Source of the DNA: Plasmodiophora brassicae
Taxonomy: Eukaryota > Endomyxa > Phytomyxea > Plasmodiophorida > Plasmodiophoridae
NCBI GenBank assembly: GCA_039704465.1
Contig: JASFAU010000007.1
Span: forward strand, 1,240,001-1,304,000
Direction of reading: 5' to 3'
DNA length: 64,000 nucleotides
Shown here piece by piece: positions 1 through 64,000 of the stretch (positions are counted from its first letter, which is position 1; each line of letters starts with the position of its first letter). The translations under genes and the position numbers were made by a program. Under the pieces are notes generated by a model that saw nothing but the letters and a program-made list of their open reading frames with translations, searched no databases and was not told where the DNA came from.

Positions 1-1124
1 TCTTTCGATCATGAACTGCCCGGTTGCGAAATTGATTCGAAGTTCAATTTCGAACCCAATCTAAAACAAAAGGGGGGTCAGATGCCGAAAGCTTGTTGCA
101 CGTCACCTAGGGCTAACAGAAAATTCTTCATGTCGAAGTGTTGGGCAGCACGTGCCACGTGGCCACAGGAAATGAATTGGAATCGGCAGGCCTCTGGCAA
201 TGTTACCGTCCGCGATCTCTAGTGACGACACCTCGCTTCTCTCTGATATATCCCCCTCGCTATACACTATGCGACATGTCTTAGCGGATCGAGGTTGCGA
301 AGATCAACCGCGGAAGGGATAGCGCACCAATGGATTCGATTCTATTGAGGCGAAGGACGACTGATTGGATCCGTTTCGTTGAGCGGAGCACACTCAATTC
401 GCCTTGCAGCGGCTGTGAGCGCATGTCGCAGGACGTGCTTTCGACGAAGCCTTCAATGTCAATCTCGAGGTCCACCTGGCTTTCTCCATCATCTTCCTCT
501 CGCAAACATTAGGGCACGATGCATCGGATGAAACATCATCTGAAGGCATACCGGTGTTCTGGCAATAGCCGTGCGATTTGAATGGCGAACGGATCGGCTC
601 AGGTGTGCAGAACGGCGGGTTGGCAACGACAAGGAATTCCTTGACGGCCTTCGGGGCTGATGGGATAAACCCTCTCCCCGTGTAGCATGATACTGTCCAA
701 CGGATCTTGACGAGTTTGCCCTTGAACGACGGAAGCACACGTTGCTCCCCGCAGGCATCGACGTCGAACGAGAAGGGGAACTCTGTCGCCTGCGATGGTA
801 ACACTGTTCCAGGTAACGTATCACTAATTGCAGGGGGCACTTTGGCGCGCGTTCCGTACGTGGTCGGTGCTCCGTGATCGTAATCGTGCGGTTCTGAAGC
901 ACGACGGGGCGCAGTGACGAGTAGAACGCCTCGAACAGGCCGACTGTCTTTGGCGACAGCGTCAGGTGGGCGGTACCTTCTACCACCAGACGCACAACGC
1001 GGGGGGCACACGGCCGGCCATCCACGGCCCCGAACACCACTTTGCCAGTGACCTGCTGCCCGGGATGGACCCCAACGTTCCCGCCGTCGACCACGATCGT
1101 CACGTCGCCGCACTTCATCGGCAT
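1..1124 (-). CDS. VPS26C: VPS26C/DSCR3-like Retriever subunit, 3' end outside window
   Basis: Arrestin-fold subunit of the Retriever endosomal recycling complex. The protein starts MPMKCGDVTIVV at 1124. Exon 1 carries the family signature TLSPKTVGLFEAFYSSLRPV, close to the human VPS26C segment that ends in VGVFEAFYNSVKP. A phase-0 intron near 840-795 leads to ATEFPFSFDVDACG. A later exon (about 505-335) gives QPLQGELSV and the C-terminal arrestin domain continues with SLEIADGNIARGLPIPIHF and CPTL (about 250-125), then IGFEIELRINF at the window edge. At least four introns are needed. These matches favour VPS26C over VPS26A/B. The last residues and the stop lie outside the window. Family assignment is strong; exact exon ends are by eye. 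It is divergent from the citrate synthase gene, with about 290 bp between the start codons. Confidence 0.88.
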
Positions 1125-1411
1125 CTGTCACTGGCAGCCACTGTACGAACATGCCTGCGTTGCCGCTCGGGTACGGGTGTACCCCGTGCGTAGCCAGAGG
1201 TGATCAGATCGGCGGCGTTCGCACCAATCCTGGGAGCGCCGCTCCGGCGCGGGTTGTCGCCCCCCCAAAAAACCCATCGGCCGACATGGTCGATTTTCGC
1301 GCCGCGTTGCAAAAGTGGGCAGTAGCGGGCTGCTGCTGCTTCTCTTCGTGTCATTTGGGATATTCGTTGGCGGTCGCGTCGGTCTTCGGGGTGCCGTTCG
1401 CTGGGCTGGTC
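1125..1411. promoter_or_regulatory. Divergent intergenic region VPS26C / citrate synthase
   Basis: No conserved coding sequence was seen. It separates two divergent start codons and so should hold both promoters. No TATA-like element could be assigned with confidence. The citrate synthase start could lie further upstream, because its frame is open through this stretch. Confidence 0.4.
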
Positions 1412-3827
1412 ATGGCCGCCCCGCCGGTCGTCGACGTTCTGCTCGTCGAGAAGTTCATCAGATGCGACGCGACGACGCGCCTGCCGGAGAAGCCGACGCA
1501 CGAGGTGGCGCGCCTGACGCTGCCCGACGGGTCTGCGCGTGCCTCTGGCGGTGACGGGCAATGCGCTGTTGAAACCGTCGCAGGACAACGGCCGAATTGC
1601 CCATACTTCGCGGCACCGATGGCCCACCCGTTATCGATATCCGCTCGTTGTATTCGCAAACGGGATACTTCACACACGACCCCGGGTTCACGTCCACTGC
1701 GTCATGTTGGAACCTGTTTCTGATGTGTGTTCTTCCGCGCACTGACGCTTGACGGTGCCGGGCAGGCTTATCGTCGATCACGTTCATAGACGGCCCTGCA
1801 GGGCACCTTCGGTACCGGGGCTACGATATCGCTGAACTGGCGGGCAAATGCGACTTCATGGACGTCACGGTAACGGTGGCGACAGTGTCCGCGACGTCGT
1901 CGTCTGAGCGTTCGTGTCAGTATCTGCTCCTGTACGGCGACCTGCCAGACGCGCCTGCGAAGAAGCACCATGTGAACCTCATAACGGTGCGACTGCGTCA
2001 CTCGCGAGGTTCGCGTTCGCGCCGTCGGCTGATCATTGTGCATAGCGCCACACCATGGTTCACGAGAAGCTGATCCATTTCTACCATGGTATAGCGGCAC
2101 TGTGCGGGCACGGAACCTTGGTCAGTTGCTTGACGCGTCAAGCAGGGTTCAAATCCGACGCCCATCCCATGGCGATTGTGGTTGGCGTCGTCGGGGCCCT
2201 GTCGGCGTTCTATCACGATTCCCTGGACGTGCACAATCCATATCATCGGTTCAGCGCGGCATACCGTCTAATTGCAAAGATGTCTGTTGCCCCAGACGTA
2301 TCTGGTGCCTGCACGTACTGACATGTGGTCGCAACAGGCCGACCATTGCTGCTATGGCGTATAAATGGTACTTGTGGGGGCATACAAGGCCGGCAACGAC
2401 ACTGACCTTGGGATATTGATAGTAGGTAGTCATGTCCTGTGGAGTACGGCTCTGATAACTGGGCGAAAGATTCCGTTGGTCAGCCGTTCGTGTATCCTCA
2501 GACCAGGCTGTCGTACGCTGAAAACTTCCTCAACATGATGTTTTCAGGTGCGTCGAGACGCCTTGTTGACGTTCAGGTCCAGGTGTTTGACGCGCGCGTC
2601 TGCAGTCCCCTCTGAGGCGTACGAGCTGAACCCGGTCCTGACGAAAGCGTTTGAGACGTGGTTGATCCTGCATGCTGACCACGAGCAGAACGCGTCGACA
2701 TCAACTGTCCGAATCGCTGGGTACCCGTTCTGCCACTGCTTGTTGCGCCGCCTCTCGCGCTAACGGTCCGCCAGGTCATCGCTGGCGAACCCTTACGCTT
2801 GTATTGCGAGCGCCGTCACTGCTCTATGGGGCCCAGCACACGGGTAGGATTGTTTCGTGATACGTCTGTCCGTTTCTGACATAAACATGTTTACAAGCGG
2901 GGCAAACGAGGCCGTGCTGGAGATGCTCGACGAAATCGGAACGGTCCTGCCCCTGGGCATGCTGCGCGCCACTCCTCGTGCTGATTGGTGGGCCGCAGGT
3001 TGACAGAATACCCATGTTTATCGCTCGAGCGAAAGACAAGGCGAACAATTTCCGCTTGATGGGGTTCGTCACACACTGACACCCGGCCACTGAGCCGAAC
3101 GCTGACTAGTGCTGTCCCCATGCAGGTTCGGGCATCGCGTGTACGTTGCGGCCCATTCCGTGCATGCCGGCGCCGCCGTGTGTACTCATCGACGATCTGT
3201 GGCCGCAGCTACCAGAACTATGATCCGCGCGCCAAGCTCATGCAGGAGATGTGCCACGCCGTGCTTCGCGAACTGAACATCACGTCCGACCCGTTCCTGG
3301 AGCTCGCCCTCCAACTGGAGAAGACCGCGCTGAACGATGAGTACTTCATCAAGCGGAAACTGTATTACCCCTCGTGCGGCCGCAGGCGCACATACGCTTC
3401 CTGATCGCTGTCGTAGGTTCCCCAATGTCGACTTCTACAGCGGCGTCATGCTCCGGGCCATGGGAATCCCTCGTTCCATGTTCACCGTTCTGTTCGCTGT
3501 CGCCAGAACGGTCGGATGGATATCGAACTGTCGGTGCACGTCGTTCGCTGTCGTGTCGGTTGCTGACGTCCCTCAATGTGCGACACAGGGAAGGAGATGA
3601 TTGCGGATCCCCATGTAAGCGGCCGTACTGTAGCCGTTGTCGTGTCGTACTGACGCCTGCCTGCCTGGTCGCAGCTGAAGATTGGACGTCCCCGCCAGCT
3701 GTATGTCGGCGCTGCTCTCCGGGAAGTCCTGCCGGTCGTCAGCCGACGAGGGTCGGCGCTGCCTGGCGATGCGGCTGATGACAGCGCTTCCGGCACGCTC
3801 AGCAAGCAGCACTCGTTCCTGAAGTGA
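1412..3827 (+). CDS. Citrate synthase, many short introns
   Basis: Condenses acetyl-CoA with oxaloacetate. Spliced segments in order: [144 protein letters not shown], a GHRVY segment, [34 protein letters not shown] and [17 protein letters not shown]. The catalytic residues of the family are present: His in PAHGGA, His in GHRVY and Asp in NVDFYSG. About ten introns of 35-70 nt interrupt it; for example GTCTGC...TCGCAG near 1530-1583 and GTTGGA...GGGCAG near 1709-1765 restore frame. The protein ends SKQHSFLK, so there is no SKL-type peroxisomal signal, and the compartment is unresolved. The start at 1412 is the ATG nearest the conserved region; the frame is open upstream, so the N-terminus is uncertain. 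Confidence 0.92.
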
Positions 3828-3901
3828 CCAGGGCCACCCTGCTCCCAACGAATGTATTGTGCCGGTCGGTTCAATAAATACGGTCGCGGCCGCGCCCATC
3901 A

Positions 3902-4691
<790 letters not shown>

Positions 4692-4897
4692 CGACGAGGG
4701 GCGCGCGCACGACTACGGGCAATGACCTCGACCCTGCTGGGCGCACTGGACAGATTCCTCCCCGCCCGCCCCCGTCGAATATCTCCAACCCCCTCGGACG
4801 GCTCGAATCTGCCGTCCAGGGCGACCGCAGGCGATCCAGTATCTGTGTCGGATATCAAGGGGCAACGCGACGACGTGGACTGTATCATTTGCCGGGG

Positions 4898-5628
4898 CTA
4901 CAGGAACTCGGCGTACTCTTCCCGGATGGCCTTCTCCTCTTCGGGCGTGAAGTCGTCCTTCGTGTTGAAGATCTTGCGGATCTGCTTCGGCGTCTTGCCC
5001 AGCATCAGGCTGGCGACCTTGGCGCAGCAGAGCTCGGTCAGGGCCTGCAGGCCCAGGTAGTTGGCCGCAAGCAGGACCTGTTTCGGCGAGTCACCCTGAT
5101 ACGCGGCATTTAGCCATGGAGCGACGGCCTAACCTTGAACGTGAGCTCGAGCGGCATCGAGTCGAGGAAGTTCGCGTCCCACAGGCCGACAATCTCGGCG
5201 ATGTTCGCGGAGCGCAACGGGCGCGATATCGCACGCGACGGGTTCGATGAATGGTGGCACATCCAGACGATGACCGGTCTGATGACGACCTCGTCGACGT
5301 GCTTCAGCGTCAACTGCAGGGCGTGTGTCAGGAGCTGGAACCTGACCGCCACCCCACCGTACTACCTCGTGTGCGCCCGTATCCAGCGTGACCGCGTTCT
5401 TGATGAACTCGGACATGACGGCAATCGATCGCGGGATGACGTGCCTGCCGGGCACTGGTTCAGGGCGACGCGAACGTGCCACGGCCAGCGGTTCGCATAC
5501 GCGCGCCCGTCGGAGGTCACCAGCGTGACCGTACCCTGCGCCACCTCGCCCTTGCAGGCCTCGAGCTGCTTCTCCAGCTCGTGGTCGATCGAGAACGCCC
5601 CGGACGTATTGCCTTCGTCGGCGGCCAT
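4898..5628 (-). CDS. SKP1: SKP1, SCF ubiquitin ligase adaptor
   Basis: Adaptor linking cullin-1 to F-box proteins. Spliced order: an N-terminal extension (MAADEGNTSG and a short helix, about 35 residues), then VTLVTSDGRAHVIPRSIAVM, which corresponds to the POZ-fold start of SKP1. The next exon begins after an intron starting GTAGTACGG and gives LTLKHVDEVVIRPVIVWMCH and LWDANFLDSMPLELTF. The final exon gives VLLAANYLGLQALTELCCAK and LMLGKTPKQIRKIFNTKDDF, ending EEEKAIREEYAEFL. This is the canonical F-box-binding C-terminus. Three introns restore frame. The N-terminal extension is unusual, since SKP1 normally starts almost directly at the POZ fold. This gene is a useful reference for the secreted SKP1-like proteins at 30-34 kb. 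Confidence 0.93.
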
Positions 5629-5886
5629 CGCGCGCGCGTTGTGACGGACGGACGGGCCTCCCCCCGTCGCCGCCGTCACAACGTCCCCCCACCGTGGCCC
5701 CCAACTGGCCGACGTTCCTCCGATGTGCAGCTCCACAGTCGCGCTGCGCACTGGTGGCGACGGGGGCGCCACTGCAGCTCCAACTCGGGGGACGAGTGGG
5801 GCGCGTTTGCAGCTCGGGTTCGCGTTACGGCTTCGTGCAGCTCGGCCGGGGGGCGAAATTGCGCCAGTCGCGGCGCCCGCGGCGTG

Positions 5887-7942
5887 ATGCCCTGGTCGTG
5901 CGCGGCCTGTACGTTCGTGAACGACAGCGATGTCGCCGTCCTCTGCGGCGTCTGCGAGTCGGCGCGCGCCTCCGTCCGCATGTGGACCTGCGGGCGTTGC
6001 GCGTGCCTGAACGACGACGACCGGGGCGCCTGCATGGCCTGCGGCCGGTTGCGGGACGACGATGGCTGGCCGCAGGCCGTCGTCGCCGACGATGCATCGT
6101 CGGGTTCGAGTCGCTCCACAGACTGCTGGATCGTTCCGCAGTCGACGCCCGTTGCCGCGAAACGGGACCATTCAGTGGGCTCCCGAGTAATTATCGTGTC
6201 GGACTCGTCGCCGGTCGTGCTCGATCTCAGATCCGACAGCGAGGAAGAGGGCGTCGCCGATGCGGCGGACTCGTCTAGCGAACGCGTTCGCTTGTCCGTT
6301 GGACCCAGTCCTGGCATTTCCATCGTTCCGGATTCGCCACGTGCGCGTCAGGTACGGGAGGACCTGCCCGGCGGCGGTTCGCCCGACGTCGACCCGATCC
6401 CGAACGTGAACGATGCCGCCCCGCGTCTACGAAACCGAAAGGTAGGACGGCTAGCGAGGATTGCCATCTGGCTGTACATTGATGACGGTTGCAGAGAATC
6501 AGCGACGGCTGCCCCGACCTGAACGCGATCCTTGGCGACGACGACAGCGTCGCGTGGCTGGGTCGACTGTGCCGCGTCGGCCAGCGGGACATTGCTCGCG
6601 ATCTGCAGGATATGTCTCCGGGGAACCGACCGCGACAGAGCAATCGTTCGCTTGTCGCTGGTACCGATATCTCCAGGCGTACGGATGCGGCGGGGGAGAA
6701 AGCCTCCAAGGAAGACGTGGCGTTAAGGCGGAAGGCCGCCCGGGATGAGGAGGCGTTGAGGAAGAAAACGGGGAAGCAGGAAGCGAAGCTGAACTTGTCC
6801 CGAATGCAGGGTGCCTCCTCCATTGTTGTGCAGCGGAAGATATGCTGACCAACGGCGTTGGACACTGCAGGGAAGTTCAAGTGGAGCGAAGTCACCGCGT
6901 ACGTTCCGCGGCCGATATGGGCAAAGTACGAAGAGCCGATCGCCAAAGCGGTCGAGCAGATCAAAGGCAACCGTCCGGTAGCGTTCCTGGTCGCCAGCCC
7001 TTCTGACTGGCTGTTGCGCGTCAGATGCCGACCTGCGATCGTTCGTCGTTGACGAGACGGGAACGAACGTCATTCGATGGACTCGCAGGCGTATCACGGG
7101 CGACCTGGACGGCAGCTGCGTGATCGAAGACGGCCGGTTGCGGTTCAGTCGTGATTCGCAATTCGCCGAGGAGCGCCTGCCGTTCTCCGCCGTCCTTCTG
7201 CAGGCGAACGAGTTCATCGACAAGTTCGAATCGAAGCAGCTCGTCCCGCTGCTGGATTACTGCCTGTCCACGCCGGGATCCTCGGTGGCCATGGTCGTCC
7301 AGGAGCTGAAACGCGTCATGCGACTGAACAGCAATCGGAGGATGCGACAGGAATTGAGCGGCCAGCAAGGTCGGTATGTTTGCGTCGCCCTGGTTCGCAT
7401 TGGAGATATCAACCATTGGGACAGGTGCACCTGCGAGGTGTGCGCTGACCTCGGTGACACAAATCGACGACCTTGCCGCCGAGATCCTGGTCCGGTACGA
7501 AGGGCGCTGTCGGTTCCTGAACTTCACCTGCCAGGAGGAGACCGCCATGTTCGTGGCGCAGGCGACCCGGCATCTCGTCGATGAGCCGTACGTGGTCGAC
7601 CCGAGCGCCTCGTTCTGTGAGTCGGGACCGTGCCGCCCCCTCGCCGCGGTCTAATTTGCGACAGCGGTGCGCTTCAAGCAGGGCAAGTCGGCCGTTGTCG
7701 GCGGCGTGTACACGCCCGCCGTGAAGGAATGGTTCAACATGCTCGGGCGCATACCGCACCTGTCGCATGCGCGCGCCGAAGCCATCATGGCGCAATTCCC
7801 AACCTGCGCCGCCCTGCTGCTCGCCTACTCCCGATGCCCAACGCCGGACTCGAAGAAGGCGCTCCTGCAGGACCTCGTCGTCAATGGCCGCCGCCTGGGC
7901 CTCGCCGCCTCCAGCGCCGTCTACGAGTACTTTGCCGTCTAA
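5887..7942 (+). CDS. EME1: EME1-type crossover-junction endonuclease subunit with NZF fingers
   Basis: Regulatory partner of MUS81 in a structure-specific nuclease that cuts stalled forks and recombination intermediates. The first exon (from MPWSCAACTF at 5887) holds two RanBP2/NZF-type fingers: WSCAACTFVNDSDVAVLCGV and WTCGRCACLNDDDRGACMAC. Two hydrophobic-acidic patches follow (RVIIVSDSS; VVLDLRSDSEEEG) that look like SUMO-interacting motifs. An intron starting GTAGGACGG (about 6442-6493) joins to ISDGCPDLNAIL, a Lys/Glu-rich helix, then an ERCC4-like fold ending in a helix-hairpin-helix region (GRIPHLSHARAEAIMAQFPT). The GDX3-type nuclease motif of active XPF/MUS81 is not seen, as expected for EME1. 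The junctions near 6820-6870 and 7000-7030 are uncertain. It is divergent from SKP1. Confidence 0.72.
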
Positions 7943-8220
7943 AATATTGCACAGCGGCGGTCAGCCCCGTTACGTACACTCGGCGCGAGGTTTGACCAGG
8001 TTTTGGTCCGGTTCGAGAGCAGTTGCGGGTTGCCGATCCGGCGGACCTGGGGCCCCGCTATTCCGGGCGTCGTTCCGATCCGGAGCACTGGCGGCCGTGT
8101 CGCCCGCGGCTGCAAAATGCGACCGCGCGCGCATCTGGCGCAGTTGCTGCGCGCTCGGCCGTGGCGGGGGCCCAGTCAGTGCATTGGTGGGAGTGACGCG
8201 CACGACACAACGCAGTCGTG

Positions 8221-9673
8221 ATGGTGGCGCGCCTCTACGCGGTCGACGCGCTGCTGGCCACCATCGTGTCGTTCGTCGTGCCCATGGACAGCCTAGTCGA
8301 CCTGACGCGGTTCGTCCTCGTCCTCTGCAAGGTGGACCGGCGGTTCTGCGCGCAGGCCGCCCAGCTGCTCGTGCAGGTCGTCCGCCAGCGGCTGCCCCTG
8401 TTCCTCGGCGACCCGTTCGTTAAGCACTTCACGGAGATCCGCCACGCCTTCCACAACGATTCCGCGGGCGTCGGCGCTGACGACGTCCCCAAGGACACGA
8501 GCGCGCGCGGCATCGCCTCCCAGCTAATCCTGCCGTTCCTTAACAGCCTGCCGTGCCGCCCCGACGCGTCGCGGCGTCACACGAACGGGCTGCCGGGCTC
8601 CATCTCCGTACTGCTCCTCGGCCTTCGCAACGCGTCCGTGTCGCTCCGGTTCGCGTTCGAGGCCGGCCTGCGTCAGATCCTGGTCGACGCGTGCCGATGG
8701 CCGAACCCGGACACGATGGTCCGCATCCTGCATGAGACGCTGGCGTTCGGCGACGTCATCCCACCGCATCTGCTCGTCGCGCTGCATCGGACGGCGCTGC
8801 CCAGCGGCGACCCATTCAGCATGACGTGCGCGTACGCCCTCATTACCGACTCGCGCTGGAAGTGGGGCGCGCGGCACGCCGAGCCGAAGCCGATCGTCCC
8901 GAACGTCCTCCTGCAGAGCCTCGTTCGGCGAGGTCATGGCCTAACGTCGGTTGGCCCGCCCTGCGCGCATACGTCCACGCCCATGACTGACTCGATCGAT
9001 GGGCAGGGTCTCGGAGGCCCGGCGTGATGTGGAGGTTCGGGTGATGACGGGCGAGGGGTTACGCGTCGACGACTTCCTGGAGTTGTACAGGACGGCGACG
9101 GACCTGGGCAACCCGACGCACGTCTACACGTTCTGGAGGCATTTCGACCGGATGGTCGACGTGGCGCGCGTGAACCGCGACGACCTGTCGCTGCTGTTCT
9201 GCCTCGAGCCGTCGTCGTCGGCCGTGCCCCCGTTCGGCATGGTCCCCCGTCGAACGCAGCTAGACTTCAGCAAGCATCCCTGGGCGATGATCGTCCTGCG
9301 AGTGTCCGTCGCGGTCCATGTCGCCCTGGCCCTGTACCGGATCGTCGTGGTGGCTGCGACCGGGTTCCCGACCCTGGTCTGGTACGCCATCGGCGACGTC
9401 GTCCAGGTCGGGCTTCGGAGCCTGCTGTGGAACGCGCCGCACCTGACCGGACGCGCCATCTGGCTCTGCTTCTGGACGGGCGCGATCCTCGACACGTTCT
9501 GGATGTCCCTGTGCTACACGGTCGTCCTGTCAACGATCACGTCCGTCGTCGGCAGAGATGCGCTCTGCCTGATCCTCGTGCCGCAGATCCTGTCCGTCAT
9601 GTTCGACTGGGTCGTCCTCGTCCCCGTCTGGGCACGAACCCTGAACTCTGTCGTCGGCATTGCCGTCCTCTAG
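8221..9673 (+). CDS. Multi-pass membrane protein, unknown function
   Basis: No family recognised. Two exons: 8221 to about 8946 encodes a Leu/Val-rich, mostly helical N-terminal half (MVARLYAVDALLATIV...). The second exon starts near 9008 and ends at 9673. A phase-2 intron from GTCGGTTGG to ATGGGCAG joins HGLT to VSEARRDVEV and keeps both frames. The C-terminal half has at least four hydrophobic segments: VLRVSVAVHVALALYRIVVV, an Ile/Trp-rich segment near 9380-9440, ILDTFWMSLCYTVVL and ILSVMFDWVVLVPVW. It may be a lineage-specific membrane protein. The two halves could also be separate genes, but the shared intron solution argues for one. Confidence 0.6.
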
Positions 9674-10451
9674 ACACCATATAGTACGTTACCGTAGCAC
9701 TGTCACCATGTGCCTGTTCTGCCCGGAATCTACTGGGTTGTACCCTTTTCAGATAGGGCGTCCCGTCACGGTCCCGGGAACCGTCAGGGTGTCGCAGGAC
9801 GCGAGTTTCGCGGGTCTCAGCATTCGTACAGGCATTCGCATCCTTTGGGCCTGGCTCTCAGCAGGTAGGACGACTGCAGGGTAGTGTGAGACTCGCCAAT
9901 ATCGCATTGCACGTTCGCACGGCTGCCCGAAGGACATGGTGCCAAGCCCGGACATGCGAACGACGTCATCTCAGGAGGTTCCCTTCCGATGATCGATTCG
10001 TTGCACCCAGGTCATGGCTGCCGCGATGAATGCCCTGGCGAGGTAGCCGCTGGACTACAGGTCTGCATCGTTGTTTGCGCGTATTGTCGACGCTCATGCG
10101 GCAGCACGAACTATCGGGTCGTGCAGACGCGAACAGTACCTTGCAAGGGTCCCCGGATGTGGTCATCAGGGGCTGACCCCGCTCCCCATCGTTTCACTCT
10201 AGTGCTCGCGCCGACGGCACACGATAACAGCCTGGCGACCGTCGCGACATGAGCAGAGCGCCCCCCTCCACCATCGAGAGGAGTATAGAACGCTTCCCGA
10301 TCCGCTCTGACGCCGTCACACACACAAAGACACAGATGGGTTCATGAACCAACTCTCCATCGTTCAGGAACGTCGTCGCATCCGGATCGCCCGATGCAGA
10401 CCGCTGCTGACGATCTATTTAGAGAACGACAGGACCGGCGCAAGGACGTCT
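9674..10451. other. Intergenic, no gene seen
   Basis: Between the 3' ends of the membrane-protein gene and Rab5. All open frames are short, low-complexity Arg/Ser translations without family resemblance. No RNA gene, terminator or repeat was recognised. It should hold two 3' UTRs. Confidence 0.5.
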
Positions 10452-11370
10452 TCAGCAGCACGATGAGCTGGCGCGGCGCGCGCCGGACCCGTCGTGAAGC
10501 GTCACCGACGAGCGGCGTTGTGCGTCGGGGCGCACCTCCTTCGGCAGGCGCTTCGCGATCTCCTTGAACATGGCGTCAATGTTCGCCCCGGTCTTCGCCG
10601 ACGTTTCTGCAACCCACCCACGAAAGGGTCAGACGTTGTCGTCGTCGTGGATGACACGCGCGCGCTTGGCCGTCGTACCATAAAATATGAGGCGGTTCTC
10701 CTTCGCGTACGCCTCCGCTTCCGCCCTCGTCACTTTCCGGGCGCCGTCCAGGTCCGATTTGTTGCCCGCTCTGCAGAGACGCGTCGTCACGTGATCAGAC
10801 ACGACGATGCCGGCAGGACGACGCAGTCGAGAGCCATAACGTACAGCCCGATGACGATATCGGGGGACCCGTGCCGTTGCAATTCGGAGATCCACGACTG
10901 GGCGCCCTCGAACGACCCGTGGTCGGTGATGTCGTAGACGATGAGGGCCGCCGCCGCCCCTCTGTAGTACATGGGCGCCAGGCTTCGATACCTGAGATCA
11001 TCGTCAGATCCGATTCGGCATCGCCGATCAGCGACGGGGGCACCTCTCCTGTCCGGCAGTGTCCCAGATCTCGAATTTCTGGCCAACGACGCGAGTCAGG
11101 GCGACGATCGTCAGCGAGGCGGAAGGGCACACGCGCGGGACGTACCACGGTGTACCCGTCGAGGTCGACGGTCTGCGTCAGGAACGCGGCGCCGATCGTC
11201 GGCTGGCCGTGCTCCTCGAACGACCGCTTGACGAACCGCGAGCACGAGCTGGACTTGCCGACGGCGGAGTCGCCCAGCAGGACCAGCTTGTACGACACGA
11301 CCCGATTGTAGCTGGTTGCGCCGGCAGCGCCCGGCCCGGCGGGCGCGGCGCCATCCGCCCCGACCGACAT
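10452..11370 (-). CDS. RAB5: Rab5-family small GTPase
   Basis: Early-endosome GTPase. The first exon from [12 protein letters not shown] contains [15 protein letters not shown] (P-loop) and [20 protein letters not shown] (switch I with the invariant Thr). After an intron, [20 protein letters not shown] gives switch II in the Rab5-specific form. Later segments: LAGNKSDL (NKxD motif, split by an intron near 10785) and [20 protein letters not shown] (G5 motif). The protein ends in RASSSCC, a double-cysteine geranylgeranylation site. Four exons are needed. Residue matches in switch I and II are closer to Rab5/22 than to Rab7 or Rab11. It acts on endosomal membranes, as VPS26C does, but proximity here need not mean co-regulation. 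Confidence 0.93.
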
Positions 11371-11695
11371 CACCGCCGGCCGCCCGAAACGAAGGCGACA
11401 CACGGTCAACCGGCGCACACCACCACCCACCACGGACCACAATGTCCGGCCCCCCACTCCGCAGGGCGATATTTTTAGCCTCACGGGGGACTGTCGCCTG
11501 TCGGCGCACGTTCGTGCCGCTTCGTCCTGTTTTTTGTGCGCTCGTGTGTTGCGCTGCACACTGCGCTGCGCGTGCGGCTGACCTGTCCGATTGGCGGCCG
11601 GGGCTTACCCGATGGGGTCGGTCGCGGCGACTGGAGCTGCAACGTGCCCGCAGTCATAATTGAAACGGTCGGGTTCGGGACGCGTCGTCGTCGGG
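11371..11695. promoter_or_regulatory. Divergent promoter region Rab5 / CCCH protein
   Basis: Intergenic stretch between two divergent start codons. It includes Pro/Arg-rich shadow frames only. A run of T (tgttttttgtg near 11528) may be part of a promoter, but no motif could be confirmed. Confidence 0.4.
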
Positions 11696-13706
11696 ATGGT
11701 GGCCGCGTTCGCCGACACGGACGAGGGTGCGGGGCGGGAGGACGGCGAGGACCCGGGCGCCGCCGCGTGCGAACCGGTGCCGGCGTCGCTGACGGACCAG
11801 TTTTGGATCGCGGGCGTCCGCTACGGGTACGACCCGGAGTCGGGCGCGGTCACGCTCGGCCACGATGCCGCGTTTGGCCCGCTCCCTGAATCCAGCCCGA
11901 TCCCGGCGGCCATACGCCGCCACGTTGTCCCTCGGCGCACGGCGACGGGTCTGCATGCGCGGTACGGTCGCCTGTTCGTCCGGCGACTGACGCACCCCCC
12001 GTACCAGGCACGCTTCACAACGGCGCGTCCCGTCTGGGGTCATTGTACGCGCCGCGACCGAGCACACCGGTCGTTCAGGTGCTGTGGATAGCGATGTGCA
12101 TTGTTGCCACGTGCATGTCGTCTGCCGCCCCGGGAGCGCCTCCGCTGAACGGATGCGCCGCTGCAGGTCGACCACCTGGTCCCGTACCTGGAGATGCGCT
12201 CCCCGCCGTCGAGCATGTGCCCTTGGCGCAAACCGACACCGCTGGCGTTTCTCGACGAGGGCGAGCCTGCTGGGACGCTGTCTCGAAAGAACTACAAGAC
12301 TGAGCGTACGCGCGCGCATGCCCTCGATGATCGCATCCGGTCGTTCACCCGCAGCGTGCGTTCAGTCTGCCTGAACTGGGCCCGCGAGGGCGGCTGCCGG
12401 TACAGGAGCGATTGGTAATCGGGGGGGCCTCCGACGCGTACGTATGCCCCGGGAGCGTCATTGTGATCCTGTAGCCATTTCGCGCACGGCGCCCATGAAC
12501 TCGTCCGCAGGCGCCCAGCCGGGAGTACGCCCCCGACGCCGACAAAGGCACCGCCTGGATCCCTGGCGGACGCACGCGATCCCTGGCCTCGCTTCGAACA
12601 TAAACGTACGTGCCGCGGTTGGCGCCCAATCGCTACCTGAACGCAACAGCGCCAGCGCGGCCTAAGGCCGCCCCCGACAAGCCCAGCGACGACGACGACG
12701 GCGGCGAGCTGGACTGGGACGCGGCGTGCGCCACCTACCGATGGCTGACACGGTAGCGCGCAAACCGCGCCCCCACCAATCCGAAGGCACGCGCTGCACC
12801 CATACAGACCATGCGATACCGCGGCACGAGTCGTGTACGCCTGGCGACATCGTTCCCGACAGCGACAGGCGCGGGTCAGTCGACGGAGTTTGCGACAGCG
12901 CCCGGCGGCGGCGGCGGCGGTCGTCTTGCATGGTCGCGGCGCCATGAGACGGTGCCATGCGTCGGTATCGAGAGTACGGGGAGGGCGTCGTCTGCCAATT
13001 GCGTGCGCTGACACGTCGTCCGTCGTGCAGGTATCTGAAGCGTACGGCGGCCGCGGGCGCCGACGCGCCTCCGCGAGAACCGTGTCGTCCGGTACAACCG
13101 CAACAGCCATCGCCAGCGCAGCCTGCCGCGGCCCCACCCAAACGCCAACGTCGTCGTTGTCGCGGGCATTGGTCGACGGACACGGCAGACGTTCAGCCGG
13201 ACGCCGACAAAGGCGAATGCGCCGACCTGCTCCTCGCCGACGTTCTTCCACATCGCGGCCAACCCTGCCGGTTCCGATATGATCGGGATCTGGCACAGGG
13301 CCCGGCCAGGCTCCCGTGGTGGGCGCTGTCGGATCTGGAACCGCAATCTGGGTTCCGCTATGCACCGCTGCTGAGCGCGACGACCTCTCCGACCGAACCC
13401 GGTTTCGTGCCCTCGGGGCTCGTTTCATCACCCGCCAATAAGGCGATCAGACCAGTTGCCGCGTCGCCGATCAGGGAACCGGCTGGGCAGCAGGAGCCGC
13501 GTCACGAGGCGGAACGGCCACCGATCGAAGTAATTGACCTATGCGAGTCCAGCGACGACGACGGTATGAAGGCGCCGGCGACGACAACGGTGGCGCTGGC
13601 GCGCTGCCCCGGGTGCGATATCGAGTTCCCAGCGGAGGCCAGCCCCGAGCAGCGGAACCAGCATCTGGCCGCCTGCCTGGCGGGCATCATGTTTGGAAAT
13701 ACATAG
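11696..13706 (+). CDS. CCCH zinc-finger protein with SIM and UBZ4-like finger
   Basis: No full-length family recognised. Exon 1 (MVAAFADTDEG...) contains LTDQFWIAGVRYGYDPESGA. After an intron ending near 12169, VDHLVPYLEM leads to the finger: VCLNWAREGGCRYRSD is completed across a phase-2 intron (GTAATCGG...CTGTAG) to CHFAHG, giving a perfect C-x8-C-x5-C-x3-H. A short exon (LDWDAACATYRW, about 12700-12745) precedes the last exon from about 13030. This ends with a SUMO-interaction-like motif, IEVIDLCESSDDD, and CPGCDIEF...NQHLAACL, a C-x2-C...H-x3-C pattern like Rad18-type UBZ4. The layout suggests an RNA- or DNA-binding protein that reads ubiquitin and SUMO, perhaps in genome maintenance. Function is inferred from motifs only. 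Confidence 0.6.
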
Positions 13707-14008
13707 ACACAGTCGCACACGTGACTCGTGCGGGGACGGCTGGTGAACGCCAAGGCGGCAGGCGTCTGCCGACGTTTGCTGGCTTTATACGAAATCCGCT
13801 CCAGTGATGCTAGCACGTAGGGATGACGACGCATCGGGGTCGAGTCCAATTAATCATGACGAAGGAACGACGTCGGCCTGCTGGACGCGGACGACGCCGG
13901 CGTGGCCGCCGGACGCGAACAGCGCCCTCGCCAGGCTGAGGTTGGAGTTGAACGCGCATCTGCGCAACGGTCGGGTCACACGACGCCGCGGTATGTGGAC
14001 CGCCGAAC
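13707..14008. other. Convergent intergenic region
   Basis: Lies between the stops of the CCCH protein and the PHD-WD40 protein. No gene or repeat recognised; should contain both 3' UTRs. Confidence 0.4.
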
Positions 14009-17000
14009 TTACGCTGTGAGGCACAGGTCCTTGTTAAGCAGCGCCTCCGAATGCGGTGGGCGAGGCAGGGCCTTCCTCAGCGTTTCCCGCACGTCCTGGT
14101 TGGCGCGAGCCGTCTTCTCCATCTGGACACAGGGCACAGCACAGGTTAGGCCATCATCACCCAGGCGCAGGCGGATCCAGCAGCGTACAAAGGCCAGGTG
14201 CGATAACGACCCGTATTCGATCACGCGACGATGGGTGGTGGACGATTGCGATGGGTTACGTAAAACCATCGTCGAGCGGATCTGCACCAGGCGCTTGTTG
14301 CCGACTTTCTTCTGCACCGACCCAATCAGAACGGATCGGCAACGTGACGCAACGCAGGAGACACATACCGATACAACGCCGTTGTCGAGCACAACGATCA
14401 GAGCACAGCCATTGTCAGTCGCAATGGTCATCAGCAGCTGCTCCTTATCGAGCGGGACAGTCGACACGCTCTGCGGGAACAATCAGCGGGGGCCGACAAT
14501 CGCCGAAGGCGACAAACCGTGGCACATACCAGAGCGGATACGCCCTCGAAGGGTAGGTCTTGCCAGAATAGCGGAGTGCTCCCAGACTGGGTGGGCGCGC
14601 CAAGGTAACGGAACCCAGTCGCCATCGCAATGGCGTACCCTTCGCCGTTGAAGATCGGCTCCAGCCCATACACCGGGCGGAAGCAGTCGTAACTCCACAG
14701 GCAGATGAACGGCGAGCGCAGATCGTACAGTCGAACGATGCCGGAATGCGACGCGACGGCGAACTGTACCGGGAACTTGGAACACCAGGTGACGCAGGTG
14801 ACGCAATCCTAACCACCACCCGACGATTCAGAACGCTGAGCAGCAGCAGCAGCAGCCGTTTCCCGCAAGACGACCCTTACATTGACGGTACGCGACACGC
14901 CAATGCACTGCTCCGGCGTCGTCGACCCAGTTCGAATGTCCCACAGGAGGACGTTGCCTTGATGCGTGCCGGCGAGGATAACAGGGTAGTTCGTCTCAGC
15001 ATTGGTCGGATGCCACCGAAGCGTGTAGACGGAGGACTCGGGAGAGGCGTACCGGAATACGGCGCGGGTCTTGACAAGCGCCAGCGACGGGGATATGGCC
15101 TGCGGGTGAGGTATAGACAGGATCTGCATAGACCCGTCGGCACAGGCGACCGCCAGCAGGCCGAGGCGGGCAACGCCGGGCGTCGTGTCGAGCTGGAACG
15201 CCTTGTTGTAGGGGCAGAACTGCGCGCAGAGGACCGCGCCCACCGACTCGATGACAATGCCCAGGCGGAGCCTCACGATGTTGTTGCTGATGTCCCGCTC
15301 AGCCACGCCGAAATCGTAGATCTGGATCAGGGCCGGGCGAGGGCCCGCCTCGTCGTCGGCTTTGCGTTGCGGTTGGGTGCAGACGATCAGGTACTGGGGC
15401 TGGGAATTCGGACGTGCCTCTACGGGGGGGAGCGATTCAGGAAACACCAACATGGGCAACGGACGACTTTGAATATTACGCGGCGACGCCACCGGCGCCC
15501 AGGCCATGCAGGTAACCGGGCCGCCGGCGTTAATGAAGATATCGTGGCTGCTGGCTTCGTGGAACACGGAGAACGCCTGCAGGGGGACAACTTCATGACG
15601 TTCGGACGGCAGGACCTCCGTCGTGTCGTAGTCGTCGCTGACAAACTCCTGCAGGTCCGCTCTGTCATCAGCAAGTTAGCGCAACGTCGACCAACACAGC
15701 CTGTTCCAGAAAACGCATCGCACATGGACAGCTGCTCGTAGTCGCCAATCGTTTGCTGCCAGGACTGGAAGATGACCGCGGTGGCCTCGTCGATCGGAGG
15801 GCCGAACGTCGGCTCGTCCAGCATCGAGATGCGAGCAATGTCCACGTCCCCATCCGTGCGCCGGCGCACGAGCTTCGTCTTCGACTTGGCGGGCTTGTGG
15901 GGCGTCATGGGCGCCGGCGGTTCACTAGACGATGCGCGTCAGGAGTCACCAACCAAGGCAGACGGGGCGCGCGCGTCACGTACAAGTAATGGACGAACGC
16001 CATGTCGATCTTCTCGCGGGCCGCCGGCGGGATCGCGAAATTGATCCACGAGTGGACGAGGTCGGGGTCCAGGGCGACCTCGGCGGCCAACTGCTCGGCC
16101 GTGGCGACCTCGCCCGGCGGCAGGCCCAGCTTCTTCGCCATGTCCTGGCGGACCGTGTCGACGAACTTCCGATCCATGTAGTACGCCCACTGCGCCAGCG
16201 TGTGGATGTACACGAGGTGCGACGCCGGCGTGTAGCTGCCCTTCAGCGTCCCCGACATGTTCCCGTTGTTGAAGTTCAGCCGCTCGGCCAGCTGCGTCTG
16301 CGTGATCTTCATGCGCTTGCAGATGAACTTGATGATGTTGCGCAGGTCGGGCAGCTCCGACGTGTAGTAGGAGGCGCAGGCCGGATCCGACGGCACCGTT
16401 ACTGTTTCGCACGACACACTTCCCCATTAGTGATCGTCGGGTCGGTTGCGCGGCGAAACCCGCCATACCTTTCGAGCCTTCGTTCAGCGCCAGGCGCTTG
16501 ATCTGCTGGAAGTACGGGCAGGCCAGGTCCTCGGCGCGCATGCGCGCGACGGATTCGCTGGGCGGCAGGTGCGCGCGCTTCTGGCGCTTGCGCTTGGCGA
16601 CCGGTTCGTCGAGGAGCGGCTTCTCGCCGGCGTCGGATTTGCGTCGGCGCCGGTTGTTGCCGTTGTTGTTGCTGCTGCTGTTCCGCCCGGGAGTGAACTC
16701 GGAATCGTCGTCGTCATCGTCGCCTTCGGACGAGACCTTCTTCGGGCGCCGCTTCTTGTACTTGCGGACGGGGCGGCACTGGACGCAGACCCAGGCGGTG
16801 GCGGACCCGGGCACCGCGAACATGCGCCTGCATGCCGGGTGGAACGCGCAGGCGCACGTCTGGCAGCGGACGGCGGTGTCGTCCTCGCCGACCGTGCCGC
16901 ACTCGGTGCACACGCCGCCGTGCGAGATCGCAATCGGCGGCGCGCCCAGGTCGATCGGCAGCGCGTCGCCGCCGTCGCTGGGCATCACGACCGTGTCCAT
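14009..17000 (-). CDS. PHD finger - XRE-like HTH - WD40 protein (TFIIIC subunit 2-like)
   Basis: The N-terminal part from 17000 (MDTVVMPSDGG) has a C4HC3 PHD finger (VCTECGTVGEDDTAVRCQTC, then FHPACRRMF and WVCVQC), an acidic run and a basic region. A phase-1 intron (GTATGG...AAACAG) joins to a helix-turn-helix-like segment, IIKFICKRMKITQTQLAERL. Another intron with a strong donor (GTACGTGA, near 15960) joins FVHY to PPAPMTPHKPAKSKTK. The C-terminal half is a WD40 propeller like GTF3C2: FINAGGPVTCMAWAPV, LGLLAVACADGSMQILSIP, SVYTLRWHPT, ILAGTHQGNVLLWDIR, FAVASHSGIVRLYDLRSPF. TFIIIC recruits RNA polymerase III to tRNA and 5S genes. Read as two genes, the stop of the first (15905-15907) would overlap the ATG of the second (15906-15908), which is unlikely in a nuclear genome. 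Confidence 0.66.
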
Positions 17001-17436
17001 CGGGGCAGCAGCAGCAGCAGCAGCAGCTGGAAACCGGTTACGGTTTGGGGGTTGTTGATGCCGCCGACCGGATCCCCCAAAAACGATCGCTCGTCCCCGA
17101 CGCCAAAATGACAGGCGCGCGCGCCACCGGCGACGACGTCCAAAACAACCGGACACGGGTAATGACGCCCAAACTCCGTACGGACGTGGCCGCCGCCCGG
17201 CCGCGCCACCGACCGCCGGTACGCATCATTTTTATCCGCCAGTCGGGGGGCGGCCGTCCGCCCGTGCGCGCGCGCCCCACCCACCCACCCACCCTGAAAA
17301 ACGGGGGCGGCGGCGGATTTTTTTCGTGCGGCGTGTTACGTTACGGCCCCCGCTACCTGCCGACGACGCCATGCAGGATGCTGCTCCAGGTGACTCATCG
17401 TGCAACGGGGGCGCGTGTATCGCATAACGGCGAGGC
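17001..17436. promoter_or_regulatory. Divergent promoter region
   Basis: Separates divergent start codons at 17000 and 17437. It contains a CAG run near 17008-17030, a Pro/Gly-rich GC block and two T/G-rich patches near 17290-17325. No gene seen. Confidence 0.4.
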
Positions 17437-18117
17437 ATGCACGTGTCGAAGGCGGTGCGGTACGCGGCGGTGGCGCTGCTGGCGTGGTGGTCGCAGCAGC
17501 AGCCGGTTGCCGCGGGTCGCGCGCGGTCATTGGTGCGGCGGCCGGTGATGGACGCCGACGGCCTGTGGCCTGGCGCCCTCTACATGGACGCCGTTTTGCA
17601 GGCGATCATACTCGCCGCGTTGTCGTGGGCCATCACGTCCGTCGCCTTTTTCAGGCTGCTTAGGCACCCGAACGATTCGCGGTGGCCGCCGTCGCCACGT
17701 GGAGCCGGCCTTAAGCGCAGGAGGAGCGGGAAAGCGCCGTCGTCGGATTCGCAACCCGAGTCGACCACGAGAGAGGCTCCCCAGCGAAGCGCCGGCAGGC
17801 GCCGAAGGAGAAGTGGCGACAAAGCAGGCAACGAACTTGCGAACTCCAGGTCACCAAGGAAAGCGGTCGGCAACGCGTCATCCACGTCCGACGTTTCGGG
17901 ACGAGGCCCGAAACGCGCTGCAACGTCGCCGCGCCCCCTGAACCCAGACGCGAAACCATTTGTTGTCCCCTCGTCGATTCCCGTTGTACCGAACGTTCCG
18001 CAGGCGGGCGGGTCCAGGGTTGCGACCGCTGCCGGCGGACGTCCTGTTACCAGAAGCCCAACGACGATCGACCAAGCACGGGCGAACCGTCCACCGTCAT
18101 CTGCGACCCTATCATAA
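17437..18117 (+). CDS. Small membrane/secreted protein with basic Ser-rich tail
   Basis: Single exon, about 226 residues, no family recognised. It starts MHVSKAVRYAAVALLAWW, a likely signal peptide or first membrane segment. A second hydrophobic stretch follows (LQAIILAALSWAITSVAFF). The rest is hydrophilic, rich in Arg, Ser and Pro (KRRRSGKAPSSDS; GRRRRRSGDKAG), and probably disordered. The topology suggests two N-terminal helices with a long cytoplasmic or lumenal tail. It may be lineage-specific. Confidence 0.55.
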   Translation: MHVSKAVRYAAVALLAWWSQQQPVAAGRARSLVRRPVMDADGLWPGALYMDAVLQAIILAALSWAITSVAFFRLLRHPNDSRWPPSPRGAGLKRRRSGKAPSSDSQPESTTREAPQRSAGRRRRRSGDKAGNELANSRSPRKAVGNASSTSDVSGRGPKRAATSPRPLNPDAKPFVVPSSIPVVPNVPQAGGSRVATAAGGRPVTRSPTTIDQARANRPPSSATLS

Positions 18118-18217
18118 ACGCGATTCGGTTGCCGGTATAAGTCAGATCGTCTAGAGTACGCCGCCGCCTATAGGACTCGCCAATTAATTGAAGGAACTGT
18201 CGCGAGCACCGCACGCC

Positions 18218-19156
18218 ATGATGGCGACGCCGCCCGGGTCAGCGTGCCCGACGCCGTCCTGTCCGTCCACCGACAGGAGCAGCAGCAAGGAGGGCAGCGG
18301 CGTGCCCGGCCAAGTGCCTGACAACCTGCTGCGCATCAAGAACCATCGCAGGCAGGCGGAGAACTCGGTGCAACTGCTGTCCAACCGGATTGCACTGCTA
18401 ATGGTCCGATCACCATCCGCACCCGGTGCCACAGGCAGTTGACTGTTCCCCTAACACGGCAGGCAGAAGAAGAGCGATCGCAGAGGAGAATCCGGGCCAT
18501 GAGTCAGACCGTCGAGGTTGGATGCCCCGTTCGGCAATACGCTGCCACATGCGTTAACGTCTCTACGATGGCAGAAAGTGCAAAGGTGCCAGCAGGAAGA
18601 GTCGGAGCTGAAGCAGCGCCTGCAGCAAGCGAAGCAGGTCGTGTCGCAGACGTTGATCGCGAACGCGACTCGCGTCAAGCAACAGTCGCAGAAGGCGAAG
18701 CAGAAGTTGGCGGCCAAGTTACGCCAGGAGCTCGCCGAGAAGCGGAACGCTGCCAGGGATCAGCGGGTGCGCGCCGCCGCGCTGAAGACGTCGAGGGGCA
18801 TGGCCAGCGCCCACGCGGAGTCATCGGCCGACATGATTCGCAAGCAGAAGAACGAGTGGATGGAGAAACGGCGACGTTCGCAGGAAGCCGCACAGCGCAA
18901 GGCAGAGAAGCAGCGGGAGGTCGGTATTGCAATCCTGGTACTACTCGAACACGGTGGGCATAACACGGCGGACAACTGTTAGGAGAGGTTGATGGACGAG
19001 GTCGAGCGACGGAACCAGGCGGAGAAGAAGTTGATGGAGATGGCGGCGCTGGAGCAGAGGGTCCTGGAGAACCTGATGCAGACGAGGACGCGACAAAAGG
19101 CGGTCTACCACCAGTACGAGAAGCTCTTCAAGGACAAGGTTCGCGGAGCGCCCTAA
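18218..19156 (+). CDS. Coiled-coil protein, unknown function
   Basis: Four exons join in frame: MMATPPGSACPTPSC...LSNRIALLM (ends near 18402), AEEERSQRRIRAMSQTVE (about 18463-18513), KVQRCQQEESELKQRL...RKAEKQREV (about 18573-18920), and ERLMDEVERRNQAEKKLMEM to the stop at 19156 (VYHQYEKLFKDKVRGAP). The introns have GT...AG ends (GTCCGA...ACGGCAG; GTTGGATG...GATGGCAG). Nearly all of the protein after residue 60 is charged coiled coil with Lys/Arg/Glu/Gln heptads. This pattern is seen in cytoskeletal, centrosomal and flagellar proteins, but no family can be named. It is convergent with SFT2. Confidence 0.62.
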
Positions 19157-19222
19157 GCGAATTCGGGGAACGACGCAGGGCGATCGCCGCCGGACGATTC
19201 CATTCATGTATGAAGATACACA

Positions 19223-19766
19223 CTAGAGGCCGAGCACCCTCTTGACGCCGTCGCGTGCGAACGGGATGAAGCTCAGCGAATACCATAACGACGCAAGGAA
19301 CTGGCCGATGACAGCGAGAATGATGACGCCCGGTTTCGGGTCGGGTTTGAACGCAGCAAACAGCGTCAGGACCATGAAGAGGACGTAGATGATCGTGGCT
19401 ATCCATCGGCTTTGTTTCATCATCGTTTTCGCCTGCCGTACGGGCCCGTAGATGAAGAACGTGCTGGCGATGGCCGTGATATTCCCCAGCGTGTACAGAG
19501 TGGCGAACCGCGCCGGACTCGTGACAATGGAGCCCATTGTCAGCAACGACAGGAACGTGATGAACCACCCCAGGATGAAACAGACGCCGAATCCCACCAG
19601 TCGCTACGTACGCCAAACGTCATCGACAGTGTCGGCGCATATTGACAACGCTACAGCATACGTTCTTGTACGACAGTGACCCGCACCCTTCCGTCAGGTC
19701 GATGCTGGACGATCGCGCCCGATCGGCGCCCCCAGTTCGACCAAGCGCATTCCGGATGCCCTCCAT
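19223..19766 (-). CDS. SFT2: SFT2-family Golgi/endosome vesicle-transport protein
   Basis: Four-helix membrane protein acting in fusion of endosome-derived vesicles with the Golgi. Exon 1 (MEGIRNALGRTGG...SLSYKN) gives the cytosolic N-terminus. A short intron (GTATGC...ACGTAG, about 19664-19605) joins to RLVGFGVCFILGWFITFLSL. Family hallmarks follow: FATLYTLGNITAIASTFFIY, GPVRQAKTMMKQSRWIATII and LWYSLSFIPFARDGVKRVLG. The last is almost identical to the C-terminal WYSLSFIPFARD of animal SFT2D proteins. Total length about 160 residues, normal for the family. A longer in-frame start at 19844 is possible but less like the family. Confidence 0.9.
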
Positions 19767-20432
19767 GCCAGGGTGACCGCCCGGTCCGAACGAATAACCG
19801 TGTAACGACGACTCGACTGGGCGCGCGCGCGGTTCTGCACGCAATTCTTGACTTGCGCGTGACTGCCAGAACTAAATAGGTTGTGCGCCACTGGTGGTAA
19901 GTGTCTGGCCCTTCCCCGTCCTGCAGTTCCTGCGTCGTGGTACGGTACCCATACCCTCGTCAACGCCGCTCGTATTGTTCAACCGTTCGAGTTGTGGCGC
20001 GAGACGGCGTCGCGTCCCGCACGTCATCTTCTGGGTGCAAAACATCCCGTGCAGGCCACGTACGGTGGCACATCCGGGCCGCGGCCGTGGACGCGTACCA
20101 GCACCGTCATAGCGTGCCCTCCAACGCAGGACCCATAGTGCCACGTACGAAGCATGTAGGATCGAAAGCGACACGAGCTCAATAAGGTTCAGGGTGGACC
20201 GTGGACTGTTTACACATATCGCGGCAACCTGGACCTGCGCCCTGTACATACGCGTACTTGGCGCGAGTAACGGTGGCCGAGCGGGCGGCAGGCCGGGATC
20301 CGGCCTGATAACCACCCGTAGCAGGGCTCCGCTGCGTGACGCCAACGAATCTGTTCGATAGAACGGTATGACCAACGGCGCAGCAGGACATGGTTTATAT
20401 GTACAATTACTTTGCTCGTCGACGGCATACAA
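19767..20432. other. Intergenic, no gene seen
   Basis: Lies between the SFT2 start and the acyltransferase stop. Only short, frame-inconsistent ORFs. A GC-rich inverted repeat (aggccgg/ccggcct near 20291-20307) is present but does not form a tRNA. Confidence 0.4.
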
Positions 20433-20504
20433 CCTGGAACCCCATATTCAGTATCTCCACGCTGGACGTGGCCAGTGTGGAGATACTAAGCATGGGTTTC
20501 CAGG
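20433..20504. repeat. Imperfect inverted repeat (hairpin), 33-nt arms
   Basis: Left arm 20433-20465 and right arm 20472-20504, loop of six bases. Both arms contain AGTATCTCCAC when written in the same sense, and about 28 of 33 positions match. It overlaps the 3' end of the acyltransferase reading frame and could act as a terminator-like or small-RNA-producing fold in the transcript. Confidence 0.7.
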
Positions 20505-21626
20505 CGCACTGGCCCGCTTGGACGCCCCGTTGAGGCGCTTCATCTTGCGCGGGTTCGCTTTGAAGCACGCACAGCACCGCGCCGGCGAACGGCGTCGTGC
20601 GAACGTAAACGGTCGCGCCGTGATTGCACGTGTGCTGGGCTTCCCCGCTGGTTCGGGAGTACCACTACAGGGGCATGCAGCAGCCGGTTCGCCGTTGATC
20701 GTCACCTTCGCTTGCGGGTCGTGCTCCTTGATGAGGTCCAGGACAGAACGGCAGTAACGATCGTACAGGACGTCAGCGGTCGCGGTCGCGTCGGTTGTGT
20801 TGATGGCTTGACCGATGACGAGACGGAGTGAAACGCCTGGGTCGGGCAACGCCGACTGCAGAACCGGGACGAAGACGCCAGTGCAGGCTTTCACGAGGCG
20901 TTGAAGTCGTGCGATTGCTGGCGTCGCGTACTGGCGCTGCTTCCATGATTCGTGTTCGCCGACGGTGACGCAGGGAACGATAGCGGCGCCCGACTGTATC
21001 GCGACGTTGATGAACCCCCGGCGAATGATGAGGTTGTACTCTCCCGATCCGGCGTGAGCGGCTTCGCATGCGCCACCGACAAAGACGCAGATGCCGTTGC
21101 CGGCCCCTCGATTCAGGACGTTCATGATGGACGCACGCGACACGTCGACCACACCAAGTAGGCCCAGGAGCTGGCTGAAGATGGGAATGCGGAAGTTGAG
21201 CGTCAGCGTCCCGACGCGAACGTTCGCCGTCGTCCGCAGAACGGCGTCCGTTGCGAAGCAGAGGAACCCGGCGAACGGCAGGATGCCATGCGGGCTCATG
21301 CCCAGGATGAACGCGGTCGAGTCCGGGATGTTCTCAGCACCGACGACCGTGATGCCCTGGTGGAAGTACGACGCCATGGCCTTGAAGATGGTCGCGCGGC
21401 GCACCCGCGCTGATCGGCAGCCGCCTGACGTGTGCCACGAGAAGATGGTCGGGTACGTCGAGTGCGTCAGGACGAGGACGACCAGGACGAGGCCAGCGCG
21501 ATTGTCGAACTGGATCACGAGAGCGATGGCCGTCGTCGTGATGAGGACGCACAGCCCGGGGATCAACAGAACGAGCGCCATGGCGGCGGTGGAGCCCCAA
21601 GAACCTTGCTTGCCCGACGACCCCAT
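20448..21626 (-). CDS. DGAT2-family acyltransferase
   Basis: Membrane O-acyltransferase of the DGAT2/MGAT group, which adds an acyl group to diacylglycerol or a similar alcohol for lipid-droplet formation. Start MGSSGKQGSWG at 21626, followed by hydrophobic helices (ALVLLIPGLCVLITTTAIAL; LVLVVLVLTHSTYP). Catalytic region: FILGMSPHGILPFAGFL, where SPHG replaces the usual HPHG or YPHG, then FRIPIFSQLLGLLGVVDVSR and ICVFVGGACEAAHAGSGEYN. A conserved RRGFINVAIQSGAAIVPCVT follows. Single exon. The C-terminal 75 residues after KVTING are low-complexity and basic and may not be authentic; a hairpin overlaps the stop region. Substrate cannot be decided from the sequence. Confidence 0.85.
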   Translation of the reverse strand: MGSSGKQGSWGSTAAMALVLLIPGLCVLITTTAIALVIQFDNRAGLVLVVLVLTHSTYPTIFSWHTSGGCRSARVRRATIFKAMASYFHQGITVVGAENIPDSTAFILGMSPHGILPFAGFLCFATDAVLRTTANVRVGTLTLNFRIPIFSQLLGLLGVVDVSRASIMNVLNRGAGNGICVFVGGACEAAHAGSGEYNLIIRRGFINVAIQSGAAIVPCVTVGEHESWKQRQYATPAIARLQRLVKACTGVFVPVLQSALPDPGVSLRLVIGQAINTTDATATADVLYDRYCRSVLDLIKEHDPQAKVTINGEPAAACPCSGTPEPAGKPSTRAITARPFTFARRRSPARCCACFKANPRKMKRLNGASKRASAPGNPCLVSPHWPRPAWRY

Positions 21627-21917
21627 CGTCACCCGTCGTCGCGAGTACACCAATAAGCAACTGACGTTTGTCTGGGACTGCCCGTTCGGACGATATCCTG
21701 ACCGTACCGAGAATCAGGGCAGGCGTTTACACTGTCCGGGTACAGTACAGATCGCAGGTACCGGGCTGGTACCTGTCACAGGTGCGCGAACATGTCGGGC
21801 GAGAGGAAGTCTGCAGTCCACCCGCCCGCGGACTCCTCGACGCTGACAGCCCGCATGGTCAGGGCGACGCCTCTCACGAAGGCATCACGGAACGCGCCGT
21901 CGTGAGGGGCGACTGCT

Positions 21918-22069
21918 GTGCGCGGCTGCAGATACCCTGTTGTGCGCGACTGCTGATAACTGTTGTGCGCGACTGCTGATAACTGGAGTGCGCGACTGCT
22001 GATAACTGGTGTGCGCGACTGCTGATAACTGGTGTGCGCGACTGCTGATAACTGGTGTGCGCGACTGCA
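21918..22069. repeat. 23-bp minisatellite, about seven units
   Basis: The core GCGCGACTGCTGATAACTG begins at 21944, 21967, 21990, 22013, 22036 and 22059, an exact 23-bp period. A degenerate unit begins at 21920. The units are adjacent with no spacers. It lies in the 545-bp gap between the divergent starts of the acyltransferase side and the 3' end of the next gene; the rest of that gap shows no gene. Confidence 0.93.
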
Positions 22070-22171
22070 GAGCTCCATCCACCAGTCGAAGTGCATCACA
22101 TGGAGCGGGGGGTCGCTGTCATACAATCAGTCGTTCTTTGTCTTCATTGGGATTTGGGGAGTGGAGGGCGT

Positions 22172-23779
22172 TCAGTCGCGGCGGCGATGTCGGTGTCGGT
22201 GGTGATGGTGGCGATGATGCGCGTTGGGCTCTGGCGTCGGGCGCGGGCTGGGCGCGTGAGTTGGTGATGGTGTCGGCCCCGGGGTTGGCGCTGGTGTCGG
22301 GCGTGGGCTGGGTGCGTCCGTTGGTGATGGGGTCGGTTGAGGGCTGGGCGCGTGATTTGGTGATGGTGTCGGCCCTGGGGTTGGCGCTGGTGTCGGGTGT
22401 GGGCTGGGTGCGTCCGTTGGTGATGGGGTCGGGTGTGGGCCGGGTGTCTGTGTTGGCTGTGGTGTCGGCCGCGGCGTGGGTGCTCGGGTTGGCTGAGGAG
22501 TCGGTCGCGGCGTGGGCGCTCGGGTTGGGGACGGCGTCGGGTTGGGTGTTTGTGCAACGACGGTACGGTAGAACCGCATGGACGATGATGGGACATTGGC
22601 CTCTGTGTACGTCCAAGTCGTCGACGCTGCCGTGAATTGGGTAACAGCGCCAGCGCTGCCGGCATGTGCATTGAAACCGCCTTGCGTAGGCACGGCCGTG
22701 TTCGTATAGTACGTGTACATGACGTAGGCGGTTCCCGGCGTCAATCCTGTACAGGTCGTTGTCAGCGTCAGCGAGACGGCCGCCGGCTCCTTGGCAGTTG
22801 TCCAGCTGTAATCCGTGCACGAGGTGGCGTCGTTCGGATCTGGCCCGCAATTCTGCCCGGCCGGGAACTCGTTGCTGACGCTGGCCGACGTGTAGCACGG
22901 GAAGGTCTCTCCGTTCGGGTCGACGTTGCCCGCGATTGCGATCCCAAAGTTGATATTGGCGTCGCTGGCGCTGGTCGCTGTTGCTGGGTTCGGGATGACG
23001 ATCGAGTACGGGCCGAGCGATGCCGAGTTGGCCGACATGCGCGTCTGCTGGAACTCGGCAACGGTCGCAGAGAACGTGTACAGGTTGCCCGACGTCGGGT
23101 TGTCGGCGTCGTCCATGTACGCGCCGTGGTCGAGGATCGTGATGATCTCGTCGGGCCAGACCTGCGTCAGGTCCAGTGCTCCATGGGCCGCTGCCTGCTC
23201 CCATCTTGATACGGTCACGATGTGGTCGTACTCGGGGTCGCAATCACTGCACTTGGAGGTACACGATTGCGACGCGGTCGTGCACGTCCCGCATATGGAA
23301 GGGCACGACGTGCCGAACGTGGCCGCGTTCATCATGACGCCGATCGTGACGGATGCGCCAGCGAACACCCGCTGCTTAATCCAGAGCAGGAAGTCGTTGG
23401 CCGTGTTCAGCTTTCCGCTCGAGAACGGGTCGTACTCGACGTGGTTGAGCGCCAACGCTTTCGCAGCGGCTTCATCGTTGACGCCGAGCAGGAGCTGCGA
23501 ACCGGAGGTGCCTTGGGATACGCCCGGCGACGCCACCGAGCGAATCTGCCACTCTCCGACCCAGCTGCCGAACGCCATCAACGAGTTCTGGATCGACACC
23601 TCGCCACAGTACCCGTTGTTGAACTCGAACTGGTGACGATCCGGCTCCCCGTCGCCGCTCGCGTAGTCGATCTGGGCGATTGTCGCGCCCGGCCCGACCG
23701 TCTGGGTGAATCGCGGTGCACCGGCTCCTCGGGATGCACCCAGGAGCAGGAGAGCGACGGCCGTTTTGAGGGTCGTCAT
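22172..23779 (-). CDS. Secreted papain-fold (C39-like) protein with Pro-Thr repeats and His-rich tail
   Basis: Single exon, 535 residues. Signal peptide [20 protein letters not shown]. The N-terminal domain has a candidate catalytic Cys in [18 protein letters not shown] and a candidate His in [13 protein letters not shown], the order seen in peptidase C39-like and other papain folds. A four-Cys cluster ([18 protein letters not shown]) lies between them. A beta-rich domain follows ([34 protein letters not shown]). From about residue 405 there are many PTP/APTPxPTP repeats, a typical O-glycosylated or wall-spanning linker. The tail is His/Arg-rich ([15 protein letters not shown]) and could bind metal or acidic polymers. 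It is probably a secreted or surface-bound hydrolase; activity is inferred. Confidence 0.68.
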
Positions 23780-24553
23780 GTTACTGGAGCGATATCAAAG
23801 TGACTGTCTGCAGGGCGTATGCAGCATCCCCTGAGCAGGAGATGGAATATGGCACGCGAACCCGTGCGTATCATCTTCTTTCGGGGTTGGATGCAGAATC
23901 TCGCACGCGCCATCCCGCTATCGAATCGTGGCTTGGCATTGACTTGCGTTTGTTTCTTCCGCACCTCCATTCTGCCGTCGCCCCGTCCTTCTGGTGCGCA
24001 TCGCCCCCGAAGGGGGGCATCCAAGACGTCCGCTAGAAGCCGACGCGAAGAACAGTTGCACACCTCGACGGGCTCCTGCTCTACCATCCACTCGGCTTCG
24101 TGTCAGTCGACTGATCCGGCACATTTGTTGCCGCGTATCACTGTAGGACTGGTACGGCGACGGGTGCTGCCCATTGTCGACAGCCAGTACGTTGTATTTG
24201 CATTGTACGATGAAACCATTCACTAACGTTATCGGCAGTGCGGCAGCGTCTGGGGATGACGTTCTGACCCGACGACAACTGGCCAACCTGTGCGGCAGGC
24301 ATTCAGTTTGCTGTCCGACCTGGACATGCTGCCCGTCCTGCTTGAGCAGCCTGTCAGGCCCTGCACCGGAGGAACGCATAAGTGTGCCCTCTGGATGCGT
24401 TCGGACGCGGGCGCGTGTGCACCCAGGCGGCGCGTGCCGGGTCTGGCGCGTGCTCCACCAGGGCCGCTTGGCCGTGCACGAACCGGGGGTGTCAGCCATT
24501 CTGCAAACCGCCGTTGCTCTTAGCCAACAAGGGTCGTCGACTTGCTGAACACG
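23780..24553. other. Intergenic, no convincing gene
   Basis: Divergent region between the papain-fold protein and the hevein-like protein. A Cys-rich open stretch near 24380-24500 on the + strand (CTNRGCQPFCK) has no start or splice solution that links it to the next gene. No repeat found. Confidence 0.4.
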
Positions 24554-25222
24554 ATGCACAACGTGCTGCTGCTGTCCGTGGCCTGCCTCAGCGTCGTCGC
24601 CTTCGCGCAAACGACGAAGCCAGCGGCCGCCGCTGCTGCTGCTGCTGCTGGTGCTGGCGCGGCGCCCGGTGTCCAAGGTCTGCGGTGTGGCCCGTTCTAT
24701 GGCAACACCGGCTGCCCGTCTGTCAACAAGCAGTACGTTCGGCTGCGTGCGCCGTTGTGGGGCCTGCTCTGAACGTTGCCGACCAGGCCGCAATGCTGCA
24801 GCGCCTGGGGGTGGTGCTCGGACCCGACGACGCAGGATCAGACGGCGTTCTGCCAGCAGCAGGACCAGAAGACGTTCTACTCGCTGATCGGCCCGAACCT
24901 GCTGACCTGCTCGACCAACGCGGACTGCCAGGCCCTGAACGCGAACGCGCAGTGCGTCCAGACGCAGGTGCAGAACTATGGCTGGGCGTACTACGGCTCC
25001 TGCAGCCTGCCGGCCGACCCGACCACGTTCCAGGGCACGAGCGCGCCGAACGCCCAGCAGCAGGCGGGCGCCCCGGGACAGAACGCGGCAGCGCGCACGA
25101 CGTCGCCTGTGCGGCTGGGCGACGTGCCCACGCCGGCCCCGGCCAAGAGCGGCACCTCGTCCGTCACCGTGGCCGTGTCGTTCCTCGCCGTCGTGGTCGG
25201 CGCCCTGTTCTACCTGAACTGA
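24554..25222 (+). CDS. Hevein-like chitin-binding, GPI-type surface protein
   Basis: Signal peptide MHNVLLLSVACLSVVAFAQT, an Ala run, then RCGPFYGNTGCPSVNKQ. A phase-2 intron (GTACGTT...CGACCAG, about 24734-24787) continues to PQCCSAWGWCSDPTT. The spacing CG...C...CCSxWGWC matches the hevein/ChtBD1 (CBM18) fold that binds chitin. Further Cys pairs follow (LLTCSTNADCQALNANAQCV). A Pro/Ala/Thr spacer leads to a C-terminal hydrophobic segment, SVTVAVSFLAVVVGALFYLN, with no basic tail, as in GPI-anchored proteins. The glycine after the last Cys of WGWC is replaced by Ser. Likely surface or spore-wall protein that binds the organism's own chitin or shields it; role inferred. Confidence 0.72.
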
Positions 25223-25498
25223 TCCACGGTCTCGTATACGACGGTCTTGGAAGCGCCCAATACACAACCGGCCGTCCCTTCAGCCTCGTCATAATGCCTA
25301 CACGTCGTACTTGCAATCGGCGGCGCGGTACCTACCGCTCCGCGTTATAAAACGCGCGATGAAACGGCAGTAGGTGTCCGGACAAGAGCGGCAGCCCACG
25401 ACTGTGGCCCGCCTGCAGTTCCTGCGGCCCTCAGTGGGCTGTCTCCGCACTTTCAGAGATTGTGCGACGACACCGCGCCCGACGGCTGCAGTTGCAGC

Positions 25499-27394
25499 AT
25501 GACCGCGTCTGCCGACCCTGGCGACGTCGCGGTGCGCGCCGTGATCCAGGCGGCCAGCACCGAGGACATTCTCCGTACGGTCGCGGGCGTCGTCGCCCTC
25601 CGCGATGCAGCGATGGTCTAACGCGCGCCCGCAGAGTGCCTGAAATCGTGGGACGTCCCGGCGGAGGACCTGGTGGACGGGCTCGTGGGCCGTCTCGCGC
25701 ACGCGGATGCGCTGCCGAACATCGCCTATGCGATCGGGCTGGCGTCGACGACGTTGCCGAATCGTCGAGGCGCCCGCGCGCTGGACCGGCACGAGCGCGC
25801 GATCTCGTCCTGGGTCCAGGCGCGCCTCGGCGATGAGGTCGCGCGCACCGGCGCAGACCCGCGCCTGGCCTGGTGCATCCTGGCGACGTGCACCCGGTTG
25901 CTGTCGACGCACCCGGACCGCTTCTCGGCTCTGCACGACGCCGCGTTGGCGTTCGCCCGCGACTGCGTCGTCAACGACGATTGCAACGCGGACCTCGTCG
26001 TCAAATCGGTCCAGCACCTCAGCCAGGCCGTCTCGTTCATGCCAGCGCGGGCGTCGTCCGATTACATTGACCCGCCCGTCGTGCACGGCCTGCTGCGCCG
26101 GTTGCACACGGGCGCGTTCCAGGGCGCCATCGGCGACATCGCCGAATGCCTCGGGAAGATCGTCGACCTGACCGTCGGCCCGGCGTCGTCGCCCGCCGAC
26201 GCGCTGCTCTTCCCCGCCGACGACAACGATGACGACGACGATCGGGAACCGCTGCACCTGGCCCGGTACGCGTCCGAATTCGCGTCGTACCCGGCGCTGC
26301 TGGACGCCCTGGACGCCGTCCTCGACACCCGCGTCGACGCCGCCGTCCTGTCCTGCTTCGCGGCGCTGTCCCCGGCGTGCATCGCGCGCTGCGTCGCGTT
26401 CGTCGGCGACCGGATCCGGGAGGAGCGGCGCCCGACCGACTGGCTCCGCTGCCTCGCCGATATCGTGGCGCGCGCGCACCACCACCACCACCACCCGGCC
26501 CTGTCGGCGCCCGTCGTCGCGCTGCTCGTCGAGCAAACTCCGCGACTGTCGTCGTCGTCGTCGTCGGTCCGCGACGCGCTCGTCGACTGCTACAGGAGCT
26601 GGCTCCAGCACTGCCCGATCGCGCGCGACGACCTCGCCGCGTTCGTCGACGACACGCTGCCTGTCGTGCAGGACCCGCTCGTCGTCAGCGACGTGGTCTA
26701 TGCGCTGCGCGCGCACGACGTCGACCTCGCCGAGCGGCACGTCGCCGACCTGGTCGCGTCGCTGCGATCCGGGGCGTGCTCCGACCGCGTCCTGGCCGCC
26801 GTCTGCGAAGCGCTCGGGCGCGTGGCCTGCTTCGCACCGGGACGTGTGCCCGTCGGCGTCGTGCTCGATGCGCTGGAGGCGTGCCCGTGTTCCCCGGCGC
26901 AGGTCGTGGCGGTCGTGCGCGTCGCGCTGAACGCCGACGGGGAAGACTGCGCATCGTGTGCGTCTCGGCTGGTGCACGTTCTGTGCCAGATCGCCCTGGG
27001 CGACTTCGACGTCGCCAACCAGGACGATGACGACGATGATCACGAGGCGGACGTCGACCTGGACGCCGACATGCAGTACGCCGCGATGGCGATGCTGGAG
27101 ATCGTTATCGGCCGCGTCGATGTCGTCGACGTCGCGCTCCTCGCCGCGTTCGTCGACGACCTGCTCGAGATGATCGCCGCGCCGGCCGTCTTCGAGGACG
27201 ACGCGTTCGTTCAGGTCGCCGGCGTCAGCCTGATCCGCGCAATCGCCGAACGCTCCACGTTCGGGTCGTCTTTCAACTGGGACAAGATTGGCAACAGGCT
27301 CCGGGCGGCTGACGTTGACGTCGTCGATGACGACAGCAGGGCGGTCATCCAGGACTGCCTTCAGCGGATTGACGCGTTGGCGAACGTTCGGTAA
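25499..27394 (+). CDS. HEAT/ARM-like helical-repeat protein, unknown
   Basis: Two exons. MTASADPGDVAVRAVIQAAS starts the first. A phase-1 intron from GTACGG (about 25578) to CCCGCAG (about 25640) joins DIL to CLKSWDVPAEDLVDGL, after which one open frame runs to 27394. About 610 residues, nearly all helical with Leu/Val/Ala heptads and repeated LV..LL and ..AL..LA pairs, as in importin-beta, transportin or HEAT scaffolds. Acidic loops (DDNDDDDD; NQDDDDDDHEADVD) are common in karyopherins. No signature is strong enough to name a family; an importin-type receptor is one possibility. Confidence 0.6.
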
Positions 27395-27517
27395 ACAGAA
27401 CCGGAACAACAGACACAGGGCATTGTCGTCTACGTACGATGGGGGATGTATGTCTGGCGATGGATTGCGGGGAATGATCGACAGTATGGCTGGCGAGTAG
27501 GTAACCGAACGACGTCT

Positions 27518-28677
27518 TCACGCAGCGAACTCGTTGACCGGGGCGTGCGTATGCGCGTGTTTGCTCAGCGACGTGCGCGTCGTGAATCGGCGCCCGCATG
27601 CGTCGCACTGTGCAACTGGAGGGTGAGGTCCTATTCCCCTATGGTATTCGCCGCAAGTACCTGGAACGGTCGATCGATTTCCCGGTGCGAGTTCAGGTGG
27701 AACGACAGGCCGCTGCGCTGTTTGAACGACCGGGGGCACAGCGGGCACCGATACCGTTTGATCTCGTTGTGCACGTTCCTGTGCACGTCCAGGTTGTCCT
27801 TGCGGTTGAACTTCCTGTGGCAGATCTCGCATTCGTAGGCGGGCCCGGTGTCGTGCGTCTTGCTGTGCTTGGCGAGCGCGTCTGCCATCTTGAACCTTTT
27901 CGGGCATTTGGGACACGGGAAGTTCGCTTCGGACGCGTGCGACGCCTCGTGCCGCTTCTTGGCCGTCTTGGACGCGAATCGCTGACCGCATTCGTGCTCG
28001 CCGACCCTGAACTCGCAGACGAACGGCCGGCAGTGGGTATGCGTCCGATAGTGGACGGTCAGCGCGTCCTTGCGCTTGAACCGGCGTGTGCATCCGGACT
28101 CTGGACACTGGAACTGGTCCAGGCATGCGACCGCTTGCGCTGTGTCCGACATGTCGACCAGTTCCTCCTCGCCGTCGACCAACGATTGCATGCTGGCGGG
28201 CATCGGTCCTAGTAAGCCAGCGCCGTCGAAGGGATCAGCAGCAAAGGCCGACGGGGGGACATCGATAGCAGTCGCCGTCACCATCGTCGGCATGTTGACT
28301 TGCACAGCAGAATGGACGGTAGCCGGTGCAGCAGGTCGTGTTCGCCGCATGGCCGCCAGCGAGACGTCGGTGACGGCCGCGTACATGATATCAGCGACGC
28401 GCTGCGCCTGAACGCCTCTTGAAAGCAGGACAATCACATCGCTGACAGCGTCCGTCTTGATGGCCGGTCGGGTGACGATCGTCTCGAATCGCGGCGGCGG
28501 TGACGATGCTGAAGATAGTGATGACGACGATAGTGATGATGTCGGTGATGGCCTGGCCCCGTCGGCGTCGTCGTCGTCATCATCGAGGAGTAGAGTCGGG
28601 TCGCCGCAGGCAAGAGGGTCATGAAGGAGCAGGTCGGCGTGCTCGTAGAACATGCCGGTTGCCACGGCTGGTGTCAT
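27518..28677 (-). CDS. C2H2 zinc-finger transcription factor, six fingers
   Basis: Start MTPAVATGMFYEHADLLL at 28677. The N-terminal 170 residues are acidic and Ser-rich and may act as an activation region (LLLDDDDDDADGARPS). Fingers in order: FQCPESGCTRRFKRKDAL...HYRTH, FVCEFRVGEHECGQRF...HEASH, FPCPKCPKRFKMADALAKHS, YECEICHRKFNRKDNLDVHR, YRCPLCPRSFKQRSGLSFHL. A phase-0 intron (GTACTTGCGG...GCACAG, about 27651-27604) splices PFQ to CDACGRRFTTRTSLSKHA for the sixth. Spacing in fingers 1 and 2 (CPESGC; CEFRVGEHEC) resembles TFIIIA-type fingers. The target is unknown. Confidence 0.83.
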
Positions 28678-30001
28678 CGGCGCGATGTCGTGGGAGTCCG
28701 GAGGTGTACGACCACGGATGACACTGCCCAACTCCCCGGCGGCGCTATACGGTGGCACTGCGTGTTCGCGTTACACTCCGGAGCCGACCCCGATGGGAGC
28801 TGCCCCCGCGCGCACAATACAAAACTGCGCCGTGGCCTGTGGCTGCCCTCCAGGACCTGCCGCTCGGTAAAAGGCTCAATTTCATACGAGCCAGCTGCAT
28901 CAATGTACCGTCAGTACTCGCATCATTCTGCCGGCGATACTGTGCATATCGTGAGCCATTTATGTGGAAAGATCATGTCTAATATCACAGTACATGACTT
29001 GAGGCCCATTTTATTGTTTGATGAAAGATGCAAGCCGGTTGCAGGTACGTACAATCGGCATCCCTCCAAACTGCTTACGTCCTACTTGCATCAACAGGAA
29101 GATACAAGCTGGTTGTAGACGGTCAGGGTTGCAGGCAACATGCATCGGTCCGGGAGGGTACGGTATACAATATTCATACGCATGGCGAAGTGATCTGGAG
29201 ACTGGAGGCATACGCCGTTTTCCTGCAAGTACACGAGATGCAAGGAACAGCGCCAGACCGGTCACCCGCAACCATCCTGGCACCAGTTGCCGCCAGAGGA
29301 GTAAGCACCTATAGGATTGTCGTTGGGGAATGACGTCGTCACTTCAAAACCAATGGCGAAATGAACAGCGACAGCATCGAGGGTGACGACTGGCGCGACG
29401 TATTAATACGTCGCGTGTCAGCAGAGAATATTCTCTGCTACTGGACTGGTCACCAATTATGTCAGAAACACGGCAGAGCTGAAAGGTGGTCAAATGTCGC
29501 GACGTCGTTGAATATATTGCCGACGGAGGGACGTGCTGTTCGCAGGAAACCTTCCTAACATTCGGTGCCGGTCGTGCAGCGAGCGAGCCCTCTGTCGAAG
29601 CAGCGTAGCATCCCGCCCATATGTTGGTCGTCCGGACAGGCAAGACGTTGCGACGTTAACACGGTCTTCAGATGCCGCGCCAGGAGCCGGCCGAGTCCCT
29701 GTTTTCAGGCGACGTTCGTACTAACTAATTGGCTAGGCGTTTCTGACCAACTTGTTACCAATTTGCTCTTCTAAAGCGCATACTAGCATCAAGTTGATCT
29801 ACTTTGTTAACAAGGGCAAGCGTTCATCACCAATTATTCCTCAGCGTTAGCCCCTTCCGACAAAGAGCGATTCTGACTTCCGGAAGTCTGCGTTCGTCGA
29901 ATACATTCCTTCTTTGGATACTCATTCGACGACATAACGCGCAATGTATTGTCTCGTGGGCGATCGGGATTCCATAGCAAAATCCCAACGGTGAAGTACG
30001 C
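28678..30001. other. 1.3-kb intergenic region with AT-rich blocks
   Basis: No coding frame of plausible composition. The sequence is noticeably more AT-rich than the coding regions, especially 28870-29010 and 29700-29990. It contains the twin palindromes at 29394-29439 and, from about 29838, the downstream flank shared with the second SKP1-ankyrin gene. Confidence 0.5.
29394..29439. repeat. Two adjacent perfect palindromes (22 and 20 bp)
   Basis: 29394-29415 is a perfect 22-bp palindrome centred on TATTAATA (CGCGACGTATT and its complement). 29420-29439 is a perfect 20-bp palindrome centred on GAATATTC (AGCAGAGAAT and its complement). They are four bases apart. Neither has a loop, so each could be a symmetric protein-binding site or could extrude as a cruciform. 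Confidence 0.9.
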
Positions 30002-31280
30002 TTACTCGTCATCGTCGTCGATGACGATGACGCGTTCCCCAACAGCGTTCTGGCGAATGACAAGAGCGTTGTTCAGCGCGTACATGACATCAAAAGAGCC
30101 GCTGCGCTGAGCCAGGTCCCAAGCTGTGTTGCCGTATACGTCTTCCGCGACGATATCGACACGAAGATCCTGGGTCAGAGAAACGATGACGTCATAGGCA
30201 CCCGGCATGCCTCCTCGAGTTGCGGCTAGAGACAGGGGTGTGTGCCCGTACGCGTCCCTGGCATTAACGTTGATCCCGGAAGTGGCCACCAGCTGGTTGA
30301 CGACCTCAGCACGACTGTTGAGCACCGCCAGATGCAGGGGCGTGTAGCCCTGCGCGTTGACGCGATTGAGATTGATGCCAGTAACGTGACGGCACAGCAG
30401 GTCCACGACGAGTTCTTTACCTTCGCTTGCCGCCGCCCAGTGAAGAACGGACCCGAATTGGTGGTCCCATTGGAGCCGACTTAGCTGATTGATATCCCCT
30501 CCGAACACAAGTAGGTGGCGAATTATCCTGTCGATGGCCTTCTGGTCGTCATCAACCGCATTGACAAGTAGCGTGACTAGGCCGAAATGGAATTGGAAGG
30601 CGGGAACGGGCTCCATACGGCGAATCCGTTCGCTAAGATCCGACGCGTCGTACATGTCAGTTCTCGCAGCGAGTGCAACGGCCAGCGGGCGCATCTGCAT
30701 GACGTGGGCGGCTTTCACAAGGTTGAACAGACGCTCGTCATCCAGGTACTCTGTTCGCTTCAGAATCCAGTCCGCAGCCTGATCAACCTGTGGCGCCACC
30801 AGCAGCTCATTAGAGGACATGAGGCAGTCAATCTTTCAGTTCAGACCTTTTACCTGATAGTGATCCGGGTGTAGGCTGTTGATGAACTCGACGATCACAT
30901 GTAGCTCGGTACTGTGTACACCGCTGACAGGAATGACCACGCCGTTGCCGACCTTGTCACGTCGACGGCCTTCAATCTTAGATTGCAGCAGTAGGGAGTG
31001 CCACTTCGCAGCCCTGGTATTGACGTCGTACGACTTTCTGTCGACACCGGACTTGACGCGGTGGATTTCGGGCTCATCGCCAACCGCAATGCATGAGAGG
31101 CCGACAATCAGGGCCAGGGTGAACGGCAACAGAACGGCACTGACGCCTGGGCGTCGACTGGCGATCAACATAATGAGTCGGTTGTTCACAATATCGTGGG
31201 GCGTTGACGAGAGCGGCTGCTGGCAGCAGGGTCCAAAACGCAGAATGAAGGGTTCTGACCAACCAGGCCGGTTTGCGCAA
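29838..31280. repeat. Segmental duplication copy A (with 32385-33930)
   Basis: This block and 32385-33930 are direct copies holding one SKP1-ankyrin gene each plus flanks. Shared downstream flank: ATTCCTTCTTTGGATACTCA occurs in both (near 29905 and 32458). The shared upstream flank extends past the start codon (GGTTGTTC...CGAGAGCGG). Large parts of the genes are nearly identical at DNA level (for example around 30520-30640 and 33200-33320), so the duplication is recent or has been homogenised. Confidence 0.85.
30002..31171 (-). CDS. Secreted SKP1-like/ankyrin-repeat protein, copy A
   Basis: Signal peptide MLIASRRPGVSAVLLPFTLA ending near CIAVGD. Then a SKP1-like POZ segment (KSYDVNTRAAKWHSLLLQSK; VIPVSGVHSTELHVIVEFIN). 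An intron (GTAAAAGG...CTAATGAG, about 30845-30797) leads to APQVDQAADWILKRTEYL and LFNLVKAAHVMQMRPLAVAL, matching the SKP1 stretch WDxxFL...LFELILAANYLxxxxLL. The C-terminal half has ankyrin repeats: VLHWAAASEGKELVVDLLC, GYTPLHLAVLNSRAEVVNQL, GHTPLSLAATRGG, GNTAWDLAQRSG. The end is acidic (VIVIDDDDE). Compared with copy B it lacks one repeat (about 40 residues). Likely role: exported effector that docks targets on a ubiquitin ligase; this is inference. Confidence 0.82.
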
Positions 31281-31284
31281 ACCG
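31267..31284. repeat. 18-bp perfect palindrome
   Basis: CCGGTTTGC followed by its exact reverse complement. It ends one base before the first unit of the 125-bp tandem duplication. Confidence 0.85.
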
Positions 31285-31285
31285 G

Positions 31286-31535
31286 GGAACTGCGGACATT
31301 TGGGCACGTCAGTGCAGAACAAGGCGCGCGCGCACATTGGCGTGATCTCCGCTACGGACTTCTGTTGACCGTATATTAGGGCATCTTCCGCTGCTGCGTT
31401 TGGTAGAGTGGAACCGCGGACATTTGGACGCGTCAGAGCAGAACAAGACGCGCGCGCGCCTTTGCCCTGCACTCCGCCACGGACTTCTGTTGACCGTATA
31501 CATACCGCTGCTGCGTTCGGTAGAGTTAGACCGAA
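31286..31535. repeat. 125-bp direct tandem duplication, two units
   Basis: Units begin at 31286 (GAACTGCGGACATTTGG) and 31411 (GAACCGCGGACATTTGG). Both contain CACGGACTTCTGTTGACCG or a one-base variant and end with a GGTAGAGT motif. They differ at scattered bases, so the duplication is not very recent. No gene is contained. Confidence 0.85.
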
Positions 31536-32075
31536 GCCACCCTCGGTGGCTCGTTCCGCCTTGTGATACCGTACAGTGCACAGATACGTCAGACGGTGGA
31601 GCCAGATGTGTACGGCTCCGCAAATGAAGAAGTCAGACGCGTTCAGACATGGGCGCCTGCGTCTTCAAGCAGCCTCTTTGCGCGGTCGTTTCGTCTGACG
31701 AGATATAGAGCATGTTTTTCCTGTGGACCTCTTCCGTAATTTGGTTGCAAGAGTAGGCTGATGACGGCATCGTGGCCACGTTGGGGCGGCAACTTTGGGT
31801 TTTGGACGTTAGGGTGGATCCCTAGTGGGTCACTTCAGCTGTACCGTGATCACTATACGAAACGGCTGGCAGAATCGTCTTCATCAGCAATGATATAGCA
31901 TCCAGCTCTGCAAGGTCGACAACGCGGACACCGCTGTTGTTATAGCAAGACGGTCGTTTGTCGCCAACTTGTCCAGTCGGATGCTCATCCCACTTGAGAG
32001 GCCACTCGAGTATGGCCTCAATCGAGATGTCGTTAGGCGTCCTATCGTGAAACGCACGAATGATTAATGAAAACG

Positions 32076-32385
32076 GGCCTCTAGAGCAGATGCCTTTGAT
32101 CAGTTTTCGCCGGTGCCGCCTTCTTGTGCACAAACATGCCCGCCTGCTATCCGGTCGTAATCATTCGTTGCAGATGCCACCGGCAATGGTATAAACACGC
32201 GTTTGGGCGATGTTGCCATTGTACATGTTCTATGCGTTGGTTTCAAAAGAGAAGGGCGATGCCGCCGAAGCTGACCAATCAGGCCCGGCGATGTAAGCGC
32301 GTGCTGGCCCACAGCCGCGTTCCTGCCGGTGGTGCTGCGGCCGCGGGTCCCGCAATCGGATTGGACCCTGCGTTGGCGCCGGCCA
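32076..32385 (-). pseudogene. Relic of the 3' end of the 34.8-35.4 kb GPI-type gene
   Basis: DNA-level match to 34610-34920, including the shared GTTCCTGxCGGTGGxxCTGCG block and the intergenic CGCCTGCTATCCGG motif. On the minus strand it still reads PAPTQGPIR, as in the intact gene, then is shifted and lacks the proper hydrophobic GPI signal. The N-terminal two thirds are absent. It ends where the duplicated flank of SKP1-ankyrin copy B begins, so it marks a duplication junction. Confidence 0.78.
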
Positions 32386-33930
32386 GTTATTCGCTGGCGC
32401 TAGCCACTTCCCGCAACGAGCGATTCCGGCTCCCAGGAGTCTGCATTCGTCGAACATATTCCTTCTTTGGATACTCATTCGGCGACATAAGGCGCAATGT
32501 ATTGTCTCGTGAGCGATGGCGATTCCATTGCAATATTCCAACGGTGAAATACGCTTACCCGTCATCGTCGTCGAGGAATGACGTCGTGTTCACCAACAGC
32601 GTTCTGGCGAATAACAAGAGCGTTGCTCAGCGGGTTCATGACATCAGAAGAGCCGCTGCACTGAGCCAGGTGCCAAGCTGTTCTGCCGTACGCGTCTTTC
32701 GCGTCGATATCGACACGAAGCTCCTGGGTCAGTGAAACGATAACGCCATAAGCACCCGGCGTGCCCCCTCGAGTTGCCGCCCATTGCAGCGGCGTCCAAT
32801 CGCACACGTACAAGCCGTCATCGCCCCCTGGTACGCGCTCGTTGACGTTGATGTCGGGCGCCTTCAGCAGCTCGTCAACGCATGAGGCACTACCTTGCAT
32901 GGCGGCTAGCGACAGGGGTGTGTGCCCGTGCGCATCCCTGGCATTAACGTTGCTCCCGGAAGTAGCCACCAGCAGCTTGACGATCTCAGCACGATTGTGG
33001 AGCACCGCCAGATGCAGGGGCGTGTATCCTTGCGCGTTGACATGATTGAGATTGATGCCATGAACGTGACGGCACAGCAGGTCCACGATGAGTTCTTTCC
33101 CTTCGCTTGCCGCCGCCCAGTGAAGAACGGACCCGAATTGGTGGTCCCATTGGAGCCAGGTTAGCTGATTGGCATCCCCTCCGAACACAAGTAGGTTGCG
33201 AATTATCCTGTCGATGGCCTTCTGGTCGTCATCAACCGCATTGACAAGTAGCGTGACTAGGCCGAAATGGAATTGGAAGGCGGGAACGGGCTCCATACGG
33301 CGAATCCGTTCGCTAAGATCCGACGCGTCGTACATGTATGTTTTCGCAGCGAGTGCAACGGCCAGCAGGGGCATCTGCATGATATTGGCGGCTTTCACAA
33401 GTTCGAACAGACGCCCGGTATCCAGGACGTACTCGGGATGCTTGAGAATCCAGTCCGCAGCCCGATCAACCAGCTGTGGCGCCGCCTCCTGCGCATTAGA
33501 GGACAGGGTCAAACTTCGAGTACATAACGTTTCCGGGTGTAGGCTGTTGATGAACTCGACGATCACATGTAGCTCGGTACTGTGTACACCGCTGACAAGA
33601 ATGCCCTCCCAGTTGTCGATGACGCCACGTCGATTATCAATCTCAGTTCGTAGCAGAACGGAGTGCCACCTGGCAGCTTCGGTAGAGACCGCGAAGCACA
33701 TTCCGTCGACACCGGACATGACCAGGCGGACGTCGACGTCGACGCCGTCGCCAACCGCAATGCATGACAGGCCGACAATCAGGACCAGGGTGGACGGCGA
33801 CAGACGGGCACTGACGCGTGAGCGTCGACTGGCGATCAGCATGACGGATCGGTTGTTCGCAATGACGTCGTCGGGCGTTCACGAGAGCGGTTGCCGGCAG
33901 CGCTGCGTCCGAAAACGCAGACTGAACCTC
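32385..33930. repeat. Segmental duplication copy B (with 29838-31280)
   Basis: Direct copy of the block at 29838-31280 in the same orientation; see that entry for shared flanks. Its downstream edge abuts the gene relic at 32076-32385, while copy A has AT-rich unrelated DNA at that edge. The 31536-32075 stretch between the two blocks has no gene. Confidence 0.82.
32562..33842 (-). CDS. Secreted SKP1-like/ankyrin-repeat protein, copy B
   Basis: Single exon, 426 residues. Signal peptide MLIASRRSRVSARLSPSTLV to CIAVGD. SKP1-like part: VRLVMSGVDGMCFAVSTEAA, LVSGVHSTELHVIVEFIN, then VDRAADWILKHPEYVLDTG and LFELVKAANIMQMPLLAVAL, which align with the POZ fold and the C-terminal helices of SKP1 in the right order. 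Ankyrin repeats: VLHWAAASEGKELIVDLLC, GYTPLHLAVLHNRAEIVKLL, GHTPLSLAAMQGSASCVDEL, DWTPLQWAATRGG, GRTAWHLAQCSG. The segment that is an intron in copy A is read through in frame here (TLCTRSLTLSSNAQEA). The last residues are shifted (HDVIPRRR in place of the acidic tail). Predicted exported; no membrane anchor. Confidence 0.83.
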   Translation of the reverse strand: MLIASRRSRVSARLSPSTLVLIVGLSCIAVGDGVDVDVRLVMSGVDGMCFAVSTEAARWHSVLLRTEIDNRRGVIDNWEGILVSGVHSTELHVIVEFINSLHPETLCTRSLTLSSNAQEAAPQLVDRAADWILKHPEYVLDTGRLFELVKAANIMQMPLLAVALAAKTYMYDASDLSERIRRMEPVPAFQFHFGLVTLLVNAVDDDQKAIDRIIRNLLVFGGDANQLTWLQWDHQFGSVLHWAAASEGKELIVDLLCRHVHGINLNHVNAQGYTPLHLAVLHNRAEIVKLLVATSGSNVNARDAHGHTPLSLAAMQGSASCVDELLKAPDINVNERVPGGDDGLYVCDWTPLQWAATRGGTPGAYGVIVSLTQELRVDIDAKDAYGRTAWHLAQCSGSSDVMNPLSNALVIRQNAVGEHDVIPRRR

Positions 33931-34777
33931 ACGACCACCCCCCTCCCCCCTCCCTCCCCACCAGGTACCGAAATTTCCGCCCAACGGTCATTTCCGGTGC
34001 CTGGGGCTGGGCACCTACGTACATAGGTCCTAAAAGTCCTATAAAATAATAAAAGGGCCCAATGAGTGCAGGAAATGGCGCCAAACGAAAGCGCGCGTCG
34101 ATCGAGAGGAGTGCAACGACAGCATGCGCATGTCCTATTACCGAGGTCGCTGATTGGGTCGTGGTGTCGTCCGCTTCACCCTCGGCGAGACGATCGCCAT
34201 CGCCACTGAGGCGTACGAGGGACCTGGGCAGGTATGCCGAACGGGCCAGAAGTACGGCGTCGACTACGTACCGTCGGAATTCAGATCAGGCGGTGGCGAA
34301 AGTCGCTCGACAGAGAAGACGTCCGCCGCGGCGCAAAGGTGCACCGCCCCCGGCCCGCCTCTCCAGTCCACCAAAATGTGGAAGGTGCAGATGTTTATGT
34401 TCACCTAATGAAGCACTTCGAGGGCGGGAGAAGTCGCTCCCGCTCACGGCCACCATGCTGTTCCACGAGTGCCGACGGTTTGGCGATGGTGCTCGTACCT
34501 CATGCTCGACATGAGGTTCTCGGCGCACCTCGAGTCACCTGCCAAGCCGCAAGTGAATATGGCCTGAAACGAGATGTCGGTAGGCATCGTAACGTGACAG
34601 GCAAGGACTGGAACTCTCTAGAGCAGCTGCGTTCGACCAGTAGATGTCGGCGCCTGTGCCCGCCTGCTATCCGGCCGTCTAATTACGCAACACGCCGCTG
34701 GCACAATGCCTCAGATGGAAACGGGACGCACGGGTGGGCGATGTTGACAATTGTACATTGTTGGATGGCGTTTGATT
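33931..34777. other. Intergenic, possible short ORF
   Basis: An AT-rich patch (ataaaataataaaag near 34040-34055) precedes an ATG at 34062 (MSAGNGAKRKRASIERS), which has no recognisable continuation. 34610-34777 is the 3' flank of the following minus-strand gene, duplicated in the relic at 32 kb. I do not support a gene here. Confidence 0.35.
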
Positions 34778-35425
34778 TCAAAAGAGCAGAAGAAGGACGA
34801 TGGCGCCGAAGCTGGCCAGCCCGGCGATGTACTGGCCCACGGCCGCGTTCCTGTCGGTGGCACTGCGGCCGCCGGTCCTCGTTCGGATTGGGCCCTGCGT
34901 TGGTGCCGGGTTGTTGCCCGAGACGATGGCCGGTGCCGGTGCAGGGACGACCGCCGGCGTGTCCTGAACGAGAGCAGGTGCGGGCACGGACACCGTTTCG
35001 CTCTGGCTGTCATCGTCCTGCGCGTACGAGCGAACCAGGACTCGGCGTCTGGGCCTCGGGACCACTGGCGCCGGGTCCTCCATGCTGCATGACGATTCCT
35101 GGCCGGCGGGTGTCGTTACGACGTCTTCGACGCGGTGGACGACGGCGTTCGGCACGTGGTCGTCGTGGTGCACTGCAACGGTCTCATGGTGCACGACGGG
35201 GGCCATCGTCGTCGGCGGCGATGTTGGTGGCGGTGCTGGCATCGCTGTGTACAGCTGGTCGTGGACGTCGGGATGGATGTGGATGCTGTCGACATGCTCT
35301 GGCGCTGCCTGGTAGGTCATACCCGGTCCCTGAGCGCCCAGCACCTGCTGCGGGGCATCCAGCGACGCGTACGCGAACCCAAGGCTTGTGATGGCGACGA
35401 CGGCGACAGCAGCGATCATCTTCAT
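34778..35425 (-). CDS. Small secreted, GPI-type His/Pro-rich protein
   Basis: About 215 residues, single exon. Signal peptide MKMIAAVAVVAITSLGFAYA from 35425; the frame is open further but with no upstream ATG. The mature part is rich in His, Pro, Val and Ala: HVDSIHIHPDVHDQLYTAMP, VVHHETVAVHHDDHVP, a basic patch RPRRRVLVRSY and PAPAPAIVSGNNPAPTQGP. The C-terminus is a hydrophobic helix ending in the last residue (YIAGLASFGAIVLLLLF), a GPI-anchor signal. No enzyme domain. The PAPTQ motif recurs in the next gene, suggesting related surface proteins. A decayed copy of its 3' end lies at 32.1-32.4 kb. Confidence 0.68.
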   Translation of the reverse strand: MKMIAAVAVVAITSLGFAYASLDAPQQVLGAQGPGMTYQAAPEHVDSIHIHPDVHDQLYTAMPAPPPTSPPTTMAPVVHHETVAVHHDDHVPNAVVHRVEDVVTTPAGQESSCSMEDPAPVVPRPRRRVLVRSYAQDDDSQSETVSVPAPALVQDTPAVVPAPAPAIVSGNNPAPTQGPIRTRTGGRSATDRNAAVGQYIAGLASFGAIVLLLLF

Positions 35426-35968
35426 GGTTTTGGATTCGAGGACGGGGTGCTTGATCAGGACCACGAACGCCGGGTAGCTGTTCGGGATCGATTTCGGAAG
35501 TGTGTGTGCCCGGCCCCGTGACTCAGTTCATGCTGTCCCGGAAGCGTTCGCAGCCGCCCCACGCGCCCGTGACGTCATCTACGATGGGAACGCGTCCGCC
35601 TTGGTATTTAGCTGCCGTGGAACGTTTGCGGGACGAAGGCACCTCCTGACTTCGCAGCGAAGCAACCCCGTTTGCTACCTTTGTCCATCAACGGGGGCCC
35701 CTGACGTCTCCAGCCGCCGTCACCGAACATCCATGGTTGCCTTCGGCGAGCGCTGCTGAACCGCCAGCCAGAGATGGCTTCACGGTTCCGAGATCCCTCT
35801 TGCATGAGTCACGGTATCGTCAGGCCGCGCCCCTCAGGTGCAGTGATTCACGTTCCGGCAGAGAACGGCACGCCTGGCCTGTCACGCCCCGGTTCGCCCC
35901 CGCTGTCGTCATTCCGAAATCGCCGTCGCTTTCCCAACAACCAACCAGACATTCTCCAACAAACCGCA
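35426..35968. promoter_or_regulatory. Divergent promoter region between two GPI-type genes
   Basis: Separates start codons at 35425 and 35969. An upstream in-frame ATG at 35774 exists for the + strand gene, but it would put 65 residues before the signal peptide. No binding site assigned. Confidence 0.4.
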
Positions 35969-36592
35969 ATGCCGTCCCTGTCCTTCGTCATCTCCGCGCT
36001 CGCCCTGCTGGGCGTCGCCGCCCTGGCCGACTCGACGAACGGCGGCGTGTACTCGTCGGCGCCTGCGACCGCACCCACGCCCGCCTCCACGTACAGCGCT
36101 GCACCCGTCGTGGTCCCGCGCCCAACCGCCCAGCCGACCATGTACACCGCCAGCAGTCCGGCGCCTTCGCCACGTACGGCCACAACGACGTTGTACGCGA
36201 AGCCGACCCCGAAGCCGTCCATCTACACAGCGCCGCCGACGACTGAATGCGAGAAGCCCGTTGTCGAAGAGGACTCGTGCCCGATCCGCAAGATCCGCAC
36301 GAAGACGACGTCGTACAAGGGCATCGCGCCGGCACCCACGCAGGCGTACACCGCACCCGCAGGGACGACCGCACCCGCGCAGCAGTACAATGCCGGCGCG
36401 TCCGCACCCGCCGGCGGCGCCCCCGCACAGGCCGGCGGCGCGAACGGCGGTACCAACCAGGCCATCGCGGCCGGCATTGCAAGCAACTCGTCGGCGAACG
36501 GCTGGTTCGACATGAACGCGTCGCCGACCGGACGGCCGTCCACCGTCCTCGTCGGCGTCGGCGTCCTTGCCGCCGCCGCCGTCTTCCTCTGA
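35969..36592 (+). CDS. Small secreted, GPI-type Thr/Pro/Ala-rich protein
   Basis: 207 residues, single exon. Signal peptide MPSLSFVISALALLGVAALA, then a Tyr-Thr/Ser-Ala-Pro rich mucin-like region with recurring YxxxP units (GGVYSSAPATAPTP; PTMYTASSPAPSP; KPSIYTAPPTTE). A short central segment with Cys residues (CEKPVVEEDSCPIRKIRTKT) is followed by APAPTQAYTAPAG, Ala/Gly-rich sequence and NSSANGWFDMNASPTGRP. The terminal hydrophobic helix STVLVGVGVLAAAAVFL ends at the stop, as in GPI-anchored proteins. Likely heavily O-glycosylated wall or surface protein. Confidence 0.7.
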   Translation: MPSLSFVISALALLGVAALADSTNGGVYSSAPATAPTPASTYSAAPVVVPRPTAQPTMYTASSPAPSPRTATTTLYAKPTPKPSIYTAPPTTECEKPVVEEDSCPIRKIRTKTTSYKGIAPAPTQAYTAPAGTTAPAQQYNAGASAPAGGAPAQAGGANGGTNQAIAAGIASNSSANGWFDMNASPTGRPSTVLVGVGVLAAAAVFL

Positions 36593-36784
36593 TTCGGAAT
36601 CCATAGACGTCCGTGTCCAAATACATCGCGACAAGGCGCATCGCGCTGTTTTCCGCACAGCAATCGAACGTTCGTCGACAGCGTAGCGACGACTGTCGAA
36701 AGTGCGACTTGTGCCCGCCCAAAAATGGAGAGGTGAGGGCGAACGCGATCGGCGCGGTATTGTTTCGTTTCTTTTTGCGGCGCG

Positions 36785-38441
36785 ATGGTTGTCGTGGCGG
36801 CGATACTGTGTGGCGTTGCCGGATGGGCTGTGGTACTCGGGTGCGTCGTCGCCCGATTTCGTAATGTAAACGACGCGATGTGGTCTGGGCGCGGAGCGTT
36901 GCGCAGCGCTGATGGGGGCGCCCGGGTGCAGGACGAGCGCCTGTCGTGGTCGTCGTCGATGTTCACCATCTGGTTGGACGGGGCGCCGTGGGCGGACGGC
37001 CTGCGACGGCGCATGGCGCTGCACCGGCGACCGGCGGCCCGCGCCTGGCGGAGATGGTTCGCGATCGGCCCGCCGATCGCCGTCGTACTCATGGTCGTGT
37101 CCGCCGTCGTCCTGCTGACAAACTTCGTCCGCGTGTTCCTGTTGTTGGCGTCACCCGGCGCCCATGTGGCGCATGCCGATGTCCCGTCGACCCTTGTTGG
37201 TCAGCGTTATGCCCCGCTCATTCGGGTTTCCCAATGCCTCCCTGATCCCGCTCTGTACAGTCCCCCTTATTCCGGCGGTCACGTTCCCAATCTGGCAGAC
37301 CGTGTACCTGTGGGTCGCCGTCCTTGTCTCCGTCGTCATTCACGAAATCGGGCACGCCGCCTGCGCCATCGTCTACGATGTAAGGTTTCGCGCCGGTCGC
37401 TCGATCGCCTTACGTAGTCGTTGGACCCCGCTGTTCAGGTCCCGATCACTCGCATCGGCGTTGCGTCCGTGTTCCTGATTCCGATAGCGTTCGTCGAGAT
37501 CGACCAGCAGCGCCTGGAAGCACGCAGCCATGTCGCGCGACAGGTGACGACGGCGCGCCTGCCGTATTGCAACGTCGTCCTAACCGTGGACGTCCTGTCA
37601 GGTAGCGTCGGCCGGAATTCTGCACAACGTTGCGCTAGCGGTTCTGTGCAGAATGCTCATTTCGCTTCTGCCCGTGCTGCTGTTGCCGCTGTATTCCAGT
37701 GGAGCGCGCCCCATCATTTCGTGGATCTCGCCTGAGTCGCCCTTGTACGCGAATGTGACCGCCGGTTGCGATGCAGTCGTGGCCTCGTTGAACGGCGTTC
37801 CGGTTACAAGCGCGGCTTCACTTCAGGATCATCTGTCAGGCATGGCCGTCGGTCCACCCGGTCTGTGCATGGATCGTTCTGCGATCGATGCGTCCCGGCT
37901 GCGGTTCGGCAGCGAATGCTGCAACTCTTCAACCGCGCCTGGTCATTGCTTCCAGGCCGACGACAGCACCCCGTCGTTCTGCGTTGCGTCTCGTGACGTC
38001 CTCCCATCCAGGCCGATCCAGTGCGTCCAGCGGGATCAGTGCAAGGCGGCCGGCGATCGATGCGTTGCGCCGTCCGCCCAGGGTCAGCGGGTCGTCTACA
38101 TCGACATACAAACCCGAACGCTCATATTCGTTGGCGACCCGCTGCTGCTTGGGGCGACCATGGAGGTCGCCGACCTTCAGCCGCGCCTGCCCGGCGTGGT
38201 CCCCGTGCGTGGCCCGATCGTGGTGGCCGAGTTCCTGCGCCTGGCCATGTCCGTCAGCACGTCGCTGGCGTTCGTCAACGCCGCCCCCGTCAACTACTTC
38301 GACGGCGAGCACATCGCCATGGCCTTCCTGACGCCATCGTCGAACGGCGCCGCGCTGGTGGAATCCGCTCTTCACATTGGATCTCTATGTCTCATCGCGA
38401 ACGTCATCCTGGGCGTCGCCGTTAAACTACTCGCTAGATGA
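36785..38441 (+). CDS. MBTPS2: Site-2 protease (MBTPS2-like)
   Basis: Intramembrane zinc metalloprotease that releases membrane-tethered transcription factors. Exon 1 from MVVVAAILCGVAGWAVVLGC has the N-terminal helices. After an intron ending near 37203 the next exon gives IWQTVYLWVAVLVSVVIHEI followed by GH, the HExxH zinc site in the S2P form. An intron starting GTAAGGTTT (about 37380-37439) leads to VPITRIGVASVFLIPIAFVE. A third (GTGACGACGG...CTGTCAG) leads to AGILHNVALAVL, matching the AGIWHN motif of human S2P. The last exon has a Cys-rich lumenal loop (CCNSSTAPGHCF; CVQRDQCKAAGDRCV) and the third zinc ligand in NAAPVNYFDGEHIAMAFL. All metal ligands are present. Confidence 0.9.
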
Positions 38442-38520
38442 ATGTTCCTGCGCGGAACAGGCCAGAACGCAATTTTTCATTTTCGTGAGGCGGGTGGGGG
38501 CGGCGTGTCCCTCCTTCGTT

Positions 38521-38871
38521 TCAGACCAGGAAGGCAACAGGGAGAGCGGCCAGAGCGATGAACGCGACGGTCGGCAGGACGGCCTGTGCGACGGCTGCGT
38601 TGTCGGCCGCCGGCGCGCGGCTCTTCAGCCGCTCTACCACGCCGGACTGGATCGTGCCGAGTTTGTTGGCGGCCGCCGTGATCGCGTCAGGCCCCGCCTG
38701 CGTGGCGACCGGCGGTGCGGGGGGCGGCGCAACGGCAGCGCCTGGAGCCGCGCTGTACGCGACAACGGCGGGCGGCGCGACCACCGAATCCTCACAATCC
38801 GGATCGTATGCGGCGGCAGCAGCAGCAACAACGGCAACCGCGACGACCATCGCCGCGAAGTACTGACGCAT
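38521..38871 (-). CDS. Small secreted, GPI-type Ala/Pro-rich protein
   Basis: 116 residues. Signal peptide MRQYFAAMVVAVAVVAAAAA, a short acidic piece with one Cys pair (DPDCED), an Ala/Pro-rich middle (APPPAPPVATQAGPDAITAA) and a C-terminal hydrophobic tail (AFIALAALPVAFLV) that ends at the stop. This is the same plan as the two genes at 34.8-36.6 kb but without sequence similarity in the middle. Likely GPI-anchored; function unknown. It is convergent with the Site-2 protease gene. Confidence 0.6.
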   Translation of the reverse strand: MRQYFAAMVVAVAVVAAAAAAYDPDCEDSVVAPPAVVAYSAAPGAAVAPPPAPPVATQAGPDAITAAANKLGTIQSGVVERLKSRAPAADNAAVAQAVLPTVAFIALAALPVAFLV

Positions 38872-39138
38872 GGTTTGCGGAGGCTTGGGGGGACGCTTGG
38901 ATCAGATGTTCTTGCCGGCGCGCTGGTTTCGAGAATGACGGCCGGAAGGGACGTCGACCTGGTGGCAGTCGTTCCGGATGTTGACATGACGTCACGGCGG
39001 ACGCGCGAAAAAGTAATCGATTCGCGAATCGCGTGACGTCACGGAGTTCGTGGGTCGCGAGGGCAGCGCTCGGCTGGACCCCGGGGTGGGCCGAGCCGAC
39101 TCACGGGGTCCTCCGCGCGGAGTTCGTTACTCCACCCA

Positions 39139-39672
39139 ATGTGTGACAGGCCGATCGACCAAGTGAGCTGCTGCACGGCCCTCGCGGAGCGGATCAGGTG
39201 CGGCGCCGACCCGGCGAGCGCCTGCGCAGGCGTCGCGGATCACGAGGCGCGTATCGCGCGTGCCTGCGTGCGCTGCTGGGCCAGTAAGACGCGGTGCTGC
39301 GGTGGCCGTCCCTGCGTGCGCTGCGTCCAGCACGGGCTCGTGTGTGTGGACCGCGTCCTGAGCAAGCGCGAATCGCGACAGGGGAACTCGCGGCATCCGA
39401 AGGCGGTAAAGGCGTGTGCCCCGTGCAATCGATCGAAAGTCGCCTGCCCCGACACCCGGCCGTGTCCGCGTTGCGTCCGCCTGCACATCGTCAAGGACTG
39501 TGTGATCGTGCCCCGCAAGAAGCCGGCGAACTCGAAACCGGACCCGCCGGAGCCGACGCGCGACGACTACCCGCTGCCCACCATCCTCATCGACCTACCG
39601 GACGACCTGGACGACCCGGTGTTCGGACCAGTCGACCCCCTACTCACGGCGTTCGACCTCGCCGTCCTCTAG
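39139..39672 (+). CDS. Tandem Zn2Cys6 binuclear-cluster protein
   Basis: 177 residues, single exon. Two zinc clusters of the Gal4 type: ACVRCWASKTRC, then PCVRCVQHGLVC; and ACAPCNRSKVAC, then PCPRCVRLHIVKDC. Both keep C-x2-C-x6-C and C-x2-C spacing. An upstream Cys-containing region (CCTALAERIRCGADPASAC) is unassigned. The C-terminus is acidic with hydrophobic residues (ILIDLPDDLDDPVF), like a short activation region. Zn2Cys6 factors are mainly fungal, although other eukaryotes have some. The protein is short, with no fungal middle-homology region. Probably a DNA-binding regulator. Confidence 0.72.
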   Translation: MCDRPIDQVSCCTALAERIRCGADPASACAGVADHEARIARACVRCWASKTRCCGGRPCVRCVQHGLVCVDRVLSKRESRQGNSRHPKAVKACAPCNRSKVACPDTRPCPRCVRLHIVKDCVIVPRKKPANSKPDPPEPTRDDYPLPTILIDLPDDLDDPVFGPVDPLLTAFDLAVL

Positions 39673-39967
39673 ACCAGCGGCACTCCGTCCTCGCCGGCCG
39701 ACATTCACCTCCCCAGTCGTATGTGTTAAACAGACCTGCGTGTTGTATTCAACGCCGTCGACCCGAATGAATGAGGTCGCCCGCTGGCCTGGGACGGTCG
39801 GTCGGCGGCGCCGAACGACCATCGGTCGGGTCCGCCGCCTGCGCTAAAAATGGCCGCGTGCTAAAAATACGCGGCGGGCGTGGCCGTGACCTTTCAGATC
39901 GATTTTTTGGTGTCTGCCCCAAGTCCGAGTCATTCCTTCGCACTGCGCCGCCGCCCAACGTGCGTCC

Positions 39968-40736
39968 ATGTCGCTGGACGACTATGTGTTCAACCTGCGG
40001 TTCATGTCCAAGCAGCTGGCGCGTCAGTCGGTGAAGGCCGAGAAGGAGGAGAAAGCGTCCAAGCTGAAATGCAAAAAGGTGCACGCGGCGTCGCACGGGC
40101 GCCACCCGTCGACGATCGCGCGTCTGACACGCGTTACGACAGGCGATGGAGAAGGGCAATATGGACGGCGCCAGGATATACGCCCAGAACGCCATCCGGC
40201 AGAAGAACGAGGCGTTGAATTACCTCAGGCTCAGCAGTCGAATCGATGCCGTTGCCGCCCGATGCAACACGGCCGCGAAGACCCAAACCGTATGTGACTC
40301 ACATTGTTCGTCCTCGGACATCGGCCCGTCAACGGCGTCCATAGCTGACTAGAGCCATGGGCGGCGTTGTGAAAAACATGGACAAGGCGATGGCGTCGAT
40401 GAACCTGGAGGCGATCTCCTCGACGATGGACAAGTTCGAGCAGCAGTTCGAGGATCTGGACCTGCGCGCCGAGTACATGGACAACGCCATCGGGTCGTCG
40501 TCGGCGCTGACAACGCCGGACGACCAGGTCCAGTCGTTGATGCACCAGGTCGCCGACGAGCACAACCTCGAGTTCCAGTCCAACCTCAACGCCGTCGGCG
40601 TCGGCAAGGCCAAGCCGCAGCAGGTCGAGGAGAAGGAGGACGACGACCTCGAGGAACGATTGAAACGACTTCAGGTCCGTGTGTCGTGCACCTTTGCTGT
40701 GTACCGCATCGACTCAGCGTCACGTAGGGGATCTGA
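39968..40736 (+). CDS. CHMP1: CHMP1/Did2 ESCRT-III-associated protein
   Basis: Snf7-family protein that recruits VPS4 to ESCRT-III at endosomes and during abscission. First exon [20 protein letters not shown] with a basic helix ([15 protein letters not shown]). After an intron ending near 40141, [20 protein letters not shown] and [20 protein letters not shown] match CHMP1A. A second intron (about 40290-40354) leads to [20 protein letters not shown], then [20 protein letters not shown] and [20 protein letters not shown]. The tail LEERLKRLQ is the VPS4-binding MIM1. I place a last intron at GTCCGTGTG...CACGTAG giving a GI stop at 40736; that end is tentative. The downstream gene is convergent, with about 27 bp between the stops. 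Confidence 0.88.
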
Positions 40737-40762
40737 CCACCGATACACGAATGGGATCGCTT

Positions 40763-42109
40763 TTACTGTTGTGGATTGTCGTCAGTGTCGCTGGACGACG
40801 AGGACGACGACACAGTTTCGTGGTCGCTTTCGACGTGGATCGGGAAGCGCAGCAGGGCGGCGATGCCGGTCAGCTCCTTCAGCTGCTGTCCGGACGGGTG
40901 CTGCGTGGAGAAGATGAACACGTGGCCGTTATTGTCCTTGGTGCGTTCGACCAGGTCGACGTATCGTTGCCGCTCGGCCACATCCGCCGACCGGAACAGT
41001 TCGTCGGTCACCAGCAGCGCCTCGATCGCCTGCTCGTTGCTCGCCTGCAGGACGTGGTCGTACCCGTAGAACGCGCGGTTCGGGTCGACGTTCAGCATCG
41101 CGTAGAAGTCGTCCAGCGCCTTCACCTCGTCGATCGCCTGTGACCTCGTCAGCGTGCGGCAATGACCGCGTCGCAACGTTTACCGACCTTGGTGTTCTCG
41201 ATGAGCTGGGCGACGCCCGGGTCAGTGAGCACCTCCTTCAGGCTCTGCATGTGCGCCGAGCTACAGCCAACGCCACGAAACTTGGCCTTGTTCGCCAGGA
41301 GGACCTTCAGGTCGCGCTTGACGGCCTGGTCGAACATGTACGTCAGGAAGTCGTCCTTGAGGAACCCGGGGCTGCCCACGATGACGCACTTGACGATGTC
41401 GAACCGGATCTTGGCCACGATCGCGTTGACGACGTTGTCGTAGAACCGGGCGACGCCTTTGTCGTGGCGTGTCGTCGATCCGACTCGTTTCTTGGGGATC
41501 GCTGTCTCGATACGCGCCACGGTCGACGTCATGTGCGACGTGATCAGGTTGACGTGCGCCAGGCCGGGCTGCATGAGGATCACGGCGGCTTCCGCTGTCG
41601 CTGACGCGTCGGACGCCATGTGCAATCGGTCGAGGTAGATGGCGTCCCAGCAGGGTTTCCACAGCGATACCGGACGGTTGATGCCCAGCTCGACGGTGTG
41701 GTACTGGCCGACCTTGACGAACTTGTTCTCCTGGAGGTTCTTCCCCTTGATGCGGATCGTGTGCCCCGCTGACGACGAATGAATCAGAAGGTGGCAACGT
41801 GAGAGAACATGGGGTGAACTCATACTCGGGTCGTAGTCGATGTCCTCCACCGATAACGTGATCTTCATCGTGACCTTGGCGCTCGTTGTCGACCCAGTGG
41901 CGCTCACGTTCTGCACTTTCCTGTTCGTCGATGAGTCCGACAGCAGGCGAAGGGGAAACGACGACGCGCGTCGACCTGGTCGTGACCGACGTGACCTTAT
42001 CGTCGTGGGCGAGCAGGTTGTACAGGTGCCACATGTCTTCGGACGTATCCGCCTGCATCTTGATGGAGCCCTCGCCATCCGGCTCCAGCTGCTTGTGCAG
42101 GACGCGCAT
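40763..42109 (-). CDS. PELO: Pelota/Dom34 ribosome-rescue factor
   Basis: eRF1-like factor that, with Hbs1, frees stalled ribosomes in no-go decay. Start MRVLHKQLEPDGEGSIKMQA matches the MKLVRKN...-type start of Pelota; DTSEDMWHLYNLLAHDDKVT is the family motif. An intron near 41900-41960 leads to the TMKITLSVEDIDYDPS segment, another to IRIKGKNLQENKFVKVGQYH and TVELGINRPVSLWKPCWDAI. The middle domain reads AVILMQPGLAHVNLITSHMT and FDIVKCVIVGSPGFLKDDFL. After an intron near 41180-41140 the C-terminal domain reads EVKALDDFYAMLNVDPNRAF and LKELTGIAALLRFPI, ending in an acidic Ser run. The GGQ motif of eRF1 is absent, as expected. Confidence 0.92.
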
Positions 42110-42570
42110 GCCCAGCAGCAGCCCGCTCTTGTGCTGCGCGCGGTCTGCGCCGGCCGACGCACCGGCCCACCACGAGCCACGCACCGTTTGAAGCCCGTAC
42201 TGATTGCGAACGTTGATCTTCGAACGACGTCGGCCATTCCCCGACTGCCATGATATCAATATTTTAACGGGGCGCGACGATGCTGTATGCTCATCTGTGT
42301 CGGGACGGCGACGGCAACGGGGGGCGTCGTCGTCAGCATTACCTTACATGGGTATACGTGTTTATGTATCGCGATAGTACCACCTTGGGGCATCGTGGAC
42401 AGTGGGCGCACCAGCAACCGTTGGGAATGGGCGCCGCTCCAGAACGCGCCCGTGTACTGCAATGAGGGATGCATCGGGTGCCCACCGGGTGGAATAACGC
42501 CCATTTCCGCGTAAGTTGACCCAGTGGCGGCCAAGGCCTTCTTGCAACAGTGTAGTTGCACTCAAGTCGA

Positions 42571-42729
42571 ACTGGAGACCGAACTTGCAGTGTGTGGATG
42601 GAGATGTGGCGACTGATGAACATCAGAATGACCAGAGGCTGTCCTCCAAACCCCAAGACCTCTGGTCATTCCGCTGCTCGCTAGTCGCCACATCTCCATG
42701 CATTTACACTTGGAGTTCGTTCTCCAGTC
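42571..42729. repeat. Long imperfect hairpin, about 70-nt arms
   Basis: Left arm 42571-42640, right arm 42656-42729, loop about 15 nt. Three exactly paired blocks lie in register: ACTGGAGA (8), GAGATGTGGCGACT (14) and GAATGACCAGAGG (13), separated by mostly paired segments of equal or near-equal length (11 against 11; 22 against 24). It sits in the 970-bp gap between Pelota and HGH1, which otherwise shows no gene. It resembles a microRNA-type precursor or a small inverted-repeat element. Confidence 0.9.
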
Positions 42730-43079
42730 GACCCTTCTCATACCAAGGTTTCCGCACTGGTCAGGAGACAGGAGCACCCCCGCTATCATGGCTCGCAACG
42801 GTTTGCAGGACGTACGGCGTCGTTGCGGGAACGGGCGGGCGCTGTAGAGACGATCCAGCTGGTGCCGACGACCTTCCGCGTCCGGGGCATGGGTGCTGCG
42901 AATTCGCGGCAGGTCGGGTCGCCCCAATTCTAGCGGTCACAGCGACCTTGCCCCAGACAGACGCGCGAGCATTGCACTTCCACCGCAAACAACGATTGGC
43001 GAAGGTGTCTGCCGATGAGGGCACCCACGGCGTCCGTGACGGCGTCCGCGCAGTCGCACACCCATCGGCCACTGGCCAC

Positions 43080-44133
43080 ATGGACACGGAGAGGATCGAA
43101 TCCGAGCTACGCGATGTCGTCCCGTTCCTGTCGATGTCGTACGGCGCCGAAGTTCGCAAACAGGTGACCTGCCTGCCGTCTGCGCACCTGATCGGCGTCG
43201 TCTGACCACCTGCTGAAGGCGCTGGCGCTGGTTGAATCGTTTTCGGGCGATGCGGCCGTTGCTGACCTGCTGTGCGCGAAGCTCGACGCCGTCCCGTTCG
43301 TTGTTCGCATGATTGGCGACCCGGCGTTCTCGTCGGCGGCGCTTAACGCTCTGTCGAACCTGAGCGCCTGCGATGGCTTCAACAGGGCCGCTTTGCCTGT
43401 TGCTGCCGTTGACAGGCTCGTCGACGTCGTCCGTCAGGACGACACGAATAGCGCTGAACTTGCCCTGGCTGTCCTGTCCAACATGACGAGGGATGAGAAA
43501 GCGTGCCGTGTTCTCATCCAGCAAGACTCCCCCAAGCTTCAGGGCACCTACCTCAAGCGTCTCGTCTCGCTGTGGCACGGGTTCCCCGCGCTCGTCGGCA
43601 ACATCGTGACCAATGTCGCGCAGACCGATACCGGCCGTGACGTTCTCATGCGGGAGGACGTGCACGCGCTGCGACACATCGTGGATGCGTTGTCCCTGGA
43701 GGACGTCGAGGCACGGCTCGCGACGCTCCGCCTAGTCAGGAACCTGTGCCTGGACAGGAGGTACCATCCCAGGTTGGTCGCCGAAGGATCCGGTCTAGTG
43801 TCGACGATCCTGGTGTCGTTGCTGGGCCCCGAACCGAAGAGCGACGCGGATCTGGATGGCGCCCTTCAAACCGTTAAAGAAGCGTCGCACCCAGGCAAAG
43901 TTCGGGAGGCGAACCGCGACGTCGTCAGCGGTATGGTCCAGGTACTGAGCCTCCTCGTGCGCGTCTACACGTCCCGCGTCTACCTGAAATCCATCAAGCT
44001 GTACCCGATTCTTCGGGACTTGCACATTGCGGTCGGCGATGACGACGACCTCTGCCAGGCCATCGAGGACGTCGTGTACTACCTCGTCAACGACGAGGAA
44101 CGGGATGTGCAGCACTCCCCCAGTGCCACATAA
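43080..44133 (+). CDS. HGH1: HGH1-like armadillo protein (eEF2 folding chaperone)
   Basis: Cofactor of the TRiC chaperonin for folding of elongation factor 2 (role known from yeast). First exon MDTERIESELRDVVPFLSMS and YGAEVRKQ. A phase-0 intron (GTGACCTGCC...GCTGAAG, 43163-43217) continues to ALALVESFSGDAAVADLLCA. Armadillo-type helices follow: FSSAALNALSNLSACDGFNR and ALAVLSNMTRDEKACRVLIQ. The DUF383 core has GFPALVGNIVTNVAQTDTGR and LATLRLVRNLCLDRRYHPRL. The C-terminal DUF384 part has LKSIKLYPILRDLHIAVGDD and VVYYLVNDEE. Order and length (about 330 residues) fit the family. Confidence 0.88.
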
Positions 44134-44148
44134 AACGACGGCATCCCA

Positions 44149-45216
44149 TTAAGCAGCCGACGCCGATAGGAGCAGGTCGTTGCAATGGGTCCGCTTGCCA
44201 GTGAGCGAGGCGGGCCAGTCGAACCAGGGCACCTTGACGAGGCGCCACTCCCGATGCAGGACGTCCTCTTTCAGCAGCGTGGCCCCGTCCGGGACGAACG
44301 CGCCCGAGGCGATATCCCGCAGGTAGTGGTACGGGCCGTCGACCTCCACGCCCAGCTGCTGCTGCTGGGCGCCCGCGTCGAACGATACGACGATGTCGAT
44401 GCTGTACGAGGTGGCCGGGCAGCGCACTTCGCACGCGACCTTCCCGCCACCGCCGGCCGCCACCTGCTTCAGGCACGTGGCCACGTCGTCCTGCAGCCTC
44501 GACGATCGCGTCTGGAGCGACGCCATCGCCTGCCTGCAGTGGGCCGCTAACCGCGAGCCGGACGGCGATGGTTCGACGCCGGCGAACGTTCGCCAGACGT
44601 GCAGCTGCGTGAGCGCGCTCGCCGCCGGCGACTTTGTCCCGCCGTTGTTGTACAGCGCCACGACGTGATCCCACAGGCGCTGTGCTTCGTCGGCGGCGAA
44701 CTCGACGCCGGCGGCGGCGCAGGACCAGAGGAGGGCGGCGACCTGCGCGAACGACAACGCGCGCAGGTGGCGCTGCGCTAACGCGGTGACGACGGCGTCG
44801 AACAGCAGGCGCCGCCCGTCGTCGTTTAGCAGCAGGCGCGAGGCGCCGTACGTCCAGATCGTCGCGATCAGGTCGTTCGCCGACAGGTCGCGCAGCGAGG
44901 CGGACAGGACGAGGGACGCCACGTTGAACAGGTCGGCATGGGCGAAGCGCGCCTTCGGGAACCGCTGCACGACCTGGACGAGGCGGGACGACTCCTGTCG
45001 GGACAGCGGGCGCCCGCCCGGCGACGTCGATCGGGACAGCAGCCTGTCGAGTTCGCGATCCGCCAGGCGAGCCCGGGCGACGTCGCCGTGCACTCGGGAG
45101 CGCACGCGCCGGCCGGGCGTGCCCGCACCCGGACCCGGCCGAGGCAACCGGACCTGGATCGCCCACCCGGCACACACAACGACGGCGATGACGACCAGGA
45201 TACTTGGCAGGTGCAT
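44149..45216 (-). CDS. RAP-domain protein, probably organellar RNA-binding
   Basis: Single exon, about 355 residues. Start MHLPSILVVIAVVVCAGWAI, a hydrophobic N-terminus that could be a signal anchor or mitochondrial presequence. The middle is helical with repeats like FASTK-type octotricopeptides (LFNVASLVLSASLRDLSAND; FAQVAALLWSCAAAGVEFAA). The C-terminal RAP domain is clear: LGVEVDGPYHYLRDIASGAF, then DGATLLKEDVLHREWRLVKV and PWFDW. RAP proteins of animals, algae and apicomplexans process organelle RNAs; by that precedent it is probably mitochondrial. The hydrophobic start is atypical. The gene is convergent with HGH1, 15 bp between stops. Confidence 0.82.
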   Translation of the reverse strand: MHLPSILVVIAVVVCAGWAIQVRLPRPGPGAGTPGRRVRSRVHGDVARARLADRELDRLLSRSTSPGGRPLSRQESSRLVQVVQRFPKARFAHADLFNVASLVLSASLRDLSANDLIATIWTYGASRLLLNDDGRRLLFDAVVTALAQRHLRALSFAQVAALLWSCAAAGVEFAADEAQRLWDHVVALYNNGGTKSPAASALTQLHVWRTFAGVEPSPSGSRLAAHCRQAMASLQTRSSRLQDDVATCLKQVAAGGGGKVACEVRCPATSYSIDIVVSFDAGAQQQQLGVEVDGPYHYLRDIASGAFVPDGATLLKEDVLHREWRLVKVPWFDWPASLTGKRTHCNDLLLSASAA

Positions 45217-45320
45217 GGGGGTACCGATTGGCGGAGCCAACGTCCAGAAACGGCGCCTGTTTGGGGGCACCTCGTCCCTCCCGCGAAGGCTAAAACGGGC
45301 ATCGGCGCCAGTTGCCAGGT

Positions 45321-46623
45321 TTACTCGCTGGATGGCGGCGCGACGACGATGTTCTCGGCGTCGTCGCAGCAGGCGAGCTCGTCGAGCGGGTCGTCGTCGC
45401 CGTGCGCCCGGCTGGCGTAGTACCGCTCGCGAATCTTGCTCAGCAGAAGGAACGTGCCGAACACGATCGTCAACAGGATGGATGTGAACCCGACAGATTT
45501 CCAGGTCTGCGACGTCTCCTTCCTACACACACAGAGAGAGAGGACGTCACTCGAACGCGAATCGGGCCGTGGCGGCGGCAGCGGACCAGAACAGAGTGTC
45601 GTAGGGCGCCTGCTCGCGAACGAGCGTGTAGAACAGGTTGACCGGGATGTAGACGAACATGGGCGTGAACGCCCAGAACGCGTGGACCGACTCGATCCGG
45701 ACGCGATTGAGAAGGAAGAACTCGACCTATGCGCGTCGTCAGATCGTACGCTGCACGACGAGCGAGCAGGCAGGACGATCACCAGCATGATCACGGATTG
45801 CAGGCCGTGCACGTTGACGCAGAGGAAGAGGACCTCGTGCTCGCCAAAGTCGTGGCGCAGGCCGAGCGTGATCCGGTAGATGGCCCCGCTCCAGTACGCC
45901 AGCGTGACGAACTGCGACAGGATCAGCGACGTGGCGAACAGGCTGTACGTCGCCGCGGCGTGGTACGACTGGAATATGGTGATCCCGTCGGACCAGGCCG
46001 CGTCCAGGTCGCCCGACCTGCTGGCGCACAGCCTGGACGACGACGCCGCCATGGCCAGCAGCAGGTAGATCCAGATGAAGCTGAACGCCCAGTGGGTGAA
46101 GCTGGCAGAGACGGGCGTACGTAAGCGTGTTTGGGCACAGGCACAGGCAACGCGACAACGTACTACATATCTGTGGAGAGCAGAGAGTCAGACCCCAACC
46201 CGGGCCGGTAAACATGGCTGTGGTTGCCTACAATAGTCTAAGGGCGACAGCAACGACCACCCGAACGATTTGCTGTGCACGAAGAAGCTGAACATCTACA
46301 CACCGGAACCCCATGATCCACCCGGTCAGGCGCGGTACAAGGCGCGGGCGCGCACCGACCTCCATTCCGGTGGCCCAGGATATGTAGAGAAGCATGGCCA
46401 GACGCCAGCGATACAGGGCGCGCTCCGACAGCCAGCACGAGGTCACCAGGTCGCTGGCCGGGAACTCGTCGTACGCCAGCAGGCGCCCGAAGCACCCGCT
46501 GACCTTGACGGGCCGGTTCGAGCCCCGGGACGTCGCCGCGCTCAGGCTCCCACCCAGGTCCGCCCTTGTCCTCATCGAGGTCGACCCTCGACCGCCAGCG
46601 ACGTCGGCGACGTCCACATCCAT
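45321..46623 (-). CDS. AIG1/FAR-17a-like membrane protein, paralog 1
   Basis: Multi-pass membrane protein. First exon MDVDVADVAGGRGSTSMRTR, then ASDLVTSCWLSERALYRWRL and MLLYISWATGME. After an intron, THWAFSFIWIYLLLAMAAS; then FQSYHAAATYSLFATSLILS, LAYWSGAIYRI and FLCVNVHGLQSVIMLV. An intron (about 45783-45726) leads to VEFFLLNRVRIESVHAFWAF and TPMFVYIPVNLFYTL. The last exon has WKSVGFTSILLTIVFGTFLL and an acidic tail. The layout and the central NVHGLQS with a conserved His recall the AIG1/FAR-17a family (lipid FAHFA hydrolases with Thr and His catalytic residues), but this is a weak match. It is head-to-head with a paralog, 102 bp between starts. Confidence 0.6.
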
Positions 46624-46725
46624 CGAGTCGACTGCAGCAGCGAACTAATTATAGCCACCCCGCGTCTTGGGTAGTAGACCACCTCTCGAGTTCCATGTTG
46701 TTGTTGCTGTTGTCGTCCCGGAACC

Positions 46726-48320
46726 ATGCGCGCCCTTACGACTTCGCCTGCCGCTTTGGGAGCAGGTCTTGGTCAGGTAGGCACACTAAGCGCGGGCCCT
46801 GCCAGCCTGGACAAACAGCAGCTGGCCGTCTGGGTCAAGCGCAAACTGCGCCAGGCTAAATCGGTCTCGGAGGCGAGTGCTAATTGCAGAACGCAAATGG
46901 AGACAAAGTTCGTGCAACAAAGGGTGGAGGATGGGGCGTGCGTCGTCGTCCAGGTAGCCGGTGCCGTGGAGAAGGCGCCGACGACGTCCTGGCGCAAGGT
47001 CGTGTGCTTTGGGACGGGGACGCGCGGCCGCGCCAGGGGGTTCGTGCGCTGGGCGGGGAAACGCCTGCGGTTCCATGAGATCAAGGCAGCGGACCTGGTC
47101 ACGTCGTACTACATGGCCGATCGCCCGCTGTTCTGGTACCGCCTCACGATGCTCCTGTACATCACGTGGGCGACCGGCATGCAGATGTACCACTTCTTCA
47201 CGGCCACGACGAAGAAGGGCTGGAGCCTGATGTCCCCATTAGACTATTGTAGGTGGCATGCGCTGTTCGCTGTTCGACCCATCGGCCTGATGCGCTTGCC
47301 TGATGCACAGATATGTATCGTAAGTCGTTCGCGAATCGGGAAGTTCGCCGTTTTGAACTGTCGCACGATCTGCAGTGACCCATTGGTGCTTCTCGTTCGT
47401 CTGGCTGTACTACCTGGTAGGGCCGTTCGTCGTCGTCGTCGTTTGTGTGTGATCCCGGGGGCTGACAACGAAGGCAGTTGTCGACGGTGGCTTCCGGGTA
47501 CCGCCTGGCCAGCAACCTGGCCCGCAACGTCGACTCGGACTGGGCCGATCCGGCGACGGTCGTCCAGTCCATTCACGCGACGCTCACGTACAGTGCGTTC
47601 ATTGTTTCACTGTTGCTCAGCCAGCTGGTACGATCTCGTCATCGCTGCGTGGGCCGCTGACCCTAAACGGTGCATGCGTCAACGCCAGGTGACAATCGCA
47701 TTCTGGGCCGGCGTCTTGATGAAGTTCAGCAAGGGTCAGGCGCACGATTTCGGCGGGGATCACGGCTTCTTCATCTGCGTCAACGTGCACGGCCTGCAGT
47801 CGGTCGTCATCCTGGTCGACTTCTTCCTGCTGGACCGCATCCGACTGCAATGGGTGCACGGCGCCCTGGTCTATGGGCTGATCGCCCTCTATCTTCCCGG
47901 TAAGGACCCGCGACGTGCAACCCCGTCGTCGTCGTCGTCGCTGAGTACGCGACGCATTCAGTTAATTACTTCTACACTGTTGTCCGTCAGCAACGCGTCT
48001 ACGACGACGTGTTCTGTAAGGATGTTGCTCTCGCGTCCTGTCATGCGTCATGTGATGAAGCGGGCGTTCCGTTCCTAGGGTTGGAGATGAAGAAGACGCT
48101 GGGCTCCTTCGGTGGCGTCATGCTGACGCTCACGTTGGTGTACTTTGTATTCGTTGCGATCAGCAAGACGCGCGAGAGGTATAACGAGGTCGCCATCTAC
48201 GTCAAGTCGACGGACGACGTGATCGGCGATGATGACGACGACTCGCAATCATCCGCTGGTACGCGTGTCGCGAACCACGACCAGCGCTGCCTGGGTCGCA
48301 GACGCGCGTTCTCGGTCTAG
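46726..48320 (+). CDS. AIG1/FAR-17a-like membrane protein, paralog 2
   Basis: Same family plan as the divergent neighbour. Shared landmarks in order: ADLVTSYYMADRPLFWYRLT, MLLYITWATGMQMYHFFTAT, THWCFSFVWLYYLVGP, VQSIHATLTYSAFIVSLLLS, DFGGDHGFFICVNVHGLQSV and VILVDFFLLDRIRLQWVHGA, then KLGSFGGVMLTLTLVYFVFV with a charged, acidic C-terminus. At least four introns (about 47250-47375, 47437-47485, 47630-47690, 47903-48090). The N-terminal 110 residues are unlike paralog 1 and may hold an intron directly after the first exon. Because the two genes are divergent, an inverted duplication is likely. Confidence 0.6.
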
Positions 48321-48442
48321 CCTGGGACCCCTCCACCGTTGGATGTCCTTTTCATGTCAATGAATCACGACCTTCGTTAATTACCAGTGATGTCGTGTGA
48401 CCCTGGACGTCTCATATTGTGTCTATTGCGGGCGAAACGACC

Positions 48443-48727
48443 ATGGGGACAGGTAACGAGTTGGACGGTCTGGCCAACAGGCTGGACGCCACCAGGCGCC
48501 AACTGGCGGCCATTGCCGACTGCAACGACACCGTCATTGCGACCCTGCGCGGCATGCTGCGAACGGAACCCGATCCGCAGACGACGACGCGCCAGATGTC
48601 TCGAGCGCTCTCCGAACGAGATCAGGCCATCGATGAACGTGACCAGGCCCTGGCGGAACGCGACGAGGCCCTGGCGCTCGTCGCCAGACTGCGGAAACGG
48701 ATCGACAAGCTGCGTACCCGCTTCTAA
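48443..48727 (+). CDS. Short coiled-coil protein
   Basis: 94 residues from ATG 48443 (MGTGNELDGLANRLDATRRQ). The C-terminal half is a regular 7-residue repeat of the form ERDQALA (SERDQAIDERDQALAERDEA), then a basic coiled coil (LRKRIDKLRTRF). It could be a small dimerising protein or the last exon of a longer gene. The regular heptad argues for coding, but no homologue is recognised. Confidence 0.5.
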   Translation: MGTGNELDGLANRLDATRRQLAAIADCNDTVIATLRGMLRTEPDPQTTTRQMSRALSERDQAIDERDQALAERDEALALVARLRKRIDKLRTRF

Positions 48728-49296
48728 AGGCGCTTTCTTTCATGTGCCCCTTTACGTTTCCCGTGACGGGTAACAACAGGCAGACACATTTGGCTGGAAG
48801 GGACGGCGCTGGTGGGCTTTGGGGTTGGGTTGGTGTTGGGTTCCACTTATTACCTACTATCTGGTCGGTAGAACCTTGGCGACTGCCAGGGGCTGAGACG
48901 CAGCCAGACGGAGGCTATTTGCGACGTCGACCGTATTACGCAGGTGCACTGGTGCAGTGAGAATTCGCGCTGCGCCGGTGTCAGCACGAGGCCGAATATG
49001 CAGGTCGATCCACTGGGCGACGACGTCATGTCGGTTGGCGTTGTTCCAGCCGTTGATTAACGTCAGTTGTCGCCGGTTTACAACCGCCATTGTGTCCCGT
49101 TATATAACGGTGCGGTAGATAGGTCTCGTCCCTGTTATCGGACAGACGGTCGATAGTGAAGACGGTGCATATCAGTTCTATCTGACGTACTGTCGGACCG
49201 CGGGTTTCGCACCGCGACGAGCGCAGACCAAGAAGTCCAGAGACGGGGCTACCCGGTTTCTCGCGTTGTCTGCAATCGCCAAGGCATTGCCAACTT

Positions 49297-49346
49297 GACA
49301 TCCACCGGGATCAGGTCCCGCGAATCGTCTCGCGGGGTTGGATGTC
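49297..49346. repeat. Compound hairpin, 50 bp
   Basis: Outer arms GACATCCA (49297-49304) and TGGATGTC (49339-49346), inner arms CCCGCGA (49317-49323) and TCGCGGG (49330-49336), with a six-base inner loop. Confidence 0.8.
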
Positions 49347-49590
49347 GAGCGTTGCTCCGGGTCGCCCGACAGGAGACTGTCGGCAATTCCAGTTTCGGGT
49401 TATGGGAAGTTATAACCTTTCGGCTTGACCATAACCATGCGTTATGTACCCCGGACGAGGTGCGCTTCCTTCCTCGTTACAGATTGGTTTAGTTGCAATC
49501 GTCTGAAGCGTACGTTCTCAACTACCTATTCTGTGACGCAGGAAACTCGACGACGAAGTGAAAGTTAGGATCCGCTCACTCCGCGCGGCT

Positions 49591-49712
49591 GGGTTGCCGA
49601 CATCAGCGATTCTTGCCGCTCTCAGACAGGAACATCGCGAAGCCGATCGGCCTCTTACTTGAATGGATCGCGATGTTTACACCTTCGTCAGTTCGATTGG
49701 TGTCGGCAACCG
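49591..49712. repeat. Imperfect hairpin, about 120 bp
   Basis: Outer arms GGTTGCCGACATCA (49592-49605) and its near-exact complement at 49698-49711 (13 of 14), inner arms AACATCGCGA (49631-49640) and TCGCGATGTT (49668-49677), loop 27 nt. The two arm pairs are nested in register, so one stem-loop is possible with an internal loop. Confidence 0.82.
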
Positions 49713-49955
49713 TGCGTCGAATGCGGCATTGCAAATTGACCTGTTGCGAGAGAAGGAAAGGGCAGGGGGTAGAGGAGCGTCCTCCTGTTTACGGGTGACA
49801 GGGAATAAAATTTATACTCACACGAAGGACCCCCTGTGCGTGTGCGCCGTTCTGCAAAACCGTCCGCGCAGCGCGCACCGACCGTTGGCCCACCGCCCAC
49901 GGCCACCCGCACCGATCCATTCTTGGGGCCTCCGCGTGCGCCGTTAACACCGACA

Positions 49956-50543
49956 ATGACGACTGGGTCGGCGTGGTTGACACTGGTGGCGGTGCTCGCG
50001 TTCCTGGCCTTGGATGGGGCTGCCGGTACGAACGGCGTCACGACGTCGTTCACTGGGAAGGAGTACCTGCGTTGGCGCGCGTCCGTTGGCCCAACGGTTC
50101 AGCCCTGCAGGGAGATTGCGCAAGGCAGGCGCGGCTGGTGGCCGGACTGGATGCGCTTGTCGTTGCTCAGGTTCAGGAACGCGGGCACGGAACGCGAGCG
50201 CGACCTGCGCCGGCTGTGGACGACCGGAGCCGTCGGACCCGTCGCATCCGAGCGCCTGCGCTGGCAGGACCTGGCCGAATCCGTGCAGGCGCTCCACGAG
50301 CTCGACGCCGACGTCAAGGTGATGGAGAGGTTCGAGCGCTCCCTGGACGAGTCCGTGTTCGACGACCGCATCGTCCTCGCCATGGACTACCCGGGGCGGT
50401 CTGGCGACATCCCCAGACACTACCTGCTCGCTCGCTGCCGCCGCGACCTCGACGACCTGCTCAACAGGCGTCGTGCGCTGCGAGCATTGTGCAGGCGGTT
50501 GGCCCCGGGGCACCCGCCCCAAGGCGCCAAGCCCGCGGCATGA
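49956..50543 (+). CDS. Small secreted protein, unknown
   Basis: 195 residues, single exon. Signal peptide MTTGSAWLTLVAVLAFLALD ending near GAAGTNG. The mature part is helical and charged (RLSLLRFRNAGTERERDLRR; ALHELDADVKVMERFERSLD) with five Cys-poor helices, ending in Arg-rich, Pro/Gly sequence (RRRALRALCRRLAPGHPPQG). No family recognised, no membrane anchor. By size and secretion signal it could be an exported effector, but nothing else supports that. Confidence 0.6.
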   Translation: MTTGSAWLTLVAVLAFLALDGAAGTNGVTTSFTGKEYLRWRASVGPTVQPCREIAQGRRGWWPDWMRLSLLRFRNAGTERERDLRRLWTTGAVGPVASERLRWQDLAESVQALHELDADVKVMERFERSLDESVFDDRIVLAMDYPGRSGDIPRHYLLARCRRDLDDLLNRRRALRALCRRLAPGHPPQGAKPAA

Positions 50544-50691
50544 TCTACCTATGCCATCGAACGGCAACACGCTCTGGATAAACCTCACGATGGCCTGGGT
50601 GCTGTATTCAGCACCGACGGTTTCGTGCTGGGCAACGTCGGTTCGCTGCCGAGCTCCAGAACGGTCAGGTCGCTTGTCGTCAGCAGCAGGT

Positions 50692-52723
50692 TCACTGTAC
50701 GAAAGCGGCAGCGTCAGACGGGGGAGGGCATCGTTTCGGCAACCGCCACAGAACGAAACGACACCCACGTTTCTCGGCCGCCGTCATGTTCACCTGGCGC
50801 AGCTTGTCGATGGGCGGCGGCCGGCCGGCCAGGGCGGGCATCGGGACCGACCCGTTGCCGTTGGATATCAGGGCGGCCGTCGCCGCCGCAGACGGCGTGG
50901 CATGCATGACGGGAACCTGCTGCTGCTGGGCGGGTCCAGGCGGTCGAACAGTCGACGTTGCGCCCGTCGATGCCAACGCTGGCGCGGCACCACCACCAGC
51001 GGCCGCCGCCGCCTTCTTGGAGACTTTCGGTTTGCTCTTGCGAGGAGGTTTAGCCTGAGGTTGGACGGACGCGGCCATGGCAGGCGGCCGCGAGCTGGGC
51101 GTCGCCACCATCGGGACCCCGTTCTTCTGCATGAGGTGCGCCTCGACGTACGGGGCGCCCTTCGCCTGCTGCTGCATCTGCAGCATGTTCTTGTGCTGCT
51201 GGGCGAACAGCATCTGCTGCTGCTGCTGCTGCAGGCGGGCGTCGCCTGCCGGGTTCGACGACGACGGGACAGCAGTGGCCGCGGTCGCAGCAGCCGCCGC
51301 CGCCGCCGCTTTCTGGCTGTTCATCATTGCCTGCGCGATGCAAATCAGACCGGGCAGTGTACCCCGATCGTCGCCGGTTACCTGGCGGGCGGCGGCCAGC
51401 GCCTGCGGCGTCATGTTGGAGGATGGGCGCGCAGCGGCAACGCCCACAGGATCGCCCGCCCTGCAACAACGCCCCGTGTCATCAACCGCCCGCGCCAGAC
51501 AGTCGCTCGTCGTGGTGTACGACCCGCCGCCGGGCGTCGACGGCGCCACGCTGGACCTGGCGGGACCGGACGTGGCCGCCATGGGGACCCTCCGCATCGC
51601 TCGCAGCATCTTGGCCGGGTTCTGCCCCGGCGGGACGGGCCGCTGCATCATGAGCAGGTCGCGTACGAACGCCCGCTTGCGGTTCACCTTCCGCATGTAG
51701 TTGTCGCCGGGCCTCGGTATGCACTGGTGCTTCAGCTGCGGCCATGGGGTCAGACGGACGAGCGCCGCGACGAGCAGCGACGGGCCGACCTTTCTCGTGA
51801 ACACGATCGCCAGGTTCCGCAGCGGGTACGCCGCGTCGGGAGGCACTATGCGACGATCGCGGTCAGCGACCCTGCGGGTGGAAACGCGCACGTCGCGACG
51901 CTTACGTCGTTGCCCAAGGCGGTAGCTGGCCAGGCGCTTGCCGGCGTCTGCGGCGCCGCCCGTCGTCGTCGTCGCAGGGCCCGGCGCGTCTCTCGTCCCG
52001 GCGCCATGCTGCTGCATGGCCTCGTCGTCGATCAGCTTGGCCGACGCCGGCGAGCACACATCTGACAGTGACGTCACGACGGGGGCGCCCAGGGACACGC
52101 GACGTGTTGTCGTCGCCGCCCCCCAGCAGATACGTACCGAGGTGCCCGAGGAACGCCGTTGCCGACATGACCCGGCTGCAGTGTGTGCAATTCACGAGCG
52201 TCAGCCGGCGCCAATGCCGAGTCGTGCGATGCTGGAACGGGGTGCCTGTTGCCGCCGCCGGCCCCCGATCAGAACATTGGACATATCGAAGCAACGGGTC
52301 GTCGCAGCGGAAAACGGAACCGGGGGGCGATCGACGAACGAACGGCGAAATTGGAATGCAATCGAGCAACGCAAAGTTCGGAAATGGGGCGATACGGGAC
52401 GACCTTTGCGGCATGAGGCCGACGGCGGGAGTCGGGACTGGAGGCTGGGCCAGGGTCGCCCGGCGAACGACGACAGGTCGAGCAGGGTCTTCTCGTCGTG
52501 CCAGGCCGTGTCGGCGCTGTTGTCGAACAGGAGCTCGCCGAGCCGGTTGCCGGACCCGTTCTCCAGGCCGAGGCCGACCAGCGACGCGTCGACCCGGGCG
52601 ATTTCTGTGCGGCGACCAGCGGTCAGCGGGCGGTCCTCCCCCCTCCGGGGTACTCGTACCGTGGCGCAGGCGCCGGATCTCGTCGTCCTGCGCCTTCAGC
52701 ACCGCGTCGTCGTGGTCGTCCAT
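50692..52723 (-). CDS. SAGA-type C2HC zinc-finger protein (SGF11/ataxin-7-like)
   Basis: Exon 1 MDDHDDAVLKAQDDEIRRLR; an intron with donor GTACGAGT (about 52659-52604) leads to IARVDASLVGLGLENGSGNR and KTLLDLSSFAGRPWPSL. A later exon gives LVNCTHCSRVMSATAFLGHL; a strong donor (GTACGTATC, near 52134) splices to DVCSPASAKLIDDEAM, making C-x2-C-x12-H-x3-C, the spacing of Sgf11 and ataxin-7-like zinc fingers that anchor the SAGA deubiquitinase module. The C-terminal 400 residues are low-complexity: Ala and Gln runs (RLQQQQQQMLF), basic KPPRKSKPKVSKK and Pro-rich stretches. A second SCA7 finger was not found. Family is inferred from one finger and an N-terminal helix, so moderate confidence. Confidence 0.55.
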
Positions 52724-53298
52724 GCCGGAGTGCGACGGACGGCTCGGCGGCCGATCCCCCACAAGCGCGCGCGCGCCGCCGCCGCCGCCGCGATCGCCGC
52801 GCTTCTATTTATACGCAGCGGCCACAGGCAGCTGCAACCGCAACGACGCGGGCGACGGCCGCCGTTATCGACACGGTGCAAAGGCAGCGAGGTCAACACG
52901 TGCAGGTTGCACGCCCCAAAAAACAACGACAAAATGAACCGGAGCCTCGCGCACACACACCAAATTACAAGTCGACCGGATCTCATTATTATTGGTGCCG
53001 CGCCTACATATCATCCCGGAACCGTATCCGTGTGGGACCACGGATACGCAGCCGTTGCTCGGTGGCGGCAGACGGCGGCCGTGTGCGTTCGCGAAGGGCG
53101 GAGGCCGCCGCTGGTCGTGATGTCTTGCCCGCCCGCGCAGGCAGCAGCGGACCGCGCGCGGGATTAATCGCCGCTGGGGTGGTAGCGGACGTCAAAGTCC
53201 GTGGGGTGTATCAGCGGCGGTTGTGGGTGGCGTTCGGTGTGCGACGACGACGACCCTGGCAGCAGTTACCAATTCGGACCTGATAGAGACAGCACACC
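52724..53298. promoter_or_regulatory. Divergent promoter region with 10-bp inverted repeat
   Basis: Separates starts at 52723 and 53299. A perfect inverted repeat CGTATCCGTG / CACGGATACG lies at 53023-53048 with a six-base spacer, close to the middle. It could be a symmetric regulator site. No gene. Confidence 0.5.
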
Positions 53299-55764
53299 AT
53301 GTCGACAGCGGCGACCCGCGAGTGGAATACGGTGGTGGCGGCGCCGCCCCCGCCGGCGTCCAAGTCGGCGTCCGGCGCCGTCGAGCGCCCCATGCTGCAG
53401 TTGTCGTCGGCGCGGCGCTCGTCGACGACGACGCCGTCGTCGTGCCGGTACACGAAATCGGAGATGCTGGCGATGTACCAGCCGTCCGAGCGCCCTCCCG
53501 CCGGGTTCGACTTCCCCGTCCCGGTCGTCGCCGCCGACTGCCTGCCGCCCGTCAACGCGGCGCCGCCGACCGACGCCGAGCAGGACGTCTTCGACAGCGG
53601 GTCCTGGTTCCTGCCCCGGTCGACGTCTTCGTCGTCGACGCCCGCACCTCTACCGCATAAGCGGGGATCCGCGCGCCTATCGGCGTTCGCGCGCTCTCGC
53701 GCCGCCAGCTGGCGCCACGACGAACAGCAACAGCCGCAGGCGCAGCCGGGCGCGCCGGACGATCCCCCTGCGCCCCCCGTGCAGCGTCGCGCCACCTGGC
53801 AAGCCCGGCAAGACCATCACCATCCACGCAATACGACCCCGTGCCGGTCCGATGCCGCCCTGTCCTGGCGTCGCACGAGCGACGTTGGCGAGGCGCAGGA
53901 AGAAACTCCGAAGCTACCGACGGAGGAACGGACGCCAACGCCGCCGCCGCCGCCGCCGCCGTCGGAGCCGACGACGATGACGACGACGATTAGGGATTCC
54001 TGGTGGTACCAGGATCCCGCCGGTGTGGTCCGCGGGCCGTTCTCGCCGCAGGACATGAAGGACTGGTGGTACCAGCGGTACTTTGAGCTGACGCTGCCCG
54101 TCCGGTCCGACCCGTCCAGCGCGTTCGTCCCGCTCGGCGCCCTGTTCCTGAGCGGCGACCCGGCGTTCCTCGACCATGTGCCGATGGTGGTCGCCGCCCC
54201 GCAGCAGCCGCAGCCGCCGCCGCCTGCGCCGCTGCCGTTCGAGGACCCGAACCCGCCGCAGGCGTTCCATCGCACGTTCCAGTCGGCGCACTCGATGTTC
54301 TCCCAGTTCCCGATGCCGTTGCCGGCGGCGCGCCCCGCCGTCGATTCCTGGGTGCTGTCCGGGTTGCAGACCGCTCTCCCGACGCCGTCCTGGTCTCCGT
54401 TCGTGCACCAGCAGCCGGCGGTGCAACCAGGCGGTGCTGCCGAGTTGTACCGCGAGGAAACGGCGCCGCCGACGAGCGCGCCGACGTCGTCATCCGTCGA
54501 ATCGTCGCCGTTGCGGGCGGCCAGTGAAACGCCACCGGAACCGGCTCCTGAGCCTGTTCCCGTCGAGGCGGCGTTGCCCGTGATCACGGAGGCGGCGGTT
54601 GCTGAACCAGCCCAACCCGAACGCGCTCCCGAGGAGCAACACCCGGAGCCCGATGCTGAGCCGTCGGGTCCCGAGCCCGACGTGGAGACGGGCGCGGCAG
54701 AGCGTCCGGCGGCGTCGCCATGGGTGAAGCCGGCCAGTTCGCGGATGTCGCTGGCCGACATCCAGCGCGAAGAGGAGGATGCACGCAGGCGCGCGGAGGC
54801 GGCCGCCGCCAGCGCTCGGCATCTCCAGAAGCAGCAGCAGAAACAGCAGCAGCAGCAATCATCGGGGCCTGCCTGGGCGGCGCCGGGCACGCTGGCACCG
54901 GCATCCATGTCGCTGGCGGAGATCCAGCGCCAGGAGGAGGAGAACCTGAAGGTTCAGGTCACTTCCGCGCCGGCCACGTCGTCGTCGTCGTCGACGGCCT
55001 GGTCGGCGAAGACTGCCCGTGTACCCGCGTTCCAGGAGGCGCCACCGTCGCAATGGTCAACGGCCCCGAAAGCCGGCGCCCCGCTCAGCATGCGCCAGAT
55101 CCTGGACGAGGAGCAACGCGCCAGCGTGGCGGCGCGCGCTCAGGTGCGCCTCGCCAGTGCACCGTCCGGGTGGAGCGCCGCCGTCGCCGGCCAGAAGGTG
55201 TGGTCGCGTCCACCGGCAACGCTGCTGTCGGCACGGTCGGCGGCTCCTGCGCGTCGGCAACCGGCGCCGGCCCCGCCCGTGGCCAGCGACGACAGCGATG
55301 ACGACGCGTTCTGGTCGTCGAAGGTGGCCGCCGAGCCGGGTGAGCCGCGGAAGGCGTCGTCGCCGGGGGCGCCGCCGACCCGGTGCAATACGTTTGGCGG
55401 GCCGCAGCTGTCCCCCGCGTTCCAGCAGTGGTGCCGGTCGCAGCTGGAGCCGATCTGCCCCAACTTCGACATGGCGCTGATCGACTTCCTGGCGACGCTG
55501 ACGTCGCCCGACGACCTGCGCGACTACCTGCACGAGTACGTCGGGCGGTCGCGTGCCGTCGACGAGTTCGCCAGCGGGTTCCTCGCGCATCGCGACTTTG
55601 ACGTCGAGGACAACAGCCTCGTCGTCAGAGGGGGGCGGGCGCAGCGCGCTGGCGGCGACGCCACCGCCGCCGCCGCCAGCGCGAACGGCGTGGCCGAGGC
55701 GCGGGACGAGTCGAAGAAGAAGCATCGGCGCCGGCGCAAGAAGAAGGCGGATGCGCTGCAATAA
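53299..55764 (+). CDS. GYF-domain protein of the GIGYF type
   Basis: Single exon, 821 residues. In animals GIGYF proteins bridge 4EHP to silencing factors and repress translation. N-terminal motif RYTKSEMLAMYQ matches the Y-x4-hydrophobic-Leu 4EHP/eIF4E-binding motif of GIGYF. The GYF domain is clear near residues 235-270: WWYQDPAGVVRGPFSPQDM, KDWWYQRYFELTLPVR. Then a Pro-rich region, repeated MSLADIQREEEDA / MSLAEIQRQEEEN / LSMRQILDEEQRA motifs in Ala-rich helices and a C-terminal helical domain (FQQWCRSQLEPICPNFDMAL; LTSPDDLRDYLHEYVGRSRA) of the kind found at the end of GIGYF-like proteins. The end is basic (KKKHRRRRKKKADALQ). Likely cytoplasmic mRNA regulator. Confidence 0.82.
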   Translation: MSTAATREWNTVVAAPPPPASKSASGAVERPMLQLSSARRSSTTTPSSCRYTKSEMLAMYQPSERPPAGFDFPVPVVAADCLPPVNAAPPTDAEQDVFDSGSWFLPRSTSSSSTPAPLPHKRGSARLSAFARSRAASWRHDEQQQPQAQPGAPDDPPAPPVQRRATWQARQDHHHPRNTTPCRSDAALSWRRTSDVGEAQEETPKLPTEERTPTPPPPPPPSEPTTMTTTIRDSWWYQDPAGVVRGPFSPQDMKDWWYQRYFELTLPVRSDPSSAFVPLGALFLSGDPAFLDHVPMVVAAPQQPQPPPPAPLPFEDPNPPQAFHRTFQSAHSMFSQFPMPLPAARPAVDSWVLSGLQTALPTPSWSPFVHQQPAVQPGGAAELYREETAPPTSAPTSSSVESSPLRAASETPPEPAPEPVPVEAALPVITEAAVAEPAQPERAPEEQHPEPDAEPSGPEPDVETGAAERPAASPWVKPASSRMSLADIQREEEDARRRAEAAAASARHLQKQQQKQQQQQSSGPAWAAPGTLAPASMSLAEIQRQEEENLKVQVTSAPATSSSSSTAWSAKTARVPAFQEAPPSQWSTAPKAGAPLSMRQILDEEQRASVAARAQVRLASAPSGWSAAVAGQKVWSRPPATLLSARSAAPARRQPAPAPPVASDDSDDDAFWSSKVAAEPGEPRKASSPGAPPTRCNTFGGPQLSPAFQQWCRSQLEPICPNFDMALIDFLATLTSPDDLRDYLHEYVGRSRAVDEFASGFLAHRDFDVEDNSLVVRGGRAQRAGGDATAAAASANGVAEARDESKKKHRRRRKKKADALQ

Positions 55765-55810
55765 ACGGAGCCGTGGGCAACGGGTTGACGATTCGGATCG
55801 TGGTTTATCT

Positions 55811-58800
55811 TTATTGGTGGGGTTCGTCGGCGGACGGCGGCGGGTCGTCGTCGTCGCCCGCTTCCGTCAGGTCGTCGAGGCTGGCCACGGACAGGGCGGA
55901 CTCGGCGCGGGGCCTATTAATATCCGGGTCCGCGACTGGCAGCTGCAGCAGCAGCGACGCCTCCGTGACGGGCTGCCCCTGCCGGAGACTGAACGTCGCG
56001 GCGCAGTCCGGCGCCTGGCCCGCCGGGCGCTCCGGCACATCGTCCACTCCGCGGCTGCTGCTGCGACGATGCCGCAGCTCGGGCGCATCGAACAGGCTCA
56101 GGCTCGGCAGCGGGCCTTCGTCCTCCTCGTGGCCGTCGTTGTCGTCATCGTCGTCGTCGTCGTCCACGTCGTCGATATCGCGTAGAGCGTGTACGGCGTC
56201 GCCGTGGCTGGCGCCGTAGTGCTTCAGGGCGTCCGCGTCGCCGTCCTTGTTGTCGTCGTCGGGGCTGTCCGTCTCGATGTCGTCGCCGGATAACGGGACG
56301 GCGTCCATGGCGCGCTCCAGGTCGTTCTCGGCGACGTCGGGCAGCGCGAATCGGGGGGCGTGCGCGTGATCCCAGACGGGCCGCTGCTCCGGGACGGCCA
56401 GCGACACCGACCCATGGCTGACGCTGCGATGGTGCGGTGACGGCAGGGCCGACAGCGGCGACACATGCCGGTCGCCGTTGCCGTGCACCGCGCTCATGGA
56501 CATCGTCGTCGACGACGACGACGACGACTTGGTCGGCGACGACGACTGGCGCCGGTGCCCCTGACTGTGCGTCGACCGGCTGTCGTCGTCGCTGACCTCG
56601 ACGGCGCTGTTGTCGCCGCCGTCCGCGTTGCCGTCGTCGGCGCCGCTGTTGTCGTTGTCGTCGGGCGCCGTCGCCGCCTTGAGGAAGATCTCGACGCGGA
56701 AGTTCGCGTCGAACCGCTTGCTCTTGGCGGCCCCATCGAGGAACTCGCGCTCGATGACGACCTTGTTGCTGCCGTGCACCAGGTCGACGTTGATGTACCC
56801 GACAAACATGAGCTTGCGGCCGGTCGCCTTCCTGTGGAAGAATGCGATGCGGACGTCGCCCCGGACGGTCACGTCGACGGGCAGGTCGACAATGTTCCTG
56901 GCGGGGCGCGTCACCTCCACGCCCCTGGCCGCCGAGTCGAATAGGACCTTGCCGCCCCGGTAGATTCTGCACACCGGATCTGCACGCGACCCCACCAACG
57001 TGTCAGCAGTCGTTGGAGGCATGCACGCGCGGCCGACGCACCGCACCCGCCGATCGGGCTCATGTCCGGCTCGGGGCAGAACCGGATCAGGGTCAGCGTC
57101 GCGTACGCCGCGTCGTAGGCGAAGGGCTCCCGCAGCCGGTCGGTCGCCTGCAGCAGCTTATCGAACATGTGCCTGCCGGGGCGGGGGGTCCGCGTGTCAG
57201 TTTGCGACCGAAGCAGGCGACGGTTCGGCCAGTGCCGCCCCGACTCACACGTAGCGTATCTGGCTGGGGATCGTGACGCCCTTGCCGTCCGCCGTGCGTC
57301 GCTCGGCGAAGCAGGCCAGGGCGGCGTGCGCCGTCGGCTGGAGGCCGGCGTACAGCAGGTAGGCGGACAGCATGACGCCGGTGCGCCCCTTGCCGGCCTT
57401 GCAATGGGTGGCGACAACGTTGTCGGGGTCGGCGTCCAGGTACCGCTGCACGTCGAGGCAGTATTCGGCCATCTGGCGCAGCAGCGGCGGGTGGTGGTCG
57501 TCGAACGGGAAGCAGGCGACGTTGCCGTCGAAGCAGGCGGGGTCGTAGGAGCGCTCCGAGCACAGGTTGACGACCCGGCAGTGCCCGGCGTGGTACGTGT
57601 GGATGAACCGCTGCACCTCGTCCATCGGGTTGCGGTAGACGCCCTCGAGGCTGGACGAGGGGAACCCCATGACGATCAGGCGGTCGGTGACGTAGGTCAG
57701 GTCGAGGTCGAACCCGTCCTGCTGGTACCGGATCTTGTTCTTGCTGACCAGGCTGCGGATCTTGCCGGACACGTTCTGCAGGAAGATCGAGCCGCGCCGC
57801 GAGATCGACGACGACGACGACTTCATGATCGACCCGCGCTTCAGCGACCGCTGCGTCGCGCTGCCCATCGACATGGACGCCTGCTGCGACGTGGTCGAGC
57901 GCCGCAGCGACGACCGCCTGCCGGACGCCAGCTCGACGTCGGCGACCGCCGCCTTCTCGGTGCGTTTCGCCTTGACGTCGATGACGACGGTCGCCTTGCC
58001 GACGCGGACGTCGAACCGCTGCGGGTCGTCGTCGTCGAGGCGGATCCGGACGCTGGCCGACCCGAGCGACACGCCGCTGCCGCCGCTGACGTCCACGTCG
58101 AGCGTCGCGTTCGACGCCGCCGACATGGCGTCGTGCGGCATCTCGAACGTCTGGTTCCAGGCGCCGCCCGGCGACGCCGCCGTCGTCGCCACCTGTCGCG
58201 CCCCGAACCGGCACCGGACGATCGCCCCGTTGCCGTCGTCGCCGTCGATGCTGCGCACGTGGACCTTGACGCGCCGGACGGGCGCCCCGTTGTCGGGCAG
58301 GCGCGCGTGCAGGCGCGTCCAGTGCACGGGCGCGAAGAACGGGTGCGCGAACAGCGCCGGCAGGTGCGTGCCGAGGCGCTCGCCGGGCGCCCGGCGCAGG
58401 CACGCGTCGATGAAGTGCCGGGCGGGTTCGCTGCAGAACGGCGGGTAGCGGACGGCGCCGGCGCGGACGCGCTCGGCGAGCTCGTCGGGCGTGCGGCCGC
58501 GGAACGGCGGGAACCCGACCAGGAGCTCGTAGAGCAGGACGCCCAGGCGCCACCAGTCCGCAGTCATCGCCTCGGCGCCGTCGTCGAGCAGCTCGGGCGT
58601 CGTGAACTCGTTGACGGGCGGCGACACGGACACGGGCGTTGTCGCCGTTGGCGGGCGCGGGAAGTCCACGACGAGCACGTGGCCGTCGTCGTCGGCGAAG
58701 ATCGTCTCGCTGCGCATGGCGCGCAGCGAGCGGCCGCGCGAGTGCAGGAACGCGATGCAGAGGGCGACCTGGGCGACGTACGACCGGGCGAGGTCCTCGG

Positions 58801-60025
58801 GCAGGCGTCGGGCGGCGCGCACGCGGTCGAACAGGCGGTTGCCGGGCGGCGCGAACGTGTACACGGCCCAGGAGCGGTCCGGGGCGTCGCCGCGTGCCAC
58901 CTGCCGCACCAGGAACGGGTGCTCCAGCGCCGCCATGTCGTCGATGACGCCCAGGGCGGCGTCGTAGCACGGGTCGCGGCGCATGACGACCTGCAGGAGG
59001 TACGTGCCGCCCGTCGCCCGGTGCCGCACCCGGTACATCATGCCGATGCCGCTGTCCGCCAGCTTCTCGTCGCGCTCGTAGTCGGCGTAGCCGGCGCCGG
59101 CGGCCGCGTCCCCGAACACGACGTCGTCGCTGGCGATCGTGTTGATCGCCGACGCCATGCGCCGGTGCGCCGTCTGGCTCGACTTCTTCGTGCGCTCCAC
59201 CATGGTCAGGTTGCGCAACGAGCGCGGCGGCGCGCCGTCGTCATCGGTGGCGGCGCTGGCCGCTCGCGACGGCATGCGCCTCAGCGTCGGCGCCACGGTC
59301 GACTCCGGATCGGGCTCGTCGTTGTCCAGGTCGTCCTTGTCGACGTCGTCGTCGTCGTCGCCGTCGTCGCGCCTGGACTTGCCCGTCTCGTCCGGCGAGC
59401 AGGACCCCTGCGTGGACGCCCGGGTCGCCGCCTTCTTCACGCGCCGGATCGTATCGAACGCGCCGCTGTGCTGCAGGATGGACGCCATGTTGATGGGGGT
59501 GAACGCGCGCGACTGCGTCGTCGTCTGCGCCATCATCGGCGGCGCCAGCAGCGTGTCCATGGCCATCGACGGGAACACGCCGGACGCGTTCGGCTTCCAG
59601 AACTTGCCGGCGGTCGTGTGCGGCGACAACGTCGGCGAGGCCGTCGGCGACGACGACGCCGTCGACGTCGGCGCGCTCGCCCGGGCCGTCTGCCAGCACT
59701 GCTTCATGGCGGCGACCCAGTTCTCGGCCTCGTCGGGCGACGACGCCTCCAGGTCGAACCGTCGGTTGGCGACGTCGAACCGGAACCGGGTGGGTTTGCC
59801 GGCGACCAGCTCGATGGCGGTGACCTCGAGCAACGGCAGGGCGCCCTGGGCGTGCCGCAGGTCGGACGTCTTCCCGTACGCCAGGGACGTCTCGAACAGG
59901 TGGAAGTACCGTTTCTGCCAGGCGCGCATACCCGTGATCCCTTTCGGCGACTTCTTCCGCAGGTACCCTTTCAGGACGACCCGGCCGCCGTCCATGACGG
60001 TGCCGCCGGCGACCTCCGCCGACAT
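55811..60025 (-). CDS. PH - pseudokinase - C2 - PTEN phosphatase - C2 fusion protein
   Basis: About 1,350 residues in three exons. Residues 17-113: PH domain (VVLKGYLRKKSPKGITGMRA; WQKRYFHLF). Residues about 315-575: AGC-type protein kinase fold, with the Lys of VAIK lost (TYLLQVVMRRD), HRD changed (LRAMRSETIF) and DFG changed to DFP; later landmarks ADWWRLGVLLYELLVGFPPF are normal, so it is a pseudokinase. Residues 575-690: C2-like (VRRVKVHVRSIDGDD). From 760: PTEN phosphatase (NKIRYQQDGFDLDLTYV; FPFDDHHPP; catalytic HCKAGKGRTGVM; VTIPSQIRYV). Introns with donor GTGAGTCGG (about 57244-57166) and GTGCGTCGG (about 57048-56986) lead to FDKLLQATDRLREPFAYDAA and the PTEN C2 domain (VCRIYRGGKVLFDS; MFVGYINVDLVHGSNKVV; FDANFRVEIFLKA). 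A long acidic, Ser-rich tail follows. Confidence 0.86.
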
Positions 60026-60331
60026 CGCGTCGTCGTCGCAGGCCGTCCGGCGCGCCTGTCTCCCGACAGATATTTAGTGGACGTCCCAATCGATCCCGGA
60101 AATCTCACCGTACGCCCCATCTGGCGTTCGCTGTGGCCTGTGCGCCGACCCAGCGGGTACGGGGGGCGGGGCAGAGCGGACGGGCGGCGCTGCGCAAAAC
60201 GCCGCTTGCGCCCTCGACCGCCGGATATAGCGGATGCGCAGTCGCACGTACTGCGCACCGCGTGACTGCGTCGCCGCGTCTGCTGTGGGGGCTTCGGCGA
60301 CGGCGACGACGCGGTGGGGGCCCCCACGGAC
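60026..60331. promoter_or_regulatory. Divergent promoter region PTEN fusion / desaturase
   Basis: 306 bp between start codons at 60025 and 60332. GC-rich, no motif assigned. If the desaturase starts at 60380 the region is 48 bp longer. Confidence 0.4.
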
Positions 60332-61543
60332 ATGCGCTGCGGAGGTCGCCATACATCGAAAGCGTCGGTCGCCCGCGATATGACGGTGCCGCCCTTGTCG
60401 GGGACGCTGGCCGGGTACCGGCGCCCGTTCGCGGCGCTGCCCGACGACCTGCCGACGCTGTCCGACGTGCGCCGGGCGATGCCGCCGGAGTGCTTCTGGC
60501 GCTCCGCGATGCGTTCGTTCGTCTACGCGATCGGGTCCGTGTCGCTGACCGTCGGGTGCGCCGTCCTGGCCTGCTACGTCCTGCCGGCGCCGTCCTTCTC
60601 GCCGCTGTCGATCCTGGCCTGGCTGGCGTACGCCGTCGTGAACGGGACGATCGCGACCGGCGTCTGGGTCGTCGCCCACGAGTGCGGGCACGGCGCGTTC
60701 TCGAGCCAGGAGTGGCTGTGCGACACGGTCGGCTTCGTCCTGCACTCGGCGCTCCTGGTCCCGTACTTCAGCTGGAAACGCAGCCACGCCCTGCACCACA
60801 GCCGCACGAACCACATGACGCTGGGCGAGACGCACGTGCCGCCGTACCGCCGCACCGGGTTCGCCTACGAGCGCCTGTACAACTGGATCGGGCACGACGC
60901 GTTCGCCGTGTTCAACCTCGTGACGCACCTGCTGATCGGGTGGCCCATGTACCTGCTGTTCGGCGCGACCGGGTCGCCGGCGCGCGGCAAGTCGAACCAC
61001 TTCGTGCCGACGAACGACAAGGTGTTCCCCGGGCGCTCCTGGAAGGTCAAGGTCCTGCTGTCCGACGTCGGCGTCGTGTCGGCGCTGGCGATGATCGCGC
61101 TGTTCTCGACAAGCGCCGCCTGGGCGCTGGGCGTGTACGGCGGCCCGTACCTGGTCGTCAACGCCTGGCTGGTCCTGTACACCTGGATGCACCACACCGA
61201 CGTGGACGTGCCGCACTTCAGCGACGAGCACTGGACGTGGATGAAGGGCGCCCTGTGCACGGTCGACCGGCCGTACCCGGCGCTGATCGACTTCCTGCAC
61301 CACCACATCGGGTCGACGCACGTCGTCCACCACATCGACTACCGGATCCCGCACTACTCGGCGAAGGCGGCGACGAACGCCTTCGTCCGGAAGTGGCCCC
61401 ACCTGTACAAGTACGACCCGACGCCGGTCTGGCGCGCGACCTGGCGCGTCGCCGGGCACTGCGTCCGCGTCATCCCGATCGGCAAGGCGTGGTTCTACAC
61501 GAGCCCGGCCGCCAAGCCCGCCGCCAACCAGCTGGAAGGCTGA
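60332..61543 (+). CDS. Delta-12-type membrane fatty-acid desaturase
   Basis: Di-iron desaturase that puts a double bond into oleoyl chains in ER lipids, giving linoleate (or a related regiospecificity). Single exon, 403 residues. Three His boxes: HECGHGAF, HALHHSRTNH and THVVHHIDY, each with the spacing of FAD2-type enzymes. Supporting landmarks: PTLSDVRRAMPPECFWRSAM, VGFVLHSALLVPYFSWKRSH, WLVLYTWMHHTDVDVPHF and FLHHHIGSTHVVHH. No cytochrome b5 domain. Start is the first ATG (MRCGGRHTSKAS); a second in-frame ATG at 60380 (MTVPPLSGTLAGYR) is equally plausible. It is convergent with the PH-pseudokinase gene, with 46 bp between stops. Confidence 0.92.
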   Translation: MRCGGRHTSKASVARDMTVPPLSGTLAGYRRPFAALPDDLPTLSDVRRAMPPECFWRSAMRSFVYAIGSVSLTVGCAVLACYVLPAPSFSPLSILAWLAYAVVNGTIATGVWVVAHECGHGAFSSQEWLCDTVGFVLHSALLVPYFSWKRSHALHHSRTNHMTLGETHVPPYRRTGFAYERLYNWIGHDAFAVFNLVTHLLIGWPMYLLFGATGSPARGKSNHFVPTNDKVFPGRSWKVKVLLSDVGVVSALAMIALFSTSAAWALGVYGGPYLVVNAWLVLYTWMHHTDVDVPHFSDEHWTWMKGALCTVDRPYPALIDFLHHHIGSTHVVHHIDYRIPHYSAKAATNAFVRKWPHLYKYDPTPVWRATWRVAGHCVRVIPIGKAWFYTSPAAKPAANQLEG

Positions 61544-61589
61544 GGACCATCGATATAGCATACTGGGCGAACGCGGGCCCCCCGCGTCT

Positions 61590-63364
61590 CTATTGCTGGT
61601 GCTGCCTACTTAACGCGGTCGCCTGTTCGACCATCGCGTCGGGGACGTCCTGGTTGCGCACGTCGACCAGGCGCCAGTCGACGTCCTTGAAGAACGCGTG
61701 CGCGTGGACGGCCCGGAACCCGTTCGGCCCGGAGCCCAACCCTGCGGTCCGACGTATTAGGGCAGGCGGACATATACGGGACGGCGCTTACGTTTGGTCG
61801 TGTCCACCTGCAGCAGGGCGCCGAGCAGGGCGGTGGCGTCCGGCGACATGAACGGCGGGTACCGCACGCTGCAGGACAGGATCTTCTCGTTCAGCGCGTC
61901 CGCGTTCTGGTCGCGGAACGGCGGGAACCCGACCAGCAGCTCGTAGATGAGGATGCCCAGGCGCCACCAGTCCGAGTCGGCCGTGTCGATGCCGACGGTG
62001 ACGAACTCGGGCGACCGGTACTCCGGGTTCCGGCACGGCGTGACGTTCGCCGACGTGTCCATGGCGACCCGGAAGTCGGTCAGCACGACGTGGCCGGTGA
62101 TGTCGATGCCGATGTGCTCCGGGTCCATGTTCCGGAACAGGTTCCCCTTGCGGTGCAGGTACCGAACCGCGCAGACGACCTCGGCGGCCAGGAACCGGAC
62201 GACGTCCTCCGGCAGGCGGCGCTGCGCGCGCAGGTGCTGGAACAGCGTCCCGCCCTGCACGAACTCGTACACGGCCCACGACTCGTCGGGCGTCACCTCG
62301 AAATCCAGGCACTGCATGATGTACGGGTTGTTGAACGCCGCCATCCGGCGCATCGCGTCGACCGCCATCTGAGCACACACACAAAGAGCGCGCGCTTGAG
62401 TGCTTGGGTCCCCAGGGTTGTCCATCGACCCATCCGCTGCTTACGGTTGCGGTCGCGAGATCGGCCTTAACACGCTGCATCATGTAGAGGTTGCCGGTCG
62501 GCGCGTTCTCGACGACGCACAGCGTGCCGAACTGCCCCTGGCCGAGGATCTTCTTCACGGTCATGTCGGCGATCTGGAAGCGCATCTCGGCCAGGCTGGA
62601 CGTGGGTTCGTGGTGGGCGGCCAGGGCGCCCAGCGACCCCTTGCTGCTGCTGTTGTTGGCAGCGGGCGACGCCGGCAGGTCGTCGGTGCTCGGCATTGGG
62701 GGGACGGTGACACTGGCAACCCGCATGTTCATCATCGACGGCCCGTTCGACAGGCTCTGCAACTGCGACAGGTCGATCCGGGTGAACGCGTTGCTGGCCG
62801 TGGACGCGCTGGGCGCCGACGGCGAGTTCAGGTCGTCGAGGACGCCTTTCGTGTCCTTCCAGAACTTGCCGGTCGGCAGGCGATCCGGGTCCGAGTTCGA
62901 GTGCGACCGGCGCGCGCGCCCTTTGACCAGCTTGATCTGCGCGGCGACCGCGTCGACCCATTCGTCGACGTCCGCCGGCGTCGACGCCAACAGGCTGAAG
63001 ACGCGCGAGGCGATGATAATGTCGAACCGGCAGGGATCCTTGGGGACGCGTTTCACGGCCACCATCTCATGAATGGGGATGGCACCTGCGGCTGCTGCTG
63101 AGTCGAACGAAACGACGACGACGTTCCGCCGCGCGGACCAGACCTTGGTTCTTGGCATCCTCGCCGTTCTCCTTACTGTACGTCAATACGTTATCGTACA
63201 GTATGAAGTACCGTCGCTGCCAGAGCGTCAGGCCGACGAGGCCCTTCGGACTCTTCTTGCGAAGGTACCCGCGAATCACGACCTGGCACGCACGCGCATC
63301 AGGCCAAGCAACGACGGCGCTGGACGCCCCGCGACTGGACCTTGGCGGGGCCGCTCCCCGGCAT
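61590..63364 (-). CDS. PH - AGC-like pseudokinase
   Basis: Paralog of the front half of the PTEN fusion, without the phosphatase. MPGSGPAK, then an intron (GTCCAGTCGC...GTGCCAG) to VVIRGYLRKKSPKGLVGLTL and WQRRYFILYDN (PH). A second intron (about 63158-63108) continues to IPIHEMVAVKRVPKDPCRFD and DEWVDAVAAQIK. Kinase-like part: KILGQGQFGTLCVVENAPTG (G-loop kept), LYMMQRVKAD (VAIK Lys not at its place), FRNMDPEHIGIDITGHVVL (HRD Asp to Asn) and TDFRVA (DFG to DFR), then DSDWWRLGILIYELLVGFPP. Two more introns (about 62475-62370, 61800-61748) give the AGC tail start KRLGSGPNGFRAVHAHAFF, ending SRQHQQ. Substitutions suggest no phosphotransfer; ATP binding may remain. Likely a membrane-recruited scaffold. 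Confidence 0.82.
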
Positions 63365-63757
63365 GCGGTCGACGACGACGACGACCGACGATATCGATCG
63401 CGCCCCCCGCACCCCTATGAAGATTTGGGGCACGCGCCCCCGTGCCGTGCAGGGGACGCAATCCATCAGGTGCCCCACCCGCGACTGCCGGGCCGCAACC
63501 CTGCGTGCAGTCCCCACCGGTGTGTAGGTAGGCAGTTGCCTGTCCCGCGGCGTTACACGGAACGTGTTACATGCAGCTCGTGGGCGTTACACGGCGCCGC
63601 AACGACCGTAACACGGTGCTGCAGTGCACCCAGACGGTGGAGCTGCAGGGCACGTCTGCGCGTGACACGCAGCAGCACCTGCGGGGGGCGGCGTGTTTTG
63701 CAGGGGACGCCGAAGGGCAGCTGCGCATTCCGACAACGGCGGCGGGGGAACGTGCGG
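63365..63757. other. Intergenic, no gene seen
   Basis: Between the start of the PH-pseudokinase and the start of the last gene. A few GTTACA-containing motifs recur (CGTTACACGG at 63551 and 63585; CGTAACACGG at 63610), possibly regulatory. No coding signal. Confidence 0.4.
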
Positions 63758-64000
63758 ATGCGTCTGGCGCGCGCCATGCCGACGGCATCGGCGATCGATA
63801 CGCCGGCGCTCTTGGTGCGCCAGTCGGCGCTGACCGCGAACCGGCGACGAGATCGCACATCGCAACAAGGCGATGCGGTTCGCGCGGCTCGCCGCCGACC
63901 ATCGCGACATCGTGTTCCGGTGCTGTGTGGACAGCCGCACCCATGTCGACACGCTGGCAGAGGCCTGCCAGGCGCACGACGTCGCCATTGGCGTCGTGGC
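63758..64000 (+). CDS. D-threonine aldolase/D-serine dehydratase-like, partial, apparently broken
   Basis: From ATG 63758 (MRLARAMPTASAIDTPALLV) the protein matches the start of PLP fold-III enzymes of this family (I/LDTPALLVD...ALxxN). From 63861, in another frame, it reads NKAMRFARLAADHRDIVFR and CVDSRTHVDTLAEACQAHDV, matching the later part of the barrel. The intervening 60-70 residues, which in the family carry the RPHxKTHK-type catalytic Lys, are not present, and the frame changes without a good intron. It may be a pseudogene, a deletion allele or a local assembly error. It continues past the window end. Confidence 0.42.
   Translation, partial: MRLARAMPTASAIDTPALLVRQSALTANRRRDRTSQQGDAVRAARRRPSRHRVPVLCGQPHPCRHAGRGLPGARRRHWRRG

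Follow-up and report, generated by a model that had tools for sequence, protein, structure and literature searches.

Few signalling circuits have been studied as thoroughly as the PI3K-Akt-PTEN pathway, in which the PIP3-binding domain of Akt is of the PH type and PIP3 is the substrate of PTEN. A locus in Plasmodiophora brassicae raises the question of what it means for the two sides of this circuit to be encoded together, as a PH domain and an AGC-type kinase body stripped of catalytic residues, followed in the same polypeptide by PTEN. The locus lies in the window, by which we mean the whole stretch of 64,000 nucleotides that was analysed, within the genome assembly used here (25.34 Mb, 21 contigs). 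Its features, with the splice sites of the fusion gene placed by eye, are as follows.

60025-55811, minus strand: whole fusion gene, three exons and two introns, encoding a protein of 1358 aa
57249..60025, minus strand: exon 1 (925 codons plus 2 nt), a single stop-free frame from the PH domain to the PTEN phosphatase domain, ending RYV; it holds, in order, the PH domain, a linker, the pseudokinase, a C2-like stretch and the PTEN phosphatase domain
59696..59980, minus strand: PH domain, residues 16-110; strand 2 reads WQKRYF, without the [KR]xR signature
59594..59605, minus strand: KFWK motif at residues 141-144; of the 18 family proteins scanned, 11 have it exactly, among them the neighbouring paralogue
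58298..59104, minus strand: AGC-fold pseudokinase, residues 308-576, with Q345 for the VAIK Lys, A436 for the HRD Asp and D454-F-P456 for DFG
57965..58273, minus strand: beta-rich, C2-like stretch, residues 585-687, at the same position as the C2 of relatives
57172..57757, minus strand: PTEN phosphatase domain, residues 757-926, across intron 1, with a PTEN-like basic N-terminal block
57485..57511, minus strand: D-loop FPFDDHHPP, residues 839-847
57377..57406, minus strand: P-loop HCKAGKGRTG, residues 874-883, the same as in human PTEN, PTEN-specific Lys included
57173..57248, minus strand: intron 1, 76 nt, GT-AG; splicing gives the PTEN-like RYVHMFDKLL
57042..57172, minus strand: exon 2, 131 nt, end of the phosphatase domain and start of the PTEN C2
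56690..57147, minus strand: PTEN C2, residues ~935-1066, across intron 2
56980..57041, minus strand: intron 2, 62 nt, GT-AG
55811..56979, minus strand: exon 3, the remaining PTEN C2, an acidic, Ser-rich tail of ~290 residues and the stop
61590..63364, minus strand: paralogue of 510 aa (five-exon model) with PH, KFWK and pseudokinase, 1.6 kb from the fusion

The fusion gene is real and is a single open gene. Long open frames are cheap here because the DNA is GC-rich, and the opposite strand, too, is free of stops for 1048 codons over the same gene. The case for the gene rests on homology along the frame rather than on the length of the frame: Pfam matches a PH domain at residues 16-110 (46.4 bits), Pkinase at 316-564 (76.5 bits) and also a DSP-type phosphatase, and the 1358 residues are laid out as PH domain, AGC kinase fold, PTEN phosphatase, PTEN C2 and acidic tail. 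The first-pass annotation had proposed that a PH-pseudokinase and a complete PTEN occupy one polypeptide, and this holds, with one open frame and two GT-AG introns in the window and the same order in at least 12 other proteins. The Pkinase match likewise bears out its view of the middle as a kinase fold, and Q345, A436 and P456 agree with its account of the loss of the VAIK Lys, HRD Asp and DFG Gly.

Judged by its residues, the fusion's PTEN catalytic site is intact, as is its PTEN C2. The CX5R P-loop, the D-loop Asp-His, the TI loop (VTIPSQIRY) and the basic N-terminal block are all in place, the PTEN C2 profile (PF10409) scores 45.7 bits on exon 3 against a cut-off of 27.1, and the phosphatase and C2 domains are closest by sequence to human PTEN (1d5r, E 4e-64). 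When the window's protein is set beside 12 other fusions, 12 sequences cover the catalytic site and P0049 stops short of it. HCKAGKGRTG is found in nine of these 12 (P0027 has HCNTGKGRTG), and CX5R is kept in 10, the window's protein among them; Ser replaces the catalytic Cys in P0248, and the Arg is gone in P0127. Because P0127 and P0248 seem phosphatase-dead too, catalytic output is not the conserved part in some fusions. Both halves of these two proteins look dead, and they may be pure scaffolds.

The kinase part is closest by sequence to PKC eta, Akt2 and PKA. All 19 family proteins examined, the neighbouring paralogue included, have lost the VAIK Lys, the HRD Asp and the DFG Gly, and all 19 retain the DFG Asp. 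Family proteins differ in what replaces the three lost residues, and many of them have a degenerate Gly-rich loop. The kinase fold, the DFG Asp, a D-x-W motif and the Pro at the APE position are invariant in 11 aligned rows at ~30% identity to the window. To judge from these alignments, the kinase part has been kept as a fold without catalysis, next to a phosphatase that in most cases is intact. That divergent proteins combine a kinase that is always dead with a PTEN site that mostly is not suggests that the kinase has been under selection for a role other than catalysis.

The label "Akt-like" given to this module at first pass is apt for layout and fold but not for membership. In Foldseek the window's model matches AKT1 best, and AKT1 and AKT2 rank high for both models at rmsd >20, so the resemblance to Akt is domain by domain and not that of a single arrangement. 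The catalytic residues are missing, as is Akt among the PDB matches of the PH domain by sequence at E<=1, and Pkinase_C (PF00433), the C-terminal extension with the hydrophobic motif, gives no match in exon 1 at E<=0.01. With a pTM of only 0.42-0.46, the models lend no direct support to contact between the halves. An additional C2 domain before PTEN had also been proposed, and it is found in relatives, where Pfam places a C2 at the equivalent position in P0011, P0121, P0123, P0124 and P0125. On the window's own stretch, however, the relatives' C2 profile scores 3.7 bits against 4.7 for the best shuffle, and with a score no better than shuffles we do not claim a C2 there. The predicted structure of the stretch has eight strands at a pLDDT of ~53-65, and with the relatives and this weak model behind it we call it only C2-like.

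Three protein searches, in each of which ~7,990 candidates were scored, gave 171, 164 and 535 matches, and the counts below are lower bounds because only the best 120 of each were used. At least 317 proteins from these searches, which with the window's protein and its neighbour make 319, were scanned with a kinase and a PTEN profile, both of which favour family members because they were built from them; at least 132 match the kinase profile, at least 203 the PTEN profile and at least 16 both. The 16 double matches are the window's protein, P0001, P0263, P0247 and 12 PH-pseudokinase-PTEN proteins, so that at least 12 others share the order (P0011, P0016, P0020, P0021, P0022, P0023, P0026, P0027, P0031, P0049, P0127 and P0248). 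Pfam, which is independent of our own profiles, finds PH above cut-off in all 12, Pkinase in 11 (P0026 falls below) and a PTEN-type phosphatase or PTEN_C2 in 10; it misses PTEN in P0049 and P0127, where that part is respectively partial (cut off) and degenerate. P0011 matches the query region with 98% coverage and 33% identity. P0027 comes from MMETSP as a transcript labelled type:complete, so at least one organism carries the three parts on a single mRNA. P0001 (926 aa) is a database copy of the window's own frame, backed by a cluster of 8 member sequences from 3 contigs. P0247 was rejected as a kinase-PTEN fusion, having no Pfam kinase at E<=0.001. The relatives are mostly unnamed environmental proteins.

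On this sequence evidence, the PH-pseudokinase-PTEN order looks like a conserved family without prior description. The first-pass annotation knew of no described protein with this order; that statement stands for the literature, where no description was found in the titles and abstract openings among the matches listed (supplements and most subscription journals being outside the search), but the architecture is not unique, as the 12 or more other proteins show. Annotation can mislead in such cases, since JGI calls P0016 just PTEN and the PTEN-less P0123 a serine/threonine protein kinase.

Trees complicate the origin of the family. In the kinase tree, a branch with support of 100/100 sets the eight control kinases apart, and fused and unfused pseudokinases are intermixed, with weak deep forks and the window flagged for unusual letter composition; contig ends or introns may simply have truncated the unfused rows P0121, P0123 and P0125. 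Resolution of the PTEN tree is poor. Its 10 fusion rows need six label changes where one clade would need one, the starred branches force at least two, and the fusion label still clusters beyond chance, with 3 of 500 shuffles reaching so low a count. P0019, a non-fusion with a cryptophyte label, is the partner of the window's PTEN (98/80), and the row most identical to the window's PTEN, at 61%, is another non-fusion, P0024. Two groups recur in both trees (P0020 with P0021; P0016 with P0022 and P0026), while P0023 has P0027 as its partner in the kinase tree (100/97) and P0011 in the PTEN tree (96/76). A single origin of the fusion is not borne out. Because the fusions do not form one clade, the window's PTEN pairs with P0019 and the partners of P0023 differ between trees, the window's fusion may have an origin of its own.

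The genome offers further context. The neighbouring paralogue, separated from the fusion by a plus-strand desaturase gene, is 46.7% identical to it in the PH domain (43/92) and 38.6% in the kinase (100/259), and neither C2 nor PTEN was found in its 510 residues. The PH-pseudokinase module therefore has a life of its own in the same genome. P0124 and P0126, which are without PTEN, carry the same N-terminal module followed by what appears by eye to be a coiled coil and a Cys/His-rich end. Across the genome, PTEN_C2 occurs at no fewer than six loci; C13 holds another match to a PTEN-type phosphatase, and a class I-like PI3K is encoded. At one locus, on C8, PH matches lie ahead of PTEN. No active Akt was found by inspection, in that no PH match lies <5 kb from any of the four Pkinase_C matches, although an exon-wise search can miss a split PH domain. 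Three PH-kinases at other loci (L033, L034 and L035) retain HRD and, classed by eye, resemble CaMK or TKL kinases. The published account of the P. brassicae genome gives a size of 25.5 Mb and introns near 60 bp, and the words kinase, PTEN and phosphatidylinositol do not occur in its available main text (PMC4471660). A putative diagnostic clubroot primer sequence gave no match at up to one mismatch.

We favor, with a probability of roughly 0.55, the reading that the fusion is a membrane-targeted, predicted PIP3 3-phosphatase of the PTEN type, governed in cis by a non-catalytic PH-pseudokinase module of Akt layout. The PH domain, together with C2 in relatives, would bring PTEN to a phosphoinositide-bearing membrane. 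The pseudokinase may serve as a docking site or conformational switch, for example by keeping PTEN off the membrane or by offering AGC-kinase partners to it, and removal of the 3-phosphate could thereby be confined to a chosen site or time.

Which lipid the PH domain recognizes bears directly on a narrower proposal, that it binds PIP3 and draws the protein to its own substrate as negative feedback in cis. This is attractive in that a PH domain binds PIP3 in Akt, PTEN acts on PIP3, a class I-like PI3K is at hand in the genome, and the PH domain searched alone against the PDB first matches Myosin X, PLEKHA6 and TAPP1, the PH domains of Myosin X and TAPP1 being binders of 3-phosphoinositides. Akt is not among its 44 PDB matches (E<=1, sequence comparison only), and CERT is a weak one (E 0.03). 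The canonical PIP3 signature of PH domains is W-[KR]-x-R, or K..[KR]xR. Strand 2 carries W-K-x-R in Myosin X and TAPP1, W-N-K-R in PLEKHA6 and W-Q-K-R in the window, and WQxR is typical of CERT/FAPP-type binders of PI4P. Across 18 family PH domains (17 found by motif pattern, plus P0127 read by eye), the strand-2 Trp is followed by Q in 16, by S in P0020 and by H in P0127, and by K or R in none. The missing basic residue is not decisive, because PLEKHA6 also does without it and PH domains can use other sites. PIP3 sensing by this PH domain is nonetheless not supported by its residues, though possible, and the ligand need not be PIP3 itself. The "PIP3-sensing, self-limiting" role suggested at first pass is likewise not supported, and we regard such feedback as unlikely.

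Regulation in cis by the dead kinase must also be weighed against simpler accounts. One holds that the decayed kinase is a passenger kept only as a linker, in what would be one more PTEN paralogue; the abundance of PTEN_C2 loci fits this, as do the lost residues and the lack of a known partner. Against it, the fold, DFG Asp, D-x-W and APE-position Pro stay invariant at ~30% identity over 11 rows, and the module is kept for itself in the PTEN-less neighbor and joined to an apparent coiled coil in P0124 and P0126; we find this account less likely still than feedback. Another would have the kinase active despite its gaps. Some kinases without one canonical residue are active and the DFG Asp persists in 19 of 19 proteins, but here three catalytic positions are lost together in all 19, with varied replacements and often a degenerate Gly-rich loop, which makes activity quite improbable. 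The account to which we give the least credence is that two adjacent genes have been read as one. GC-rich sequence does yield long chance frames; against this, there is no stop between the parts, each of the eight segments into which the coding sequence was divided has a GC3 of 0.91-1.00, and the 8-sequence, 3-contig cluster behind P0001 repeats the frame. Recurrence of the order in at least 12 other proteins, P0027 being a complete transcript, weakens it further.

A broader and more tentative idea, and one that we think could well be wrong, is that these proteins represent an undescribed family, widespread among eukaryotes, whose PTEN has a dead Akt-type kinase body permanently attached to it. 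The brake on PI3K signalling would then come with a catalytically dead copy of the accelerator. Were this true, the copy would lend the accelerator's membrane address and upstream partners, and signal and termination would be set in one molecule. The fusion offers a natural test, with a dead kinase of Akt layout and PTEN in cis, of control over a lipid phosphatase by an AGC pseudokinase. It also bears on PTEN targeting in little-studied eukaryotes and on the evolutionary rewiring of the PI3K-Akt-PTEN circuit.

Known systems resemble the fusion in parts. Human PTEN (1d5r, 7jvx) shares the phosphatase and C2 domains, HCKAGKGRTG, the D-loop DH, the VTIPSQ loop and the basic N-terminal block, but it stands alone, whereas the fusion adds ~755 residues (PH and dead kinase) in front and a longer tail. 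Akt/PKB likewise has PH followed by an AGC kinase fold, with AKT1 the best structural match; unlike Akt, the fusion is without the three catalytic residues, Pkinase_C and the PIP3 signature, its PH domain is nearer by sequence to non-Akt PH domains, and PTEN is attached. The voltage-sensing phosphatases (Ci-VSP and TPTE2, found as sequence matches) also place a PTEN-type phosphatase behind a foreign N-terminal sensor, in their case a membrane voltage sensor. P0263, a EukProt transcript, has a kinase domain, which we take to be Ste20-like, and then PTEN, but its VAIK, HRD and DFG motifs are intact and no PH domain was found in it.

Among published cases, ciliates have Akt-like kinases and PTENs as separate proteins (PMC3823935). 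Phytophthora sojae encodes PPM phosphatases that carry kinase domains, with a single mRNA reported for five genes, and kinase and phosphatase share one polypeptide as they do here; those phosphatases are PPM rather than PTEN, and the proteins are termed bifunctional (PMC10925823). The nearest published parallel that we met is IMLRK, the inactive myotubularin/LRR/ROCO/kinase proteins of Amoebozoa (PMC6563779). Members of the myotubularin, LRR and ROCO families were not found in exon 1 or exon 3 at E<=0.01. IMLRK and the fusion each combine, in a single protein, a protein-kinase domain with the fold of a phosphoinositide phosphatase, and they appear as mirror images of each other: the phosphatase is inactive in IMLRK, and the kinase, by its residues, in the fusion (PMC6563779).

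Within the window, the surroundings of the gene fusing a PH domain and pseudokinase to PTEN, and one motif inside it, can be set out as follows.

53302-55761 (+), frame of a GYF-domain protein, ~820 residues, in convergent orientation to the fusion gene
57119-60265 (+), antisense open frame of 1048 codons, spanning the fusion gene
59594-59605 (-), KFWK motif, C-terminal to the PH domain, also in relatives
60380-61543 (+), frame encoding a fatty acid desaturase (PF00487 match of 67.5 bits)
61590-63364 (-), gene model of a PH-pseudokinase paralogue without PTEN

Four introns interrupt the paralogue model, whereas the PH-kinase part of the fusion gene has none. The desaturase frame lies between these two pseudokinase genes, on the opposite strand. 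The long antisense frame is probably an effect of GC bias.

Our motif scan found KFWK in 13 rows of the protein set, including the PTEN-PH protein P0122, and in the predicted model of P0011, a database protein with the PH-pseudokinase-PTEN order, a low-confidence helix (residues 141-154) comes after the motif. In two other members of this family, P0248 and P0127, both the kinase site and the PTEN site have apparently been lost, and these proteins may be double pseudoenzymes. P0263 (737 aa, EukProt) is a separate kinase-PTEN fusion, in which an intact kinase, judged by eye to be of a non-AGC class, is joined to an intact PTEN without a PH domain.

PTEN also occurs in other settings, among them tandem arrays of several units per protein with PH domains (P0003, P0238, P0239) and two loci of the genome that contains the window.

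G000:C8:1270000-1275500, L015, PH matches ahead of PTEN
G000:C7:155000-161500, L019, hydrophobic segments ahead of a PTEN-like domain

One PH domain of L015 reads WKMRYF, the W-K-x-R form that the window PH lacks. L019, inspected by eye, is perhaps a voltage-sensing phosphatase.
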